A stretch of DNA of 64,000 nucleotides, from assembly GCF_030165005.1 (NCBI RefSeq), contig NZ_JASNNW010000002.1:1-64000 (forward strand), in the 5' to 3' direction. Positions within the stretch are counted from its first letter, which is position 1; each line of letters starts with the position of its first letter. Positions 1-64,000 of this stretch are shown piece by piece. The position numbers and the translations under genes were made by a program. A model generated the notes under the pieces. It saw only the letters and a program-made list of their open reading frames with translations. It had not been told where the DNA came from and did not search any database. This DNA is from Blastococcus capsensis (GTDB lineage Bacteria > Actinomycetota > Actinomycetes > Mycobacteriales > Geodermatophilaceae).

Positions 1-127
1 CAACGGACGACTCGAGCACCTCCGAGGCTCCGCTCTCGGCTTCCGCAACCTCACCAACTACATCGCCCGAAGCCTGCTCGAGACCGGCGGGTTCAGGCCG
101 CGACTACACCCTCGATCGTGAAGAGCC
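1..127 (+). mobile_element. Right end of an ISL3-type insertion sequence (cut by window start)
   Basis: The first 127 bases hold the 3' end of a transposase gene and then a terminal sequence. Reading inward from base 127 on the minus strand, the end is GGCTCTTCACGATCGAG, which fits the GGCTCTT-type terminal inverted repeats known for ISL3-family elements. Immediately outside it the sequence changes to a group II intron maturase reading frame. Bases 128-135 (ACAAATCC) would be one copy of the 8-bp target duplication typical of this family; the other copy and the left end lie outside the window. The boundary is inferred from the IR-like end and the abrupt change of coding content. Confidence 0.7.
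2..121 (+). CDS. ISL3-family transposase, C-terminal fragment (5' end outside window)
   Basis: Frame 2 is open from the window edge to a TGA at 119-121 and encodes 39 residues. They include NGRLEHLRGSALGFRNLTNY, which resembles the C-terminus of ISL3 (IS204/IS1001/IS1096/IS1165) transposases, where an N-G-R-x-E and a GFRN motif close the DDE catalytic domain. The stop codon lies inside the terminal repeat of the element, as is normal for compact insertion sequences. Only the tail is visible, so it cannot be judged whether the transposase is intact. The family assignment rests on this short stretch and on the GGCTCTT-like terminal sequence. Confidence 0.65.
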   Translation, partial: NGRLEHLRGSALGFRNLTNYIARSLLETGGFRPRLHPRS

Positions 128-330
128 ACAAATCCAAGTTGATCGCATTCCTGCAGGAGCGGCTGAATCCGCACCTGGTCAAATGGGCGTGCCGGAAATA
201 CAAGCGATTGCACCGTGCCCAAGCCAAGGCCCGCAGGCGACTCGCCCAGATCGCCAGCACAAACCCGGGCCTGTTCGTTCACTGGCGGCACGGAGCACTC
301 CCGAGTGGTTCAACGACGGGAGCCGTGTGA
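128..330 (+). pseudogene. ltrA: Group II intron maturase/reverse transcriptase, C-terminal remnant interrupted by IS
   Basis: From base 128 an open frame encodes the C-terminal maturase end of a group II intron-encoded protein. It has HLVKWACRKYKRL, then a basic stretch, then NPGLFVHWRHG and the terminal STTGAV. Family members characteristically end in FxHWR...GAV, with the stop codon lying inside intron domain V, as here (TGA at 328-330). All reverse transcriptase motifs are missing because an ISL3-type element occupies the upstream side. An apparent GTG start at 118 is inside the IS end and is not a real start. The protein cannot be functional as seen. The rest of the intron may survive on the other side of the IS, outside the window. 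Confidence 0.85.
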
Positions 331-395
331 CGGGAGACTGTCACGCACGGTTCTAAGAGCGCCGGGGGGTGAAATTCCCCCCGGCGACTCGCCAC
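320..395 (+). ncRNA. Group II intron ribozyme domains V and VI (3' end of intron)
   Basis: Bases 320-353 form a 34-nt hairpin starting GAGCCGTGTG and ending CACGGTTC, with the AGC catalytic triad near its 5' side. This is the size and layout of group II intron domain V. A second hairpin follows at 357-390: a GC stem with a GTGAAAT loop and one unpaired A at 387 near its base, as expected for the domain VI branch-point adenosine. The 3' splice site is placed after the AC at 394-395, about 7-8 nt beyond the branch A. Downstream bases resume an HNH endonuclease reading frame. Splice-site position is inferred to within a base or two. Confidence 0.85.
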
Positions 396-575
396 CGGCT
401 CAAGACCTTCGCCCCGGGCTGGCAGCACACCATGAGCGACGACGGCGTGCTCACCGTCATCACACCCTCCGGCGTGACCCGGATCAGCCGGCCGCCCGGC
501 TTCCGCGTGCTCACCGGACCACCGGAACCACCGCCGCCGCCACCGGACCCGGCGGACGACCCGCCACCCTTCTGA
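396..575 (+). pseudogene. DUF222 / HNH endonuclease (13E12 family), 3' exon after group II intron
   Basis: Directly after the predicted intron 3' end, codons starting at 396 read RLKTFAPGW and continue to a proline-rich tail with TGA at 573-575. RLKT followed by a W and a short beta-rich segment (DGVLTVITPSGVTR) matches the C-terminal end of actinobacterial DUF222/13E12 proteins. In these an HNH motif ends in C-x-x-HHRLKT. The intron therefore seems to have inserted right behind the HNH histidines. This is the downstream exon of a split gene; whether the gene could still be restored by splicing is doubtful, since the intron is itself interrupted by an IS. Confidence 0.75.
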
Positions 576-583
576 CCCGGCCG

Positions 584-1207
584 TCAGGCCGGGAGCACCT
601 CGGCCAGCCAGGACGCGGCGGCCGCGCCGACGACATCGGGGTTCTTCTTGAGCGAGTGGTCACCGGGCACCGCGTACACCGACGCGCTCGGGCGGCCGGT
701 GAGCACGGCGGCGACGTCGGCGGGTGCCCCGAACGCGTCCCGCTCGCCCTGGACCACCACCAGCGGCAGCCCGACGCCGGTCAGCTCGCCGGCGCGGCTC
801 TTCTCCGGCCGGCCCGGCGGGTGCAGCGGGAAGGCCAGCGCCAGCACGCCGTCGGCCCCGACCTCGGCGGCGGTCCGGCAGGCCACCCGCGCGCCGGCGC
901 TGCGGCCACCCACCACCAGCGGCCCGGCCAGGTGGCCCGTGCCCGAGAGGTGCGCGAGCACGGCTCGCCAGCCCTCGTCCAGCCGCGCGGGCGCCGGCGC
1001 GATCTTCTTCCCCGCGACCCGCCACGGCTGCTCCACGCGCAGCACCCGCCAGCCGGCCTCGGCGGCGTCCCGCGCCACCGCCACCAGATCGGCGGCCCCC
1101 ACGCCACCCCCGGCGCCGTGCCCGAGCAGCAGCGTCCCCCGCTGCCCGCCGTCCGTCAGGTGGGCGCGGGCCGGGCCGTGCGGGGTGTCGATGTCGAGGG
1201 CGATCAC
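584..1207 (-). CDS. Small alpha/beta hydrolase (KANL3/Tex30-like, dienelactone-hydrolase fold)
   Basis: 207 residues, GTG start. The protein has a compact alpha/beta-hydrolase plan: an oxyanion region LLLGHGAGGG (27-36), a nucleophile elbow GGRSAGAR with Ser103, an acid at Asp157 (QGERDAFG) and a catalytic His184 (PGDHSLKK). The GxGAG and GRSMG-type motifs fit the KANL3/Tex30-like hydrolases, a family without a firm substrate. The start overlaps the stop of the upstream HAD gene by four bases (GTGA), so the two are probably translationally coupled as the last genes of a DedA-HAD-hydrolase operon. The substrate is unknown. The triad is complete and the length is normal for the family. Confidence 0.85.
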   Translation of the reverse strand: MIALDIDTPHGPARAHLTDGGQRGTLLLGHGAGGGVGAADLVAVARDAAEAGWRVLRVEQPWRVAGKKIAPAPARLDEGWRAVLAHLSGTGHLAGPLVVGGRSAGARVACRTAAEVGADGVLALAFPLHPPGRPEKSRAGELTGVGLPLVVVQGERDAFGAPADVAAVLTGRPSASVYAVPGDHSLKKNPDVVGAAAASWLAEVLPA

Positions 1208-1875
1208 CGCGGCGGCAGCGCCAGCAGCGCGTCCACCGCCCCGGCGAGGTCACCGGCCACGACGTCCGCCTCGCCGTACACCGTGGGGAAGATGCGTTCG
1301 CTGCGCGGGAACCAGGCACCGGTGAGGCCCGCCCGCTGCGCCCCCTGCACGTCCCAGCCGTGCGCGGCCACCAGCGCCATCCGCTCCGGCGCGACGTCGC
1401 AGATGCCTGCCGCCCACACGTAGACCTCGCGGGACGGCTTCCAGACGCGGATCACCTCGCTGGACAGGCTCCGCTCGACCAGCGGGGTCACCCCACCGCG
1501 CTCCAGACCTGCCTCGGCCACCCCGGGCGAGCCGTGCGTCAGCGTGATCACCCGGACGCCGGCCTCGGTCAGGCGGCGCAGCGCGGGCTCGACGTCGGAG
1601 TGCGGCGCCAGTTCCCCGAAGGCGTCCGCGACCGCCGCGCGCCGGTCCGCGGACAGGTCGGTCTCCTGGGCCAGCGCGTCGTCGAAGGCGTCGCGGAAGC
1701 GGCACCACGAGCCGACGGCGGCCGCGGCGAAGCCGGTGAGCAGCGTGCGCGCGAACACCGTGCTCAGCAGCGACCCGGCCTCGCCGGCCTCGACGAGCGC
1801 CGCCCGGACCGGCGCGAGGTCCAGCAGGGTCTCGTTCACGTCGAAGGCGACCACGTCCGGCCGGGTGCGGCTCAT
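1204..1875 (-). CDS. HAD-superfamily type II haloacid dehalogenase
   Basis: 223 residues starting at the ATG at 1875. The HAD motifs are in order: the nucleophile Asp12 in AFDVNETL, the Thr/Ser motif in ITLTHGSPG (about 111-119), Lys147 in VWKPSREVY, and Asp176 in AAHGWDVQGA. The N-E-T-L version of motif I and the AAHGWDxxGA motif are those of L-2-haloacid dehalogenases (type II). These hydrolyse 2-halo acids through an aspartyl ester, but many genomic members have other small substrates. The gene starts 4 bp after the DedA gene stop and overlaps the following hydrolase by GTGA, indicating a three-gene operon. Confidence 0.88.
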   Translation of the reverse strand: MSRTRPDVVAFDVNETLLDLAPVRAALVEAGEAGSLLSTVFARTLLTGFAAAAVGSWCRFRDAFDDALAQETDLSADRRAAVADAFGELAPHSDVEPALRRLTEAGVRVITLTHGSPGVAEAGLERGGVTPLVERSLSSEVIRVWKPSREVYVWAAGICDVAPERMALVAAHGWDVQGAQRAGLTGAWFPRSERIFPTVYGEADVVAGDLAGAVDALLALPPR

Positions 1876-1879
1876 GCGG

Positions 1880-2575
1880 TCATGCTCCCGGGCGGCCGGA
1901 ATCCTCGCTCGGCGTCCCCGGGCCGGGCGCGGTCGTCCCCGCCCGCCGGTGGTGGTGGACGTCGCGGTAGCGCTTGACCACCAGGTAGGCCAGACCCAGC
2001 GCGACGGCGGCGACGAGCGCGTAGTCGACGTACTTGAGGTTGTCCTGGATGAAGTTGCCGGCGAGCACACCGAGGCCGATCAGCAGGGCGTTCCAGATCA
2101 GGCTGCCCGCGGCGGTGTAGACGATGAACTGCAGGAACGGCATCCGGACCACGCCCGCCGGCACGGAGATGAAACTGCGCACGATCGGCACCATCCGGCC
2201 GAAGAAGACCGCCGCCCGGCCGTGCCGCTCGAACCAGGCGAAGGTCTTGTCGACGTCCGCGGTCTGCACCAGCGGCAGCCGGTCGAGGAAGGCGTGCGCC
2301 CGCCGCGGCCCCAGCGCCCGGCCCACGTAGTAGAAGAAGATCGCGCCGATCACCGAGCCCAGCGTGGCGAACAGGACGACGGCGACCGCGTTCATCTCGC
2401 CCTGGCGGATCAGCACGCCGGCCAGGCCGAGCACCGCCTCGCTCGGGATCGGCGGGATCACCGTCTCGAGCAGGATGCTCAGCCCCACCCCTACCGGGCC
2501 CAGCGTGTTGACCAGGTCGAGCAGGAATCCGGTGATGCCACCCTCGTCGGAGGCTGCAGCGGCGAGGAACGACAT
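1880..2575 (-). CDS. DedA family integral membrane protein (VTT/SNARE-associated domain)
   Basis: 231 residues from the ATG at 2575, preceded by a GGGGGA ribosome site; a GTG three codons upstream is possible. It has the DedA layout: an N-terminal hydrophobic segment, ETVIPPIPSE with the conserved E and P residues, the glycine-rich FATLGSVIGAIFFYYVGR, then FGRMVPIVRSFISVPAGVVRM with the conserved arginine motif, and C-terminal membrane helices. The family are probable lipid scramblases or undecaprenyl/phospholipid flippases driven by proton-motive force. The tail after about residue 200 is hydrophilic and His/Arg-rich. It is the first gene of the operon with the HAD and alpha/beta hydrolase genes and is divergent from the amidohydrolase at 2648. 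Confidence 0.9.
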   Translation of the reverse strand: MSFLAAAASDEGGITGFLLDLVNTLGPVGVGLSILLETVIPPIPSEAVLGLAGVLIRQGEMNAVAVVLFATLGSVIGAIFFYYVGRALGPRRAHAFLDRLPLVQTADVDKTFAWFERHGRAAVFFGRMVPIVRSFISVPAGVVRMPFLQFIVYTAAGSLIWNALLIGLGVLAGNFIQDNLKYVDYALVAAVALGLAYLVVKRYRDVHHHRRAGTTAPGPGTPSEDSGRPGA

Positions 2576-2647
2576 GTCCCCCACGGTATCGGCGGCTCCG
2601 GCCCGCCGCCGCGCCCCCGGGCCGGGCCCGGGCTAGGTTCGGGAACC

Positions 2648-3946
2648 ATGCGGCAGCGCTTCACCGCCCGGGCCGTCGTCGTCGGCGACCGCGGCGGCAC
2701 GGTCCTCCCCGATGCGGTGCTGGACGTCACCGACGGCCTGATCGAGTGGGTCGGGCCCGCCGCCGAGGCGCCACCGGCCGGGGACGCCGACGTGGTGGCC
2801 CTTCCCGGGGTGCTCACCCCGGGCCTGGTGAACAGCCACTCGCACGCCCCGATGGTGCTGTTCCGCGGCCAGGGCGAGGGTCTGCCCCTGGACCGCTGGC
2901 TGCGCGAGGTCATGTGGCCGCGGGAGGCCCGGCTCACCCCCGATGACATCGAGGTCGCGATGACCGCCGCATCCGCGGAGATGCTCGCCGGCGGCGTCAC
3001 CACCAGCGTCGAGATGTACTTCCACCCCGAGCGGATCGCCGCCGCCGTCACCGCGACGGGCGCCCGCGCGGTGGTCGCCACCCCGCTGCTGCCCCTGCCG
3101 GGCATGCCACCCGTGGCCGAGCAGCTGGACGCCGCCGTCGCCCTGGCCGCCGGCGCACCCGGCGACGGCGCCGTCGAGTACGGCATCGGGCCGCACGCCG
3201 CCTACACCGTTCCGCTCCCGGTGCTCGCCGACGCGGCGTGGGCCGCGCGCGAGCACGGCCTCCTGCTGCACCTGCACGTCGCCGAGACCGCCACGGAGGG
3301 CGACGACCTGCTCGCCGCGCACGGGCTCTCGGTGCCTGCCCTGCTCGCCTCCTACGACGTGCTGGGCGGGCGGGTCCTCGCCGCGCACTGCGTGCACCTG
3401 GGCGACGGCGACCTCGAGCTCTGGCAGGAGTACGACGTCGCCGTCGCGCACTGCCCGGCCAGCAACGCCAAGCTGGCCAGCGGCGTCGCGCCGGTGCGTC
3501 CGATGCTCGACCGCGGCATCCGGGTGGGGCTGGGCACCGACGGGCCGGCGTCCAACGACTCGCTCGACCTGTTCGCCGACCTGCGGCTGGCCGCCGGGAT
3601 GGCCCGGCTGCGCGAGCGGTCGTCGACCGCACTGACCGCCGCCGAGGCGTTCTGGCTGGCCACCGGTGGCGCCGCCGACGCGATCGGCCGCCCGGACCTG
3701 GGGCAGCTCGCCGTCGGCCGGCGGGCCGACCTGGTGCACGTCGACACCCGGGACCTGGGCTTCGAGCCGGTCGGCGACCCGGCCGACGTGCTGGCCCACC
3801 TGGTGTGGTCCGGGGCGGGCCGGCACGTGCGCGACGTCTGGGTGGGCGGCCGGCCGGTGATGCACGACGGCGCGTCCACCACCGTGGACGTCGAGGCGCT
3901 GCGGGCGGACGTCGCGGCCCGGGCCGCCCGGCTGGCCGGCGCATGA
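2648..3946 (+). CDS. Amidohydrolase, MTA/SAH deaminase (MtaD/TrzN/SsnA) family
   Basis: 432 residues. The metal site of the amidohydrolase superfamily is complete: HxH at 64-66 (VNSHSHAP), His210 (LHLHVAET), His247 (AAHCVHL) and Asp298 (LGTDGPASND). These motifs are those of the cytosine deaminase-like subgroup with 5'-methylthioadenosine/S-adenosylhomocysteine deaminases, guanine deaminase and TrzN. Zn-dependent hydrolytic deamination of a purine or related heterocycle is therefore the likely reaction. The stop overlaps the start of the next gene (ATGA at 3943-3946), so it is co-translated with a flavin oxidoreductase, which is an unusual partner for a simple salvage deaminase. The exact substrate is not resolved. 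Confidence 0.85.
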   Translation: MRQRFTARAVVVGDRGGTVLPDAVLDVTDGLIEWVGPAAEAPPAGDADVVALPGVLTPGLVNSHSHAPMVLFRGQGEGLPLDRWLREVMWPREARLTPDDIEVAMTAASAEMLAGGVTTSVEMYFHPERIAAAVTATGARAVVATPLLPLPGMPPVAEQLDAAVALAAGAPGDGAVEYGIGPHAAYTVPLPVLADAAWAAREHGLLLHLHVAETATEGDDLLAAHGLSVPALLASYDVLGGRVLAAHCVHLGDGDLELWQEYDVAVAHCPASNAKLASGVAPVRPMLDRGIRVGLGTDGPASNDSLDLFADLRLAAGMARLRERSSTALTAAEAFWLATGGAADAIGRPDLGQLAVGRRADLVHVDTRDLGFEPVGDPADVLAHLVWSGAGRHVRDVWVGGRPVMHDGASTTVDVEALRADVAARAARLAGA

Positions 3947-5487
3947 CGCGGAGCCGACCCCCACGGGTGCTCGTCGTCGGCGGCGGGCACAACGGGCTGG
4001 TCGCCGCCTGCTACCTCGCCCGCGGCGGGGCGGACGTGCTGGTGCTGGAGCAGGCAGACCGGCTCGGCGGCGGCTCCCGCACCGAGGAGGTGCTCCCCGG
4101 CCACCGCTTCGATCTGCACTCCGCCGCGCACAACATCATCCAGGCCACCGGCATCATCGAGGACCTCGACCTGGCCGCGGCCGGGCTCGAGTACCGGGAG
4201 ATGGACCCGTTCTCGGTATCGGTGTTCCGCGACGGTCGGATCGTCCGGTTCTTCCGGGACGTCGGTGCGACGGTGGACTCGATCGCCGAGACCGACGCCG
4301 CCGAGGCCCGCCGCTACGCCGCCTGGATGCGCGCGGCGATGCCGGTGGTCCACGCGATGCGCGGTGCGCTCGACGGCCGGCGGGGCCGGCTGCCCGGCCG
4401 CGCCGTCGCCGCCGGGCAGGCGCTCGCCCGCAACGGTGGGCCGCTCGGGCTGGCGCAGCTGCTGCTCTCCCCCTACGGGAAGCTCCTGGAACAGCGCTTC
4501 GCCACCGACCTGGTCCGCGCGCCGGTGTCGGCGTTCGCCGCGCACGCCTCGGCACCGCCGGACACCCCCGGCAGCGCGACCTTCGCGCTGTGGCAGGCCT
4601 TCTACCACCAGGTGGGCCAGTGGCACGCCGTCGGCGGTGCCCAGGGCCTGACCGACGCCCTCGTCCGGCGGTTGTCGGACCTGGGCGGGGCCTGGCGCAC
4701 GGGGGCGCCCGTGGGACGCATCCTGCGCAGCGGCGACCGGGTCACCGGCGTCGAGCTCGAGTCGGGCGAGCGGCTGGCCGCCGACGCCGTCCTCAGCGCG
4801 ATCTCCCCCGGCACCGCGCTGCTCGACCTGCTCGACCCGCCGCTGGCCGGTCAGGAGGCGGACCGGCTGCGCAGCACCACCCGGAGCAACGCCGTCCAGC
4901 TGCTGGTGCACGTCTCGACCACCGCGCTCCCGGCCTACCCGGGGGCCCGCCCCGGCGACTGGAACGGGCTGCAGTCTTTCGTCGACGGGCTCGACTCGCT
5001 GACCGACGGGTTCGCCGCAGCGCGAGCCCGGTACCTGCCCGACGACCCGGTGCCCACCTACGCCTTCACCCCGTCGGCGCTGGACGACTCGCTCGCCCCG
5101 TCGGGGCGGCACACCGTCTACCTCGCCTGCCCGTGCGCGCCGTACCGCGTCCGTGGCGGATGGCCCGCGGTCGCCGAGGAGTTCGCCGACCGGATGATCG
5201 CCACGGTGGAGGCACGTGCGCCCGGGTTCACCGCGTCGATCACCGGCCGCTCGGTGCGCACCCCCGAGACGATGGCGGCCGAGCTCCGCTGGCCCGGTGC
5301 GCACCCCATGCACGGCGACCTGAACCCCGACCAGCTCGGCCCCTTCCGGCCGACCCGCGCCCTCGCCCGGCACCGCACGCCGGTGCGCGGACTGGTCGTC
5401 GCCGGGGCCGGGACCGCGCCGGTGGGCGGTATCGCCGGGGCCAGCGGCCGGGCAGCAGCACGGGCGGTGCTGCGTACCCTCGGCTGA
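3943..5487 (+). CDS. Phytoene desaturase-like FAD-dependent oxidoreductase (PYROXD2-like)
   Basis: 514 residues. A Rossmann dinucleotide-binding motif VVGGGHNGLVAA (11-22) is followed by the acidic strand end LVLEQADRLGGGSRTEE, as in the CrtI/PYROXD2 group of flavoproteins. The C-terminal FAD closing motif is VAGAGTAPVGGIAGASGRAA. Members act on isoprenoids or remain uncharacterised; the GHNGLVAA signature is typical of the PYROXD2-like branch rather than of true carotenoid desaturases, and no other carotenoid genes are nearby. Translation is coupled to the preceding amidohydrolase by an ATGA overlap. The radical SAM gene follows after 56 bp. The substrate is unknown. Confidence 0.85.
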   Translation: MTRSRPPRVLVVGGGHNGLVAACYLARGGADVLVLEQADRLGGGSRTEEVLPGHRFDLHSAAHNIIQATGIIEDLDLAAAGLEYREMDPFSVSVFRDGRIVRFFRDVGATVDSIAETDAAEARRYAAWMRAAMPVVHAMRGALDGRRGRLPGRAVAAGQALARNGGPLGLAQLLLSPYGKLLEQRFATDLVRAPVSAFAAHASAPPDTPGSATFALWQAFYHQVGQWHAVGGAQGLTDALVRRLSDLGGAWRTGAPVGRILRSGDRVTGVELESGERLAADAVLSAISPGTALLDLLDPPLAGQEADRLRSTTRSNAVQLLVHVSTTALPAYPGARPGDWNGLQSFVDGLDSLTDGFAAARARYLPDDPVPTYAFTPSALDDSLAPSGRHTVYLACPCAPYRVRGGWPAVAEEFADRMIATVEARAPGFTASITGRSVRTPETMAAELRWPGAHPMHGDLNPDQLGPFRPTRALARHRTPVRGLVVAGAGTAPVGGIAGASGRAAARAVLRTLG

Positions 5488-5543
5488 ACCGATCCGTGGC
5501 ACGCGACCGAACGGGGGCCACGATCCACATCGAGGAGGACGGC

Positions 5544-6941
5544 ATGGGACTGCGTGCACGGTGGCGGGACCTGCGGGAGCGCACCCGCCCGGTCCACCCC
5601 GAGACGGCCCGCGCGCTGCGCGAGCGCTGGGCGGCGCTCCCGGCGCACGTGCAGACCCCGGCGCAGAGCCTCGGCCGGCACGCCGTGGGCTGCGAGGGCA
5701 CCCACGGCGTCTTCCCGAAGTGCAACCTGACCTGCACTCCCTGCTACCACTCGGCCGACGCGAACAAGGTCCGGGTCGACGGCGGGCACACCCTCGGTGA
5801 GGTCACCCGGCAGATGGCCTACCTGCGCGAGCGCCGCGGCCCGTACGCCCACGCCCAGCTGATCGGCGGGGAGGTCAGCCTCCTGGCCCCCGACGACCAC
5901 GCCGCCGCGCTGCAGGCCATGCGCGACGCCGGCCGGTCGCCGATGTCGATGACGCACGGCGACTTCGACCCCGAGTACCTGCGGGCGCTGGTCACCGGCC
6001 CGGACGGGACGCTGCGGTTCGACCGGGTCAGCTTCGCCGCTCACGTCGACTCGCTCATGCGCGGCCGCCGCGGGGCGGTGCGGCCACGCAGCGAGGCCGA
6101 GCTGGACCCGTTCCGCGAGCGGTTCGTGCAGATGTTCCGCGACCTGCGGGCCGAGACCGGCCTGCGCTACTACCTGGCGCACAACATGACCGTCACGCCC
6201 GCGAACGTCGGGCAGGTCGCCGAGACGGTGCGCGAGGTGATCGGCATGGGTTACTCGATGATGAGCTTCCAGCCGGCCGCGCACGTCGGCGACGAGCGGC
6301 GGTGGAAGGAGTCCTACACGGCGGTCGACGCCGACGCCGTCTGGGCGGAGCTGGAGAGGGGCATGGGCCAGCCGATCGCCCACCAGGGCGTCGAGTTCGG
6401 CGATCCGCGCTGCAACCGGGTCGCCTTCGGGTTCCTGCTCGACGGGCGCTGGCACCCCTTCGTCGACCCCGGGGTGCCGGCCGAGATCGCCGCCCGCGAC
6501 GCCTTCTTCGCCCACTACGGCGGTATCGCCTTCAGCAACACCCCGCCGGCCCTGCTCCTGGTCAAGGTGCTGCGCGCCGCGCACCACCACCCGGGCGACC
6601 TGCGAACCGCGCTGCGCTGGGCGCACAGCCTGCTGCGCCGGGCCGGTGGGCTGCGGAGGCTGGTCCGAGGGGCCCGTTCGGGCGCTCTCGGGTTGATGAC
6701 GTTCGAGGTGCACAGCTTCATGGACGCCGCCGACGTCGGGCCGGCCTGGGAGCTGATGCAGCAGGGGGTCCAGGCCGACGACCCCCGCATCCGGGCGACG
6801 CAGGAGCGGTTGGCCGCCTGCACCTACTCGATGTCCCACCCGGAGACCGGGCAGCTGGTGCCCGCGTGCGCCCAGCACTCGGTGCTCGACCCGGTCGAGA
6901 ACGCCGGGCTGCGGAAGCTCCTGCCGCTCACCCCGGTCTAG
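5544..6941 (+). CDS. Radical SAM protein of unknown function
   Basis: 465 residues, with ATG at 5544 preceded by GAGGAGG. The radical SAM cluster motif CNLTCTPC (Cys60, Cys64, Cys67; CX3CX2C) is clear, with a further Cys50 ten residues upstream. Next comes GEVSLL in place of the usual GGEP motif. Two more cysteines near the C-terminus (in RLAACTYSM and VPACAQHS) could bind an auxiliary cluster. The motifs do not match a characterised class that I can name: no SPASM C-x-x-C pattern, no biotin/lipoate signature. It follows the amidohydrolase and FAD oxidoreductase genes on the same strand. It converges on a cupin gene with a four-base overlap of stops. Confidence 0.85.
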   Translation: MGLRARWRDLRERTRPVHPETARALRERWAALPAHVQTPAQSLGRHAVGCEGTHGVFPKCNLTCTPCYHSADANKVRVDGGHTLGEVTRQMAYLRERRGPYAHAQLIGGEVSLLAPDDHAAALQAMRDAGRSPMSMTHGDFDPEYLRALVTGPDGTLRFDRVSFAAHVDSLMRGRRGAVRPRSEAELDPFRERFVQMFRDLRAETGLRYYLAHNMTVTPANVGQVAETVREVIGMGYSMMSFQPAAHVGDERRWKESYTAVDADAVWAELERGMGQPIAHQGVEFGDPRCNRVAFGFLLDGRWHPFVDPGVPAEIAARDAFFAHYGGIAFSNTPPALLLVKVLRAAHHHPGDLRTALRWAHSLLRRAGGLRRLVRGARSGALGLMTFEVHSFMDAADVGPAWELMQQGVQADDPRIRATQERLAACTYSMSHPETGQLVPACAQHSVLDPVENAGLRKLLPLTPV

Positions 6942-7294
6942 GCGGGTGGCGCGTCGCGGCCGGCCTGCCGCGCCGGCGGTGCGGTGGCCTCGACGGCAGT
7001 GAGCTCCTCGACGATCTCGTAGGTGTGCTCGATCCCGGCCGGCACGACCCACGAGTCTCCCGGCGCGAGCTCCAGCGCCTCGTCGCCGGTCACGAGCCGC
7101 GCCCGCCCGGAGATCACGTATCCGACCGTCTCGTAGTCGCGCGCCGCCTGCGGCTTGCCGCTGCTGGTCGGCTGACCGGACCAGAGCCGCATGGCGACCC
7201 GGGACCCGGAGGCCAGGTACCGCTGGCCCATCCCGCCGGTGCCCGCCGCGGTCACCGTGATCTTGTCGACGCCCTCGCCCGTGTACTCGGTCAT
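6938..7294 (-). CDS. Small single-domain cupin protein
   Basis: 118 residues, ATG start. The central part, DYETVGYVISGRARLVTGDE followed by LAPGDSWVVPAGIEHTYE, has the two conserved cupin motifs (a G-rich beta segment and PxG-x-H). The first motif lacks the usual HxH metal ligands; only the His of PAGIEHTY is obvious, so metal binding is uncertain. Such small cupins are sugar- or small-molecule-binding proteins or enzymes of varied function, so no specific role is assigned. It converges with the radical SAM gene (4-base overlap) and is followed after 30 bp by the ABC importer genes on its own strand, but it is downstream of them and may be the last gene of that operon. Confidence 0.8.
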   Translation of the reverse strand: MTEYTGEGVDKITVTAAGTGGMGQRYLASGSRVAMRLWSGQPTSSGKPQAARDYETVGYVISGRARLVTGDEALELAPGDSWVVPAGIEHTYEIVEELTAVEATAPPARQAGRDAPPA

Positions 7295-7324
7295 GGGGAA
7301 TGCGCTACCCGGACCCGGCCCGGC

Positions 7325-8422
7325 TCATGCCCGCGCCCCGTCGGCGACCGGGTCGTCGGCCGCGTCGTCCACCGGCACGACCCAGCGGTCCCCGGCCGGC
7401 AGTCGCAGTCCGACGGTCCCGCCGGCCGCCACATCGTGCCCCGGGCCGAGTTCGGCGTCCACCGTGGTGGTCCCGCCGTCGCCGGTGACCTCCACGGTGA
7501 CCAGCGCGCGCAGCCCGCGCGGGCGCACCCGGACCGCGCTCCCGACGGCGTCGGCGGCGGGATCGGCGGCCGTGGTCACCTGCACCGCCTCGTGCCGGAC
7601 GACGAGCACGGCGGGGCCGTCCGGCACCGGCGCGGGGAGGTCGAGCGAGCCCAGCGGTGACTCGTGCCGCCCGTCGCGCACCACACCGGCGACCTCCGTG
7701 CGCCCGCCCAGCAACCGGCTGACCGTGAGCGAGGCTGGACGGGCGTAGAGCGCGCGCATCGGCCCGGCCTGCAGCAGCCGCCCGCCGTCCAGCACGGCGA
7801 CGCGGTCGGCCAGCGTGTCGGCCTCCGCGTGGTCGTGCGTGACCAGCAGGATCGTCGGGTCCAGGCGCATGCGCAGGTCGGCCAGCAGCTCGTGCATCTC
7901 CTCGCGCAGCCGGGCGTCGAGAGCGCTGAACGGCTCGTCGAGGAGCAGCACGCGCGGCTCGGCGGCCAGCGCGCGGGCCAGGGCCACCCGCTGCTCCTGC
8001 CCGCCCGACAGCGCGCGTGCCGGCCGGCCGCCGTAGCCGCCCAGCTGCACCAGCTCGAGGAACTCCTCCGCCCGCCGCCGCGCCGTCCGTCGCGGCACCC
8101 CGCGCACCCGGTCGGCGAAGGCCACGTTGTCCCGCACGGACAGGTGCGGGAACAGCAGCGGCCGCTGGAAGACCATCGCCATGCCCCGGCGCTCGGGCAG
8201 GACGCCGGCCAGGTCGACACCGTCGAGGTGCACGCTGCCCGCGGTCGGCTCGTCGAGCCCGGCGGTGAGCCGCAGCACCGTGCTCTTGCCCGACCCCGAG
8301 GGCCCGAGGATGGCCACGCAGGAGCCGGCGGGCACCTCCAGGTCGAAACCGTCCAGGGCGGGCGCCGAGCCCGTGCCGTGCACCCGGGTCAGCCCGGCCA
8401 GCCGCAGCGCGCCGCCGCTCAC
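7325..8422 (-). CDS. ABC importer ATPase, YnjD-like with TOBE-type C-terminus
   Basis: 365 residues from the GTG at 8422. All nucleotide-binding motifs are present: Walker A GPSGSGKST (40-48), Q-loop Gln86, signature LSGGQEQR (138-145), Walker B LLLDEP (159-164) and the switch His196. A C-terminal extension of about 150 residues resembles TOBE domains of importer ATPases (the PotA/ThiQ/CysA style). The start overlaps the stop of the permease gene by GTGA. Together with two inner-membrane permeases and a binding protein upstream, it forms a YnjBCD-like importer (COG4134-type binding protein). The substrate is unknown; thiamine, polyamine and iron importers are related. Confidence 0.88.
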   Translation of the reverse strand: MSGGALRLAGLTRVHGTGSAPALDGFDLEVPAGSCVAILGPSGSGKSTVLRLTAGLDEPTAGSVHLDGVDLAGVLPERRGMAMVFQRPLLFPHLSVRDNVAFADRVRGVPRRTARRRAEEFLELVQLGGYGGRPARALSGGQEQRVALARALAAEPRVLLLDEPFSALDARLREEMHELLADLRMRLDPTILLVTHDHAEADTLADRVAVLDGGRLLQAGPMRALYARPASLTVSRLLGGRTEVAGVVRDGRHESPLGSLDLPAPVPDGPAVLVVRHEAVQVTTAADPAADAVGSAVRVRPRGLRALVTVEVTGDGGTTTVDAELGPGHDVAAGGTVGLRLPAGDRWVVPVDDAADDPVADGARA

Positions 8423-9204
8423 CGCCGCCTCCGTCCCAGCGAGCCCACCACGAGCAGCAGCGCGACCGGCGGGAGGATCGAGGTGAGCGACAGGATCGCC
8501 ACCTGGGCGTCGCTCCCGGTCGCCGACGCCGCGGACGCCACCAGCAGCGGCAGCGTGGTCAGCCGCCCGCCGCCGACCAGCACGGTCACGATGTAGTCGC
8601 TCCAGCCGACCAGGAACGCGAGGAACGCCGCCCCCGCCAGCGCCGGGGCGACCAGCGGCAGCTGCACCGAGCGCACCGTCTGCCAGCGGGTGGCGCCGAG
8701 CACGCGTGCCTCGTCCTCGAAGCCCCGGTCGTGCGCGGCGTAGGCCGCCCGCATGGTGAGGGTCGTGTACGGCAGCGCGGCGACGACCAGCAGGACGACG
8801 ACGCCTCCCACCGCCGGGACGCCGAGCCGCAGCAGCAGCACGTCCAGGCCGAGGGCCACGGCGAACGGGGGGAGCGCCAAGGGGGAGAGCAGCACGGCGA
8901 GGACGGCGGTGCCGGCCGGCACCTGCCGCGAGGCCAGCGCCCGCCCGGCCATGGCGCCCAGCGGGGTGGCCAGCAGCGCGACGACGGCGCCGAGCAGCGT
9001 CGAGGTCAGGAACGCCCCGCCCGCCCCGGCGGCCAGCGCCTCCTCCGCACCGCGGGTGCCCCACTCCTGCGGCAGGACGGCCGGGAAGGTCCACCGGTCG
9101 GCGAAGGCCCACAGCAGCAGCGGGACCAGCGGCAGCACCAGCCACAGCGCCAGCAGCGTGCGCCCGGTGCGGGAGGCGGCCCGGACCGCCCGTACGGCGG
9201 TCAT
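8419..9204 (-). CDS. ABC importer permease 2
   Basis: 261 residues from ATG at 9204. It has six hydrophobic segments and the EAA loop typical of importer permeases (EDEARVLGATRWQTVRSVQLPLVAP in its central part), which docks with the ATPase. The start overlaps the stop of the preceding permease by four bases (ATGA at 9201-9204) and its own stop overlaps the ATPase start, so the importer subunits are translationally coupled. In the E. coli YnjBCD arrangement the two permease modules are fused in YnjC; here they are separate genes. Substrate is not predictable from the sequence. Confidence 0.87.
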   Translation of the reverse strand: MTAVRAVRAASRTGRTLLALWLVLPLVPLLLWAFADRWTFPAVLPQEWGTRGAEEALAAGAGGAFLTSTLLGAVVALLATPLGAMAGRALASRQVPAGTAVLAVLLSPLALPPFAVALGLDVLLLRLGVPAVGGVVVLLVVAALPYTTLTMRAAYAAHDRGFEDEARVLGATRWQTVRSVQLPLVAPALAGAAFLAFLVGWSDYIVTVLVGGGRLTTLPLLVASAASATGSDAQVAILSLTSILPPVALLLVVGSLGRRRR

Positions 9205-10061
9205 CGCTCGGCCGCCAGCCGCCGCAGGGCGCGCAGCGACAGCAGGACGACGACCAGCGCCAACCCGGCTGTCGTCAGCGCGACCGCGGCGGCCTGCGGC
9301 CGGGCGGCCAGGTCGATGGAGGTGAACAGCCGGTAGGCCAGTACCGGCAACGGCTCGGGGTGGGCGCGGCCGAGCAGTGCGGCCACCTCGTAGGACCCCA
9401 GCGTGTACACGAAGCTGACCGCGGCCGCGCCGCCCAGCGCGGGCGCGGCCAGCGGCAGGGTGACGTGCCGCAGCCGGGCCCAGCGGCCGGCGCCCAGCAG
9501 CGCCGCCGTCTCGCCGTAGGACGCCGCCCGGGAGGAGAGCACCCCGGCGACGACGAGCGCGACGAACGCCGATTCCTTCCAGGCGTACTCGGCGACGACC
9601 GCCGCCCACAGCGGGCCGCCCACCAGCGGCGGCCACGAGGACGGGTCGACGCCGAGCAGCCGGGCCAGGAAGCCGGCGTCGGCCAGCAGCAGGCCCATGG
9701 CGGCCGCCCCGACCAGGTGCGGGATGGGGATGGTGAGCGCGGCCAGTGCGCCGAGCAGCCGGCTGCGGCGGACCGCGGCGGTCGCGGCCAGGGCCAGGCA
9801 CAGCCCGACGACGGTGGCCACGAAGGTGGCGGCGGCCGCGATGCCCAGGGAGAGGCCGATGCCGGTGCCCAGGTCGCCGGCGGCGTCCCGGTAGGCGTCC
9901 AGGGAGAGCCGCGGCTCGCCCACCAGCGGCGCGAGCCCCAGGCTGAGCAGGGCGGCGGAGGTGAGCGCGGCGCCGACGACGGCGACGACGGGGACGAGCG
10001 CCGGGAGCACCAGCAGGACGGCGCGCCCCCGCGGTCCGGGCCGGCGCCGGGTCGACGTCAC
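9201..10061 (-). CDS. ABC importer permease 1
   Basis: 286 residues from the GTG at 10061, the first plausible start after the binding-protein stop at 10073. Hydrophobic helices are spread over the whole length. An EAA-type cytoplasmic loop is visible (SYGETAALLGAGRWARLRHV), with conserved G and R. It pairs with permease 2 as the transmembrane heterodimer of the importer. The upstream binding-protein gene is frameshifted, so the importer may have lost its capture protein even though this subunit looks intact. The choice of start is moderately certain, since no strong ribosome site was seen directly before the GTG. Confidence 0.83.
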   Translation of the reverse strand: MTSTRRRPGPRGRAVLLVLPALVPVVAVVGAALTSAALLSLGLAPLVGEPRLSLDAYRDAAGDLGTGIGLSLGIAAAATFVATVVGLCLALAATAAVRRSRLLGALAALTIPIPHLVGAAAMGLLLADAGFLARLLGVDPSSWPPLVGGPLWAAVVAEYAWKESAFVALVVAGVLSSRAASYGETAALLGAGRWARLRHVTLPLAAPALGGAAAVSFVYTLGSYEVAALLGRAHPEPLPVLAYRLFTSIDLAARPQAAAVALTTAGLALVVVLLSLRALRRLAAER

Positions 10062-10072
10062 GCCGGAGCTGC

Positions 10073-11322
10073 TCAACCGGCGGCGATCTGCCGGCGCCAG
10101 CCCTCGTCCAGGGCGGTCACCCACTCCGCCTCGACCTCGGGGTCGGCGCCGTCGCTCAGCTCGGCGTACGGGGGCAGGACCTCCGACTGCGGCAGGGCCT
10201 CGAACTCGGCCCGCACGTCCTCGGGCAGCAGGTCCTGATCGAGGACCGTGTACTGGCCCCAGACCTCCGGGCGGGCCTTGGCCAGCTGCTGCTCGGGCGA
10301 GAGCGCCAGGTCCGCCACCACCATGGCGCCGGCCCGGCTGCCGGACGTGGCGGGGATGGCCAGGAAGGACACGTTGCCGATCGTGCCGTCCTCCACCAGC
10401 AGCACCCGGGTCGTCTCCGGAAAGGTGCCGTCGGCCACCAGGTCGGGCAGCGTCGCCGGGCCGTAGGTCATGGTGAAGTCGACCTGGCCGTCGGCGTACA
10501 GCTGGTCGAGCGCGCCGAGGTCCTGGGGGTAGGTCTGCCCCTCCCGCCACAGCGCCGGCTCGATGTCCTGCAGGGTCTCGAACAGCTCGGGGGCCAGCTC
10601 CTCGTACGCCTCCTGGGAGAACTCCAGCGGCACCTCGTCGACCCCGCCGGACACCTCGTACAGCACCTGCCGCACGAACACCGACCCGGTGAAGTCCGGA
10701 GGCGCGGGGTAGGTGAAGCGGCCCGGGTGCTCCTCGATCCAGGTCAGCAGCTCCGCGACGCTGCCCGGCGGGTCCGCCACCCGCGCCTCGTCGTAGACCA
10801 GCGCGAACTGGGCCTTGTGCCAGGGCGCCTCGCAGCCGTCCACGTCCAGCCCGAAGTCGGTGCTGATCAGCGGGTCCTCGGGGTCGACGTACGCCATGTT
10901 GGGCAGCATGGACGTCCAGCCGCACAGCCAGGCGCCGGCCTGCTGGCCGGTGGCGAAGTTCTCCCCGTTGATCCAGACCAGGTCCACTCGCCGTCGGTCA
11001 CGTCGGCCTGCCGCTCGGAGAGCACCCGGTTGACCGCGTCGCCGGTGTCGGCGATCGGCACCCGTTCCAGGGTCACGCCGAGCTCGGCGGCCGCGGGGGC
11101 GAGGACGTCGTCGACGTAGGCGTTGCCCTTGTCGTCGCCGCCGTACATCCACAGCCGCACGGTCTGGCCGTCCGCGTCGGCGAGGACGTCGTCCCAGTCG
11201 CGGTCCGGGGCGACGGCGGGGTCACCGGCCGGTGCCGAGCAGGCGGTCAGCGTGAGGGCGAGCGCGCAGGTCGCCGCGGCCGCCCAGCGGGCTCGTCGGC
11301 TCGTGCGGCGGCGTGCAGCCAT
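10073..11322 (-). pseudogene. ABC substrate-binding lipoprotein, YnjB-like (COG4134), frameshifted
   Basis: The N-terminal part begins at ATG 11322 with a signal peptide and lipobox (LTLTACS, Cys28). It then reads LWMYGGDDKGNAYVDDVLAPAA... as far as VLSERQADVTDGE. Near 10985-10990 the coding frame shifts. The C-terminal part continues in another frame as VDLVWINGENFATG... to the TGA at 10073-10075. The motif WINGENF is characteristic of YnjB-like binding proteins. Restoring one base in GGCGA-GTGGACC would join the halves exactly. This is either a recent one-base deletion or a sequencing error. The three importer genes downstream are open. Confidence 0.85.
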
Positions 11323-11486
11323 GGCGCAGGTCCTCCTGTAACTGGGATCGTCGGCGCCGTCCCGCGCCCGGACCGGGTTCGTCTCCGACCGGGCATCTGG
11401 ATGCGGCCGTCGGACAGGTCTGGGACAGGATCGTGCCCGACCTGATGTCCCGCCGCCACGCCGGCGACCGGTTCCGGAGGTGCCCA

Positions 11487-12113
11487 GTGCTCGATGCGGC
11501 TGCGCGGCGCGTGCTCGACGTGCCGCTGGCGCGCGCCGCGGGCGCGCTGGACCGGTCGTGGCTGAGCCCGGACCGGCTGACCGCCGCCGGGCTGGTCCTG
11601 GGCCTGGGCAGTGCGGTGGCCGCAGGCCTCCAGGCGTGGACGGCGGCGCTGGTGCTGTGGCTGGTCTCCCGGCTGGCCGACGGGCTGGACGGGCCGCTCG
11701 CCCGGCGGCGGCGCGCGGCCGGTGCGCCGGGGGACGCCGGCAGCGGCGGGTTCTTCGACATCACCGCGGACTTCTGCGTCTACGGCGCCACGGTGCTGGG
11801 CGTGGCCATCGGCGCGACCCGTGGCTTCGACGCCCCGTGGGAGCCCTTCGCGGTGGTCCTGCTGGCCTACTACGTGAACGGAACCGCGTTCCTGGCGTTC
11901 TCCTCGATCGCCGAGCGGTCCGGCCGGCAGCTCGACGACGGCCGGTCGCTGTCGTTCCTCGGCGGGCTGGCCGAGGGCACCGAGACGATCGCCGTCCACG
12001 CGTTGTGGTTGCTGCTGCCCGCGGTGGCCTGGCAGGTGGCGTGGGTCTGGGCGGTCGTGGTGGCGGTGTCCGCCGCGCAGCGGATGGTGGCCGGGTACCG
12101 CTCGCTGCGCTGA
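11487..12113 (+). CDS. CDP-alcohol phosphatidyltransferase family membrane protein
   Basis: 208 residues from GTG at 11487, chosen because GGAGG lies seven bases upstream. The family signature DGx2ARx8Gx3Dx3D is visible as DGLDGPLARRRRAAG (about residues 66-80) followed by GGFFDITADF. These aspartates bind Mg2+ and CDP-diacylglycerol and transfer the phosphatidyl group to an alcohol acceptor. The first motif reads DGLDGPLAR rather than the strict DGxxAR spacing, and a short insertion lies before the last Asp residues, so this is a divergent member. Four or five hydrophobic helices follow. It is divergent from the ABC importer and convergent with the flavoprotein at 12123. The acceptor alcohol is unknown. 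Confidence 0.8.
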   Translation: MLDAAARRVLDVPLARAAGALDRSWLSPDRLTAAGLVLGLGSAVAAGLQAWTAALVLWLVSRLADGLDGPLARRRRAAGAPGDAGSGGFFDITADFCVYGATVLGVAIGATRGFDAPWEPFAVVLLAYYVNGTAFLAFSSIAERSGRQLDDGRSLSFLGGLAEGTETIAVHALWLLLPAVAWQVAWVWAVVVAVSAAQRMVAGYRSLR

Positions 12114-12122
12114 CCGCCGCGG

Positions 12123-13553
12123 TCAGCGGCGGTCGAGCAGGCGGCCTCGCACGGCGACGAACGCTCGGAGCACCCCGCGGACCACGGGCCGGGCGAAGCG
12201 GGCGCGGACGTCCTTCACAGCGGCGTCGACCAGCGCGTCGTTGTAGGTGGGGTAGGCGTGCGTGGTCCCGGCCAGGTCGGCGGTGGTGAGGCCTTTGCGG
12301 ACGGCGAGGGTGAGCTCGCCGAGCGTCTCACCCGCACGGGGGCCGACGACGACGCCGCCGACCAGCCGCCGCCGGCCGTCGGTGACCAGCGAGGTGAACC
12401 CCTCCGTCACACCCTCCGCGACGGCGCGGTCGACCGAGGAGTGCGCGACGCGGCGGACGGTCAGCCCTCGTTCCCGCGCCTCGGCCGGGCTCACGCCGAC
12501 CGAGGCGACCTCGGGGGACGTGTAGGTGACGCGGGGGACGACGGGGTCGACGGTGCGGCGCAGCCCGAGGACGGCGTTGCCCGCGGCGATGCTGCCGTGC
12601 ATCCCGGAGACGTGGGTGAAGTACGGCTTGCCGGTGACGTCGCCGGCAGCCCACACCCGCGGGTTGCTGGTGCGCAGCGAGTCGTCGACCGCGACGGCGC
12701 CGTGCTCGTCCAGCTCCACCCCGGCGGCGTCCAGGCCGAGGTCGCTCGTGCGCGGACGGCGGCCGACCGCGACCAGCAGCCGGTCGAACGGCACCGAGCT
12801 GCCGTCGTCCAGGTGCAGCAGGCCGGGCTCCACCCGCGTCCCCTCCGCGCCCAGCCGGAGCTCGACACCGTCGCGGCGCAGCGCCGCGGCCACCAGGGCG
12901 GCGGCGTCGGCGTCCTCGGGCCCGAGCACCCGGTCGGAGCCGTCGACGACGGTCACCTCCGCGCCGAGCCGGGCGAAGGCCTGACCGAGCTCGCAGCCGA
13001 TCGGCCCGCCGCCGAGCACGACCAGCCGGCGGGGGAGTTCCTCGAGGTCCCACAGCGTCTCGCTGGTGAGCGCGTCGACGGTGCCGAGGCCCTCGATCGG
13101 CGGCACCAGCGGGGCGGCGCCGGTGGCCAGCAGCGCCGCGCGGAAGCGGACCGGCCGCCCGTCGACGAGCGCGGTGTCGGACCCCGTCAGCACCGCGGTG
13201 CCCAGCACCACGCGGACGCCGGCCGCGGTCAGGGACGCGGGGGAGTCCTTCGGCTGGATCGTGGCGATGGCGCTCTCCACGTGGGCGCGCACCCGCGCGA
13301 AGTCGACGGTGACCTCCCCGGTGCCGACGCCCAGGCGGCCGGTCCCGCGGGCATCGGCGGCGGCGGTGGCGGCGGCGAGGACGGCCTTGGAGGGGACGCA
13401 GCCGGTCCACAGGCAGTCGCCGCCGGTCCGGTCCTGCTCCACCAGCATCGTGCGCGCCCCGAGGGTGGCGGCGGTGTGCGCCCCCACGAGCCCGGCGGTG
13501 CCGCCGCCGATGACCAGCAGGTCGACGGTGTCGCTCGTCGGGGGCTTCGGCAC
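12123..13553 (-). CDS. Pyridine nucleotide-disulfide oxidoreductase, mercuric-reductase/lipoamide-dehydrogenase-like
   Basis: 476 residues. N-terminal FAD motif VIGGGTAGLVGA (14-25), then the redox-active disulfide CLWTGC (Cys47, Cys52) in the GGDCLWTGCVPSK context of class I enzymes. The NAD(P) motif is VVLGGGPIGCELGQAF. The C-terminal interface motif is HAYPTYND, close to the HxHPT of lipoamide dehydrogenases. There are no extra N- or C-terminal cysteine pairs as in true MerA, so mercuric reduction is not supported. It may reduce a low-molecular-weight disulfide or a quinone. It is convergent with the CDP-alcohol phosphatidyltransferase gene, nine bases away, a pairing seen in other bacteria. 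Confidence 0.85.
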   Translation of the reverse strand: MPKPPTSDTVDLLVIGGGTAGLVGAHTAATLGARTMLVEQDRTGGDCLWTGCVPSKAVLAAATAAADARGTGRLGVGTGEVTVDFARVRAHVESAIATIQPKDSPASLTAAGVRVVLGTAVLTGSDTALVDGRPVRFRAALLATGAAPLVPPIEGLGTVDALTSETLWDLEELPRRLVVLGGGPIGCELGQAFARLGAEVTVVDGSDRVLGPEDADAAALVAAALRRDGVELRLGAEGTRVEPGLLHLDDGSSVPFDRLLVAVGRRPRTSDLGLDAAGVELDEHGAVAVDDSLRTSNPRVWAAGDVTGKPYFTHVSGMHGSIAAGNAVLGLRRTVDPVVPRVTYTSPEVASVGVSPAEARERGLTVRRVAHSSVDRAVAEGVTEGFTSLVTDGRRRLVGGVVVGPRAGETLGELTLAVRKGLTTADLAGTTHAYPTYNDALVDAAVKDVRARFARPVVRGVLRAFVAVRGRLLDRR

Positions 13554-13615
13554 GGGGCGGCTCCTGCGGGATCGGTGGTGGCGTGGTCGTCCCCACGCTA
13601 GGTGGGCAGGGCAGG

Positions 13616-14719
13616 ATGCGGGCGGTGAGCGAGCAGCAGCCTGCGGTCGACGTCCTCGTGATCGGGGCCGGGCAGGCGGGCCTGGGCACGGCCCACCACC
13701 TACTCCGCGCGGGCGTGCGCGACGTCCTCGTGGTGGAGGCCGCCGACGCGATCGGGCAGGTCTGGCGGGACCGCTGGGAGAGCCTGCAGCTGTTCACCCC
13801 GCGCCGGTTCAGCTCGCTCCCGGGTCCGCGCTTCCCGGCCGGGCCGACGGCGACGCCCTCCCGGCTGGAGATGGCCGACTACCTGGCGGGGTACGCCGCC
13901 CGCCTCGGGCTGCCGGTGCGCACGTCGACGCCGGTGCAGCGGCTCGCGGTGGAGCACGGGACGTTCGTGGCGCACACCCCGCGCGGCGCCGTCCGCGCCC
14001 GGCACGTGGTGCTGGCGACGGGCGCCTACCGCCGGCCGCGGGTGCCCGACGCGGCCGGGGACCTGGACGGCTCGGTGCACCAGCTGCACTCGTCGTCCTA
14101 CTGGCGGCCCGACGACGTGCCCGACGGGCCGGTGCTGGTGGTCGGCGGCGGCAACTCGGCCGCCCAGCTGGCGATGGAGCTCGCCGGGAGGCACGAGGTG
14201 ACCGTGGCCGCGCCGGTCGTGCCGCGCTTCCTGCCCGAGCGGGTGCTGGGCGTGAGCATCTACTGGTGGCTGCTGCTCAGCGGGGTGCTGAACGCCGGGG
14301 CGGCGACGCCGGTGGGCCGATTCCTGCACGCGCGGCACGAGGCGGTGCTGGGCCGGCAGCTCCGCCGGGCGGTGCGGGCCGGCGTCGTGCGGCTGGTCGC
14401 CTCACCGGTGGTCGCTGCCGACGGCCGGCGGGTGCGCCTGGCAGACGGCGCGGAACTCCGGCCGCGGACGGTGCTGTGGTGCACCGGCTTCCGGCCCGAT
14501 ACCGGGTGGATCGACGTCCCCGGCGCGCTGGCCGACGTCGGTGCACCGCGGCACGAGCGCGGGGCCTCGCCGGTTGCCGGGCTGCACTGGATGGGCCTGC
14601 CGTGGCAGACGCGGGTCAACAGCTCGCTGATCGACGGCGTGGACCGGGATGCCCGGATGACCGCCCGCCGGATCGCCGCCGACCTGGGTACGCGCGGGCC
14701 GGTCAGGCGCGCAGGCTGA
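13616..14719 (+). CDS. Flavin-containing monooxygenase-like protein (CzcO family)
   Basis: 367 residues if ATG 13616 is the start; GTG at 13625 is an equally good choice. The FAD site is VLVIGAGQAGLGTAHHL, followed by the GQVWRDRWESLQLFTPRRFSS region with the W-x-x-R-W motif of flavin monooxygenases. The NADPH site is LVVGGGNSAAQLA. The TGFRPDTGW segment corresponds to the conserved C-terminal TGY motif. CzcO/FMO-like proteins oxidise small nucleophiles or act as oxidoreductases without known substrate. The last 17 bases overlap the end of the convergent MBL-fold gene. Confidence 0.83.
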   Translation: MRAVSEQQPAVDVLVIGAGQAGLGTAHHLLRAGVRDVLVVEAADAIGQVWRDRWESLQLFTPRRFSSLPGPRFPAGPTATPSRLEMADYLAGYAARLGLPVRTSTPVQRLAVEHGTFVAHTPRGAVRARHVVLATGAYRRPRVPDAAGDLDGSVHQLHSSSYWRPDDVPDGPVLVVGGGNSAAQLAMELAGRHEVTVAAPVVPRFLPERVLGVSIYWWLLLSGVLNAGAATPVGRFLHARHEAVLGRQLRRAVRAGVVRLVASPVVAADGRRVRLADGAELRPRTVLWCTGFRPDTGWIDVPGALADVGAPRHERGASPVAGLHWMGLPWQTRVNSSLIDGVDRDARMTARRIAADLGTRGPVRRAG

Positions 14720-15506
14720 TCGTCTCGCCGCGGTAGGCGGGGCGCACGGTGCCGGGCAGCTCCCGGCGGGCGACCTCGGCGACGAACTCGCCCAGGGGCG
14801 AGGCGAACAGACTGTAGTCGTCGTAGTGGACGGGCACGGTGACCGGGGGCTTCAGCAGCTCCACGAGATCGGCGCCCTGGCGGCCGTCCATCGTCACGGT
14901 CAGCCCCAGCACCTTGGTCCCGCCGAGATGCGGGATGACGACGTCGAGGGGGCCGCACCGCTCCAGCACCTCGCCCAGGAACGGCCGGTACAGGGTGTCG
15001 CCGCTGATGTAGCCGCGCCAGCTCACCTCGCCGTCGCGCACGAGCTCCAGCACGCTGCCCATCACCTGGGGCAGCAGCCGCGAGAGCGGGCCGGGCCCGT
15101 GCACGCCGGGCGCCGACGTGACCCGCAGCGCCTCGCTGTCGCGGGAGAACACGTGCGTCTGCCAGGCCCGCAGGTCGGCGGTCCCGGTGAACCCGCGGTC
15201 GGCGAGGCACGTCGCCGCCTCCGGGGTGGTGACGACCGGCGTCTCCTTGGGCAGCGACTTCGTGGCGATCCGGTCCCAGTGGTCCCCGTGCATGTGCGAC
15301 AGCAGGATCCCGTCCAACGCCGGCAGCTGGGTGGGCAGCAGCGCGGGTTCGGTCAGCCGCTTGCTGCGCAGCCCGTAGCCCAAGCGCGCCCGCTGGCCGC
15401 GGTGCAGGAAGTTCGGGTCGGTCAGGAGCGTGAAGCCGCCGATGCGCAGCAGCATCGTGGCGTTGCCGCCGAAGGTCATGGTCACGTCGTCCGCGCGCTC
15501 GGCCAT
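14703..15506 (-). CDS. MBL-fold metal-dependent hydrolase (UlaG-like)
   Basis: 267 residues from ATG 15506. The metallo-beta-lactamase signature HMHGDH (71-76) is present, preceded by a conserved LTDPNF segment (28-33). Later ligands are likely in SGDTLY and HYDDY. This composition (GNATMLLRIGG... LTDP... HxHxDH) resembles UlaG/NAPE-PLD-like hydrolases, which cut phosphoester or lactone bonds in varied substrates. No specific reaction is assigned. The gene is convergent with the flavin monooxygenase and divergent from tldD, which begins 63 bp away. Confidence 0.85.
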   Translation of the reverse strand: MAERADDVTMTFGGNATMLLRIGGFTLLTDPNFLHRGQRARLGYGLRSKRLTEPALLPTQLPALDGILLSHMHGDHWDRIATKSLPKETPVVTTPEAATCLADRGFTGTADLRAWQTHVFSRDSEALRVTSAPGVHGPGPLSRLLPQVMGSVLELVRDGEVSWRGYISGDTLYRPFLGEVLERCGPLDVVIPHLGGTKVLGLTVTMDGRQGADLVELLKPPVTVPVHYDDYSLFASPLGEFVAEVARRELPGTVRPAYRGETISLRA

Positions 15507-15569
15507 GCGCGGGCCCTTACCCGGGGCGTGCCGCCTCACCCCTGCCCCCGCCGCTGGTAGACAGGATCC

Positions 15570-17081
15570 GTGTCAGCACCCCGCGCCATCGACGAGGCGT
15601 TCCTCGCGCTGCCGCTGTCCGCGCTCACGGAGGCCGCGCTGACCCGGGCGGTCGACCTCGGCTGCGAGCACGCCGATCTCCGGGTCGAGCGGATCCGCAC
15701 CCAGACGATCAGCCTGCGCGACGCCCGCCCCGAGGCGTTCACCGACGGGGAGGACCTGGGTCTGGCCGTCCGCGTGGTGCACGAGGGCACCTGGGGCTTC
15801 GCCGCGGGCGTCGTGCTCACCGCGGCCGAGGCGGTGCGGCTGGCCGAGGAAGCCGTGGCGGTGGCCCGGGTGGCCGCCGCGCTCAACCAGGACCGGGTGG
15901 AGCTCGCGCTCGAACCCACCTACGACGGCACCTGGATCTCCGCCTACGACATCGACCCCTTCACCGTCCCGGACGGGGAGAAGTCCGCGCTGCTCACCGA
16001 GCTCTCCGAGCGGCTGCTGGCCGCCGACGGCGTCGAGCACGTGCAGGCCACCTGCATGCTGGTCAAGGAGCAGAAGTACTACGCCGACACCGCCGGCACC
16101 CGCACCCGCCAGCAGCGCATCCGCATCCAGCCGGAGTTCACCGCGCTGACCGTCGACCGCGCGACCGGCTCGTTCGAGAGCATGCGCACCCTGGCCCCGC
16201 CGGTCGGCCGCGGCTGGGAGTACCTCACCGGCACCGGCTGGGACTGGCGCGGAGAACTCGCCGAGCTGCCCGAACTGCTGCGGGAGAAGACCAAGGCGCC
16301 CTCGGTGCAGGCCGGCCGCTACGACCTCGTCGTCGACCCCTCGAACCTCTGGCTGACCATCCACGAGTCGATCGGCCACGCCACCGAGCTGGACCGGGCG
16401 CTGGGCTACGAGGCCGCCTACGCCGGCACCTCCTTCGCCACGCCCGACCGGCTCGGCACCCTGCGGTACGGCTCCGCGCTGATGGACGTGACCGGCGACC
16501 GCACCGCCCTGCACGGCCTGGCCACCGTCGGCTGGGACGACGAGGGCGTCGCCGGCCAGCAGTGGGACATCGTGCGCGACGGCGTGCTGGTCGGCTACCA
16601 GGTGGACCGCAACATGGCCCGGCGGCAGGGCATGGCGCGCTCCAACGGGTGCGCGTTCGCCGACTCGCCCGGCCACGTGCCGGTGCAGCGGATGGCCAAC
16701 GTGTCGCTGCAGCCGGCGCCCGACGGCCCCTCGACGCAAGCGATCATCGCCGGGGTCGAGCGCGGCATCTACGTCGTCGGCGACAAGAGCTGGTCGATCG
16801 ACATGCAGCGCTACAACTTCCAGTTCACCGGCCAGCGTTTTTACAAGATCGAGAGCGGGAAGCTGGCCGGCCAGCTGCGCGACGTCGCCTACCAGGCGAC
16901 GACGACGGACTTCTGGGGCTCGATGTCGGCGGTCGGCGGCCCGCAGACCTACGTGCTCGGCGGTGCCTTCAACTGCGGCAAGGCCCAGCCCGGCCAGACC
17001 GCGGCGGTCAGCCACGGCTGCCCGACGGCGCTGTTCGAGGACGTCACCATCCTCAACACCGTCGAGGAGGCCGGCCGATGA
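15570..17081 (+). CDS. tldD: TldD metalloprotease subunit
   Basis: 503 residues from the GTG at 15570. The catalytic zinc motif HESIGH (265-270, HExxxH) is intact and lies in the usual WLTIHESIGHATELD context. The C-terminal NCGK motif provides a further metal ligand. TldD pairs with TldE (PmbA-like) to form a heterodimeric protease with a deep cleft that trims unfolded or natural product peptides. The gene overlaps tldE by ATGA at 17078-17081, which supports equal production of the two subunits. Length and motifs are normal. Confidence 0.93.
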   Translation: MSAPRAIDEAFLALPLSALTEAALTRAVDLGCEHADLRVERIRTQTISLRDARPEAFTDGEDLGLAVRVVHEGTWGFAAGVVLTAAEAVRLAEEAVAVARVAAALNQDRVELALEPTYDGTWISAYDIDPFTVPDGEKSALLTELSERLLAADGVEHVQATCMLVKEQKYYADTAGTRTRQQRIRIQPEFTALTVDRATGSFESMRTLAPPVGRGWEYLTGTGWDWRGELAELPELLREKTKAPSVQAGRYDLVVDPSNLWLTIHESIGHATELDRALGYEAAYAGTSFATPDRLGTLRYGSALMDVTGDRTALHGLATVGWDDEGVAGQQWDIVRDGVLVGYQVDRNMARRQGMARSNGCAFADSPGHVPVQRMANVSLQPAPDGPSTQAIIAGVERGIYVVGDKSWSIDMQRYNFQFTGQRFYKIESGKLAGQLRDVAYQATTTDFWGSMSAVGGPQTYVLGGAFNCGKAQPGQTAAVSHGCPTALFEDVTILNTVEEAGR

Positions 17082-18481
17082 GGTACCAGCGTCCGCAGGA
17101 TGTCGTCGAGCAGGCGCTGGCCGCCTCCACCGCCGACGGGCAGATCACCGTCGTGGTCGAGGGCTCGGAGGCCAACCTCCGGTGGGCGGGCAACAGCCTC
17201 ACCACCAACGGGGCCATGCGCTCGCGCTCGGTCGTGGTCATCTCCTTCGTCGACGGCGGGGCCGGGATGGCCGCCGGCACGGTGTCCCGGAGCGGCACCC
17301 CGGACATCGTCGAGCTCGTCGCCGCCAGCGAGCGCGCCGCCCGCGACGCCGGCCCGGCCGAGGACGCGATGCCGCTGATCGCCCCTGGTCCTGACGGTGG
17401 TGCGCTTCCCGGGGCCGGCGACTGGGCCGCCGACCCGGCGGAGACCTCCATCGGCGTCTTCGCCGACTTCGCCCCCGCGCTGGGCCAGGCGTTCGGCGAG
17501 GCGCGCGACCGCGGCGAGCTGCTGTTCGGGTTCGCCGAGCACACCATGCGCAGCACCTACCTGGGCAGCTCCACCGGGCTTCGGCTGCGGCACGACCAGC
17601 CCACCGGCCGGTTGGAGCTCAACGGCAAGACCCCGGACTTCGGCCGCTCGGTCTGGGCCGGCACGGGCACGCGGGACTTCACGGACGTGTCGGTGGCCGA
17701 CCTGGCCGCCGACGTGGAGCGGAAGATGGCGTGGTCGCAGCGACGGGTGGACCTGCCGGCCGGGCGCTACGAGACGTTGCTGCCGCCCTCGGCGGTCAGC
17801 GACCTGATGATCTACCTCTACTGGACGATGGAGGCCCGGGACGCCGACGAGGGGCGCAACGTCTTCGCCCGGCCCGGCGGGGGCAACCGCACGGGTGACC
17901 GGCTGGCGGCCCTGCCGCTGACGCTGCGCAGCGACCCCGGTTTCCCCGGCCTGGAGGCCGCGCCGTTCCAGGTGGTGGGCTCGTCGTCGGGCTCGGCGTC
18001 GGTGTTCGACAACGGCATGGCGACCCCTGCGGTCGACTGGATCTCCGAGGGGGTGCTCGCCAACCTGATCCGTCCCCGGGCATGGGCGCTGAAGACCACG
18101 GCGCCGGCCACCGCCGCGGTCGACAACCTGATCCTCGAGCAGCCGGGCGTCACGGCCACGCAGGAGGAGATGGTGGCGGCCACCGACCGGGGGCTGCTGC
18201 TTACCACCCTCTGGTACATCCGCGAGGTGGATCCGCAGACCCTGCTGCTCACCGGGCTGACCCGCGACGGCGTGTTCCTGGTCGAGAACGGCGAGGTCAC
18301 CGGTGGGGTGAACAACTTCCGGTTCAACGAGTCGCCGGTCGACCTGCTGGGCCGTGCGGTGCAGGCCGGCGTCACCGAGCGCACCCTGCCGCGGGAGTGG
18401 AACGATTGGTTCACCCGCACCGCCATGCCGGCCCTGCGGGTGCCGGACTTCAACATGAGCAGCGTGAGCCCGGCCAGCTGA
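17078..18481 (+). CDS. tldE: TldE/PmbA-family subunit
   Basis: 467 residues. It is the partner of TldD and shares its fold but, as expected for TldE, has no HExxxH motif. Family-typical elements include the N-terminal VVEGSEANLRWAGNSLTTNG strand region, the central LLPPSAVSDLMIYLYW segment and the C-terminal GGVNNFRFNESP. TldE contributes to substrate binding while TldD carries zinc. The start codon overlaps the tldD stop. After the stop there is a 228-bp region with a short open frame and then a small Cys-rich gene on the same strand. Confidence 0.92.
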   Translation: MRYQRPQDVVEQALAASTADGQITVVVEGSEANLRWAGNSLTTNGAMRSRSVVVISFVDGGAGMAAGTVSRSGTPDIVELVAASERAARDAGPAEDAMPLIAPGPDGGALPGAGDWAADPAETSIGVFADFAPALGQAFGEARDRGELLFGFAEHTMRSTYLGSSTGLRLRHDQPTGRLELNGKTPDFGRSVWAGTGTRDFTDVSVADLAADVERKMAWSQRRVDLPAGRYETLLPPSAVSDLMIYLYWTMEARDADEGRNVFARPGGGNRTGDRLAALPLTLRSDPGFPGLEAAPFQVVGSSSGSASVFDNGMATPAVDWISEGVLANLIRPRAWALKTTAPATAAVDNLILEQPGVTATQEEMVAATDRGLLLTTLWYIREVDPQTLLLTGLTRDGVFLVENGEVTGGVNNFRFNESPVDLLGRAVQAGVTERTLPREWNDWFTRTAMPALRVPDFNMSSVSPAS

Positions 18482-18518
18482 ACGCGGCGGTCGAATGACA
18501 ACAGCGTAGTTCTCACAA

Positions 18519-18713
18519 GTGGATCGTGAACCGCTGGCGGAAAGTGCCGGGGACGAAACGTATCGACGGAATTACGCTCGGTTGCGAAAGTACTGGCGGC
18601 TGAGAGCTTTACCCCGGGCCTGGATGTGCCGAAACCTCTCGTACCCCAGTTCTTCTGGGAAACCGAACGCAAGCCCCGCTTCCCACGGGGCTGTCGAGGG
18701 GAGGACTCCGTGA
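18519..18713 (+). CDS. Possible short ORF (64 residues) upstream of Cys-rich protein
   Basis: A GTG at 18519 opens a 64-codon frame rich in Arg and Tyr (DETYRRNYARLRKYWRLRA) that ends in a TGA overlapping the GTG start of the next gene by four bases (GTGA at 18710-18713). The overlap would allow translational coupling or a leader-peptide role. No family is recognised, and no clear ribosome site was found at the GTG. Codon use at third positions is less GC-biased than in neighbours, and the stretch is lower in GC than the flanks. It could equally be a non-coding leader of the downstream gene. Confidence 0.25.
   Translation: MDREPLAESAGDETYRRNYARLRKYWRLRALPRAWMCRNLSYPSSSGKPNASPASHGAVEGRTP
18672..18692 (+). 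promoter_or_regulatory. Hairpin in the leader of the Cys-rich protein gene
   Basis: AGCCCCG and CGGGGCT form a perfect 7-bp stem with a 7-base loop. The hairpin lies just before the GGGGAGG ribosome-binding site of the gene at 18710. It might attenuate translation or transcription, or be only a small palindrome. It carries no U-run, so it is not a classical terminator. Confidence 0.35.
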
Positions 18714-19012
18714 GCAGGAGTCGCAAGCCGTCCGTCTTCCAGGTGGGCAAGGTCCGCGACGACGGGCACACCGTCGTGATCTCCGGCTGGGGCCTGGGCC
18801 TCTGCGCCGCGGCCTGCGCCTGCCACCGCCACCCCTCCGCCGGTCACCTGGCCATCGCCGAGGACCAGGCCGGCGGTTCCATCGGCCTGGCGACCTTCCG
18901 CGAGGGAGGCTGCGACTGCTGCGAGCCGTGGACCTCCGAGGAGCTCGCGGCCATCCTGCGCGACTTCGAAGCCGTGGCCGGCCTCGAGGCGCAGGAGCGC
19001 CTCGCCGGCTGA
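18710..19012 (+). CDS. Small Cys-rich protein of unknown function
   Basis: 100 residues from GTG 18710, with GGGGAGG eight bases upstream. The middle has a cysteine/histidine cluster: GLCAAACACHRHP (three Cys and two His in ten residues) and later GGCDCCEPW (three Cys). The C-terminus is a short acidic helix (TSEELAAILRDFEAVAGLEAQ). The spacing could bind zinc or an iron-sulfur cluster, but no known family is recognised. It lies 228 bp downstream of tldE on the same strand; whether it belongs to that operon is unclear. GC-rich codon positions and a good ribosome site support it as a real gene. Confidence 0.65.
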   Translation: MSRSRKPSVFQVGKVRDDGHTVVISGWGLGLCAAACACHRHPSAGHLAIAEDQAGGSIGLATFREGGCDCCEPWTSEELAAILRDFEAVAGLEAQERLAG

Positions 19013-19147
19013 CCGGCTCGCTGCCTCCCACGTGCCAGGGCGGCAACCCGGCTGCGCGACGCCCGCGAGCTCGGGGTGGTGCCCGGCGAGATGACGCCGG
19101 GCCCGACGACGGCTTCGGCCCTCCGGGAGCACGCGTCTGCGCGGCAA

Positions 19148-19183
19148 GTCTGCCTCTGAGTGCAGTGGTGCTCAGAGGCAGAC
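19148..19183. terminator. 13-bp perfect inverted repeat, terminator-like
   Basis: GTCTGCCTCTGAG and CTCAGAGGCAGAC are exact reverse complements separated by 10 bases. The element lies 135 bp after the Cys-rich gene. It could fold into a stable hairpin and end transcription from upstream, although no T-run follows. It is less GC-rich than the dispersed repeats and not related to them. Confidence 0.5.
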
Positions 19184-19358
19184 CGTGCTCGACACGGTGC
19201 CGTGGTGCCCGCCGCCCAGCTCGGGACGGGCCCTGCGTCACGGCGGCCCCGCGTCGCGGCAGCCCCGCGGTGCTCGGGTGTCACCCGGCCCTGATGAGGT
19301 GGGCGACCCCATGTCGGGCCAGGCCGCCCTGGAGGCGTACTCGCCGGCCTGGCCGGCG

Positions 19359-19408
19359 TCGCCGTGCTGACCCTCGGTGAGAATCGCCGTGCTGACCCTC
19401 GGTGAGAA
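19359..19408. repeat. Two tandem copies of a 25-bp unit
   Basis: The unit TCGCCGTGCTGACCCTCGG plus TGAGAA occurs twice in direct succession (19359-19383 and 19384-19408) without mismatch. It abuts the dispersed palindromic repeat starting at 19409. The exact identity of the copies suggests a recent duplication, perhaps linked to the insertion of that repeat. Confidence 0.85.
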
Positions 19409-19468
19409 GTGGAAGGCCCCCTGGCCCCTGCCGCTCGCAGGCTCGCGGCGGGACCCTGCAGGGGGCCA
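19409..19468. repeat. Dispersed GC-rich palindromic repeat, copy A
   Basis: Outer arms GGCCCCCTG and CAGGGGGCC flank a centre CTCGCAGGCTCGCGGCGGG. The same plan occurs at 22551-22612, 24478-24536 and, in a diverged form, 53065-53122. The element would form a strong hairpin. It resembles repetitive extragenic palindromes; here it has no adjacent gene to terminate. Confidence 0.8.
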
Positions 19469-19739
19469 CCACCCGACGTCGGCTGCCGGTCCTGCCGGCG
19501 GTCGGTCACCAACCACCTGGTGCACCGGGGCACCGGCGCTGCCGTCGGTGAGCCACGTGGCATCTGGTCGGCGACCGGGCTGCGCGGCTGGCGCGCTTCG
19601 CCGGGGCACACCTCGGTCCGCCCGGCCACCGACCAGGCGCTGGGGAACGCCACCGCGGTCGGTGGTCCCCCGTGGACCTGGTCCCGCCGCGACCAGGTCG
19701 TCGACGTCGCACACGAGGCCGGCTGCTCCCTCGGCACCG

Positions 19740-19815
19740 TCTACTTTCGTCGCCGGCTATTCCCTCGTCGCCGGTCACTCCCTCGTCACCGTCTACTTCC
19801 TCGTCACCGGCGCCG
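19740..19815. repeat. Short imperfect direct repeats (CTCGTC-GCCGG type)
   Basis: Units of about 15-16 bases built on TCCCTCGTCGCCGG/TTCCTCGTCACCGG follow one another about five times with small changes. Both the period and the sequence differ from the palindromic repeat. No protein with this repeat is supported. It is a low-complexity array in non-coding DNA. Confidence 0.6.
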
Positions 19816-20059
19816 TCGCCGACCGTGCCATGTCCTGGCGCCAGACCGGCGTCCCGACGGCACGGCTGCCGGGGTGCGCCGCTGGTCCCCGACCGGGGCG
19901 GGTGAGCCCCCCTGGGGCGGGTGTGACGACCGGTGCGGCCGGCGGGCCACCACTCCGCGCGCCGCCCACTACTTGTCGATACTGCATCCCTACGTTCCGT
20001 GCTGACGCGCATCAGTGCGGCCCCTTCCCCGGGCCCGGCGCGAGTGATCGGAGGCCACG

Positions 20060-21091
20060 GTGCAGTCGCAGCGCAGGACCACCCGTCGCCGCCCGCGTGC
20101 CGTCCTGGCTCTCGTCGCGGCCCTCGTAGCGGGCGCCACCGGCGTCCTCACCCCGACGGCGGCCACCGCGGCACCCGGCTCCGTCGCCGAGGCCGCCACG
20201 CTGATGGCCCAGGCCGCTCAGGAGCTGACCCGCGTCGAGGCCCAGGTGCACGAGGCGGAGGAGATCGTCGCCGTGCAGCAGGCCGCCGCGGCCGCGGCCG
20301 CCGCCCAGGCCGAGGCCGCCCGGCAGGCCGTCGCCGTCCACGAGCCGCAGATCCGGGCCATCGTCCAGAGCGGCTTCACCGGCACGACCACCTCCCGGCT
20401 GGCCGCCTTCCTGACCAGCGACTCCGCCGATGACCTGGTCCGGCAGCTGACCACGCTGGACATGATCGCCGCGCACACCAACGCGGTCATCGCCGAGGTC
20501 GCCGCGGCCCGGACGGCCGCCGAACAGGCCCAGGCGACCGCCGACCAGGCGGCCGCCACCGCCCGGGCCGGCCTGGAGGAGCTCCAGGCCCAGCAGGCGG
20601 AGGTCGAGCGGCGGGCGACCCAGTACGAGTCCGACTACGCCCGGCTGTCGGCCGAGGAGCAGGACCGGGTCTCCACCGCCGTGGCCGGCCCGCGGCTGCG
20701 GACGCCGGCGGTCGACGAGCTGCCCGTCGTCCCGGGCAGCGCCGCGGCCACCGCCATCCAGACGGCGCTGGCGCAGGTGGGCTCGCCCTACCGACGGGGC
20801 GCGACCGGACCCGACGCCTTCGACTGCTCGGGCCTGACGTCCTACGCCTACGCGGCCGCCGGCATCACGCTCCCGCGGACCAGCGGCGGCCAGTCGAAGA
20901 TCCCCGGCCCGCAGCTCTCCCGCGGCGAGCTGCAGCCCGGTGACCTGGTCTTCTACTACTCCCCGATCAGCCACGTGGCCCTCTACATCGGGAACGGGAT
21001 GATCGTGCACGCCCGGACGTACGGCACACCGCTGTCGGTGACCAGCGTCGACCAGGGCGGCTTCCGGTTCGGCGTCCGCCCCACCGGCTGA
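20060..21091 (+). CDS. Secreted NlpC/P60 peptidoglycan endopeptidase with coiled-coil
   Basis: 343 residues from GTG 20060 with GGAGG upstream. A signal peptide occupies about residues 1-38 (basic start, then VLALVAALVAG, then TAATAAPG). An Ala/Gln/Glu-rich coiled-coil runs to about 205. The NlpC/P60 domain takes up the C-terminal 115 residues, with catalytic Cys256 (DAFDCSGLT), His305 (SHVALYIG) and a third polar position at His317 (IVHARTYG). This is the architecture of actinobacterial RipA/RipC-like enzymes that cut the D-Glu-mDAP bond during cell separation, with the coiled-coil used for regulation. No c-di-AMP riboswitch could be recognised in the leader. Confidence 0.92.
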   Translation: MQSQRRTTRRRPRAVLALVAALVAGATGVLTPTAATAAPGSVAEAATLMAQAAQELTRVEAQVHEAEEIVAVQQAAAAAAAAQAEAARQAVAVHEPQIRAIVQSGFTGTTTSRLAAFLTSDSADDLVRQLTTLDMIAAHTNAVIAEVAAARTAAEQAQATADQAAATARAGLEELQAQQAEVERRATQYESDYARLSAEEQDRVSTAVAGPRLRTPAVDELPVVPGSAAATAIQTALAQVGSPYRRGATGPDAFDCSGLTSYAYAAAGITLPRTSGGQSKIPGPQLSRGELQPGDLVFYYSPISHVALYIGNGMIVHARTYGTPLSVTSVDQGGFRFGVRPTG

Positions 21092-22549
<1,458 letters not shown>

Positions 22550-22550
22550 A

Positions 22551-22800
22551 AGAGGACCCCCTTGCCCCCCGCCACTCGCAGGCTCGCGTCGGGCCCCTGC
22601 AAGGGGGCCGTTCCAGTACGTCACCAGGCTCAGGGCGGGGCCCTGGAAGGGGGCCGTTCCAGTACGTCACCAGGCTCAGGGCGGGGCCCTGGAAGGGGCC
22701 GTTCCAGTACGTCACCAGGCTCAGGGCGGGGCCCTGGAAGGGGGCCGTTCCAGTACGTCACCAGGCTCGCGGCGGGACCCTGCGAGGGGGCCGTTCCAGC
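22551..22800. repeat. Palindromic repeat copy B plus tandem array of half-units (period 45-46 bp)
   Basis: Directly behind gdhA lies a full copy of the palindromic repeat (arms CCCCCTTGC and GCAAGGGGG around CTCGCAGGCTCGCG). Then come four repeats of a 45-46-base unit made of the repeat's 3' half (CAGGCTCAGGGCGGGGCCC plus TGGAAGGGGGCC) joined to GTTCCAGTACGTCACC. GTTCCAG begins at 22610, 22656, 22701, 22747 and, in partial form, 22793. The first three units are nearly identical; the last is closer to the ancestral CTCGCGGCGGG form. The array ends at the stop of the convergent MetE-like gene and could serve as a bidirectional terminator. Confidence 0.92.
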
Positions 22801-22802
22801 TC

Positions 22803-23837
22803 CTACAGTTCGGCGCGCAGCTGCTCCGCGGCCAGCGCCAGCGACCGCATCTTGCCCGCCGCGGACTCCTGCGGCAGGTACTTCAGCCCGCAGTCGCTGG
22901 TGAGCACCAGCCGGTCGACGTCCACGTCGTCCAGCGCGCGACGCACCCGGTCGGCCACGACCTCGGGGCTCTCCACCTCCGGCGTGGACAGGTCGAGGAC
23001 CCCGAGGGCGATGCCCTTGCCCCGCAGCGGCCGCAGCGTGGCGGGGTCGAGGTGCGACTGCGCCGTCTCCACGGCGACGGTGTCGACGGGGGTGTCGGCG
23101 AGCTCGGGCAGGAACGAGTAACCCTCGGGCCGCTCGGAGACCATCGCGGCGTACCCGAAGCACAGGTGCAGGTGCACCGGACCGGGCGCGCCCTCCACCG
23201 CTCGGGTCACCGCCTCCGCGCCGTACTTCCGGGCGACGTCGGGGCGGGCCTGCAGCCACGGCTCGTCGATCTGCACGATGTCGGCGCCGGCGGTGAAGAG
23301 GTCGGCGATCTCCGCGCGGACGACGTCGGCGTAGGCCAGGGCGAGCGCCCGGTCGTCGCCGTAGTGGTCGTCCTGGGCCTGCTGCGCCATGGTGAACGGG
23401 CCCGGGACCGTGATCTTGACGATCCGGTCGGTGTGCGCCCGGAGGAAGCGGACGTCGTCGGCCTGGATCGGGGTGGGCCGGGAGATCGCGCCCCGCACCC
23501 GCGGCACCGGGATCGGCTTGCCCGACCGGTTGAGCACGGTGCCGGGGTCGTCGACGTCGACGCCGGTCAGCGCCGTCGCGAAGTGGTTGGAGTACGACTC
23601 CCGCCGGATCTCGCCGTCGGTGACGATGTCGAGGCCGGCGTGCTCCTGGGAGCGGATGGCCAGCCGGGTCGCGTCGTCCTGCGCCTCGGCGAGCAGCTCG
23701 GGCGCCACCCGCCACAGCTCGCGCGCCCGCACCCGCGGCGGGAACTGGTGGGCCAGGCGGTCGCGGTCGATCAGCCAGCCCGGCTGGGGCAGGCTACCGA
23801 CGATCGACGTGGCAAAGGGGGGAAGGGGCGCCGGCAT
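22803..23837 (-). CDS. Core-MetE-like cobalamin-independent methionine synthase domain protein
   Basis: 344 residues, corresponding to the C-terminal catalytic half of MetE only. The zinc ligands are visible as His224 and Cys226 (LHLCFG), Glu257 (VAVETAQ) and Cys316 (TSDCGLKY). IDEPWLQ (190-196) carries the conserved DEP motif. Such short forms lack the N-terminal folate-binding half; they are thought to use an alternative methyl donor (methylcobalamin protein or other) or to be methyltransferases for related thiols. The gene stands near metX/metY, which fits methionine metabolism, but it has its own promoter. It diverges from the carbonic-anhydrase-like gene. Confidence 0.87.
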   Translation of the reverse strand: MPAPLPPFATSIVGSLPQPGWLIDRDRLAHQFPPRVRARELWRVAPELLAEAQDDATRLAIRSQEHAGLDIVTDGEIRRESYSNHFATALTGVDVDDPGTVLNRSGKPIPVPRVRGAISRPTPIQADDVRFLRAHTDRIVKITVPGPFTMAQQAQDDHYGDDRALALAYADVVRAEIADLFTAGADIVQIDEPWLQARPDVARKYGAEAVTRAVEGAPGPVHLHLCFGYAAMVSERPEGYSFLPELADTPVDTVAVETAQSHLDPATLRPLRGKGIALGVLDLSTPEVESPEVVADRVRRALDDVDVDRLVLTSDCGLKYLPQESAAGKMRSLALAAEQLRAEL

Positions 23838-23887
23838 GCCGGCGAGTCTGCCGGGCCCGCCCGGTGCGCGTCACGCGGGGCTGTGCT

Positions 23888-24478
23888 GTGCTGGACGACG
23901 TGGCGGACAACTACATCGCGGCACTGCCCTTCGGCGCCCCGGCGATCGCCGAGGACGCCTTCGTCGCCCCGACGGCGGTGGTGGTGGGTGCGGTGACCAT
24001 GGGCCCGCGGTCCAGCATCTGGTACGGCGCGGTGGCCCGCGCCGACACCGACGTCATCCGGATCGGCGCCGACTCCAACATCCAGGACGGCTGCACCCTC
24101 CACTCCGACGAGGGGTTCCCCCTGGTCGTCGGTGAACGCGTCTCGGTCGGGCACCGGGTGGTGCTGCACGGCGCCCGCATCGACGACGACGTCCTGGTGG
24201 GCATGGGCAGCATCGTCATGAACGGCGCGCACATCGGCTCGGGCTCCATCGTCGCCGCGGGCGCCGTCGTCACCCAGGGCAAGGTCTTCCCGCCCCGTTC
24301 GCTGATCGCCGGCGTCCCCGCCAAGCTGCTGCGCGAGGCCACCGACGACGACCAGCTGCACATCCAGGGCAACGCGATCAGCTACACCGACCGGCTGGAC
24401 TCCGCGCGCGCGGTACGCCCCGTCGTCCGGGGAAAGCTTCCTCCGGCCGGGCACCAGCCCGGCGACGACATGTCCTGA
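23888..24478 (+). CDS. Gamma-class carbonic anhydrase-like protein (left-handed beta-helix)
   Basis: 196 residues from the GTG at 23888; GTGs at 23864 and 23900 are alternatives. The sequence is made of hexapeptide turns (for example VVVGAVTMGPRSSIWYGAV, ADSNIQDGCTLH, GHRVVLHGARIDDDVLVGMGS). The three zinc histidines of the gamma-carbonic-anhydrase fold are at LHSDEG and VGHRVVLHG. The family includes true carbonic anhydrases and acyltransferase-like relatives such as PaaY and YrdA; the enzyme activity is not proven by sequence. The stop overlaps the start of the palindromic repeat copy C. Confidence 0.88.
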   Translation: MLDDVADNYIAALPFGAPAIAEDAFVAPTAVVVGAVTMGPRSSIWYGAVARADTDVIRIGADSNIQDGCTLHSDEGFPLVVGERVSVGHRVVLHGARIDDDVLVGMGSIVMNGAHIGSGSIVAAGAVVTQGKVFPPRSLIAGVPAKLLREATDDDQLHIQGNAISYTDRLDSARAVRPVVRGKLPPAGHQPGDDMS

Positions 24479-24536
24479 AGAAGGACCCCCTGCCCCCCAC
24501 CACTCGCAGGCTCGCGGTGGGCCCCTGCAGGGAGGC
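24478..24536. repeat. Dispersed GC-rich palindromic repeat, copy C
   Basis: It starts within the stop codon of the gamma-carbonic-anhydrase gene (GAAGAAGGACCCCC...). It has arms CCCCCTGC and GCAGGGAGG around ACTCGCAGGCTCGCGGTGGG. It lies between two convergent genes, where it may serve as a terminator for both. Sequence identity to copies A and B is high in the centre and in one arm. Confidence 0.85.
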
Positions 24537-24544
24537 CGCTGACG

Positions 24545-25744
24545 TCAGGTCGCCAGCCACTCGCGCAGCCCGGCGAGCAGCCGGTCGACGTCGTCGGTGT
24601 CGCTGTAGGGGGCCAGGCCCGCCCGCAGGCCGCCGGTGTCGCCGAGGCCGAGCCACCGGCTGGCCTCGATCGCGTAGAACGAGCCGGCCGGCGCGTTGAC
24701 CCCCCGGGTGGCGAGGAACCGGTAAGCATCGGCGGCGTCCCGCCCCTGGAAGGTCAGCAGCAGGGTCGGGGTGCGGTGCGCCGCCCGCGACCACGACCGG
24801 ACGCCGGGGAGTTCGGCCAGTCCGGCCTCGAGGGTCTCGCGGAGCCGGTCCTCGTGCTCCTCGATCGCGGTCATCGCCGACACCAGCCGCTCCCGACGCG
24901 TCCCGGAACCCCCGAGGTCGGCCAGGAAGTCCACCGCCGCCGTGGTCCCGGCCAGCAGCTCGTAGGGCAGCGTGCCCAGCTCGAAGCGCTCGGGCACCGC
25001 GTCCGTCGACGGCAGCAGCTTGGCCGGGCCCAGGGTCGCCAGCAGCGCGGGGTCGGCGGCCAGGACACCGCAGTGCGGGCCGAGGAACTTGTACGGCGAG
25101 CAGAGGAAGACGTCGGCCCCGAGGGCTGGGACGTCGACCGGCGCGTGCGCGGTCAGGTGCACGCCGTCGACGACCAGGAGCGCGCCGGCCGCGTGCACCC
25201 GCTCGGCGATCGCGGCGAGCGGCGGGCGGGTGCCGATGAGGTTGGACGCCCCGGTCACCGCGACCACCCGGGTCCGGTCGGTGAGCACCGCGGCGACGTC
25301 GTCGGCGGTCAGCTCGCCGATGGCCGGGTCGAAGGCGGCCCACCGCACGGTCGCCCCGGCCGCCCCGGCGGCCAGCACCCACGGCCGGATGTTCGCGTCG
25401 TGGTCGAGCCGGGTCACCACCACCTCGTCGCCGGGGCCCCAGCCGGCCGCCAGGGTGCGCGCCAGGTCGAAGGTGAGCTGGGTGGCGCTGCGCCCGAACA
25501 CGACGCCGCCGGGGTCCACTCCGAGCAGGTCGGCCATCGCCGCCCGCGCCGCCAGCACCGTCGCGTCGGCGAACCGCTCGGCGGTGGTTCCCGAGCCGCG
25601 GTTGCTGATCGGCGCGGTCAGGGTCGCGGCCACCGCCCGGCCCACCGCGTCGGGTACCTGGGTGCCGCCGGGGCCGTCGAAGTGCGCCGTGCCGCTCGTC
25701 AGCGACGGAAAGGAGGCGCGCAGTGCGGCGACGTCGTAGCTCAT
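24545..25744 (-). CDS. Cysteine desulfurase-like PLP enzyme (class V aminotransferase fold)
   Basis: 399 residues. PLP lysine is Lys219 in LCSPYKFLGPH, with Asp193 and His196 in VVDGVHLTAH as cofactor and nucleophile partners. The N-terminal HFDGPGGTQVP and GVVFGRSATQLT segments are typical for the TIGR01976 type (cysteine desulfurase-like, of unassigned function). The mobile cysteine loop of true desulfurases is not evident (the region near residue 360 has no conserved Cys), so sulfur transfer is uncertain. A different PLP reaction such as isopenicillin-N-epimerase-like chemistry is possible. No suf or isc genes are adjacent. Confidence 0.83.
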   Translation of the reverse strand: MSYDVAALRASFPSLTSGTAHFDGPGGTQVPDAVGRAVAATLTAPISNRGSGTTAERFADATVLAARAAMADLLGVDPGGVVFGRSATQLTFDLARTLAAGWGPGDEVVVTRLDHDANIRPWVLAAGAAGATVRWAAFDPAIGELTADDVAAVLTDRTRVVAVTGASNLIGTRPPLAAIAERVHAAGALLVVDGVHLTAHAPVDVPALGADVFLCSPYKFLGPHCGVLAADPALLATLGPAKLLPSTDAVPERFELGTLPYELLAGTTAAVDFLADLGGSGTRRERLVSAMTAIEEHEDRLRETLEAGLAELPGVRSWSRAAHRTPTLLLTFQGRDAADAYRFLATRGVNAPAGSFYAIEASRWLGLGDTGGLRAGLAPYSDTDDVDRLLAGLREWLAT

Positions 25745-25829
25745 GCGCCCGACGTTACCGATGGCGCCGAGTGCGACGAACTCGTGGCGATCGCCGCCTG
25801 ATGGCCACGACGTCGTCGCATCCGGGTGG

Positions 25830-26903
25830 TCAGTCCAGCAGCTCGCGCAGCAGCCCGTCGACGGCGGCTGTCTCGAGCAGGAACCCGTCGTGGCCGTACG
25901 GGGAGGAGATCAGCCGCAGGGGCACGCCGAGGGCGTCGGCGACCCGCTGCTGCTGCTCGGGCGGGTAGAGGCGGTCGGTGTCCACGCCGGCGACCAGCGC
26001 ACGCGCGGTGACCCGGTCCAGCGCGGCCTCGACCCCGCTCCGGCCCCGGCCGAGGTCCCAGCTGTTCATGGTCTCGGTGAGCAGCACGTAGCTGCCGGCG
26101 TCGAACCGGCGGGCCAGCTTGCCGGCGTGGTGCTCGAGGTAGGAGGCGACGGCGAACCGGTGGTCCTCCTGCACCCGCGAGCCGAACCGGGCATCGAGCT
26201 CCAGCGCACTGCGGTAGGTGAGGTGGGCGATCCGCCGGGCGATGCCCAGGCCGTCCACCGGGGCTGCGTCGAGCGGGTAGTCGCCCCCGGCCCAGCGGGC
26301 GTCGGCGCGGATCGCCGCCTGCTGGGTGGTCTGCGTGCCGATCTGGTCGGCCGAGGAGACCGCGGCCGAGGCCAGGAAGAACAGCGTGTCCACGCGGCCG
26401 GGTTGCGCGACCGCCCACTCCAGGGCGCGCATCCCGCCCATCGAGCCACCGACGACGCAGGCCCAGCGGTCGATGCCGAGTGCGTCGGCCAGGGCCGCCT
26501 CCACCCGCACCTGGTCTCCGACGGTCAGCTCGGGGAAGCGCGAGCCCCAGCGGCGGCCGTCCGGCGCCCGGGACGACGGCCCGGTCGTCCCCTGGCACCC
26601 GCCGAGGATGTTGGCGCAGACGACGAAGAACCGCTCCGGGTCGAGCGCGGCGCCCGGGGCGACCAGGTCGCTCCACCAGCCCGGCGTCGGGTGCCCCGGC
26701 CCGGCACTGCCCGTGACGTGGCTGTCGCCGGTCAGCGCGTGCTCCACCAGGACGGCGTTGTCCCCGTCGGGCGAGAGCCGGCCCCACGTCTCGTACGCGA
26801 TCCGGACGGCCGGCAGGCTGCCGCCGCGCTCGAGCGGGAACGGGGCGGGCAGGTCGAGGAACCGGCGGTCGCCCACCGGATCGCCCTCGACCCACCCGCC
26901 CAT
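25830..26903 (-). CDS. metX: Homoserine O-acetyltransferase (MetX)
   Basis: 357 residues. Alpha/beta-hydrolase-fold acyltransferase: the nucleophile Ser154 is in VVGGSMGGMRALEW, the acid Asp310 is in VAGVDTDRLYPP, and His338 is in SPYGHDGFL. The early segments AYETWGRLSPDGDNAVLVEHALTGDSH and NILGGCQGTTGPSS are MetX signatures. It acetylates L-homoserine with acetyl-CoA, the first committed step of methionine synthesis by direct sulfhydrylation. The start lies three bases after the metY stop, so metY-metX form one transcript controlled by the SAM riboswitch. Confidence 0.95.
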   Translation of the reverse strand: MGGWVEGDPVGDRRFLDLPAPFPLERGGSLPAVRIAYETWGRLSPDGDNAVLVEHALTGDSHVTGSAGPGHPTPGWWSDLVAPGAALDPERFFVVCANILGGCQGTTGPSSRAPDGRRWGSRFPELTVGDQVRVEAALADALGIDRWACVVGGSMGGMRALEWAVAQPGRVDTLFFLASAAVSSADQIGTQTTQQAAIRADARWAGGDYPLDAAPVDGLGIARRIAHLTYRSALELDARFGSRVQEDHRFAVASYLEHHAGKLARRFDAGSYVLLTETMNSWDLGRGRSGVEAALDRVTARALVAGVDTDRLYPPEQQQRVADALGVPLRLISSPYGHDGFLLETAAVDGLLRELLD

Positions 26904-26906
26904 CGC

Positions 26907-28199
26907 TCAGGCCGACTTGGCGGCGCGGAAACCGGCCTCCAGGTCGGCCAGGATGTCTTCGATGCCCTCCAGGCCCACGGCCAGCCGCACGAGGCCGGGG
27001 GTGACCCCGGTGGTGAGCTGCTCCTCGGCCGTGAGCTGCGAGTGCGTGGTCGATGCCGGGTGGATGACCAGGCTGCGCACGTCGCCGATGTTGGCCACGT
27101 GGCTGTGCAGCTCCAGTGCCTCGACGAACTTCTGCCCGGCCTCGCGCCCGCCGTGCAGCTCGAAGGTGAGGACGGCGCCGGCGCCCTTCGGCGCGTACTT
27201 CTGCTGCGCGGCGTGCCAGGGCGAGGACTCCAGGCCCGGGTAGTTCACCCGGTCCACCTCGTCGTGCGCCTCGAGGAACCGCGCCACGTCCAGCGTGTTC
27301 TGCACGTGCCGCTCCATGCGCAGCGACAGGGTCTCGATGCCTTGGACGACCAGGAAGGCGTTGAACGGCGAGATGGCCGGGCCGAGGTCGCGCAGCAGCT
27401 GCACACGGGCCTTGAGCGCGTAGGCCGGGGCGCCGAGGTCGGCGTAGACCACGCCGTGGTACGTCGGGTCGGGGGTGGTGAAACCGGGGTGCTTCCCGGC
27501 GGTCCAGTCGAAGCGGCCGCCGTCCACGATCAGGCCGGCGATCGCCGTCCCGTGCCCGCCCAGGTACTTGGTGGCGGAGTGCACGACGACGTCGGCGCCG
27601 GACTCGAGCGGCCGGATGAGGAACGGCGTGGCGATGGTGTTGTCCACGATCAGCGGGACGCCGTTGCGGTGGGCGACCCCGGCGACGGCCTCGATGTCGA
27701 GGATGTCGCCCTTCGGGTTGCCGATGGTCTCGCCGAAGAACGCCTTGGTGTTGTCCCGGACGAGCGACTGCCAGGCCTCCGGGTCGTCGGGGTCCTCGAC
27801 GAAGGAGACGGTGATGCCCAGCTTGGGCAGCGAGTGGTGCAGCAGGTTGTAGGTGCCGCCGTAGAGCGAGGCGGAGGCGACGACGTGGTCACCGGCCTCC
27901 GCGATGTTCAGGATCGCCAGCGTCGTCGCCGACTGCCCGCTGGCCACCGCGAGCGCCGCGACGCCCCCCTCGAGCGAGGCGACGCGCTGCTCCAGCGCGT
28001 CCTGCGTCGGGTTCATGATCCGGGTGTAGATGTTGCCCATCTCCGCGAGCGCGAACAGGTCCGCGGCGTGCTTGCTGTCGCGGAACTGGTAGGCGGTGGT
28101 CGCGTAGATCGGCAGCGCGCGGGCGCCGGTGGCCGGATCGGGGCTCGTGCCGGCGTGGATCTGCCGGGTCTCGAAGCTCCAGGCTGCAGGGTCGGTCAT
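26907..28199 (-). CDS. metY: O-acetylhomoserine sulfhydrylase (MetY)
   Basis: 430 residues. Cys/Met-metabolism PLP enzyme: Lys211 in the HSATKYLGGHG loop binds PLP. Asp186 (LIVDNTIATP) contacts the pyridine ring, and SGQSATTLAI and ASLYGGTYNLL are substrate- and cofactor-binding segments. The N-terminal FETRQIHAG is typical of the sulfhydrylase group. The enzyme converts O-acetylhomoserine and sulfide to homocysteine. It is the first gene of the metY-metX operon and is preceded by a SAM-responsive riboswitch leader of about 165 bases. Confidence 0.95.
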   Translation of the reverse strand: MTDPAAWSFETRQIHAGTSPDPATGARALPIYATTAYQFRDSKHAADLFALAEMGNIYTRIMNPTQDALEQRVASLEGGVAALAVASGQSATTLAILNIAEAGDHVVASASLYGGTYNLLHHSLPKLGITVSFVEDPDDPEAWQSLVRDNTKAFFGETIGNPKGDILDIEAVAGVAHRNGVPLIVDNTIATPFLIRPLESGADVVVHSATKYLGGHGTAIAGLIVDGGRFDWTAGKHPGFTTPDPTYHGVVYADLGAPAYALKARVQLLRDLGPAISPFNAFLVVQGIETLSLRMERHVQNTLDVARFLEAHDEVDRVNYPGLESSPWHAAQQKYAPKGAGAVLTFELHGGREAGQKFVEALELHSHVANIGDVRSLVIHPASTTHSQLTAEEQLTTGVTPGLVRLAVGLEGIEDILADLEAGFRAAKSA

Positions 28200-28261
28200 G
28201 CGCCGTCTCCTCTCGCTCGCGGAGACCCGCGGCGCACGGGAACTCCGTCCTTGCCGGGCGG

Positions 28262-28362
28262 CGGGCGCCGTCCAGCCGGCTCTTCCCCTGGAGCACCTCA
28301 GACGGAGTAGAGGTTGCCGGGCAGCCAGCCAGGTGCTTCGCGCTGCCTCTCAGGAGCCAGGT
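28262..28362 (-). ncRNA. SAM riboswitch (SAM-I/SAM-IV clan) controlling metY-metX
   Basis: On the minus strand the leader shows the conserved core of SAM-I/SAM-IV aptamers: CTGAGAGGCAGCGCGAAGC, then GCCCGGCAACC, then GAGGTGCTCCAGGGGAAGAGC. The outer GGCTC (28354-28358) pairs with GAGCC (28278-28282) to form P1. The pattern GGTGC...GGGGAAGA with a GC-rich 3' extension (about 28240-28275) is closer to SAM-IV, known from actinobacteria upstream of methionine genes. High SAM should turn off metY and metX. Exact class and 3' boundary are inferred by eye. Confidence 0.85.
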
Positions 28363-28442
28363 CCGATCCTAGGACGACGTTGTCCCACGTGAAACACCGG
28401 TACCACCGACCGCCGGGCCGGACTCGGGGCGGTACCGCGGCC

Positions 28443-28964
28443 TCAGCCGGTCGGGGAGCCGGGGAGGGTGCCGTCCTCCGTACCGCCGGTCGGCGCGGGT
28501 GCGGTGGTCTCCGGCGTGGTCGGCTCGTTCGGTCCGGTGTCCTCCGGGGACGACGGGCCGGTGGTGGTGGGCGCCGTCGGGCGGGCCGGCGGCGAGGGAG
28601 AACCGGTGGTCGTGGGCGCCGTCGTGGTGGTCGGTGCAGTGGTCTCGGTATCGGTCTCGGGCTGCTCGGTCGGCTCGGTCTCCGTCGTCGGCACCGGCTC
28701 CTCGACGGTCTCCTCGGGGGCGGCCGGGGGCCTTCCCTCGGCCGGCGGCTTGACATTGAGGTAGAGCGTGAAGACGGCGAGGAAGAGGACGCTCAGCACG
28801 ACCGTCGAGGTGCGGGCCCGGCCGAGGTGCCGGGGGATGTTCGACCACCAGCGGTGGCCGGGCGCGACGTCGGGGGACGTGGTGCCCGCGGCGGCGGGCG
28901 CGGTGCTCACCGTGGGCGCGGCCGGGACGCCGTCCCCGGGGCGGTCCGGCTCCGGCGTGCTCAT
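28443..28964 (-). CDS. Single-pass membrane protein with Pro/Thr-rich tail
   Basis: 173 residues. Residues 1-50 are hydrophilic, 53-69 form one hydrophobic helix (STVVLSVLFLAVFTLYL), and the rest is a long low-complexity tail of P, T, E and G such as TTTTAPTTTG. With the positively charged RARTS just before the helix, the tail probably faces outside and may span the cell wall or be glycosylated. No family is recognised. It overlaps the mscS stop (ATGA at 28961-28964), so it is co-expressed with the channel and could be an accessory subunit; this link is inference. Confidence 0.75.
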   Translation of the reverse strand: MSTPEPDRPGDGVPAAPTVSTAPAAAGTTSPDVAPGHRWWSNIPRHLGRARTSTVVLSVLFLAVFTLYLNVKPPAEGRPPAAPEETVEEPVPTTETEPTEQPETDTETTAPTTTTAPTTTGSPSPPARPTAPTTTGPSSPEDTGPNEPTTPETTAPAPTGGTEDGTLPGSPTG

Positions 28965-29875
28965 CGGGGGGCCTCCTGCGCGGCGGTCGCGCCGTCGTTC
29001 GCGGGATCGTGGGCGGTCGCGGCCTGGGGCACCTGCATGCCCTGGCTCCGGAACGCCTGCACCACCCGGGCGCGCAGGTCCCGGCCGACCTCGAACTGCT
29101 TGCCCGGCAACGTGCGCGCGACCACTCGGATGTTGACCTGCTCGAGATCCAGGCTCTCCACGCCCATCACGCTCGGCGGGTCCAGCAGCAACGGCCGCAG
29201 CGCGGGATCGCGGAAGGCCTGGCGGCCGACCTCACGCAGCACCTCGTTCACCCGGTTGACGTCCACGCTGGTCGCGACCGGCACGTCGACGACCGCACGG
29301 GCCCAGTCGCGCGACAGGTTGATCACCTTGACGATCTGCCCGTTCGGCACGGTGACCACCTCCCCGTCGGGCGAACGGACCCGGGTCACCCGCAGCGTCA
29401 CGTCCTCCACGGTGCCCGAAGCGGGCTCCATCCCACCCAGGACCTGGATGGAGACGACGTCGCCGAACCCGTACTGCCGCTCGGTGATGATGAAGAAACC
29501 GGCCAGCACGTCACCGACGATGCGCTGGGCACCGAAGCCCAGGCCGACGCCGAGCACGGTGGCCGGGGCGACCAGGCCCGTGATCGGTACGCCGAGCCGG
29601 TCGAGGACGAAGAACACGGCGATCGAGTAGATGAGCACGATCGCCGCCCAGGTGAGCACCTGGGTGAGCGAGTGCCGGTGCTTGGCGGCCTCGGAGCGCA
29701 CCAGTGCGTCGCCCCCGGTGGCGTTGCGGTCGATCCGGTCGGTGATCCGGGTGCCGGCCCAGCCGACGAACCGGGCCAGCAGCACCGACCCGAGGATGAT
29801 CAGCACGACCTCGAGACCGCGCCCGGACAGCCAGTCCAGCACCTCTCTCCACGCGTCCACGGCGCTGAGCTCCAA
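28961..29875 (-). CDS. Small-conductance mechanosensitive channel (MscS family)
   Basis: 304 residues. N-terminal hydrophobic segments (about residues 18-40 and 70-105) are followed by the pore helix with glycine/alanine pattern, LVAPATVLGVGLGFGAQRIV, and then the beta domain FFIITERQYGFGDVVSIQ...GTVEDVTLRVTRVRSPDGEVVTVPNG. This is the classic MscS motif set. The C-terminal domain VPVATSVDVNRVNEVLREVG is the cytoplasmic alpha/beta vestibule. It releases osmolytes upon membrane tension. It is transcribed together with the tail-bearing membrane protein gene. Confidence 0.93.
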   Translation of the reverse strand: MELSAVDAWREVLDWLSGRGLEVVLIILGSVLLARFVGWAGTRITDRIDRNATGGDALVRSEAAKHRHSLTQVLTWAAIVLIYSIAVFFVLDRLGVPITGLVAPATVLGVGLGFGAQRIVGDVLAGFFIITERQYGFGDVVSIQVLGGMEPASGTVEDVTLRVTRVRSPDGEVVTVPNGQIVKVINLSRDWARAVVDVPVATSVDVNRVNEVLREVGRQAFRDPALRPLLLDPPSVMGVESLDLEQVNIRVVARTLPGKQFEVGRDLRARVVQAFRSQGMQVPQAATAHDPANDGATAAQEAPR

Positions 29876-30007
29876 TCGTCGGGGGAAGCGACCCTTCCAC
29901 AGTGGCAGGCTCCTCGGCCGATGCCGGCCTGGCTGCCGCTCCCGGCGTCCCGGCGGCCGGCACGCGCGGCTGGCCTCGACCGGGGCGGCCGCGGAGAGAT
30001 GGGGCGG

Positions 30008-30796
30008 TCAGCGCGGTTCGACGAACAGCGACTGGCTGGACCGGCCGATCGGCCCGTCGGCGTCGAAGAGGAGGGCGTTGCACTGGGCCGCCCCCGTGCC
30101 ACCGTGGACGGTGGCGGCGTCCATGCCGAGCCACTCCCCGCGCGGTGGCCGGTGCAGGGCCACGGAGAGATCGACGTTGGCGAAGGTGGCCCGGGTCCAG
30201 TCCAGCGTCGCGGAGATGCCACTGGCCGCGTCGGTCATGACCAGCAGGTGCTGCAGCGGCGTCATCGTCTCCCCGGCGACCAGGGCGCACTCCGGCCGGG
30301 TCCAGGCGGTGGCCGGGCCGGGACCGTTGAAGGTGCCCGCGGCGAACCGCCAGTCCAGCGCCCGGTGGTAGGCGATCTCGGTGGTGAAGAACGCGGCCCG
30401 CTCGGGGCGGCTCCCCTCCGGACCGGCCGGTGCCGGGTGCGGCTGCGCCGTGGCCGGCGCGGCGTCCCCGCGCGAGCGCATCCGCCAGGCCGACAGGCGC
30501 ATCAGCGGGCGGTCGTTCCCGGCGGACAGCACCGCCTCGACCAGCTCGACCCGCCGGCCGGGGCGCACGACCGAGGTGCGCACCTGCACCGGTCCGACCG
30601 GCACCGGGCCGAGGATGTCGTAGGCCAGCCGCACCGTCTGACCACCCTCGATCCCGCTGGCCTGCTCCGCGGCGCGCAGCAGCAACGCCGCCGGGGGCCC
30701 GGCGTGCTGGTGCCCCGCGTCCCAGGGGCCGATGGTGAGGGCGGTGGCCGCGAAGCCGTCGCCGTCGGGCAGGTAGAGGGCCTCGGGCACGTCCAT
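30008..30796 (-). CDS. Double-hotdog acyl-CoA thioesterase family protein (TesB-like)
   Basis: 262 residues from ATG 30796. The N-terminal half has the hotdog start motif HQHAGPPAALLLRAAEQ (about 29-45), and the C-terminal half repeats the fold with TWTRATFANVDLSVALHRPPRGEWLGMD. This two-hotdog layout is that of the TesB-like/4HBT_3 group of thioesterases that hydrolyse acyl-CoA. The N-terminal catalytic Asp and the paired Gln/Thr are only partly recognisable, so activity is likely but not certain. It ends 23 bases before no other gene on this strand; a small membrane protein gene lies immediately upstream. Confidence 0.8.
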   Translation of the reverse strand: MDVPEALYLPDGDGFAATALTIGPWDAGHQHAGPPAALLLRAAEQASGIEGGQTVRLAYDILGPVPVGPVQVRTSVVRPGRRVELVEAVLSAGNDRPLMRLSAWRMRSRGDAAPATAQPHPAPAGPEGSRPERAAFFTTEIAYHRALDWRFAAGTFNGPGPATAWTRPECALVAGETMTPLQHLLVMTDAASGISATLDWTRATFANVDLSVALHRPPRGEWLGMDAATVHGGTGAAQCNALLFDADGPIGRSSQSLFVEPR

Positions 30797-30819
30797 GACC
30801 GGCAGTCTGTCGCCGCCGG

Positions 30820-31188
30820 TCAGCCCTCGTGCCGCCGGGTCTGCCACACCGCGTATGCGGTCCAGCCGGCGGCCGCCACGGCGGTCAGCGACCACACCCG
30901 GCGCAGCTCCGCGGACGTGGAGAACAGCAGGAGGACGGCGACCACGAGGACCGCGCCGGCCAGCGGTGCGCTGCGGGCCAGGGTGCCGGCGGTCCCGGGC
31001 CCCGGGACGACGACGAACACGACGGTGGCGGCGACGAGCAGGAATCCGCTCAGCGCCCCGATCGCGGCCGCGGTGAGGCCGAACCGGTCGGGCAGCCCGA
31101 TCGCACCCAGACCACCGGCGACGCCGCCGGCTGCGAGCACGAGCAGGGTGCGGCGCCGGCGGTCCGACCAGGGCGGGCGACGCTCCAC
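30820..31188 (-). CDS. Small integral membrane protein, unknown function
   Basis: 122 residues. A short basic N-terminus (ERRPPWSDRRRR) is followed by four hydrophobic segments (about 14-32, 37-61, 73-90 and 95-113), with a C-terminal basic QTRRHEG. No family signature is recognised. It lies 23 bp upstream of the thioesterase gene on the same strand, so the two may be co-transcribed. Confidence 0.65.
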   Translation of the reverse strand: MERRPPWSDRRRRTLLVLAAGGVAGGLGAIGLPDRFGLTAAAIGALSGFLLVAATVVFVVVPGPGTAGTLARSAPLAGAVLVVAVLLLFSTSAELRRVWSLTAVAAAGWTAYAVWQTRRHEG

Positions 31189-31395
31189 GCGGGCTCCTCT
31201 CCTCGACGGGCGGTCCTACCCGCGTACGGCGGGGACGCCCCCGGACCCAGTGGCACCGCTCCGTCGCAGACCGTGACAGCGCGCGTGGCGGCGCCGGGCA
31301 GCGGCCGATCCAGTACCGAAATCCGTTGTACCCCCCGGTCGCCGCGCATACGGTCCGGCCCCAGAGGGCGGAGCCGGCGGCTGGGGACAACGGGC

Positions 31396-31842
31396 ATGGT
31401 GCGCGCACACGAGTGGGACATCAGCCGGCGGCTGGCGCGGCCGACCGGGAGGCGCCGCCCGTGGTGGGTCACGCACCCCCCGCCCGAACCGGCCGCGCTG
31501 CGCCTGGCGTGGGAGACCGCCGGAGGGCGCGCCCGCGTCGCGGTGGAGGGCGACCTCGACCTCGTCACCGCACCCCAGCTCGAGGCCTTCGTCGCCGAGC
31601 GGCCGCTGACCGGCTGCACGGTTCTGGAACTCGACCTCGGCGGCGTGCCCTCCCTCGGCTCGGTGGGACTGTCGGTGCTGATCGCCGTGCGCCGGTGGTG
31701 CCTGCAGCGCGGGATCGACCTCCTGCTGCGCGACGTGCAGCCGTCGGTCTGGCGGGTGTTCGAGGCGACCGGGCTCGACGCGGTCTTCACCGCCCCGGGC
31801 CCCGGGCCGCGCCCGCCCGCGCAGGAGCTCGCCCTCTTCTGA
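31396..31842 (+). CDS. STAS-domain protein (anti-sigma factor antagonist-like)
   Basis: 148 residues from ATG 31396. After a basic N-terminal extension of about 45 residues, the STAS fold is visible: VAVEGDLDLVTAPQLEAFVA, then VLELDLGGVPSLGSVGLSVLIAVRRWC, with the phosphorylatable-serine region at VPSLGSVG. Serines in this position are targets of anti-sigma kinases, which suggests a role in partner switching. No anti-sigma kinase or sigma gene is adjacent. The N-terminal extension is longer than in the usual 110-residue antagonists. Confidence 0.83.
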   Translation: MVRAHEWDISRRLARPTGRRRPWWVTHPPPEPAALRLAWETAGGRARVAVEGDLDLVTAPQLEAFVAERPLTGCTVLELDLGGVPSLGSVGLSVLIAVRRWCLQRGIDLLLRDVQPSVWRVFEATGLDAVFTAPGPGPRPPAQELALF

Positions 31843-32016
31843 GCCGGGGCAGCCGGAGCTGCGCGCCCGCACGGCGAGGCCGAAGTGGTCACGGCCCGGG
31901 CACGCTGATTTGCGTTTGGCGTCGGATGTGCGCACCGTGGCCCTTGCGGGCGGCAGCCGGCTCCTCGGTGGTCTGGGCCGCCGAACCATCGTCGACTGTG
32001 AAGGGAGAAGCGCCGG

Positions 32017-33924
32017 GTGCCGGCGCCACACCCAACTGTGACCGGCTCACCTTCCGGAACTTCCGAATCTTCCGCCGACGACCGGCCCGCGCCGGCAGCC
32101 TCCCCGGCTGCCGACCATCCCGCCCTGGCGGTCCCGCCCAGAGCCCGCGCCGACCGGGCCGGCCGCCTGGACGGTGTCGTGTTCGGCGTCGCCGCGGTAC
32201 TGGCACTCGGTTTCGTGGCCTGGGGTTTCCTGGCCCCGTCGAATCTGGGGACGGCCAGCAGCAGCGCCCTGGGCTGGGTCATCGGCAACCTCGGATGGTT
32301 GTTCGTGCTCGTCGCCTCGGCGTTCGTCGTCTTCGTGATCTGGCTGGCGGCCAGCAAGTACGGCCGCATCCCGCTGGGCCGCGACGACGAGGAACCCGAG
32401 TTCCGGACGGTCTCCTGGATCGCGATGATGTTCAGCGCCGGCATGGGCATCGGCCTGATGTTCTTCGGGGTCAGCGAGCCGCTGTCGCACTACGTCTCGC
32501 CGCCCCCTCTGACCGTCGAGGGCGAGACGCCCCAGGCCGTGGAGACGGCGATGGCCACCACGCTCTTCCACTGGTCGCTGCACCCGTGGGCCATCTACGC
32601 CGTGGTGGGGCTGGCGATCGCCTACGGCACCTTCCGCCGCGGCCGCCGGCAGTTGATCAGCTCCGCGTTCGCGCCGCTGTTCGGCGAGCGGCGCACCGAA
32701 GGACCGGCGGGCAAGGTCATCGACATCCTGGCGATCTTCGCCACTCTCTTCGGATCGGCGGCCTCCCTCGGCCTGGGCGCGCTGCAGATCGGCAGCGGCG
32801 CCGAGATCCTCGGCTGGGCCGGCGACCTGGGCAACGGCCTCCTGGTCGCCATCATCGCGATCCTGACGGTGGCGTTCGTCGTCTCCGCGGTCTCGGGCAT
32901 CGCCAAGGGCATCCAGTTGCTGGCCAACATCAACATGGTCCTGGCGCTGGTCCTGGCGGTCTTCGTCTTCGTCGTCGGCCCGACGGTCTTCATCCTCAAC
33001 CTGGTTCCCACGACCGTGGGCAACTACTTCGCCGAGCTCGGCGACCTGGCCGCCCGCACCGGCGCCAGCGGCGGCGACCCGCTGGACGCGTGGCTGAGCG
33101 GCTGGACGATCTTCTACTGGGCCTGGTGGATCAGCTGGACCCCGTTCGTCGGGATGTTCATCGCCCGGATCAGCCGGGGCCGCACCGTCCGCCAGTTCGT
33201 CACCGGGGTGCTGCTCGTGCCCAGCGTGGTCAGCCTGATCTGGTTCGCGATCTTCGGTGGCGCCGGCATCGGCGCCCAGCGGAGCGGCGCCGACATCGCC
33301 GGGGAAGGCACTCCCGAGGCGCAGCTGTTCGGCGTCCTCGAGACCTATCCTCTGGCCACGGTCATGACGGTGCTGGTCATGGTGTTGGTGGCGATCTTCT
33401 TCGTCTCCGGGGCGGATGCCGCGTCGATCGTGATGGGATCGCTGTCCGAGCGCGGCACGATCGAGCCCAGCCGGAAGATCGTCGTCTTCTGGGGCCTGGT
33501 CATGGGGACGGTTGCCGCGATCATGCTGCTGGTGGGCGAGGAGGCCCTGACCGGGCTGCAGAACATCACGATCGTCGCCGCGCTGCCCTTCGCGTTCGTC
33601 ATGGTCGGGCTGGCGGTGTCGCTCGCCAAGGATCTGCGGTCGGACCCGTTGATCCTGCGTCGCACCGTGGCCGTCGAGGCGATCCAGCAGGCGGTCGTCG
33701 AGGGGATCACCCGGCACGGGGACGACTTCGTGCTGGTGGTCGAGTCGGCACCGGACGCGGACCGGGACGGCGTGCCGGACACGGCCTCGGGCACGACGCC
33801 CGTGGCGGCCGCCCAGCACCGCGGATCCGATGGCGCGGCGGGAGTCGCGGACGTCGGTTCACCGGTGCCGCAGCGTGACGATGCCGCTGTGCGCGACGCT
33901 CGAGGTGCGACACCCGGGAACTGA
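32017..33924 (+). CDS. BCCT-family glycine betaine/choline transporter
   Basis: 635 residues from GTG 32017, with AAGGGAG before it. Twelve hydrophobic segments are visible. Family signatures include MMFSAGMGIGLMFFGVSEPL and the tryptophan-rich WTIFYWAWWISWTPFVGMFIARIS, which forms the aromatic betaine site. The N-terminal 50 residues are Pro/Ala-rich, and the C-terminal 60-70 residues are hydrophilic and acidic, as in osmoregulated members such as BetP, where the tail senses K+ and membrane state. It imports compatible solutes by Na+ or H+ symport. It stands alone. Confidence 0.93.
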   Translation: MPAPHPTVTGSPSGTSESSADDRPAPAASPAADHPALAVPPRARADRAGRLDGVVFGVAAVLALGFVAWGFLAPSNLGTASSSALGWVIGNLGWLFVLVASAFVVFVIWLAASKYGRIPLGRDDEEPEFRTVSWIAMMFSAGMGIGLMFFGVSEPLSHYVSPPPLTVEGETPQAVETAMATTLFHWSLHPWAIYAVVGLAIAYGTFRRGRRQLISSAFAPLFGERRTEGPAGKVIDILAIFATLFGSAASLGLGALQIGSGAEILGWAGDLGNGLLVAIIAILTVAFVVSAVSGIAKGIQLLANINMVLALVLAVFVFVVGPTVFILNLVPTTVGNYFAELGDLAARTGASGGDPLDAWLSGWTIFYWAWWISWTPFVGMFIARISRGRTVRQFVTGVLLVPSVVSLIWFAIFGGAGIGAQRSGADIAGEGTPEAQLFGVLETYPLATVMTVLVMVLVAIFFVSGADAASIVMGSLSERGTIEPSRKIVVFWGLVMGTVAAIMLLVGEEALTGLQNITIVAALPFAFVMVGLAVSLAKDLRSDPLILRRTVAVEAIQQAVVEGITRHGDDFVLVVESAPDADRDGVPDTASGTTPVAAAQHRGSDGAAGVADVGSPVPQRDDAAVRDARGATPGN

Positions 33925-34049
33925 CCGACGGTGGGAGCCGTGCCGAGAGAGGACGGCTTCCCGCGTCCGCGGGCGAGCGTCGCCCGCGGATGGCGCGGCG
34001 CGCCCGCTCGGTAGGTGGTTCGGGGCACGTCGGGGACTACGTTCCCGAT

Positions 34050-35945
34050 GTGCACCGCACCACCCGCCCCGCTCTCGGGTACGCGTTCACGCTCGGCGCA
34101 GCGGGCCTGTTCGCCGTCAACGGCACCGTCTCGACCCTCGCGCTCGAGGCGGGGATCTCCGCACCGCGGTTGACCGCCCTCCGGTGCACCGGCGCCGCCC
34201 TGGGGCTGCTCGCCGTCCTGCTGGTGATCGCACCCGGCCGCCTGAAGATCGGCCGCCGGGAGCTCCCGCTGCTGGCCGTGCTGGGCGTCATCGGCATCGC
34301 GATGACGCAGTACCTGTTCTACGTGGCGATCGGCCGGCTGCCGGTGGGCATCGCGCTGGTGTTCGAGTTCACCGGCACGGTGCTCATCGCCCTGTACGTC
34401 TGGCTGGTCCGCCGCGAGAAGGTGCGCAGCCGGGTGTGGCTGGCGCTGGTGCTGTCGCTGTCGGGACTGGCCCTGGTGACCGAGATCTGGACCGGTGGCG
34501 GGTCGCTGGACGTGGTCGGCGTCGCGGCCGGACTCGGTGCCGCCGTCGCCCTGGCGACCTACTACCTCATCGGGGAGCGGGGGACGGTCACGCGTGATCC
34601 GGTGACCCTCACCTGCTGGGCCTTCGTCGCCGCGGCGGTCTTGTGGGCGGTGGCCGCGCCGTGGTGGCAGTTCGACACGGGGGTGCTCGGCCGCAGCGTG
34701 CCGGTCTCGATCGGCGCGCTGGAGCTGCCGCTGTGGGTGCTGGTCGCCTGGATCGCCGTGATGGGCGCGATCATGCCGTTCGGGCTGTCGATCGCCGCCC
34801 TGCGCCACCTGCCGCCCACGGCGGCGGGGCTGGTCGCCACCGCCGAACCCGTGTTCGCCTCCGTGGTCGCCTGGTTGTGGGTGGAGCAGGTGCTCACCGG
34901 CTGGCAGATCGCCGGCGGCGTCGTCGTCCTCACCGGGATCCTGCTCGCCCAGACCGCGCGCACGGCGCCGTCGGTGCCGCCGCTGCCGGAGAGCCCGGCC
35001 CCGCTCGGGGAGTGGCCGCGGGGCCGGGTGATCCGGGGAGGTGGGTCAGCGCAGTCGGCGCACGGGGACGACCATCGGGGTGCCGGCCACCGGATCCGGC
35101 AGCACCCGCGCCTCGAGCTCGAAGACGTCGGCCAGCAGCCGCTCGGTGAGCACCTCCTCCGGCGTTCCGGAGGCCACCAGGACGCCGCCCTTCATGGCCA
35201 CCAGCCGCTGGGCGTACCGGGCGGCGAGGTTGAGGTCGTGCAGGACCACGACGACGGTCCGGCCCAGCTCGGCGTGCAGCCGGCCCACCAGCTCCAGGAC
35301 GTCGATCTGGTGGGAGAGGTCGAGGTAGGTGGTGGGCTCGTCCAGCAGCAGCAGGTCGGTGCCCTGCGCCAGCGCCATCGAGATCCAGGCCCGCTGCCGC
35401 TGCCCGCCCGAGAGCGTGTCGACGGGGCGGTCGGCGAGGTCGGCCATGTCGGTCCAGGACAGCGCCTCGGCCACCACCGCCTCGTCGTCCCGGGACCACT
35501 GGCGCAGCCAGGTCTGGTGGGGGTGCCGGCCACGGGCCACCAGGTCGCCCACGGTGAGCCCCTCCGGCGCCACCGGGGTCTGGGGGAGCAGCCCCAGGAC
35601 CTTGGCCACCTCGCGGGTGGGGGTGCGGGCGATGGCCCGGCCGTCGAGCAGCACCTGCCCCGACGTCGGCCGCATCAGCCGCCCGAGCGCGCGGAGCACG
35701 GTGGACTTCCCGCAGCCGTTGGGTCCGACGATCGCCGTGAACGAGCCCTCGGTGAGCTCCAGGTCGAGGCCGTCGACGACGACCCGGTCGTCGTAGGCCA
35801 GCCGCACGTGCTCGGCGGCCAGCCGGACGCGGGCGGCGGTGTCGGGCGTGCCGGGGGTGTCGGCACGGGGCAGGAGACCCGTGCCCAGGGAGATCGTCAC
35901 AGCGTGGATCGCCGCCTTCCGCGGATCAGGAGCCAGAGCAGGTAG
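34050..35945 (+). CDS. EamA-family exporter with apparent loss of the normal stop codon
   Basis: The EamA domains run from GTG 34050 to about base 34965: two five-helix repeats, with GIALVFEFTGTVLIALYVW in the first half and LPPTAAGLVATAEPVFASVVAWLW in the second. The protein is thus a ten-helix drug/metabolite transporter (RhtA/YdcZ-like). Conserved sequence should end near PSVPPLPESP, but the frame stays open for about 900 bases more, antisense to the FecE-like ATPase gene, and stops only at 35945. The extra 300 residues are His/Gln/Gly-rich shadow sequence. Either a stop codon has been lost or the true stop was removed by an error. The real gene probably ends near 35020. Confidence 0.75.
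   Translation: MHRTTRPALGYAFTLGAAGLFAVNGTVSTLALEAGISAPRLTALRCTGAALGLLAVLLVIAPGRLKIGRRELPLLAVLGVIGIAMTQYLFYVAIGRLPVGIALVFEFTGTVLIALYVWLVRREKVRSRVWLALVLSLSGLALVTEIWTGGGSLDVVGVAAGLGAAVALATYYLIGERGTVTRDPVTLTCWAFVAAAVLWAVAAPWWQFDTGVLGRSVPVSIGALELPLWVLVAWIAVMGAIMPFGLSIAALRHLPPTAAGLVATAEPVFASVVAWLWVEQVLTGWQIAGGVVVLTGILLAQTARTAPSVPPLPESPAPLGEWPRGRVIRGGGSAQSAHGDDHRGAGHRIRQHPRLELEDVGQQPLGEHLLRRSGGHQDAALHGHQPLGVPGGEVEVVQDHDDGPAQLGVQPAHQLQDVDLVGEVEVGGGLVQQQQVGALRQRHRDPGPLPLPARERVDGAVGEVGHVGPGQRLGHHRLVVPGPLAQPGLVGVPATGHQVAHGEPLRRHRGLGEQPQDLGHLAGGGAGDGPAVEQHLPRRRPHQPPERAEHGGLPAAVGSDDRRERALGELQVEAVDDDPVVVGQPHVLGGQPDAGGGVGRAGGVGTGQETRAQGDRHSVDRRLPRIRSQSR
35046..35900 (-). CDS. Iron-siderophore ABC transporter ATPase (FecE/FepC type)
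   Basis: 284 residues from GTG 35900. Walker A GPNGCGKST, Q-loop in LLPQTPVAP, signature LSGGQRQRAW, Walker B LLLLDEPTTYLDL and the switch His (VLHDLNLAARYA) are in order. The LDLSHQIDVLELV segment after Walker B is typical for FecE/FhuC-like ATPases of siderophore importers. The start overlaps the permease stop by GTGA. It is the last gene of an operon with two FecCD permeases. A substrate-binding protein gene is not present in the window. Confidence 0.93.
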   Translation of the reverse strand: MTISLGTGLLPRADTPGTPDTAARVRLAAEHVRLAYDDRVVVDGLDLELTEGSFTAIVGPNGCGKSTVLRALGRLMRPTSGQVLLDGRAIARTPTREVAKVLGLLPQTPVAPEGLTVGDLVARGRHPHQTWLRQWSRDDEAVVAEALSWTDMADLADRPVDTLSGGQRQRAWISMALAQGTDLLLLDEPTTYLDLSHQIDVLELVGRLHAELGRTVVVVLHDLNLAARYAQRLVAMKGGVLVASGTPEEVLTERLLADVFELEARVLPDPVAGTPMVVPVRRLR

Positions 35946-37006
35946 GGGGCGCCGATCGCGGCGGTGAGGATGCCGACCGGCAGTGCCTGGGGCAGCACGG
36001 TGCGGGTGACCAGGTCGGCGGCCACCACGAGCAGCGCGCCGAGGACGCCGGAGGCCAGCAGCGGGGGTCGCGAGCCTCCGGCGAGCCGCACGGCGATCTG
36101 CGGCACGACCAGCGCGACGAAGGTGATCGGCCCGGCCGCCGACACCGCGAAGCCGACCAGGCCGACGGCCAGCAGGACGACGGCGGTCTGCGTGCCGGCC
36201 AGTCGCAGCCCCAGGCCGCGGGCGGTGTCGTCGCCGAACTGCAGGACGGCGAGCGCCCGCCCGGCGGCGAACGCGAGCGGGAGCAGGACCGCCAGGGCGA
36301 CGGCGAGGGGCAGCGCGTGGTCCCAGGTGCGCGCGTGGAGCGAGCCGGTGATCCACACGTAGGCCGACGCGGCGTCGTGGATGTCGGCGTGGGTGAGCAG
36401 CCAGTCGACGAGGGCGGCGCCGACCGACCACAGGGCGATGCCGATCAGCACCAGCCGGTACCCGTCGACCCCGGCCCGCCAGGTGAGGGCGAACAGCAGG
36501 GCGCCGGTGAGCAGTGCGCCGAGCAGGGCGGCGACCGGGACGCCCAGCCCGTCCAGGACCGCGCCGGCGGACGAGCCGCCGCTGAGCACGATCGCCGCCA
36601 CGGCCCCGACCGAGGCACCGCTGGTGATGCCCAGGGTGTCCGGTGAGGCCAGCGGGTTGCGCGCGAAGGTCTGGAACAGCGCGCCGGAGACGCCGAGGGC
36701 CAGCCCGACCATTGCCCCGACGACCACGCGGGGCGCCCGGAGCTGCAGCACGACGAACTCCTGGGGGCCGTCGGCCAGCCCGGCCAGCGTGCGCAGCACC
36801 TCGCCGATCCCGATCGGGTAGTCACCGCGGCCCATGCTGAGCGCGGCGGCCAGCACCAGGAGCGCGAGCGCGGCCACCGGGACGGCGAACTGCCGCCAGC
36901 GCAGCAGGGCCGACACCGGGCCGACGCGGAGAGGTCGGCCGCCGCGGACCCGCGTCCCCTCGCCGCTGCTCGCGCCGGGCCGGCGGACCGGCGCCGCGAC
37001 GCTCAC
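35897..37006 (-). CDS. FecCD-family siderophore permease 2
   Basis: 369 residues from GTG 37006; about nine to ten hydrophobic segments. The family motif FARNPLASPDTLGITSGASVGAVAA (N-terminal half) and GPITFVALVVPQIAVRLAG (C-terminal half) match FecCD permeases. The N-terminal 35 residues are polar and cytoplasmic. It forms a heterodimer with permease 1. Both ends overlap with neighbours (GTGA), so the operon is tightly coupled. Confidence 0.93.
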   Translation of the reverse strand: MSVAAPVRRPGASSGEGTRVRGGRPLRVGPVSALLRWRQFAVPVAALALLVLAAALSMGRGDYPIGIGEVLRTLAGLADGPQEFVVLQLRAPRVVVGAMVGLALGVSGALFQTFARNPLASPDTLGITSGASVGAVAAIVLSGGSSAGAVLDGLGVPVAALLGALLTGALLFALTWRAGVDGYRLVLIGIALWSVGAALVDWLLTHADIHDAASAYVWITGSLHARTWDHALPLAVALAVLLPLAFAAGRALAVLQFGDDTARGLGLRLAGTQTAVVLLAVGLVGFAVSAAGPITFVALVVPQIAVRLAGGSRPPLLASGVLGALLVVAADLVTRTVLPQALPVGILTAAIGAPYLLWLLIRGRRRSTL

Positions 37007-38058
37007 AGCCCCGCCGTCCGGCGCCGGCGCACGAGCGCGATGAAGAAGGGGGCGCCGATGAGCGCCAGCACGATGCCCACCTGCAGTTCGCCCGGGCGGG
37101 CGACGATCCGGCCGACCACGTCGGCGACCAGCAGCAGCGCTGCGCCGAGCAGCGCCGAGCAGGGCAGCAGCCAGCGGTGATCGGGGCCGGTGAGCGCGCG
37201 GACGGCGTGCGGCACGACCAGGCCGAGGAACGCGATCGGCCCGGCGGCGGCGGTGGCGGCGCCGGCGAGGAGGGTGATGGCGGCCAGCCCCACCGCCCGG
37301 GCCAGCCAGATCCGCTGGCCGAGCCCGCGGGCCACGTCCTCGCCCAGGCCCAGCAGGTTCAGCGCCGGTGCGTTGACCAGCGCGAGGACCAGCCCGACCG
37401 CGAGGAAGGGGGCCACCTGCCAGGACACCGCGGCGTCCCGGCCGGCCAGCGAGCCGACCACCCAGAACCGGAAGCTGTCCAGCGTCTGCTCGTCGGCGAC
37501 CACGATGGCCCGCACCAGCGCGAACAGGAGGGCCGAGAGCGCTGCCCCGGCGAGCGCGAGGGTGACCGGCGTCGCCCCGCCCCGACCGGCCGAGCCGATC
37601 GCGTAGACGAGGACCATGCTGACCAGCGCCCCGGCGAAGGCGAACCAGACGTAGCCGCCGGGGGTGGTGATGCCCAGCAACGAGATCGCGAGCACCACGG
37701 CGAGCGAGGCGCCCGCGGTGACGCCGAGCACCCCCGGGTCGCCCAGCGGGTTGCGGGTGTGCCCCTGCATGAGGGCGCCGGCCACGGCCAGCGCCGCACC
37801 GACCATGAACCCCAGCACCGTGCGCGGCACCCGCAGCTCGCGGACGATCACCGCCTCGTCGGTGTCCGGCGAGGAGTCGAGCAGCGCGCCCCACACCTCG
37901 CCGATCCCGATCGAGCGGGTGCCGACCGCGATGCTGACCAGCACGGCGGCGACCACGAGCACGAGCAGCAGGAGCAGCGTGCCCAGCCGGCGCGCGCGCA
38001 GCCGCGGCGCGCTCGGTCGTGCCGCGTCCCGGGCCGGGACGTCGACCGTGGTGGCCAC
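37003..38058 (-). CDS. FecCD-family siderophore permease 1
   Basis: 351 residues from ATG 38058. It contains the FecCD signatures GHTRNPLGDPGVLGVTAGASLAVV and GPIAFLGLVVPHAVRALTG. The first hydrophobic segment (about 25-46) comes after an Arg-rich start. It is the first gene of the operon, and an iron-box palindrome lies 30 bases upstream. Siderophore-bound iron is the likely substrate; vitamin B12 or haem are also transported by this family. Confidence 0.93.
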   Translation of the reverse strand: MATTVDVPARDAARPSAPRLRARRLGTLLLLLVLVVAAVLVSIAVGTRSIGIGEVWGALLDSSPDTDEAVIVRELRVPRTVLGFMVGAALAVAGALMQGHTRNPLGDPGVLGVTAGASLAVVLAISLLGITTPGGYVWFAFAGALVSMVLVYAIGSAGRGGATPVTLALAGAALSALLFALVRAIVVADEQTLDSFRFWVVGSLAGRDAAVSWQVAPFLAVGLVLALVNAPALNLLGLGEDVARGLGQRIWLARAVGLAAITLLAGAATAAAGPIAFLGLVVPHAVRALTGPDHRWLLPCSALLGAALLLVADVVGRIVARPGELQVGIVLALIGAPFFIALVRRRRTAGL

Positions 38059-38088
38059 GAGCAGCTCCCGGGACGGACGGCAGAGATC

Positions 38089-38107
38089 AGATAAGGCTTA
38101 CCTTAGC
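38089..38107 (-). promoter_or_regulatory. DtxR/IdeR-type iron box upstream of siderophore transporter
   Basis: On the minus strand the sequence reads CTAAGGTAAGCCTTATCT. It resembles the DtxR/IdeR consensus TTAGGTTAGCCTAACCTAA, with a near-perfect dyad around AAGCCTT. It lies 31-49 bases before the ATG of the first permease gene. Iron-loaded repressor should bind here and shut the operon off. The match is visual. Confidence 0.8.
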
Positions 38108-38127
38108 TCGTCTTCCGGCCCCGTGGG

Positions 38128-38847
38128 TCAGCGCTTCTGCCGCCGGCTGCCGCCGTGCCAGTCCTCCTGCGTGCCCGCCTCGCCCGGCCGCACCCCGAAC
38201 GCCGGCAGCTGCGGCCGCTCGCGCAGGCTGCGCTTGAGCTCGGCGAAGCCCGGGAACGAGGCCAGGCCCACGACGTGGTCCCACAGCGCCACCGCCTCCT
38301 CCTCGCTGGGCAGCCGGCTGATGACCGGGCCGAAGAAGGCCACGCCCTCCGGCGGCTGGAAGTGCAGGATCGGCGTCCCGACGTCCTTGCCGGTGAGCGC
38401 CAGCGCCTCGTCGGTCTCCGCCTGGATCTGCTCGTCCCAGACGGCGTCGTCGAGGGCGTCCGCCAGGTCGGCCGGCAGGTCCACCTCGGCCAGGATCGGC
38501 TCGAGGAACTCGCGGGTGCCCCGGCGGACCTCGTCGCCGGGTTCGTTCGGCGTCTCGAAGATCTGCGCGCCCAGCGCCGCGTACAGCGGGCCGACGGCGT
38601 CCGGGCCGTGCTCGGCGCGGGCGCGGGCCGCCACGCGCAGCAGCCGCAGCCCCGCGGTGTGCCCCGCCTCGTACTCGGGCGGGAAGTGGGTGTCGTAGTC
38701 GATGTGCGCGTTGAGCAGCCGCAGCGAGATGAACCGCCACTCCACGGCGTACTCCCGCTGCGCCGCCACCTGACGGACCCACTTGCTGGTCATCCAGGCG
38801 AACGGGCAGACCGGGTCGAACCAGAAACGGAGGTCGGGCGAGGCCAT
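38128..38847 (-). CDS. DsbA-family thiol oxidoreductase (Rv2466c/mycothiol-nitroreductase-like)
   Basis: 239 residues from ATG 38847. The thioredoxin-type active site lies at residues 14-17 as CPFA (FDPVCPFAWMTSKW). Its second cysteine is missing, so the protein has a single redox Cys like many mycothiol- or glutathione-linked oxidoreductases, whereas Rv2466c has CPWC. The rest matches the DsbA-like helical insertion fold (for example AVEWRFISLRLLN and PILHFQPPEGVAFFGPVIS). Detoxification of electrophiles with mycothiol is a reasonable guess. It ends near the iron box and is transcribed away from it. Confidence 0.83.
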   Translation of the reverse strand: MASPDLRFWFDPVCPFAWMTSKWVRQVAAQREYAVEWRFISLRLLNAHIDYDTHFPPEYEAGHTAGLRLLRVAARARAEHGPDAVGPLYAALGAQIFETPNEPGDEVRRGTREFLEPILAEVDLPADLADALDDAVWDEQIQAETDEALALTGKDVGTPILHFQPPEGVAFFGPVISRLPSEEEAVALWDHVVGLASFPGFAELKRSLRERPQLPAFGVRPGEAGTQEDWHGGSRRQKR

Positions 38848-38866
38848 GGGGTCGAACGTAACCCCG

Positions 38867-39361
38867 TCAGCCGGGGAGCACCGACTCGACGGCGGCGCGG
38901 ACCTCCGGGGCGTCGGGCTCGGTGCGCGGCCGGAAGCGGGCGACCACCTGGCCGGTGCCGCTGACGACCCATTTCTCGAAGTTCCACTGCACGTCGCCGG
39001 CCGCTCCGTCCACGTCGGGGACGGCGGTCAGCTGCTGGAACAACGGGTGCGCTCCCGGGCCGTTCACCTCGAGCTTCTCGGTCATCGGGAAGCTGACGCC
39101 GTAGGTGGCCGAGCAGAACTCGGCGATCTCCTCGGCGGTGCCGGGCTCCTGGCCCTTGAACTGGTTGCACGGCACCCCTACGACGGCGAACCCGCGGCCG
39201 CGGTACTCCTCGTGCAGCGCCTCCAGGGCGGCGTACTGCGGCGTGAGCCCGCACCGGCTGGCCACGTTGACCACGAGCGCCGGTGCGCCACCGGTCAGCT
39301 CCCGCAGCGTGGTCGGCGTCCCCTGGAGCGTGGTCACGGGCAGGTCGAGGAGATCGGTCAT
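38867..39361 (-). CDS. Glutathione peroxidase-family thiol peroxidase
   Basis: 164 residues from ATG 39361. The peroxidatic Cys37 is in VVNVASRCGLTPQY, followed by the conserved NQFKGQEPG with Gln and the WNFEKWVV motif with Trp and Asn, which complete the catalytic tetrad. A second Cys in VPCNQF may be structural. In organisms without glutathione these enzymes use thioredoxin. It lies 19 bp upstream of the DsbA-like gene on the same strand, forming a redox pair. Confidence 0.93.
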   Translation of the reverse strand: MTDLLDLPVTTLQGTPTTLRELTGGAPALVVNVASRCGLTPQYAALEALHEEYRGRGFAVVGVPCNQFKGQEPGTAEEIAEFCSATYGVSFPMTEKLEVNGPGAHPLFQQLTAVPDVDGAAGDVQWNFEKWVVSGTGQVVARFRPRTEPDAPEVRAAVESVLPG

Positions 39362-39389
39362 GCTCGCCCGAGCATCCGGGCGCGCGCGT

Positions 39390-39794
39390 TCATTCCAGGC
39401 CGCTGGCGTCCTCGGGCACGTCGACGGCGTACCGGCGCAGCGCCTCGAGCGGGACGACCTCCAGCGCGCGGGCGTTGGTGGCGGCCAGCACGACCCCCGA
39501 CGCCGCACCGGCCTGGTAGGCCTGCAGCCACCGGACGGCGACGACGCACCACCGGTCGCCCGGCCGCAGCCCCGGGAAGCCGTACTCCGGACGCGGGGTG
39601 GTGAGGTCGTTCCCCAGCTCCCGCTGCATCGCCAGGAACTCGGTGGAGACGACGGCGCAGACCGTGTGCCGGCCGACGTCGTCCGGCCCGGAGGCGCAGT
39701 GCCCGTCGCGGTAGAAGCCGGTCACCGGGTCGGTGCCGCACGGTTCCAGCGGGCCGCCGAGGACGTTGCGCTCGTCGGCGGGGTCGGGGAGCAC
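39390..39794 (-). CDS. DUF2237 family protein
   Basis: 134 residues. The family motifs NVLGGPLEPCGTDPVTGFYRDGHC and GNDLTTPRPEYGFPGLRPGDRWCVVAVRWLQAYQAG are well conserved. Three cysteines (PCGTDP, GHCASG, HTVCAVV) and a fourth in RWCVV may bind metal. Function is unknown. It lies 28 bp upstream of the glutathione peroxidase gene, so the three genes on this strand may form a redox-stress operon. Confidence 0.87.
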   Translation of the reverse strand: MLPDPADERNVLGGPLEPCGTDPVTGFYRDGHCASGPDDVGRHTVCAVVSTEFLAMQRELGNDLTTPRPEYGFPGLRPGDRWCVVAVRWLQAYQAGAASGVVLAATNARALEVVPLEALRRYAVDVPEDASGLE

Positions 39795-39901
39795 GCCGCT
39801 CAGGATGCCGCCAGGGGGCCTCGTCGGCCAGGCGGCCCGTCTCCCGCACGACGGAGGAGTGCGGCGTGGACCGGGCCGGCCGGGAGTGGCATCGTGCGGG
39901 C

Positions 39902-41881
39902 GTGTCCGCTCCCGAGGTCCTGTGGCAGCCCACCCCCGAGACGATCGCCGGTACCCGCATCGCCGCCTTCGCCGCCTGGGTGGCCGAACGGCGCGGGCTG
40001 TCCTTCGGCGACCCCCCGGACCACGACGCGCTGTGGCGGTGGTCCGTGGAGCACCTCGACCAGTTCTGGGGCGACTTCGCCACGTGGAGCGGGGTGCTGC
40101 CCGGCGTCCCCGACGACGAGGTGCTGACCGACCGGCGGATGCCCGGCGCCGTCTGGTTCCCCGGGCGGACGGTCAACTACGCCGAGCAGGCCTTCCGGGC
40201 GGCGACCGACCAGCATCCCGCGCTGGTCGCCGTCGCCGAGGACACCGAGCCCGTCGAGATCTCCTGGGCGGCGCTGCGCGGGCAGGTCGGCGCCTTCGCC
40301 GCGACGCTGCGCCGGCTCGGCGTGCAGCGCGGCGACCGGGTCGTCGGCTACCTGCCGAACGTCCCCGAGGCGATCGTCGCGTTCCTCGGTGCGGCGGCGG
40401 TGGGTGCCGTGTGGTCCTCGTGCGCGCCGGATTTCGGCACCCGCGCCGTCCTCGACCGGTTCGCCCAGATCGAGCCCACGGTGCTGGTCGCCGTCGACGG
40501 CTACCGGTTCAACGGCCGGGACCACGATCGGCGGGCCGTCGTCGCGGAGCTGCGCGCCGGCCTGCCCACGGTGCGGACGACGATCGCCGTCCCCCGGATC
40601 TTCCCCGGCGAGCTCCCCGACGGCGCCCTGCCCTGGGCCGAGGCGGTCGCCGACGGGCAGGAGCCGGCGTTCGAGCCGCTGCCCTTCGACGCCCCGCTGT
40701 GGATCGTCTACTCCTCGGGCACCACCGGGCTGCCGAAGGGCATCGTCCACGGCCACGGTGGCGTCGTGCTCGAGCAGCGCAAGTGGGGGGAGCTGCACAA
40801 CGACCTCGGCCCGGGAGAGCGCTTCTACTGGTACACGTCGACGGCCTGGATGATGTGGAACGTCGTCGCCTCGTCCCTGCTCTGCGGGGCGACGGCGATC
40901 CTGCACGACGGCGCGCCGGCGTATCCCGCGGTCGACGCGCAGTTCGCTCTCGCCGCCCGGGTGGGCATCACCCAGCTCGGCACGAGCGCCGGCTACCTCA
41001 CCGCCGGCATGAAGGCCGGCATCCGGCCGCGGGATTCCTACGACCTGTCGGCGCTGCGCCTCATCGGCTCGACCGGGTCTCCGCTGCCCACCGCGGCGTA
41101 CCACTGGGTGTACGAGGCGGTGTCCGACGACGTCCAGCTGGTGTCGGCGTCCGGCGGCACCGACGTCGCGACCGGGTTCATCGGCAGCTCACCGCTGCTG
41201 CCGGTGACCGCGGGGGAGCTGCAGCGGCCGATGCTCGGCGTCGCCGCGGCCTCGTGGAACGAGGACGGCGAGCCGGTGACCGGCGAGCTGGGCGAGCTGG
41301 TCATCACCGAGCCGATGCCGTCCATGCCCCTGTACTTCTGGAACGACCCCGACGGCAGCCGCTACCGGGAGGCCTACTTCGAGCCGTGGCCCGGGGTGTG
41401 GCGGCACGGCGACTGGCTGGAGATCACCGACCGCGGCACCTGCCTGATCACCGGCCGGTCGGACTCCACCCTCAACCGAGGTGGGGTCCGCATGGGCACC
41501 GCCGACATCTACGCCGTCGTCGAGGCGTTTCCCGAGGTCGCCGACTGCGTGGTGCTCGGGGTGGAGCTGCCCGACGGCGGCTACTGGATGCCGCTGTTCG
41601 TGCAGCTCGCGCCGGGGGAGGAGCTCACCGGCGAGCTGGTGGGCCGGCTGAAGGCGGAGATCCGGGCGCAGGCCAGCCCGCGGCACGTACCCGACGAGGT
41701 CATCGCCGTCCCCGGCGTGCCGCACACCCGCACCGGCAAGCGGCTGGAGGTGCCGCTCAAACGGCTGTTCCAGGGCGTCGACCCGGCGAAGGCGGTCAAC
41801 ACCGGCACGGTCGACGACGCCTCGCTGGTCGAGCACTACGTCGCGCTGGCGCAGCAGCGCGGCTCGACCCGCACCGGCTGA
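39902..41881 (+). CDS. Acetoacetyl-CoA synthetase (acetoacetate-CoA ligase)
   Basis: 659 residues from GTG 39902, the normal length of the family. Adenylate-forming signatures are VYSSGTTGLPKG (ATP loop), GDWLEITDRG and the C-terminal lysine in TRTGKRLEVPLKRL. The N-terminal WQPTPETIAGTRIAAFAAW and YWYTSTAWMMWNVVASSLLCG segments are specific for acetoacetyl-CoA synthetases. The enzyme activates acetoacetate for lipid, polyhydroxyalkanoate or ketone-body use. It is followed after 112 bp by an acyl-CoA dehydrogenase, which suggests a fatty-acid or branched-chain pathway. Confidence 0.9.
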   Translation: MSAPEVLWQPTPETIAGTRIAAFAAWVAERRGLSFGDPPDHDALWRWSVEHLDQFWGDFATWSGVLPGVPDDEVLTDRRMPGAVWFPGRTVNYAEQAFRAATDQHPALVAVAEDTEPVEISWAALRGQVGAFAATLRRLGVQRGDRVVGYLPNVPEAIVAFLGAAAVGAVWSSCAPDFGTRAVLDRFAQIEPTVLVAVDGYRFNGRDHDRRAVVAELRAGLPTVRTTIAVPRIFPGELPDGALPWAEAVADGQEPAFEPLPFDAPLWIVYSSGTTGLPKGIVHGHGGVVLEQRKWGELHNDLGPGERFYWYTSTAWMMWNVVASSLLCGATAILHDGAPAYPAVDAQFALAARVGITQLGTSAGYLTAGMKAGIRPRDSYDLSALRLIGSTGSPLPTAAYHWVYEAVSDDVQLVSASGGTDVATGFIGSSPLLPVTAGELQRPMLGVAAASWNEDGEPVTGELGELVITEPMPSMPLYFWNDPDGSRYREAYFEPWPGVWRHGDWLEITDRGTCLITGRSDSTLNRGGVRMGTADIYAVVEAFPEVADCVVLGVELPDGGYWMPLFVQLAPGEELTGELVGRLKAEIRAQASPRHVPDEVIAVPGVPHTRTGKRLEVPLKRLFQGVDPAKAVNTGTVDDASLVEHYVALAQQRGSTRTG

Positions 41882-41993
41882 TGTGGAGCCGCGCCACGGC
41901 GCGGCCCCGCGTCAGCCGGCGCGGCTCAGCACCCGGCGTGAGGCTGGTCACGGACGCGGATGGTGACGGCGTGCGAGGGGAACCTGCAGTCGC

Positions 41994-43247
41994 ATGACCA
42001 CCGACGAGATCCTCGAGCCGCAGCCGCCGGCGCTGCTGCCGCCGTGGCAGACCCCGGAGCGGGAGCAGCTGCAGGAGCAGGCCCGCCGGTTCGCCACGGA
42101 CGAGGTGCTCCCGGTCGCCGACGAGCTCGACCCGCAGAAGGGCGAGATCCCGGCGTCCCTGCTGGCCCGCCTGGCCGAGCTCGGCTACTTCGGCATCACC
42201 GTGCCCGCCGAGCAGGGCGGGCTGGGCCTGGGCGTCTTCGAGTACTGCATGGTCAGCGAGGAGCTGGCCCGGGCGTGGATGTCGACCGCCAGCATCCTGG
42301 CCCGGTCCCAGGGCCTCGGGACGGCGGTTCTCGACGCCGACCGCCGGCACGAGCTGCTGGGGCGCAGCGCCCGCGGCGAGTGAATCGGCGCGATCGCGCT
42401 GTCCGAGCCCGACGCCGGCTCCGACCTCGCCGGGGTCTCCACCCGCGCCGTCCTGGACGGCGACGAGTGGGTGGTCACCGGCCACAAGCGCTGGTGCGGC
42501 AACGCCAAGGCCGCCGACTTCATCCAGGTGCTGGTGCGCGAGCGCGACGCGGAGCCGGGGGAGTCCCGCTCGGCCGGCCTGGTGAACCTGCTGCTGGAGA
42601 AGGAGCGCGGGCAGTTCCCCGAGGGGCTCACCGGCTCCCCGATCGACAAGATCGGCTACCACGGGTTCCTCGCCTGGGACCTCGCCTTCGACGGCGTGCG
42701 GATCCCTCGCGAGAACGTGATCGACGAGGCCCGGGCCGCGCGCGAGGAGAGCGACGCCGAGGGGGAGGCCGCGACGCAGGCGGGCTTCGCCGAGGCGCAG
42801 AAGTTCCTCAACACCGCCCGCGTGCACACCGCGGCCCGGGCCGTCGGGCTGGCGCGGGCCGCGCTCGAGGACTCGATCCGCTACCTGCAGGAGCGCGAGC
42901 AGTTCGGCCACCCGATCGGCGACTTCCAGGCGCTGCGGTTCGCCGTCGCCGAGATGGCGTCGCAGATCGAGCAGTCGCGCGCCTTCTACCGGCAGGTCGC
43001 CCACCTGCTCGACCTCGGCATCCCCTGCGCCAAGGAGGCGTCGATGGTCAAGCTGGAGGCCACCGAGATGTCGGTGCGGGTGACCAACCAGGCCATGCAG
43101 CTGCACGGCGGCAACGGCTACACCACCGAGCGCCAGGTGGAGCGGCACTGGCGCGACGCCCGGCTCACCACGATCTTCGAGGGCACCAGCGAGATCCAGA
43201 AGCGGATCATCAGCGACCGCCTGCTGCCCCGGAGCCCGTTGAGCTGA
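41994..43247 (+). pseudogene. Acyl-CoA dehydrogenase interrupted by an in-frame TGA
   Basis: One frame from ATG 41994 to TGA 43245-43247 would give 417 residues, but a TGA at 42381-42383 splits it after LLGRSARGE. The reading continues without frameshift as IGAIALSEPDAGSDLAGVSTRA. The TGA falls where the family has Trp (GEWIGAIALSEPDAGSDL), so a single TGG to TGA change explains it. Downstream parts are intact: GHKRWCGNAKAADF, then GGNGYTTERQVERHWRDARLTTIFEGTSEIQKRII. The gene is a nonsense pseudogene or an assembly error, or it survives by read-through. It sits behind acetoacetyl-CoA synthetase. Confidence 0.9.
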
Positions 43248-43282
43248 GGCGTCGCCGTGGCGTGGCCGGGTAGGGCCGTCCG

Positions 43283-44074
43283 GTGAATCTCTCCGCGCAC
43301 CGCACCGGATCCGGTCCACCCCTCGTGCTCGTCCACGGTCTGGGAGGTTCCTGGCGCACGTGGGAGCCGGTCCTCCCCGGTCTGTCCGCCGAGCGGGAGG
43401 TCATCGCCGTCGACCTCCCCGGCTTCGCGGGAGACACCCCGCCGCTGCCCGATCCGATCCTCGCCGGGCTCAACGACGCCCTGCAGGAGTGGCTGGTCGC
43501 CGAGGGGCTGGCCGACGTGCCGTTGGTGGGCACCTCGCTGGGCGCCCGGATGGTGCTGGAGCTCAGCCGCCGGGGGATCGGGCGGCACAACGTCGCGCTG
43601 GACCCGGGCGGCTTCTGGACCGACCGGGAGGCGGCGGTCTTCCGCGCCAGCATCGCCGCGTCGGTCGCCCTGCTGCGCCGGATCCGCCCGGTCCTGCCCG
43701 CGGTGCTGGGCAACCCGGTCGGCCGGACGGCGTTGCTCGCGCAGTTCTCCGCCCGTCCGTGGGCGCTGGACGCCGACGTCGTCCGCACCGAGCTCGAGGG
43801 CTACGTCGCCTCGCCGTCCTTCGACGCCGTGCTCGACGACCTGGCCCGGGGCCCGCGGCAGGAGGGTGCGCCGGCCGGCACGGTGCCCGGGCGGCTGACC
43901 ATCGGGTGGGGCCGCCGCGACCGGGTGACCCTGGCCCGCCAGGCGTCCCGGGCCGCCGCGGCGTTCCCCGACGCCGAGCTGTACTGGTTCGCGCACTCGG
44001 GGCACTTCCCGCTGTGGGACCGACCGGCGGAGACCGTCCGGCTGGTCCTGGAGCGGACCGGCCCGCCGAGCTGA
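43283..44074 (+). CDS. Alpha/beta hydrolase
   Basis: 263 residues from GTG 43283. The oxyanion motif is LVLVHGLGGSWRTWEP, the nucleophile lies in VGTSLGARMV (GxSxG with Ser), and the likely acid and His are at GRRDRVT and HSGHFPLWDRP. This is the general lipase/esterase/haloalkane-dehalogenase-like fold without a predictable substrate. It is 35 bp after the acyl-CoA dehydrogenase and probably transcribed with it. A long inverted repeat follows the stop. Confidence 0.83.
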   Translation: MNLSAHRTGSGPPLVLVHGLGGSWRTWEPVLPGLSAEREVIAVDLPGFAGDTPPLPDPILAGLNDALQEWLVAEGLADVPLVGTSLGARMVLELSRRGIGRHNVALDPGGFWTDREAAVFRASIAASVALLRRIRPVLPAVLGNPVGRTALLAQFSARPWALDADVVRTELEGYVASPSFDAVLDDLARGPRQEGAPAGTVPGRLTIGWGRRDRVTLARQASRAAAAFPDAELYWFAHSGHFPLWDRPAETVRLVLERTGPPS

Positions 44075-44092
44075 GCCGTCCGGGCCCGCGAG

Positions 44093-44141
44093 TGCGCGCT
44101 GGACGTGGTCACGAGCGGGGCGGAACCACGATCAGCGCGCA
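44093..44141. terminator. Long imperfect inverted repeat between convergent genes
   Basis: TGCGCGCTG and GTGGT at 44093-44109 are complementary to ACCAC and CAGCGCGCA at 44125-44141, with a three-base internal mismatch and a 15-base loop. It lies between the ends of the convergent hydrolase and FUSC genes and may terminate transcription from both sides. It has no close sequence relation to the dispersed GGCCCCC-type repeats. Confidence 0.65.
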
Positions 44142-44194
44142 ACCGCTGGGTCAGGGCAGCGCGGAGGATCCTCCGGCCTCGACCTGGTCGAGGG

Positions 44195-45331
44195 TCAAGA
44201 GTCGCCAGCAGCGGGGCGCACCGCGGCCAGCGACCGGCGGACGTTCTCGACGATGTTCCCGGCCTCGAACAGGTCGTCGTCGGTGGTGGCCCGGGAGCGG
44301 CGCAGCTCGGCGGTGAACGCCTCGACGGCGGCGTCCGCCCGGCCGATCGCCTCCGGGTCGGCCGCCGCCCCGGCGACCGACCGCAGCGCATCGGCCAGCG
44401 CGGCGAGGGTCTGGGCCGCCGCGGGGCGCAGGTGCGGCCCGAGCGCCACCCGCTCGTTCTCCGCGATCTCCGTCTCGGCGATGACCAGGGTGAGGTCCTC
44501 GACCAGGAGGGTCAGGCTCTCCAGCGCGCGCGCCTGCCGGTACAGCCGCTCGGCGGCGTCCCGGTACCTCCGGGCGCGGCGGTTCCCGCGGCGGGCCTCG
44601 TCGGTCTGCTGCACCGCCGCACGCATCTGGGCGAGCAGCGGATCGATCGTGCGCTTCCGCCCGCGCCACTCGTCCTGCGTCGGTGGGTGCTCCTGCCGCA
44701 ACCCGTCCACGAGGTCGTCGAGCTGCCCGGCGAGGGTGTCGCGCAGCGCCGCCAGGGTCTGCTCCGCCGGGGCCAGCGGCAGCGGCGGGAACGCCGCCGC
44801 CACGGCGACGCCGACGAGGGCGCCGAGGAAAGTGACACCTCCGAGGCCCAGGACGTAGGCGACCGGGTTGTCGTGGCCGATGATCAGCACGAACAGGGCA
44901 GACGTGGGGAGCCAGCTGCTGGGGCTGCCGAGCCGCTGCCAGCCGGCCAGCAGCACGCCGACGGCCACGACCACGGTCACGGTGAACAGCCGGTGGTCGA
45001 ACGTGGCGTCCCCGGCGAGGGCGACGGCGGCCCCGATCGCTATGGAGGCGACCGTCTGCGTCGACGTCCGCACCGATCCGGCGAGCGTGGTGGCGGTCGT
45101 GGCGATGACCGCGCCGAGCGGGGCGTAGTACGGGTACTCGGCGAGCGGCCCGGGGAGCAGCTGGGCCAGCCACCAGGCCACTGACGCGGCGACGGCCGCC
45201 CGGATGGCCAGTCCCATCCGCGGGTGCCGGGCCCACGTGCGCCGCACCGACCCCCATCCGTGGAGAGGGCGTCGGGGGGCCCCGCCGGAAGGGGAGTTGG
45301 CGTGCTGCATCGTCGTCCTGCCCGTCCCCAT
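44195..45331 (-). CDS. FUSC-family aromatic-acid exporter-like membrane protein
   Basis: 378 residues from ATG 45331; ATG 45310 is an alternative start. Six hydrophobic segments occupy residues 40-190 (AVAASVAWWLAQLL, PLGAVIATTATTLAGS, ALFVLIIGHDNPVAYVLGLGG and others). A long cytoplasmic helical domain (about 195-378) with coiled-coil character follows. This half-size FUSC plan resembles AaeB/YccS-like transporters of aromatic acids. Substrate and direction are not shown. It converges on the alpha/beta hydrolase. Confidence 0.8.
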   Translation of the reverse strand: MGTGRTTMQHANSPSGGAPRRPLHGWGSVRRTWARHPRMGLAIRAAVAASVAWWLAQLLPGPLAEYPYYAPLGAVIATTATTLAGSVRTSTQTVASIAIGAAVALAGDATFDHRLFTVTVVVAVGVLLAGWQRLGSPSSWLPTSALFVLIIGHDNPVAYVLGLGGVTFLGALVGVAVAAAFPPLPLAPAEQTLAALRDTLAGQLDDLVDGLRQEHPPTQDEWRGRKRTIDPLLAQMRAAVQQTDEARRGNRRARRYRDAAERLYRQARALESLTLLVEDLTLVIAETEIAENERVALGPHLRPAAAQTLAALADALRSVAGAAADPEAIGRADAAVEAFTAELRRSRATTDDDLFEAGNIVENVRRSLAAVRPAAGDS

Positions 45332-45399
45332 CGCTCGTCCGCCCGGTTCCGCATTGCACCACGGCGGACCTGCCCCGTCGCCGGAGGCAGGTGCCCCGC

Positions 45400-46602
45400 T
45401 CAGGCCGTCGGCGCGGCGTCGTCGGCGTGCGCGATGTGGGCCAGCTCCCGCCAGATCAGCGCCAGGATGACCGCCGACCCGACGAAGGCGAACCAGAACG
45501 GGGCGGTGAGGCCCCACGCGTCGGCGAGCAACCCGCCGGCGAGCTGACCGAGCACGATGCCGCCGACGACGCCGATCATGTAGACGCTGCCCACCCGGCC
45601 CTGCAGGGGGAGGGGGACCGCGCGCATGCGCACCGTCCGCGACGTCGTCCCCCAGACGAAGGCGTGCGCGCCGAAGACGAACAGGATCGCCGTCGCCACC
45701 CAGGCCGTCGTGGTCAGCGCCAGCCCGAGGTGGGTGGACGTCTCGATCACCAGGCCCACGCGCATGAGCGCCGCGAGGCTGACGTGCCGGGCCAGCCAGT
45801 CGTAGGACGCGGTGCCGAGGAGGCCGCCCACGGCCGTCACCGTGGTCAGCAGCCCGAACCCGATCGCACCGAGGCCCAGCCGCTCGGTCGCGTAGAGCAC
45901 CAGCACCGACCAGGCAGCGCCGTAGGTGACGTTGAAGGTGACGATCGTGAGGGTCAGGGTGCGGACCGGACCGTTCCCCCACGTCCAGCGCAGCCCCTCG
46001 GCGATCTCCCGGCCGACGTGCCGATCCGCGGTCGTCACCGGCAGCGGCGGCAGGACCATCCGCGAGACCAGGAGCGCGCCCAGGGCGACGCACACCCCCT
46101 GCACGAGGAACGGCCAGGCCGTGCCGGCGGCGAACAGCACCGCTCCGACCGCGGGGCCGGCGAGCTGGTTCATGGTCAGCGCCCCGGCCATGAGCCGGGC
46201 GTTCCCGGTGCCCAGGTCCGCCCGGGCGACCACCATCGGCAGCAGCGTCCCGGTGGTGGTGTCGGCGAACGCCTCCGCCGTCCCCAGCAGGAACATCGCG
46301 ACCAGCACGACGCCGATGTCCACCGCGCCGGTGACCAGCACGAGGGTGAGGACGGCGAGGACGCCGGTCCGCAGGAGGTCGACGGCGACCACGAGCAGCC
46401 GGCGGTCGACCCGGTCGGCGAGAACCCCGGCGTACAACCCGAACAGCAGCCACGGCAGCCGCTGGAGCAGCCCGGCGAGTGCGACGAGGAACGGGTCGGA
46501 GGTCTGCGAGGCGACCAGCAGCGGCCCGGCGGCCAGGGCGATGCCGTCGCCGAGATTCGAGATCCAGGACGAGCCGACCAGCCAGCGGAACGGCGTTCCC
46601 AT
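45400..46602 (-). CDS. MFS transporter (EntS-like exporter family)
   Basis: About 400 residues from ATG 46602; GTG 46674 would add 24 residues. Twelve hydrophobic segments are present. The loop-2 motif AGVLADRVDRRLLVVAVD and the pattern SNLGDGIALAAGPLLVAS fit the EntS/MFS_3 group that exports siderophores, macrolides or other small compounds. A weak iron-box-like sequence (TTAGGTCAGCGAACCT) lies about 45 bases before the start, which would fit siderophore export but is not strong evidence. It runs convergent to the cluster around 44 kb and away from the cupin. Confidence 0.83.
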   Translation of the reverse strand: MGTPFRWLVGSSWISNLGDGIALAAGPLLVASQTSDPFLVALAGLLQRLPWLLFGLYAGVLADRVDRRLLVVAVDLLRTGVLAVLTLVLVTGAVDIGVVLVAMFLLGTAEAFADTTTGTLLPMVVARADLGTGNARLMAGALTMNQLAGPAVGAVLFAAGTAWPFLVQGVCVALGALLVSRMVLPPLPVTTADRHVGREIAEGLRWTWGNGPVRTLTLTIVTFNVTYGAAWSVLVLYATERLGLGAIGFGLLTTVTAVGGLLGTASYDWLARHVSLAALMRVGLVIETSTHLGLALTTTAWVATAILFVFGAHAFVWGTTSRTVRMRAVPLPLQGRVGSVYMIGVVGGIVLGQLAGGLLADAWGLTAPFWFAFVGSAVILALIWRELAHIAHADDAAPTA

Positions 46603-46801
46603 GCGGGCGGGCAGCACCGCCTCGACGACCCGCCCCACGGGGAAGGACCTTAGGTCAGCGAACCTTCGCCGCACCGTTCCCCGCGGGTTCGGGGGCCGCG
46701 CCCTGCAGATCCCCTGTCAGCACATCGGCCGGTTCGACCACGACAGCGGCGAGGCTGCCCGGCGAGGGCGCGCGGGCGCCCTGCGGCCGGTGCTCGGACG
46801 G

Positions 46802-47350
46802 TCACCAGGCCGGCGGCGTCAGCCCGTACCGCCGGACGACGTCGGCCTGCCACTCGGGGTCGCCGAACTCCAGGCCGTAGGAGGCCGCGAGCGCGACGAA
46901 GGCCGCCGGCTCGGTCCCCGCCTCGGCGAGGTCGGCGACGTCCCGGAAGAACAGCTTGAAGCCGGCCGGGCTGATGATCTCGATCATGCGGGCCGGCGTG
47001 GCGCCGGCGTTCCACATGGCGTGCAGCTCGCCCCGCGGCTTGGTGATGTAGCCGCCCGGGCCCAGGACGGCCTCCCGGTCACCGGACCGGAAGCCGATCT
47101 CACCCTCGACCACGATCGAGTACTCGTCCTCGCGGGTGTGCAGGTGGGCCGACACGTACGCGCCCACCTCGAACGGGTGCTCGACCACCGCCAGCGAGCC
47201 GCCGGTGTCGGCGCCCGCCAGCTTGAACACCACGCCCACGCCGTCGCCGAGGTCGGCCGCCCGCCCCTGTCCGGGGCGCACCACGGTGAGCGGTGGTGCC
47301 TCGCTGCCGTCGTCCATGGCTCCCCCCGAGGTCGTGCCCGGTCGCGCCAT
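46802..47350 (-). CDS. Cupin-domain protein
   Basis: 182 residues. The conserved beta-barrel motifs GAYVSAHLHTREDEYSIVVEG (HxH and E metal ligands) and GGYITKPRGELHAMWNAG are complete, so a metal-bound cupin dioxygenase or isomerase is possible. The rest of the C-terminus (SPAGFKLFFRDVADLAEAG) is helical and is similar in quercetin-dioxygenase-like proteins. No substrate is indicated by the context. It lies 36 bp upstream of the GH13 gene start and may be co-transcribed with none of its neighbours. Confidence 0.82.
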   Translation of the reverse strand: MARPGTTSGGAMDDGSEAPPLTVVRPGQGRAADLGDGVGVVFKLAGADTGGSLAVVEHPFEVGAYVSAHLHTREDEYSIVVEGEIGFRSGDREAVLGPGGYITKPRGELHAMWNAGATPARMIEIISPAGFKLFFRDVADLAEAGTEPAAFVALAASYGLEFGDPEWQADVVRRYGLTPPAW

Positions 47351-47386
47351 GCTCGCGCGGCGGCCGCACGCTGTCGAGGAGCCGGC

Positions 47387-49096
47387 TCACGGCAGGCGCA
47401 GCACGCGGGCCTCCCACGGGCGCAGCTCGGCGGGGTCGTCGTCGGGCAGGTTGCCCAGCACCAGCTCGGCCGCCGGCGCCTCGGGCAGCAGCTCGGCCAG
47501 CCGGTAGGCCGTCCGGCTGAGGTTGCAGACGACGAGCAGGGCCTCGCCCCCGAGCCGCCGGGTGAAGGCGTACACGTCGTCGTGGTCGGGCAGCAGCATC
47601 GTGAAGTCACCGAGCGCGACGACGTCGTCGTCGCGCCGCAGCGCGATCAGCCGCCGGTGGTGGGCCAGCACCGAGGTCTCGTCGTCCCGCTGGGCGGCGA
47701 CGTTCCACTCGCCGCAGTCGGGGTTGACCCCGATCCACGGTGTCCCGGTGGTGAAGCCGGCGTTCGGGGTGGTGTCCCACTGCACCGGGGTGCGCGCGTT
47801 GTCCCGGCTCATGGTCCGCAGGGCGTCGAGCACGTGCGCCGGGTCGTCCCCGGCCGACACCGCCTGCACGTGGTGGTTGAGCGACTCGACGTCCCGGAAC
47901 TCCTCCAGGGCCGCGAAGGGGAAGTTCGCCATCCCGATCTCCTCGCCCTGGTAGACGTAGGGCGTCCCGCGGTGCAGGTGCAGCAGGGTGGCCAGGCAGG
48001 TCGCGGAGTCGCGCCGGTACGCGGGGGAGTCGTCACCGAACCGGGAGACCGCCCGCGGCTGGTCGTGGTTGTCCCAGTAGAGCGAGTTCCACCCCGTCTC
48101 GGCCAGCCCGGCCTGCCAGCGGCCGAACGAGGCCTTGAGGTCGCGCAGCCGCAGCGGGTGGATGTCCCACTTCGACGTCCCGTGGTCCAGGCCCACGTGC
48201 TCGAACTGGAAGACCATGTCCACCTCGCCGCGGCCCGGGTCGGTGAACAGCCGCGCCTGCTCCACCGTCACGCCGGGCATCTCGCCCACGGTCAGCACCG
48301 CGTCCGGGCGCCCGGCGAACACCTCGAGGTGCATCTCCTGCAGGAACTCGTGGATCCGCGGCCCGCACAGGTAGGACGCCGAGCCGTCACCCAGGGCCGA
48401 GCCCGGCAGCGGCGGCCCGTCGTGCAGGTGCCCGTCCTCTCCGACGTCCTTGCTGATCATGTTGATGACGTCCATGCGGAAGCCGTCGACCCCGCGGTCG
48501 AGCCACCACCGCATCATCGCGTAGACCGCCTGCCGGACGTGCGGGTTCTCCCAGTTGAGATCGGGCTGGCGGCGGTCGAACAGGTGCAGGTAGTACTCGC
48601 CGGAGGCCTCGTCGAGCTCCCACACGGACCCGGAGAAGAACGACTGCCAGTTCGTCGGCTCCGCACCCGGCACGCCGGCGGCCATCCCGGCGCGCGGCGG
48701 CCGCCACCAGTACCAGTCGCGCTTCGGGGAGTCCTTCGACGACCGCGCCTCGGCGAACCACGGGTGCTGGTCGCTGGTGTGGTTGACCACCAGGTCCATG
48801 ACCAGCCGCATCCCCCGCGCGTGCATCGCGGTGATGAGCTCGTCCAGCTGCTCCAGCGACCCGAACAGGGGGTCGATGTCCTGGTAGTCGCTGATGTCGT
48901 AGCCGTTGTCGGCCTGCGGTGAGGGGTAGACCGGCGACAGCCAGACGACGTCGACGCCGAGGTCGGCCAGGTGGTCCAGCCGCAGCAGGACGCCGCCGAG
49001 GTCACCGATCCCGTCGCCGTCGGAGTCCATGAAGGAGCGCGGATACACCTGGTAGACGACGGCGCGGGTCCACCACGGGGGCTGGTCAGCGGCCAT
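47387..49096 (-). CDS. GH13 alpha-glucosidase / oligo-1,6-glucosidase
   Basis: 569 residues from ATG 49096. Family signatures are WWTRAVVYQVYPRSFMDSDG (N-terminus), DLVVNHTSDQHPWF, GFRMDVINM with nucleophile Asp209, TVGEMPG with acid/base Glu272, and DNHDQPR with Asp345. The QPDLNWENPHVR loop and the C-terminal beta domain are typical of GH13 subfamily 17/23/31 enzymes that hydrolyse alpha-glucosidic disaccharides and short oligosaccharides. No signal peptide is seen, so the enzyme is cytoplasmic. The gene is divergent from the FKBP gene. Confidence 0.95.
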   Translation of the reverse strand: MAADQPPWWTRAVVYQVYPRSFMDSDGDGIGDLGGVLLRLDHLADLGVDVVWLSPVYPSPQADNGYDISDYQDIDPLFGSLEQLDELITAMHARGMRLVMDLVVNHTSDQHPWFAEARSSKDSPKRDWYWWRPPRAGMAAGVPGAEPTNWQSFFSGSVWELDEASGEYYLHLFDRRQPDLNWENPHVRQAVYAMMRWWLDRGVDGFRMDVINMISKDVGEDGHLHDGPPLPGSALGDGSASYLCGPRIHEFLQEMHLEVFAGRPDAVLTVGEMPGVTVEQARLFTDPGRGEVDMVFQFEHVGLDHGTSKWDIHPLRLRDLKASFGRWQAGLAETGWNSLYWDNHDQPRAVSRFGDDSPAYRRDSATCLATLLHLHRGTPYVYQGEEIGMANFPFAALEEFRDVESLNHHVQAVSAGDDPAHVLDALRTMSRDNARTPVQWDTTPNAGFTTGTPWIGVNPDCGEWNVAAQRDDETSVLAHHRRLIALRRDDDVVALGDFTMLLPDHDDVYAFTRRLGGEALLVVCNLSRTAYRLAELLPEAPAAELVLGNLPDDDPAELRPWEARVLRLP

Positions 49097-49330
49097 GGGT
49101 TCAGCCCAGCACGCCGCGCGGCCGCGCGCACGGTGGTCGGGGCGGCCGGATCGGCTGAGCGCGCCGGCCTCACCGACCGGTCGCCGACCTCGTGCTGGAC
49201 CGCGAGGACGGCGGCCGCGGCGCGTAGGCGGCGACGGGGTCGGCCGACCCGGTCCCGAGCCGGTGCCCGCCGCCGCTGCTTGGATGGAGCCCGACGGCGT
49301 CGGGAGAGCCCCGGCGCGGGAAGGAGAACC

Positions 49331-49708
49331 GTGCCCGAGCTGACCCGACCGGACGTCGAGCCGCCCACCGGGCCCGCCCCCGACGACCTGGTGATCGAGG
49401 ACCTCGTCGTCGGCGACGGTCCCGAGGCCAAGGCCGGCGACCTGGTGAGCGCCCACTACGTCGGCGTCACCCACGACGGCGGCGAGCAGTTCGACGCCTC
49501 CTGGGACCGCGGCGACCCGCTGGAGTTCCGGGTGGGCGTCGGCATGGTCATCCAGGGCTGGGACGAGGGCATCGTCGGCATGAAGGTCGGTGGTCGTCGG
49601 CGGCTCACCATCCCGGCGCACAAGGCCTACGGCGAGCGCGGCGCCGGCGGCGTCATCAAGCCCGGCGCGACGCTGGTGTTCGTCGTCGACCTCGTCGGCG
49701 TGCGGTAG
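49331..49708 (+). CDS. FKBP-type peptidyl-prolyl cis-trans isomerase
   Basis: 125 residues from GTG 49331, with GGAGAA before it. Single FKBP domain: VSAHYVGVTHDGGEQFDASWDRGDPLEFRVGVGMVIQGWDEGIVGMKVGGRRRLTIP and the C-terminal GVIKPGATLVFVVDLVGV. The conserved Tyr, Phe, Asp and Trp residues of the FK506 pocket are present. It is a cytosolic folding catalyst. A hairpin terminator follows immediately behind the stop. Confidence 0.95.
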   Translation: MPELTRPDVEPPTGPAPDDLVIEDLVVGDGPEAKAGDLVSAHYVGVTHDGGEQFDASWDRGDPLEFRVGVGMVIQGWDEGIVGMKVGGRRRLTIPAHKAYGERGAGGVIKPGATLVFVVDLVGVR

Positions 49709-49711
49709 CAC

Positions 49712-49730
49712 TGCGGTCCTCCGGACCGCA
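49712..49730 (+). terminator. Hairpin after the FKBP gene
   Basis: TGCGGTCC and GGACCGCA form an 8-bp stem with a three-base loop, 3 bases after the stop codon. It is compact and GC-rich but has no T-run, as is common for actinobacterial terminators. Confidence 0.65.
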
Positions 49731-49859
49731 CCGCGGCCACGTGCCGTCCCCTTGTCGCGCCGAGCCGCTGCGTCGTGCCTGCGCGGACCTCCGGGTCCAC
49801 TCGGCGCGACCAGGCGGGGCACGCGGAATCGGTGAAAGGGCAACGACGTTGGGCCGGGC

Positions 49860-50564
49860 ATGCGCGTAGAGGTCTGGTCCGACGTCGTGTGCCCGTGGTG
49901 CTACATCGGCAAGCGCCGCCTGGAGACGGCGCTGGCGGAGTTCCCGCACCGCGACCAGGTCGAGGTCGTGTGGCGGTCCTTCCAGCTCGACCCGTCCGCG
50001 CCCGAAGGCGAGACGCACCCGACGCTCCCGGCGCTGGCCCGCAAGTACGGCACCAGCGAGGAGCAGATGCGGCAGAACATGGCGCACGTCGAGCAGGTCG
50101 CCGCCGACGAGGGCCTTGAGTACCACCTGGTCGACGGCGTCAGCGGCAACACCCTGCTCGCCCACGAGCTGCTGCACCTGGCCGCCGAGCACGGGAAGCG
50201 CAACGAGCTCAAGGAGCTCCTCCTGCACGCCTACTTCGAGGAGGGCCGGCCGGTCTTCGACGTGGAGTCCCTGGTGCCGTTCGCGGTGCAGGTGGGCCTC
50301 GACGAGGCCGAGGTGCGCGCGGCGCTGGCCGACCGCCGCTACCTGGCCGCGGTCCGTCAGGACGGCGCGACCGCCCAGGCGCTCGGCGCGACGGGCGTCC
50401 CGTTCTTCGTCGTGGACCGGAAGTACGGCGCCGCAGGTGCGCAGCCGGCCGAGTTGCTCCTCCAGGTCCTCGAGCGCGCCTGGGCCGACGCGAACCCGGT
50501 CACCGTCCCGCCGGCCGGGTCCCCGCCCGCCCACGCCTGCGACGACGGCAGCTGCGCGGTCTAG
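49860..50564 (+). CDS. DsbA-family oxidoreductase FrnE
   Basis: 234 residues. The active site CPWC (11-14) is intact in VEVWSDVVCPWCYIGKRR. The middle carries the FrnE-type helical insert, and the C-terminus has GVPFFVVDRKYGAAGAQP and ends in CDDGSCAV, the second cysteine pair of FrnE. It is a cytosolic disulfide isomerase/oxidase linked to oxidative-stress tolerance. The last four bases overlap the stop of the convergent nitronate monooxygenase gene. Confidence 0.93.
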   Translation: MRVEVWSDVVCPWCYIGKRRLETALAEFPHRDQVEVVWRSFQLDPSAPEGETHPTLPALARKYGTSEEQMRQNMAHVEQVAADEGLEYHLVDGVSGNTLLAHELLHLAAEHGKRNELKELLLHAYFEEGRPVFDVESLVPFAVQVGLDEAEVRAALADRRYLAAVRQDGATAQALGATGVPFFVVDRKYGAAGAQPAELLLQVLERAWADANPVTVPPAGSPPAHACDDGSCAV

Positions 50565-51523
50565 CCCAGCAGCCGCGCGACCGCGCGGAGCGCCTGCTCG
50601 GCTGCGGCGTCCAGATCGCGGACGACGTCGGTGGCCGAGCGCTCCGTGGTGACCAGGCCGACCGCCTCCCCCGCGTAGACGGGCGCGGTGACCGGGTTCC
50701 CGGTCTCCCGGCCGGCGACCACGAGCTGCCGGGCGTCGGGATCGTCCACCAGCTCCTGCTCGCGCCCGTGCCAGGCGCGGGAGAAGTCGTTGACCAGCGC
50801 CCGGCCGGGCCAGCGCTCGGGCCAGGCGAGACCCTCCGCGACGTCGAAGGCGCGGGTCAGCACCGTCTCCTCGCCGGTCGCCTCCCGCACCCGCTCCCGT
50901 GCGGCGGCTGAGTTGAGCCCCTCGGTGCAGGACAGCAGCGCCGTGCCGATCCACACCCCGGACGCCCCGGCCGCGAGCGCGGCCGCCATCCCGCGGCCGG
51001 TGACGATGCCGCCGGCGGCGACCACCGGTCGATCGGTGAGGGCGAGGACCTCCTGGAGCAGCGGCAACAGGCTCCGGTGACCGGTGTGCCCGCCGGCCTC
51101 GGTGCCCTGGGCGACGAGGACGTCCACGCCGGCGTCGAGCGCGAGCCGGGCGTCGGCGACCGTGTTCACCTGGGCCGCCACCGCGATCCCGGCGTCGTGC
51201 AGGGGCCCGACGTAGGGCGCGGGGTCGCCGAAGGACACCGACACCAGGTCCGGCCGCGCGGCGATCGTCGCCTCGAGCAGGTCCGGCCGGTCGGCGAGGG
51301 TCCACACCATCAACCCGACGCCGAACGGCATCCCGGACCCGGCCGGGACCGCGCACTGCTCGGCGAGGAAGTCGACGCCGTGCTTCCCGCTGATCCCGAT
51401 CGTCCCCAGCCCGCCGGCGAGCGAGACGGCCGCGGCGAGCCCGCCGCCGGCCACGCCGGCCATGGGTGCCCCGATGACCGGCGTGGTGAGGCCGAAGCGG
51501 TGAGTCAGCGCTGTCGTGATCAC
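50561..51523 (-). CDS. Nitronate monooxygenase (2-nitropropane dioxygenase-like)
   Basis: 320 residues. The TIM-barrel FMN enzyme motifs are TPVIGAPMAGVAGGGLAAAVS (N-terminus), VAAQVNTVADARLALDAGVDVLVAQGTEAGGHTGHR and AAGGIVTGRGMAAALAAGASGVWIGTALL. The catalytic-like His is in GGHTGHR. The family oxidises nitronates (such as propionate-3-nitronate) or related substrates with oxygen. The gene stands apart with convergent FrnE on one side. Confidence 0.9.
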   Translation of the reverse strand: MITTALTHRFGLTTPVIGAPMAGVAGGGLAAAVSLAGGLGTIGISGKHGVDFLAEQCAVPAGSGMPFGVGLMVWTLADRPDLLEATIAARPDLVSVSFGDPAPYVGPLHDAGIAVAAQVNTVADARLALDAGVDVLVAQGTEAGGHTGHRSLLPLLQEVLALTDRPVVAAGGIVTGRGMAAALAAGASGVWIGTALLSCTEGLNSAAARERVREATGEETVLTRAFDVAEGLAWPERWPGRALVNDFSRAWHGREQELVDDPDARQLVVAGRETGNPVTAPVYAGEAVGLVTTERSATDVVRDLDAAAEQALRAVARLLG

Positions 51524-51540
51524 GACCGCATTCTGGCCCC

Positions 51541-51783
51541 CTACTGGGTGGCGGGCCCGCCGTGCTCGGTGCCCTCGAGCTTCCGGAGGAGTTCGTGGCA
51601 GCGCTTCGCGCGAGCGGAGTCCTGCTCCATGACCTCGCGGAAGAAGCTCGCCACGTCGTCCAGGCCCGCGTTCTCGGCGTCCCGGACGTACTGGCCGTAG
51701 TCGTGCCCGGCCTTGAGCGAGTGGTACTGCACGGAGATCAGGTCGAACGTGACGTCGGCGAAGCCGGTCTCACCGGTGGCCAT
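51541..51783 (-). CDS. Small helical (ferritin-like) protein, unknown function
   Basis: 80 residues from ATG 51783, with AGGAGG upstream. The sequence is two long helices, DVTFDLISVQYHSLKAGHDYGQYVRDAENAG and DVASFFREVMEQDSARAKRCHELLRK, separated by a short turn. The His, Tyr and Glu pattern resembles half of a ferritin-like bundle, so a dimer could form a four-helix bundle. No metal site is proven. No neighbour gives a function. Confidence 0.7.
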   Translation of the reverse strand: MATGETGFADVTFDLISVQYHSLKAGHDYGQYVRDAENAGLDDVASFFREVMEQDSARAKRCHELLRKLEGTEHGGPATQ

Positions 51784-51857
51784 GCGGTCCTCCTTCGTGG
51801 GGAGCGGTTCGGACCAGCTCCCGGTGCCCGAGCCGGACCGATCCGTAACATCGCGGC

Positions 51858-52076
51858 TCAGGTGGACGGCGCCTCCGAGAACGCGCCGCCGGTGACGTCG
51901 CCGTCCCCGGCCTCGTCGGACGGCGTCTGGCTCGTGGCGAGCTCGTCCTCGCCCGTGGCCGCCGGATCGTCCCCGGTCGACGCCAGGTCGGCGCCCTGGC
52001 CGTAGGCGCCGGGATCGGCCTGCGTGGTGCGTGGGTCGTTGAGCGGATCGGGCACGTCGGGATCGGTGACGGTCAT
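51858..52076 (-). CDS. Small acidic hydrophilic protein, unknown
   Basis: 72 residues from ATG 52076, with a strong AAAGGAGG ribosome site. The composition is Asp, Gly, Pro, Ala and Thr with no hydrophobic core (DPDVPDPLNDPRTTQADPG, then TGDDPAATGEDELATSQTP), so it is likely disordered. No family is recognised. Its excellent ribosome site argues that it is translated. Confidence 0.65.
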   Translation of the reverse strand: MTVTDPDVPDPLNDPRTTQADPGAYGQGADLASTGDDPAATGEDELATSQTPSDEAGDGDVTGGAFSEAPST

Positions 52077-52144
52077 GCGGGCCTCCTTTCCCGGCCCGGC
52101 GCGCACGAACCCCTCGCCCGACGCGCGCGACCGGTGCGTTACGC

Positions 52145-52420
52145 ATGCCGACGCCGCTGCGACAGCTGGAGGGGCACGGACGGAGGATCGGCATGACGGT
52201 GGCCCGCCCCGATCGAGGACGTCTGGACCGCGCTCACCGAGCCCGACCGGCTCGCCCGCTGGATCGGCACCTTCGAGGGGGAGCGCCGGCCCGGGCGATG
52301 GGGTGGCACTGGCACCTGGACGAGCTCGACGCCGAGGTGGGTGGGCGGCCGCCGCCGGGCTCCTGGGACGCCTTCTCCGCGGAGATCGGTCCGGGTCACG
52401 GCCGCACGCCCCAGGCCTGA
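52145..52420 (+). pseudogene. SRPBCC/AHSA1-like protein with internal deletion and frameshifts
   Basis: The start MPTPLRQLEGHG...IGMTVAR and the later segment IEDVWTALTEPDRLARWIG are in different frames, and a third frame gives WHWHLDELDAEVGG...GSWDAFSAEIGPG at the end. These pieces are the N-terminal part, the first helix and the C-terminal part of an AHSA1-type SRPBCC protein of about 150-200 residues. The beta-sheet core is missing: after IGTFEGE the sequence jumps to the C-terminal region. At least one deletion and one frameshift are needed. The gene faces the broken Old Yellow Enzyme gene. Confidence 0.83.
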
Positions 52421-52448
52421 CCGCCCTCGACCTCGTCCTGGCGTGCCC

Positions 52449-53628
52449 TCAGCCTGCGGAGGGCACGGGAGCGGGCTCCCTGACCTGTACCGGGCCGGGT
52501 CCGGTCCACGGGCCCAGCCCGTCGAGGAGCCGGTCGCGGGACGCCAGCCGCGGTCCGGCCTGCACCGGGTAGGCGTCGTAGCCGGCCGTGAGCTCGCGGA
52601 CGGCGTGGACGGCGAAGTTCGGGTCGTCCTGCGCCTCCCGGGCCACCGCGACCAGGTCCGCGGCGCCGCCGGCGACGACCGCCTCGGCCTGCCGGGCGTC
52701 GACGATGAGCCCGACGGCCATCGTCGGGATGCCGGCCTCGGCGCGCAGCGTGGCGGCGTAGGGCACCTGGTAGCCGTAGCCGATCGGGTGCTCCCAGCCG
52801 CCGCCGATCCCACCCTCGGACACGTCCACGGCATCGATCCCGCGGGCCGCCAGCTCCCGGGCCAGGGCCACGGTGTCCTCCAGGGTGATCCCGTCGCGCG
52901 AGCCGTCGACGGCGGAGACCCGCACGATCAGCGGCTTCTCCTCGGGCCACACCGCACGCACGGCGTCGACCACCTCGAGCGGGAACCGCATCCGCGCCTC
53001 CCGCGAGCCGCCGTACGCGTCGTCGCGCCGGTTGGTCAGCGGGGAGAGGAACTGGTGCAGCAGTGAAAGGACCCCGTCCTCCTCACGCCTCGCAAGCTCG
53101 GCGCGAGCCTCGGGACGGGGCCGGGGCGGCGACGAACGCGTCGCGCACGCCGGCCAGCTCCGCGACGGTGAGCGCGGCGGGCGCCGGCCACCCGTCCCCG
53201 GCCGGGACCGCGCTCGCCGAGACCGTCGGCCAGGGGTGCTCACCCGGACGGGCGTTCTCCTCGGTGACCGGGCCACCGCCGTCCCAGGGCCGCCGGCTGC
53301 TCGCCTTGGCGCCGGCGTGCGCCAGCTGGATGCCCGCCGCGGCACCCTCGGCGTGCAGGAAGTCGACGACGCGGGCGAGCCCGGGAACGTGCTCGTCGGA
53401 CCACAGGCCGACGTCGCCGTGGCTGATCCGTCCCTCCGCCGTCACCCCGGTGGCCTCGACGATCACCAGCCCGAAGCCCCCGAGCGCGAATCGGCCGAGG
53501 TGGACGAGGTGGTAGTCACCGACGAACCCGTCGGTGACGGAGTACTGGCACATCGGTGCGACCACGAGGCGATTGCGCAGGGTGACTCCGCGGAGGCGGA
53601 GCGGCGTCATCAGGGCTGGAGTGTTCAC
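52449..53628 (-). pseudogene. Old Yellow Enzyme-family NADH:flavin oxidoreductase, disrupted by a palindromic repeat
   Basis: The N-terminal part from GTG 53628 reads LRLRGVTLRNRLVVAPMCQYSV and runs correctly to VAELAGVRDAFVAA. There it enters the repeat at 53065-53122 and meets a stop. On the other side and in a different frame, the gene resumes as LLHQFLSPLTNRRDDAYGG and continues correctly through VSEGGIGGGW to the end at 52449. The conserved segment that should lie between, containing the HAAHGY motif with the substrate-binding histidines, is missing; about 20 residues are replaced by about 58 bases of repeat. The gene is dead for YqjM-like ene-reductase function. Confidence 0.9.
53065..53122. 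repeat. Dispersed GC-rich palindromic repeat, diverged copy D inside OYE gene
   Basis: GGACCCCGTCC and GGGACGGGGCC arms flank a centre CGCCTCGCAAGCTCGGCGCGAG, which corresponds to the CTCGCAGGCTCGCGG centre of copies A-C with changes. It has replaced part of the Old Yellow Enzyme reading frame rather than lying between genes. The flanking coding sequences match the family up to both borders within a few bases. Confidence 0.85.
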
Positions 53629-53690
53629 GGGATGTGGCGAACAACGCCGCCCGAAGGGCTGTCCCGAGCTGAAGGCAAGACGTCCTATAC

Positions 53691-53710
53691 GTAACATTCG
53701 TCTCGGTTAC
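53691..53710. promoter_or_regulatory. Possible operator upstream of pckG
   Basis: GTAAC and GTTAC form an inverted repeat with ten bases between, 122-141 bases before the pckG start. A spaced dyad of this kind could be a regulator site (for example, CRP/GntR-like control of gluconeogenesis). It is weak and rests only on the symmetry. Confidence 0.3.
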
Positions 53711-53831
53711 AGACGCGTCTCGGCGCTTGTACCCTGACCCGATCCGGTCGGCCGCTCAGGCGGCCGCGGTTCGTATGGCACCACCGCCGGTGCAGGACTC
53801 CGCCCCGGCAACCCATGAGGATGGAGACGCC

Positions 53832-55646
<1,815 letters not shown>

Positions 55647-55661
55647 GGCGACCGACCTGGA

Positions 55662-55691
55662 GGGCCCGGACCGCAGCTGCGGTCCGGGCCC
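55662..55691 (+). terminator. Strong terminator hairpin after pckG
   Basis: A perfect 30-base palindrome, GGGCCCGGACCGCAG followed by its exact reverse complement, lies 15 bases after the pckG stop, followed by TCGTCGTC. The stem could pair over 13-15 bp. It is the strongest terminator candidate in the window. Confidence 0.85.
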
Positions 55692-55844
55692 TCGTCGTCC
55701 GTGCCCCGCCCCGCCGCCTGCCCGCCACGATCAGCTGACTCGGGCCCAGGGGGTGGTCGCGGCACGGGTCGCCGTCACAGCGCGTCGGCCCCGGGTCGGT
55801 TAGCGTGGCTGGGCCCCTTCCAGCTCCCGGAGGCATCCCCGCTC

Positions 55845-57059
55845 GTGCCCAATCCCTACCTGCAGGTCCTCCGGACGCCGCACGCCCTGCCCATGGTGCT
55901 GGCCGCGTTCGTCGGACGGCTGCCGCTGTCCATGGTGGGCCTGGGATCGGTGCTGCTCATCGCGTCGGAGACGGGTTCCTACGGCCTCGGCGGTGCCGTG
56001 GCCGCGGTGGGTGCGGTGACCACGGCGATCGCGGGGCCGCTGCTCGGCCGCTGGGCCGACACGCACGGCCAGCGCCGGGTCCTGCTGCCGGTGCTGCTGG
56101 TCTTCGTCGCCTCCGGACTGGTCTTCCTTTTCTCCGTGCGCGAAGCCTGGCCGCTCTGGATCGTCTTCGCCTCGGCCGGGGTCGCCGGGGCCTGCATCCC
56201 GCCGGTCTCCTCGATGATCCGCGTGCGCTGGACGCACCTGCTGCGCGGCAGCCACCGGCTGCCCACGGCGCTGGCGATGGAGTCGGTCGTCGACGAGTTC
56301 GTCTTCATCGTCGGCCCGGTGCTGGTCACGTTCCTGTCGACGACGGGGCACGCGACCTCCGGCGTGGTCACCGCCTTCACCCTCGCCACCGTGGGCAGCC
56401 TGCTGTTCGCCGCCCAGCGCCGGACCGAACCCGAGCCACACGGGCACGCGAGCCGGCAGGGCCCGTCGGCGATCCGCACCAGGGGCCTGCGGGTGCTGTT
56501 CGTGGTCGGTGCGGCCGTGGGCGCCATCCTCGGAACGCTGGAGATCGCGCTGGTCGCGTTCGCCGACGAGCTCGGCTACAAATCCCTGTCCGGCGTGCTC
56601 ATCGCCGGACTGGCGCTGGGTTCGATGGTCAGCGGCATCGGCTGGGGTGTCGTGCACTGGCGCGTCCCGCTGCGGCTGCGGCTGGCCGTCGCCCTGGTGG
56701 TCCTGACCGTGCTCACCGTGCCGCTGCTGCTGGTCCGGGACGTCTGGCTGATGCTGCCGTTCGTCGTGGTCGCGGGCATCGCCGTCTCGCCGTCGCTGAT
56801 CAGCTCGTTCACCCTCGCCGAGCTGCTCGTCCCGCGGGCGGCGGTCACCGAGGCGTTCACCTGGATCGGCACCGCGCTCGGGCTGGGCGTGGCGCTGGGT
56901 GCCTCGGTCGCCGGCAAGCTCGTGGACGTCTCGGGAGCGAACACCGCCTTCGTCGTGGCCACGGTGGCGGCCGGGATCGCGGCGGTCGTCGTCGCGTGCT
57001 TCCAGCGGCTGCTGCACGTGCCGGCCGAGCACGTCTCCGAGCCCGCGCTGGCCGGCTGA
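55845..57059 (+). CDS. MFS transporter
   Basis: 404 residues from GTG 55845, with CCGGAGG 13-17 bases upstream. About 12 hydrophobic segments are visible, with the loop motif GRWADTHGQRRVLLPVLL between helices 2 and 3 and ESVVDEFVFIVGPVLVTFL in the middle. The overall pattern fits a drug/metabolite MFS exporter without an obvious substrate. It is separated from pckG by the terminator and is followed by 259 bp before the tctA gene. Confidence 0.87.
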   Translation: MPNPYLQVLRTPHALPMVLAAFVGRLPLSMVGLGSVLLIASETGSYGLGGAVAAVGAVTTAIAGPLLGRWADTHGQRRVLLPVLLVFVASGLVFLFSVREAWPLWIVFASAGVAGACIPPVSSMIRVRWTHLLRGSHRLPTALAMESVVDEFVFIVGPVLVTFLSTTGHATSGVVTAFTLATVGSLLFAAQRRTEPEPHGHASRQGPSAIRTRGLRVLFVVGAAVGAILGTLEIALVAFADELGYKSLSGVLIAGLALGSMVSGIGWGVVHWRVPLRLRLAVALVVLTVLTVPLLLVRDVWLMLPFVVVAGIAVSPSLISSFTLAELLVPRAAVTEAFTWIGTALGLGVALGASVAGKLVDVSGANTAFVVATVAAGIAAVVVACFQRLLHVPAEHVSEPALAG

Positions 57060-57318
57060 CCGGGCTCGTCCGCGCCTGCCCGATGCGCGCCACCGGGATG
57101 CCTGTGGTCGCTGCCCGGGTTTCCGCGGCTGCTCCACCTGGACCATCGGTGGCGCCGTCGACGGCCCGGAACAGTCGGGTTTTCGGCACGGAGCCCCCCG
57201 AGATAACACCTTGGGCAACCTTTGGTCTGACGGTTGACCCATTTGCCCCGGACAGTGTTGGGTTCCCTCTTATGACTCGGCGCACTGCGCCGCCGACCCC
57301 GCTCGTCGAGAGGAACAC
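57060..57318. promoter_or_regulatory. Probable promoter/operator region of tctABC
   Basis: The stretch has no supportable gene. It contains TTTGGTCTGACGG at 57221-57233, which partly fits the FadR-type GntR consensus TNGTNNNACNA and resembles the palindrome at 61661-61673. A TTGACC at 57234-57239 could be a -35 box, but a good -10 was not found at the right distance. The tctA start follows at 57319. Confidence 0.4.
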
Positions 57319-58845
57319 ATGCTGTCCGACGCGATCAGCGGGCTGACGCAGGTCTTCCAGCCCGTGCCGCTGGCGCTCATGTTCCTGGGCATCGCCATCG
57401 GCTTCGTGGTCGGGGTGCTGCCCGGGCTGGGCGGCGCGGTCACGCTCGCGCTCATGATCCCGTTCACCTTCGACATGCAGCCGGTCGAGGCGTTCGCCTT
57501 CCTGCTGGGCATGTGGGTGGTCACCTCGACGACCGGAGACATCACCTCGGTGCTGTTCGGCGTCCCCGGTGAAGCGACCTCGGCGGCGACGGTCCTCGAC
57601 GGCCACCCGATGACCAAGCGCGGTGAAGGTGGCCGCGCCCTGGGCGCCGTGCTGTTCAGCTCGGCACTGGGTGCGGTCTTCGGCGCGCTCGTCCTCGCCC
57701 TGTCCATCCCGGTCATCCGGCCGGTCGTGCTGGCGTTCGCTCCACCGGAGTTCTTCGCGCTGACCATGCTCGGGCTGACGTTCGTCGTCGCGCTGTCCGG
57801 CAAGACGCTGCTCAAGGGCTTCGTCATGGCGGCGCTCGGACTGCTGGTCGCCCTCGTCGGCCTGGACCCCCAGGCCGGGATCCCGCGCTACACCTTCGAC
57901 CAGCTCTACCTCTGGGACGGGATCGGCATCGTCCCGCTCGTGGTCGGCCTGTTCGGCGGCGCCGAGGTCCTGCAGTTGATGCTGAGCAAGCGCAGCATCG
58001 CCAGTGGGGGCTCGGCGATCACGCCGGAGACGTCCCTGTCCGGCATCGGCCAGGGCGTCCGCGACGTCCTGCGGCACTGGGGAGTGGTGCTGCGCTCCAG
58101 CGCGATCGGCACCGGAATCGGCATCGTCCCGGGGCTGGGTGGGTCGGTGGCCCAGTTCATGGCCTACGGCGCGGCCCAGCAGAGCTCCAAGACGCCGGAG
58201 CTCTTCGGCAAGGGAGCGGTCGAGGGCGTCATCGCCTCCGGTGCCGTCAACAACGCGAAGGACAGCGGGTCGCTCATCCCCACGATCGGCTTCGGCATCC
58301 CCGGCGGTGCCGGCAGTGCCGTCCTGCTCAGTGCCTTCCTGATCGTTGGCCTGAACCCCGGCCAGGAGATGCTGACCACCGAGCTCGACGTCACCTTCTC
58401 CATGATCTGGGTGACGGTCCTGGCGAACTTCATCGCCGTGGCAGCAGCCTTCCTCCTCATCAAGCCGCTCACCAAGCTGACCTTCATCTCCGGCCCGCTG
58501 CTCGTGCCGTTCCTCCTGCTGCTCCTCGCGCTGGGCGCCTACACCGCGAGCAACAACTTCGCCGACGTCGTGGTGATGGTCGCCGCCGCCATCGTCGGGG
58601 TGCTCTGCATCCGCTACGACTGGCCGCGGGTGCCGTTCCTGCTCGCCGTCGTGCTGGGGTCGTTGGCCGAGCGGTACCTGTTCCTCTCCTACTCGCTGTT
58701 CGAGTGGTCCTGGCTGACCCGGCCGATCGTCCTCGGGATCGGCGCGGTCATCGCCCTTGCCGTCCTCGTGCCGGTCGTGCGCCGGCTGCGCGCGCGGTCG
58801 CGCGGTTCCCGGGGCACCGACGAGAAGAACGAGGTGGCGGCATGA
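57319..58845 (+). CDS. tctA: TctA: tripartite tricarboxylate transporter, large membrane subunit
   Basis: 508 residues. Twelve or so hydrophobic segments. Family signatures are VGVLPGLGGAVTLALMIPFTF and GIPGGAGSAVLLSAFLIVG, with TSTTGDITSVLFGVPGEATSAATVLDGHPM. The protein is the main permease of a TTT importer, energised by H+ or Na+. It overlaps tctB by ATGA. The solute-binding protein gene follows further down, so the complete system is present. The substrate could be a tricarboxylate or an aromatic acid; the downstream aromatic monooxygenase makes an aromatic acid plausible. Confidence 0.93.
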   Translation: MLSDAISGLTQVFQPVPLALMFLGIAIGFVVGVLPGLGGAVTLALMIPFTFDMQPVEAFAFLLGMWVVTSTTGDITSVLFGVPGEATSAATVLDGHPMTKRGEGGRALGAVLFSSALGAVFGALVLALSIPVIRPVVLAFAPPEFFALTMLGLTFVVALSGKTLLKGFVMAALGLLVALVGLDPQAGIPRYTFDQLYLWDGIGIVPLVVGLFGGAEVLQLMLSKRSIASGGSAITPETSLSGIGQGVRDVLRHWGVVLRSSAIGTGIGIVPGLGGSVAQFMAYGAAQQSSKTPELFGKGAVEGVIASGAVNNAKDSGSLIPTIGFGIPGGAGSAVLLSAFLIVGLNPGQEMLTTELDVTFSMIWVTVLANFIAVAAAFLLIKPLTKLTFISGPLLVPFLLLLLALGAYTASNNFADVVVMVAAAIVGVLCIRYDWPRVPFLLAVVLGSLAERYLFLSYSLFEWSWLTRPIVLGIGAVIALAVLVPVVRRLRARSRGSRGTDEKNEVAA

Positions 58846-59435
58846 GTGGCGGCGACGCGGTGCCCGGAACTCCCGCCGCAGGAGCGGGCGCGCCGGCTGC
58901 CGAGCGGGCCGCGCGCCGGCCGGCCGACACGGGGGCCACCCTGGTCATCACGGTCCTGCTGCTGGCGCTGTTCGGCTGGGCCTTCCTGGCGACCGGTGAG
59001 TGGCCGTCCCAGGCCGCGTTGTTCCCCCGCATGGTGACCGGCGCCGGCTTCGTCCTCTCGGCGCTGCTGCTCTTCCAGTCGCTGGCGGCGCTGTGGAGCG
59101 GGCGGTCGGCTGCTGCGCCTGCACCGTCGGGCCCCGGCGGGGACGGCTCCGGGGTCGAGGAGCTGAACGACGACGACGTCGAGTACGTCTTCCAGACCGC
59201 CGGTGCCCGCCGCTGGACCGAGGCGATCGGCTGGTGCGTCGGGTTCTTCGCCCTGCTGTACGTCGCCGGCCTCTTCGTCACCGCGCCGGTGTTCTCGTTC
59301 CTCTACCTGCGCTTCGCCGGGCAGCGGACGTGGCTGCTCAGCACCGTCTACGCGGTCGTCGTCGGAGCGTTGCTGTACGTGGCCTTCGAGCTCCTGCTCG
59401 CCGTCCCGACGCCGCCGGGGCTGTTCCTGGACTGA
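58842..59435 (+). CDS. tctB: TctB: tripartite tricarboxylate transporter, small membrane subunit
   Basis: 197 residues. The protein has four hydrophobic helices, as expected, with a conserved opening LVITVLLLALFGWAFLATGEWP and the final VVVGALLYVAFELLLAVPTPPGLF. The N-terminal 30 residues are Pro/Ala-rich and the central loop is acidic. It partners TctA. It is linked to tctA by ATGA overlap and to tctC by a 46-bp gap. Confidence 0.9.
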   Translation: MSGGDAVPGTPAAGAGAPAAERAARRPADTGATLVITVLLLALFGWAFLATGEWPSQAALFPRMVTGAGFVLSALLLFQSLAALWSGRSAAAPAPSGPGGDGSGVEELNDDDVEYVFQTAGARRWTEAIGWCVGFFALLYVAGLFVTAPVFSFLYLRFAGQRTWLLSTVYAVVVGALLYVAFELLLAVPTPPGLFLD

Positions 59436-59481
59436 GCCAACCGCCCCATCTCGCAGGTCGTCACCCAGAAGGAGAGAACGC

Positions 59482-60528
59482 ATGATGTCTGCAATGCCGC
59501 TGCGGCGGAGCCTGTGGCCCCTGGTCACCCTCGGTCTCGGGGCCGGTGTGCTCACCGGCTGTTCCGGCGACTCGGAGACCCCGGCTGCCGCCGGGGGCGA
59601 CGAGTGCGCCTCTCTGGAGGGAGAGACCGTCTCCCTCGTCGTCCCCTACGACCCGGGTGGCGGCTACGACACCTACACCCGCATGGTCGCGCCCTACCTG
59701 GAGGATGCGCTGGGCGCCACCGTCGTCGTGGAGAACCAGCCCGGTGCCGGCGGGCTCCTGGCCCTGAACAACCTGCTGGCCGAGGACCCGGACGGAACGA
59801 CGCTGGCGATCATGAACGGTGTGGGCGCGGGCGGGTCCTCCATCGCCGGTGCCGAGGGCGCGACCTTCTCGCTCGAGGACTTCACCTACATCGGCCGCGT
59901 GGCCAGCGACCCGTCGCTGATCGTCACCAGCGCCACAGGGCCCTACCAGACCTTCGAGGACATCCGGGCCGCCGACCAGTTCCGCTGGGGCTCGACCGGG
60001 CCGGGCGCCGAGGACTACGTGACCTCTTCGCTGCTGAGCGCGGTGTTCGACATCCCGGGCGAGGTCATCACCGGGTTCCCGGGCTCGGGCGAGACCGAGC
60101 TGGCCGTCATCCAGGGCAGCGTGGACGGCATGTCCGGCAACCTCACCAGCCGACGTGGCGCGGTCGAGGACGGGACGCAGACCCCGGTCCTCGTGGTCGG
60201 CGAGGAGAAACCCGACTGGGTGCCCGAGGACGTCCCCACGGTGGGCGAGCTCGACACGACCGAGGAGCAGGCGGCCATCCTGGACGCCCACCTGGCGCTC
60301 ATCGAGCTCGGCCGGCCGTTCGTCGGCCCCCCCGGTATGGACGAGGACGTCACCTCGTGCCTGCGCGGCGCCATGGATGCGGCCATGAACGACCCGGACC
60401 TGATCGAGGAATCGGTGGAGCAGGAGCGCGAGCTGGCCTACCTCCCCGGTGATGAGCTCGAGGAGCTGGTGGGGCGGATCTCCGACGCACCGCCCGCCTA
60501 CGGTGACCTGCTGAAGACGTTCTACTGA
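59482..60528 (+). CDS. tctC: TctC: solute-binding lipoprotein of TTT system
   Basis: 348 residues from ATG 59482, with AAGGAGAG upstream; a second ATG at 59485. A lipobox LTGCS marks a lipoprotein. The Bug-family pattern VSLVVPYDPGGGYDTYTRMVAPYLEDALG and VVENQPGAGGLLALNNLLAEDPDGTTLAIMNG is complete. Bug proteins bind carboxylates through main-chain contacts in two conserved loops. It feeds substrate to TctAB. The extracellular location fits the lipoprotein signal. Confidence 0.93.
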   Translation: MMSAMPLRRSLWPLVTLGLGAGVLTGCSGDSETPAAAGGDECASLEGETVSLVVPYDPGGGYDTYTRMVAPYLEDALGATVVVENQPGAGGLLALNNLLAEDPDGTTLAIMNGVGAGGSSIAGAEGATFSLEDFTYIGRVASDPSLIVTSATGPYQTFEDIRAADQFRWGSTGPGAEDYVTSSLLSAVFDIPGEVITGFPGSGETELAVIQGSVDGMSGNLTSRRGAVEDGTQTPVLVVGEEKPDWVPEDVPTVGELDTTEEQAAILDAHLALIELGRPFVGPPGMDEDVTSCLRGAMDAAMNDPDLIEESVEQERELAYLPGDELEELVGRISDAPPAYGDLLKTFY

Positions 60529-60578
60529 TTCGCGAGCGCGGGTGGCCGGGTGGCATCAGCCGCCCGGCCGCCCGGCGC

Positions 60579-60641
60579 TGCGCGAGCCCCGACGTCGTTC
60601 TCGACGCCGGCAAGATCCGCGAGTACCTGCGCGGCCGCTGA
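60579..60641 (+). pseudogene. Possible gene remnant before the amidase
   Basis: A short frame reads CASPDVVLDAGKIREYLRGR and ends in TGA at 60639-60641. It looks like the C-terminus of an enzyme and not like random GC-rich sequence, but no start or upstream part is found. It sits in the 185-bp gap between tctC and the isochorismatase-type gene. It may be the tail of a deleted catabolic gene. Confidence 0.3.
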
Positions 60642-60713
60642 GCGGCCGTCCGCCGTCGCCCCGGCTCCGCCTGCCCGGCGGGCCGGGGCGGGCGGCGTCC
60701 AGGAGGAGAGACC

Positions 60714-61403
60714 ATGGACCCGATCGTCGAGCGGCACTGCTGGGACGACGTGATCGGCGACGACGAACGCCTGGTCGCCACCCGCTACCGGCCGCGGCCG
60801 CCCGGGCGTCGCCCGGCCCTGCTCCTGGTCGACTGCTACCGCAAGGTCTTCGGGGAACGGCCGCAGCCGCTCGCGGAGGCCATCGGGCAGTTCCCGTCGT
60901 CGTGCGGCCTGGCCGGCTGGACGGCGCTGCCGCACCTCGAGGCGCTGCTGGAACGGGCCCGGTCGGCCGGGGTGCCGGTGCTGCACACGACGGAGGACGT
61001 CCGCCCCGGGTTACCGGGCGGGGGGGTCACCCAGCGGGTGCCGGCAACCGGCCAGGACGACGCGGCCGGCCTGGAGTTCATCGCACCGCTGCGGCCCCGC
61101 GACGGCGAGGCCGTGGTGCGCAAGAGCCGGGCGAGCGCGTTCTTCGGTACCCCGCTGTCCACCTGGCTGCGGCAGTTGGACGTGGACACGCTGGTCGTGG
61201 CGGGGGAGACCACCAGCGGCTGCGTGCGGGCGACGACAGTGGACGCCTACTCGCACGGGTTCTCGGTCGTGGTGGTCGAGGAGGCGGTGTTCGACCGCAG
61301 CCCGCTGTCCCACAAGGTGGCCCTCTTCGACCTGCACCTCAAGTACGCGTCGGTCGTGCACGCGGACCGCGCGCTCGAGCTGCTCACGGCCGCCCGGAGC
61401 TGA
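60714..61403 (+). CDS. Isochorismatase-fold amidohydrolase (N-carbamoylsarcosine amidase / maleamate amidohydrolase type)
   Basis: 229 residues from ATG 60714 with AGGAGAG upstream. The cysteine-hydrolase triad is Asp40 (LLLVDCY), Lys137 (VVRKSRASAFFG) and Cys170 (GETTSGCVRATTVDA). The TSGCVRATTVDAYSHGF pattern fits the N-carbamoylsarcosine/maleamate amidohydrolase branch rather than nicotinamidase. It probably hydrolyses an amide of a dicarboxylic acid. Its position between a carboxylate importer and an FAD aromatic monooxygenase resembles nicotinate-type degradation clusters. Confidence 0.87.
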   Translation: MDPIVERHCWDDVIGDDERLVATRYRPRPPGRRPALLLVDCYRKVFGERPQPLAEAIGQFPSSCGLAGWTALPHLEALLERARSAGVPVLHTTEDVRPGLPGGGVTQRVPATGQDDAAGLEFIAPLRPRDGEAVVRKSRASAFFGTPLSTWLRQLDVDTLVVAGETTSGCVRATTVDAYSHGFSVVVVEEAVFDRSPLSHKVALFDLHLKYASVVHADRALELLTAARS

Positions 61404-61413
61404 CCGGCACCGG

Positions 61414-61620
61414 TCAGCGGGTGCCGGCGAACTCCCGCAGGACGGCGCGACGGGCGGACGGGCCGTGCGCGCCGTCGTAGGTGCGGCCGGCGGCGAACGA
61501 GCGGCCGACCAGTGCGACGGTGGCGGCGACGCTCGTGCGGAGCCGGGCCGGGAACGTGAACTCCGGCGTCCGGAGAAGACCGGCGGCTACGTGGGGCTGG
61601 GCCCCGGTGATGCTCGACAA
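61414..61620 (-). CDS. Possible small protein, unknown (or remnant)
   Basis: 68 residues from ATG 61620. The C-terminal part (VALVGRSFAAGRTYDGAHGPSARRAVLREFAGTR) has a plausible amino-acid composition with alternating hydrophobic and basic residues. No family is recognised and no strong ribosome site was seen. The GntR-like palindrome lies 41-53 bases upstream of this ATG, which would fit a regulated gene. It may be the 3' end of a deleted gene. Confidence 0.35.
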   Translation of the reverse strand: MSSITGAQPHVAAGLLRTPEFTFPARLRTSVAATVALVGRSFAAGRTYDGAHGPSARRAVLREFAGTR

Positions 61621-61660
61621 CTCGTGCTCCTCGATACGTCTCCAACCATGTGGACAACCA

Positions 61661-61673
61661 ATGGTAGGACCAT
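61661..61673. promoter_or_regulatory. GntR(FadR/VanR)-type operator palindrome
   Basis: ATGGTAGGACCAT is a perfect palindrome of 5+3+5 and fits the FadR-subfamily consensus TNGTNNNACNA exactly. It lies in a 381-bp region without a firm gene between the amidase and FAD monooxygenase genes. Related sequences occur at 63591-63601 and 57223-57233. No GntR gene is visible within the window. Confidence 0.55.
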
Positions 61674-61784
61674 TCGAGGGGCTCGTTCGGCCATTGCCGC
61701 GTGAGGGTCCTCACGCGGTCGAGGCCCGCCATCGCGCAGGTCACACAATGGCGCCGGAAATGGCTCGGAATCGTGCTCCGGGTC

Positions 61785-63365
61785 TCAGGCGGCGCCTGTC
61801 GCCCTGCCGAGCACGCGCTCCGCGTCCTGCGGTGCGGCGTCCCCGGTCCAGGCCACGAACTGGTCGGGCCGCACCAGGACCAGTCGTGCCCCGTAGTCGA
61901 CGACCTCCCCGGAGCAGGTGTCGCGCAGCACCGTCAGGGGGACGCCGAGCGCCCGGGCGGCCTCCTGGAACAGCGCCACCGCGGCGTCGTCGACGTCGAG
62001 AGCCAGCAGGGTGAAGCCGGCCCCCAGCTCTTCGAACACGGACCGCCCGGAGCTCAGCCTCCGTGGCGGCAGGTGGTGCCCGGCGCGAGCCACGAAGGTG
62101 TGCTCGCCGTGCGCGCTGCTCACCCCGCCGGCCGGGCCGAAGACCGCCGGCGAGCCCTCGTAGTGCGGCTCGAAGCTGCGCAGCCGGCGGCCGAACCCAC
62201 GGGCCGCCTCCTCGAAGGCACGGGCGAACTCCTCGCGGTCGTCCTCGGGGCGGTACTTCTCGAGCATCGCGCGGTCGTCCCGGATCCAGCCGCCGATGAT
62301 GTCCTCGCCGACGTCCCGGAAGACCGGCTGCCGCTCCAGGCTGTAGGACTCCAGCAGCGCGTCGCCGCCCCAGCCCTGCAGCGTGGCGGCGAGCTTCCAG
62401 CCCAGGTTGGCGGCGTCCTCCAGGCCGTTGTTGAGCCCGAAGCCCCCGTACGGCGGGTGCGTGTGTGCGGCGTCGCCGGCGATGAACACCCGGCCGGCGC
62501 GGTAGCGGTGCGCCACCTGGACGCGGAGGTCCCAGAAGCCGACGTGGTCGATCTCGAGCGCGAAGGGGAAGCCGGCCGCCCGGTGCAGCAGCTCGACGAT
62601 CTCCGGACCGTCGGCCGTGGTCCCCGGTGGTACGGGCGCGTGGAAGAAGAACTCGGCGCCGACGTCGACCCGGCCGAAGAACATCCAGTAGCCCAGCAGG
62701 TCCGGATGCATCACGCGGTAGGTCGACCGGTCCGGGAAGCGGCTCAGCGCCTCGTGCAGCTCCGGGGAGCGGAAGACCACGAGAGCGACCAGTTCGTCCC
62801 AGTCGGTACCGCTCCGCTCGATGTCGGCCTGCTCGCGGACCACGGAGTGGCCGCCGTCGCAGCCGACCACGTAGTCGGCTTCCAGCACCTCGCGCCGGCC
62901 GTCGCGCTCGACCACGACGCGGGCGCCGTTCTCGTCCTGGTCGACCTCGGTGGCCCGCCAGCCCAGGCGCAGCTCGACCCCCGGCAGCTCGGCGAGGCGG
63001 TCGCGGAACACCTCCTCGGTGCGGTACTGGGGTAGGCGCTCGTTGGCCTGGGCGTAGTAGTCCTGCACCAGTTCGCGGGCCGGCGGAGCGCTCCAGAAGT
63101 CGCCCAGGAGGTTGTCGTAGACCGTCACCTGCCCGATGGGGTGCCCCTCCGGCATGGTGCGCGCCGCACGCAGCCGGTCCGCCACGCCCCAGCGCCAGGC
63201 GTGCTCCATGGTCCGCTGGGACAGCCCTTGGCCCTTGGGGATGCCCGACAGCTGGGGGCGCCGCTCGATGACGACGCAGTGGACGCCGCGCAGGCCGAGG
63301 TCGAGCGCGAGTCCCACGCCGACCGGGCCGCCGCCGACGATGATCACCTGGTGTCGTTCGGTCAT
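61785..63365 (-). CDS. FAD-dependent aromatic monooxygenase (PHBH/MhpA-like)
   Basis: 526 residues from ATG 63365. The FAD motif is VGGGPVGVGLALDLG (10-24), the NADPH/FAD DG motif is GCDGGHS (168-174), and the second FAD motif GDAAHTHPPYGGFGLNNG (297-314) is well conserved. The C-terminal third is a thioredoxin-like domain (GFTLLALDVDDAAVALFQ). This architecture is that of aromatic hydroxylases such as MhpA, PobA-like enzymes and PgaE. It is likely to hydroxylate an aromatic or heteroaromatic acid with NAD(P)H and oxygen. It diverges from the cupin gene at the window end and lies next to the amidase. Confidence 0.92.
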   Translation of the reverse strand: MTERHQVIIVGGGPVGVGLALDLGLRGVHCVVIERRPQLSGIPKGQGLSQRTMEHAWRWGVADRLRAARTMPEGHPIGQVTVYDNLLGDFWSAPPARELVQDYYAQANERLPQYRTEEVFRDRLAELPGVELRLGWRATEVDQDENGARVVVERDGRREVLEADYVVGCDGGHSVVREQADIERSGTDWDELVALVVFRSPELHEALSRFPDRSTYRVMHPDLLGYWMFFGRVDVGAEFFFHAPVPPGTTADGPEIVELLHRAAGFPFALEIDHVGFWDLRVQVAHRYRAGRVFIAGDAAHTHPPYGGFGLNNGLEDAANLGWKLAATLQGWGGDALLESYSLERQPVFRDVGEDIIGGWIRDDRAMLEKYRPEDDREEFARAFEEAARGFGRRLRSFEPHYEGSPAVFGPAGGVSSAHGEHTFVARAGHHLPPRRLSSGRSVFEELGAGFTLLALDVDDAAVALFQEAARALGVPLTVLRDTCSGEVVDYGARLVLVRPDQFVAWTGDAAPQDAERVLGRATGAA

Positions 63366-63671
63366 GCCGTCCTCGGTCGTCGGCGGGTCCGTGCAGAGCG
63401 GGCGAATGATAAGACCTTTCGCACTCTCATGGCGAGGCGCTGATCAGGAGATCGCGCCGACGGGGGTGCCGCGGCGCGGGTCGGGGCCCTCGCGCCCGCA
63501 CGGCACCGCTCTGCCCTCGCGCGCCGCCGCCGCGCCGTGCGCCCGCGACGGGGAGGGGGGTGTCCTTTGACACACCCCGGGGCTGGTCTTATGGTCCTAC
63601 CGATCAAGCTCGGCGGCATGCCTGCCGCGCCGTTCGTGGGGTTCACCCCATCCGTCGACCAGGGAGGCCCC
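63366..63671. other. Divergent promoter region between FAD monooxygenase and cupin
   Basis: The 306 bp between two divergent genes holds no supportable gene. On the plus strand TTGACA (63567-63572) and TATGGT (63590-63595), spaced by 17 bases, form a good sigma-70 type promoter for the cupin. The operator-like ATGGTCCTACC (63591-63601) overlaps the -10 box. The promoter of the monooxygenase gene was not located. Confidence 0.6.
63567..63601 (+). promoter_or_regulatory. Promoter of the cupin gene with an overlapping GntR-like operator
   Basis: The -35 box TTGACA is perfect, the spacer is 17 bp and the -10 TATGGT matches four of six positions. TGGTCCTACC matches the FadR-type pattern TNGTNNNACN with one mismatch in the last position and lies over the -10, so a repressor bound there would block RNA polymerase. 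It resembles the palindrome at 61661-61673. Confidence 0.6.
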
Positions 63672-64000
63672 ATGGCCAAGGATGCCATCGTCAACGAGAG
63701 CCTCGCGGCGAAGTTCGCCACCGAGAAGGACTCGCCGTACACCCGCTGGGTGGCCGACGAGGGTCTCGACATCATCGCCGCGCACTACGTGCCGGACCTG
63801 AAGACCGTCGAGCTCAAGGACTGGGCCCGCCGCGGCGGCAGGGGCGTCTTCATCAACCACGAGGCCAGCCGCACCTCGAACGACTGCTACGTGGCCGAGA
63901 TCCCGGCCGGGGGCGAGCTCGCCCCGCAGCGGCAGCTGTTCGAGGAGATGATCCTGGTGCTCTCGGGCCACGGCTCCACCAAGGTGTGGAACGACGCGGG
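63672..64000 (+). CDS. Cupin-domain protein, 5' part (continues beyond window)
   Basis: 109 residues are visible from ATG 63672, with AGGGAGG upstream. The sequence includes WVADEGLDIIAAHYVPDL and WARRGGRGVFINHEASRTSND, then EIPAGGELAPQRQLFEEMILVLSGHGSTKVWNDAG, where the first cupin beta motif begins (PAGGELAP... MILVLSGHGSTKVW). The His, Gln and Glu ligand pattern suggests metal binding. The frame runs off the window end, so the full length and the second motif are unseen. It is transcribed divergently from the FAD monooxygenase and may belong to the same pathway. Confidence 0.87.
   Translation, partial: MAKDAIVNESLAAKFATEKDSPYTRWVADEGLDIIAAHYVPDLKTVELKDWARRGGRGVFINHEASRTSNDCYVAEIPAGGELAPQRQLFEEMILVLSGHGSTKVWNDA

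Follow-up and report, generated by a model that had tools for sequence, protein, structure and literature searches.

Our results indicate that the beginning of contig C27 in the 51-contig draft genome of Blastococcus capsensis holds the 3' part of a site-specific, endonuclease-less group IIB-type retroelement that homes to DUF222 genes, at the terminal His-block codons of their HNH motif, a reading to which we give a probability of about 90%. The window, which is the whole stretch of 64,000 nucleotides analyzed, starts with the first base of this contig, and the features at its start are listed in Table 1. In the proposed course of events, the intron RNA would recognize the terminal His-block codons of HNH in DUF222 genes and reverse-splice into them, and the reverse transcriptase (RT)/maturase of the intron would copy the RNA into DNA. 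Splicing out of the intron would restore the host reading frame, and the repeated DUF222 genes would provide many copies of the site, among which the empty copies would persist as targets. The copy in the window would later have been interrupted by an ISL3 element, losing about the last 66 residues of its RT.

Table 1. Features at the start of the window, with the evidence on which each was placed.
Feature	Position	Strand	Evidence
ISL3-family insertion sequence, right end	1..127	+	exact copies elsewhere, C30 transposase, shared terminus
ACAAATCC, candidate IS target duplication, also within the intron RT frame	128..135	+	sequence
Group IIB-type intron, 3' part; 5' part off contig	128..393	+	Rfam RF00029, similarity to full introns
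Intron RT/maturase, C-terminal piece, severed by the IS	130..330	+	similarity to L167 RT
Domain V, AGC at 321-323	320..353	+	Rfam match, fold, covariation
Domain VI, bulged branch-point A387, seven bases from the 3' splice site	357..390	+	fold, covariation
Intron 3' end, GCC (ACC in most aligned relatives)	391..393	+	exon joins of relatives, EBS3
3' exon, DUF222/HNH gene tail, begins inside a His codon (C/AC CGG CTC AAG), stop 573-575	394..575	+	tblastn, uninterrupted C3-end copy

The initial annotation had described an intron closed by domains V and VI, and this was confirmed by Rfam, the fold, and covariation. Intron_gpII (RF00029) matched at 318-393 with 56 bits (cut-off 40), and the genome contained only one other Rfam intron match. 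The 76 nt of the two domains folded at -51.5 kcal/mol (z -6.55), none of 200 shuffled sequences folded as well, and the fold left A387 unpaired within the domain VI helix. Among 17 chosen sequences, namely the window and 16 relatives from related loci, standard pairs filled 99.2% of the pair cells, 10 of the 28 pairs changed on both sides, and a shift of the partners by 1 to 3 columns abolished the covariation signal; the domain VI helix had 13 pairs, with 99.1% of cells paired in the same 17 sequences. Domains V and VI with a bulged branch-point A, as expected of a group II intron, were thus present in the window itself, while the 5' end GUGYG with domains D1-D4 was found in the relatives L167 and L242, and the RT/maturase reading frame in L167, the window having its C-terminus only, under the Pfam GIIM cut-off (13.3 bits against 23). 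The intron part in the window was 77% identical to the full intron L167 at its 3' end and 84% identical to L137, and the RT piece showed 64% similarity to the L167 RT over residues 347-423 (73% over residues 358-423 for a second copy on contig C3). The window intron terminates in ...GACUCGCC, and the exon begins with ACCGG. The consensus 3' end of group II introns is AY, which is not what is seen here, as CC ends the window intron and six frame-verified introns. The CC end is a departure from the consensus and no defining exclusion; the branch-point A at -7 and EBS3 fit it.

Downstream of the intron, a DUF222/HNH gene resumes behind its HNH histidines, as the initial annotation had claimed, and matches of the tail to PF02720 loci by tblastn support this, with the exon start now refined to position 394. 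The tail peptide matched 17 of the 30 loci fetched (1e-3), many of which had been fetched through a match to the window exon; the independent part consisted of 11 PF02720-fetched loci of the same genome, five of which were matched (L036, L037, L038, L041, and L044, 1e-3). The window tail alone had no Pfam match, and the succession of DUF222 and HNH was observed in the first exon of L167, the window holding the tail only. In the 112 family genomes, a query across the junction matched in 63; among the matches listed, the exon stretch 392-420 (93-100% identity) accounted for most places, and B. capsensis alone gave a match to the maturase part that lies outside of domains V and VI.

The home site itself is defined to the base in a relative. 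Genome G556 holds a full intron of 1853 nt (L167:1892-3744) inside a DUF222/HNH gene, at the same HNH point as in the window and with both exons. Its RT/maturase is intact (423 aa, 2411-3682; TIGR04416, 401 bits) and contains RVT_1 (68-289) and GIIM (315-386), with no further Pfam domain in the last 37 residues. The first exon matched PF02720 (E 2e-31) and PF01844 (E 8.4e-6), and joining the exons restored the frame, LVLMCAHH^HRLLHRSGW. Four intron-free paralogues in the same genome were 90.8-93.4% identical across the junction. The sequence reads ACCACC before and ACCGG after the insertion point; EBS1 GGUGGU pairs with IBS1 ACCACC (-6 to -1, the His codons), and EBS3 U pairs with the A at +1. 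The DUF222 HNH home site suggested by the initial annotation was therefore found occupied in L167 and empty in its paralogues. Its further suggestion of many possible targets agrees with these empty paralogues and with the 12 matches to PF02720 above cut-off in B. capsensis, where DUF222 is multi-copy.

Exon recognition was analyzed in eight introns with both ends. If the intron is taken to run from GUGYG to ...CUCACC, six of the eight restore the frame in a recognized gene: the joins are SY^DNALAEAF, CW^DNALAESF, CW^DNAMAESF, and AL^DNAAAESF in IS3-type genes (antisense), RYADD^FVIL in an intron RT, and CAHH^HRLLH in DUF222, and the joins of L170 and L182 gave no recognized gene. The records of L114 and L116 carry an IS3 transposase annotation, which L113 lacks, and the L115 record is unannotated there. 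We take the motifs at these joins to be the YADD of intron RTs, the DNA..E of IS3 transposases, and HNH, so that the sister introns adjoin catalytic motifs other than HNH. The intron breaks the codon that precedes the motif, one within it, or one just past it, and a catalytic residue is not always split. An exon start directly after ...GAC was also considered and rejected; it would leave five surplus bases in the six frame-restoring joins and put the branch-point A at -2. Three sister introns, L079, L077, and L078, lie inside the RT genes of other group II introns beside YADD, L079 being placed from both exons, and the other two by visual inspection of the 3' exon.

Averaged over the eight introns, the EBS1 column formed 5.875 of 6 pairs (wobbles counted) with the final six bases of the exon (next best column 4.43), and none of 300 exon permutations was as high (maximum 5.5); the exons of four of these introns are nearly identical, which lowers the effective number, and motifs were used to place the 5' starts of L170, L182, and L079. 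A single column, EBS3, complemented the first base of the 3' exon in all eight, a count reached by no other column, and an EBS2 scan of the eight introns gave no convincing column. EBS1 and EBS3 thus covary with the exons across eight full introns, a set outside of which the window copy stands; since its EBS1 is absent from the assembly, its pairing is presumed from these relatives. IBS3-EBS3 pairing is a mark of IIB and IIC introns, according to a section of one article (PMC4424553), and IIC is disfavored because the insertions are at coding homing sites. Recognition in the eight relatives, as predicted from EBS1-IBS1 and EBS3-IBS3 complementarity, is of the IIB type, and mobility by retrohoming is predicted for the lineage, with empty sites and covariation as the observations. 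The site match could also be incidental if a GC-rich intron inserted frequently into sequence resembling CACC, through short homology between its own end, CACC, and the CACC/A in which the HNH introns sit. This is highly improbable, however, as the sister introns differ in IBS1 with matching changes in EBS1, and the same codon is occupied in several genomes, with the six joins restoring the frame in or beside a recognized motif.

Relatives were sought in 112 genomes of the family, 397 of the order, 390 of the family of G431, and 394 of the class, as well as in named genomes and plasmids, with few candidates per genome scored in each survey. Matches were found in 16 of the 397 order genomes, in 21 of the 390 genomes of the G431 family (at 1e-10), and in 23 of the 394 class genomes, where the six 3' exons that were read showed no additional insertion into DUF222; the named genomes yielded 14 loci. 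The initial annotation had proposed a search for introns at the same junction in other DUF222 genes and in relatives. The search was successful: the intron end precedes two DUF222 tails in B. capsensis, and an intron end with a DUF222-type tail was found in five genomes including that of the window by tblastn (1e-3) and in two more by eye. Five of the eleven tails compared were matched at this threshold, those of the window, L137 (G745), L167 (G556), L168 (G691), and L185 (G503), and the DUF222 naming of L137, L168, and L185 rests on the G556 paralogues and on G503 loci identified through the first exon of G556. The tails of L169, L172, L180, L186, L170, and L113 had no match at 1e-3; L170 and L113 represent other targets, L169 (G691) and L172 (G605) resemble DUF222 tails by eye, and L180 (G542) does so only with frame breaks allowed. 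G691 carries its two intron copies, L168 and L169, before two strongly differing tails, one of which was confirmed.

A second 5' junction, between CAACACCACC and GTGTGTCC, was present in G745, where the EBS1 stretch aligned to L167 reads GGUGGA (5 of 6 pairs, by eye). The G745 locus was discarded as a full gene, as a stop codon leaves only about 30 bases of its first exon open. L185 has no first half of the RT, and L172 and L180 have no RT; all three are intron remnants that kept the 3' end and the tail and lost the 5' part, and the sequence upstream of L172 resembles the end of another gene, by eye. At 25 empty sites, IBS1 was GCCACC (12), CCCACC (10), GGCACC (2), or CCCATC (1). These sites were read from 26 loci (L049-L074, the 26th being cut off) that had been found by exon match and picked by an ACC start, so the A at +1 there is due to selection. 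No relative was confirmed in one scan of a virus collection, a search in phages yielded two partial hits, both short and spanning 5% and 3% of the query, and three tails including that of the window had no match in plasmids. A second intron group, with ends in ...CCCGAC, came from the same searches and looked like another lineage at other sites.

The position of an IS end at 127, directly against the maturase frame of the intron, was another claim that held. The window begins with the C-terminus of a transposase (stop at 119-121) and the terminal GAAGAGCC at 120-127. Exact copies of 1-127 occur at no fewer than five further places in the genome, each at most about 600 bases from a contig end, and copies of 92% identity at no fewer than three more, these counts being lower bounds because scoring covered 40 of the 186 candidates. 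On C30, a longer copy codes for a DDE_Tnp_ISL3 transposase (PF01610, E 8.7e-39), which assigns the element to the ISL3 family. GAAGAGCC was the terminus in 9 of 9 copies compared, and the flanks beyond it, present on the contig for eight copies, were all different. Because of this common terminus, the eight differing flanks, and the ISL3 transposase of C30, the first 127 bases are read as the right end of the IS. ISL3-family elements make an 8-bp target duplication, and ACAAATCC may be such a duplication, a candidate only because its left copy is absent from the assembly. Since the IS severs about the last 66 RT residues, the window intron has most likely lost its function and left the DUF222 gene disrupted, presumably through loss of splicing. 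An assembly chimera at the IS-intron or intron-exon junction might be suspected at a contig start in a 51-contig draft, where, judging from the contig coordinates, the first 127 bases are perhaps assembler overlap. We regard it as very unlikely, as the IS terminus is exact and the intron-exon junction lies on two contigs and recurs in other genomes at the identical codon.

The second intron end opens contig C3 at the same junction. It is identical to the window over 266 nt, and C3 begins exactly at base 128, which could reflect an assembler break at the point where the two copies diverge, one with the IS and one without it. The three-level nest of the initial annotation, an IS in an intron in a DUF222 gene, stands on its right side with the IS end, the intron 3' part, and the exon tail. 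Its left side was not recovered: the upstream check that had been proposed found no IS left end, second ACAAATCC, intron 5' end, or first exon in the assembly, and the search for the 5' half with the L167 RT and the L167 intron returned only the two 3' ends. Contig C14 ends about 114 bases before the site in a copy 97% identical to that at the end of C3, and this end is a candidate for the missing first exon. The C3-end copy of the exon (L018, G000:C3 about 157.6 kb) is uninterrupted and switches frame just before the HNH His block; it is a pseudogene or an assembly error, hence no working empty gene. Window 392-817, comprising the DUF222 tail and part of the neighbor gene, is duplicated there at 98%, and the identity ends inside the neighbor gene.

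The window's 3' exon has a mosaic make-up: where the copies differ, it follows the copy at the start of C3 across 415-491 and the copy at the end of C3 from 536 onward. Both gene conversion and homing with co-conversion would fit this pattern. The two intron ends in the genome might come from a single interrupted DUF222 locus that was duplicated or spread by gene conversion rather than from two homings, and we put this at just under an even chance. The mosaic and the identity over 266 nt, with a shared stretch extending into the exon, favor it, but homing with co-conversion of the flanks would look alike, and the two tails of G691 differ strongly. Such a history is compatible with homing to the HNH codons as the nature of the element itself.

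In a 19-row tree, the DUF222-site introns required 2 changes against 4.6 when shuffled (3 of 500 as low) and formed one group in 48% of 200 bootstrap trees. With 24 short rows (128-nt set, with two by-eye tails among the labels), 2 changes were required against 6.8 (0 of 500 as low), and one group was formed in 0%. These results support a clustering of DUF222-site introns and do not support a single origin of the specificity. It is tempting to suggest that an actinobacterial intron clade re-tunes EBS1 and EBS3 to catalytic-motif codons of selfish or repeated genes, in or beside the HNH of DUF222, the YADD of intron RTs, and the DNA..E of IS3 transposases, where a host copy could not easily mutate out of recognition and stay active; we hold this tentatively, with the odds somewhat against it.

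The phiRv1 prophage sits in REP13E12 repeats, where its insertion is integrase-mediated. DUF222-type repeats thus serve as landing sites there too, and the integrase is an unrelated enzyme. RmInt1 belongs to the IIB class and has its home in an IS. As far as described in part of one report (PMC5010178), RmInt1 of Sinorhizobium meliloti resembles the present intron in its RT/maturase without an endonuclease domain and in its repeated mobile-type gene as home; in contrast, the home here is the HNH motif of a DUF222 gene and no IS, and the host is actinobacterial. Twintrons of Methanosarcina and bacteria, as treated in a section of PMC4424553, likewise show site-specific homing into a repeated element as a perpetual home, and the sister intron L079 in the RT gene of another intron is similar to them, whereas DUF222 is a nuclease-like gene and no intron. 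The same section describes alternative 3' splice sites in B.a.I2 of B. anthracis. Two 3' ends a few bases apart are thinkable here as well, and EBS3 distinguishes them in B.a.I2 fashion, but EBS3 covariation, branch-point distance, and frame here all favor one site. REP13E12/HNH/DUF222 is named among repetitive elements in a portion of PMC10589994. Our literature search, which left subscription journals mostly uncovered, found no paper joining a group II intron with DUF222 or with 13E12; among the matches listed, the word actinobacteria occurred in none for group II introns and actinobacteria, and the phrase 'HNH endonuclease gene' in none on group II introns. The kind of intron is already known, and for its home in the HNH of DUF222 this search gave no paper, which is no proof that the site is unpublished.

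Taken together, these introns make a clear case of a retroelement that takes as its address the active-site codons conserved in a repeated gene family, and they define, to the base in one relative, the home site of an actinobacterial lineage. Their exon-recognition rules could serve for target prediction or for the design of targeting introns for actinomycetes. The copies also illustrate routes of decay, IS insertion in the window and loss of the 5' part in relatives. Elsewhere in the window, a SAM-IV riboswitch was detected on the minus strand at 28242-28357 (82.3 bits).
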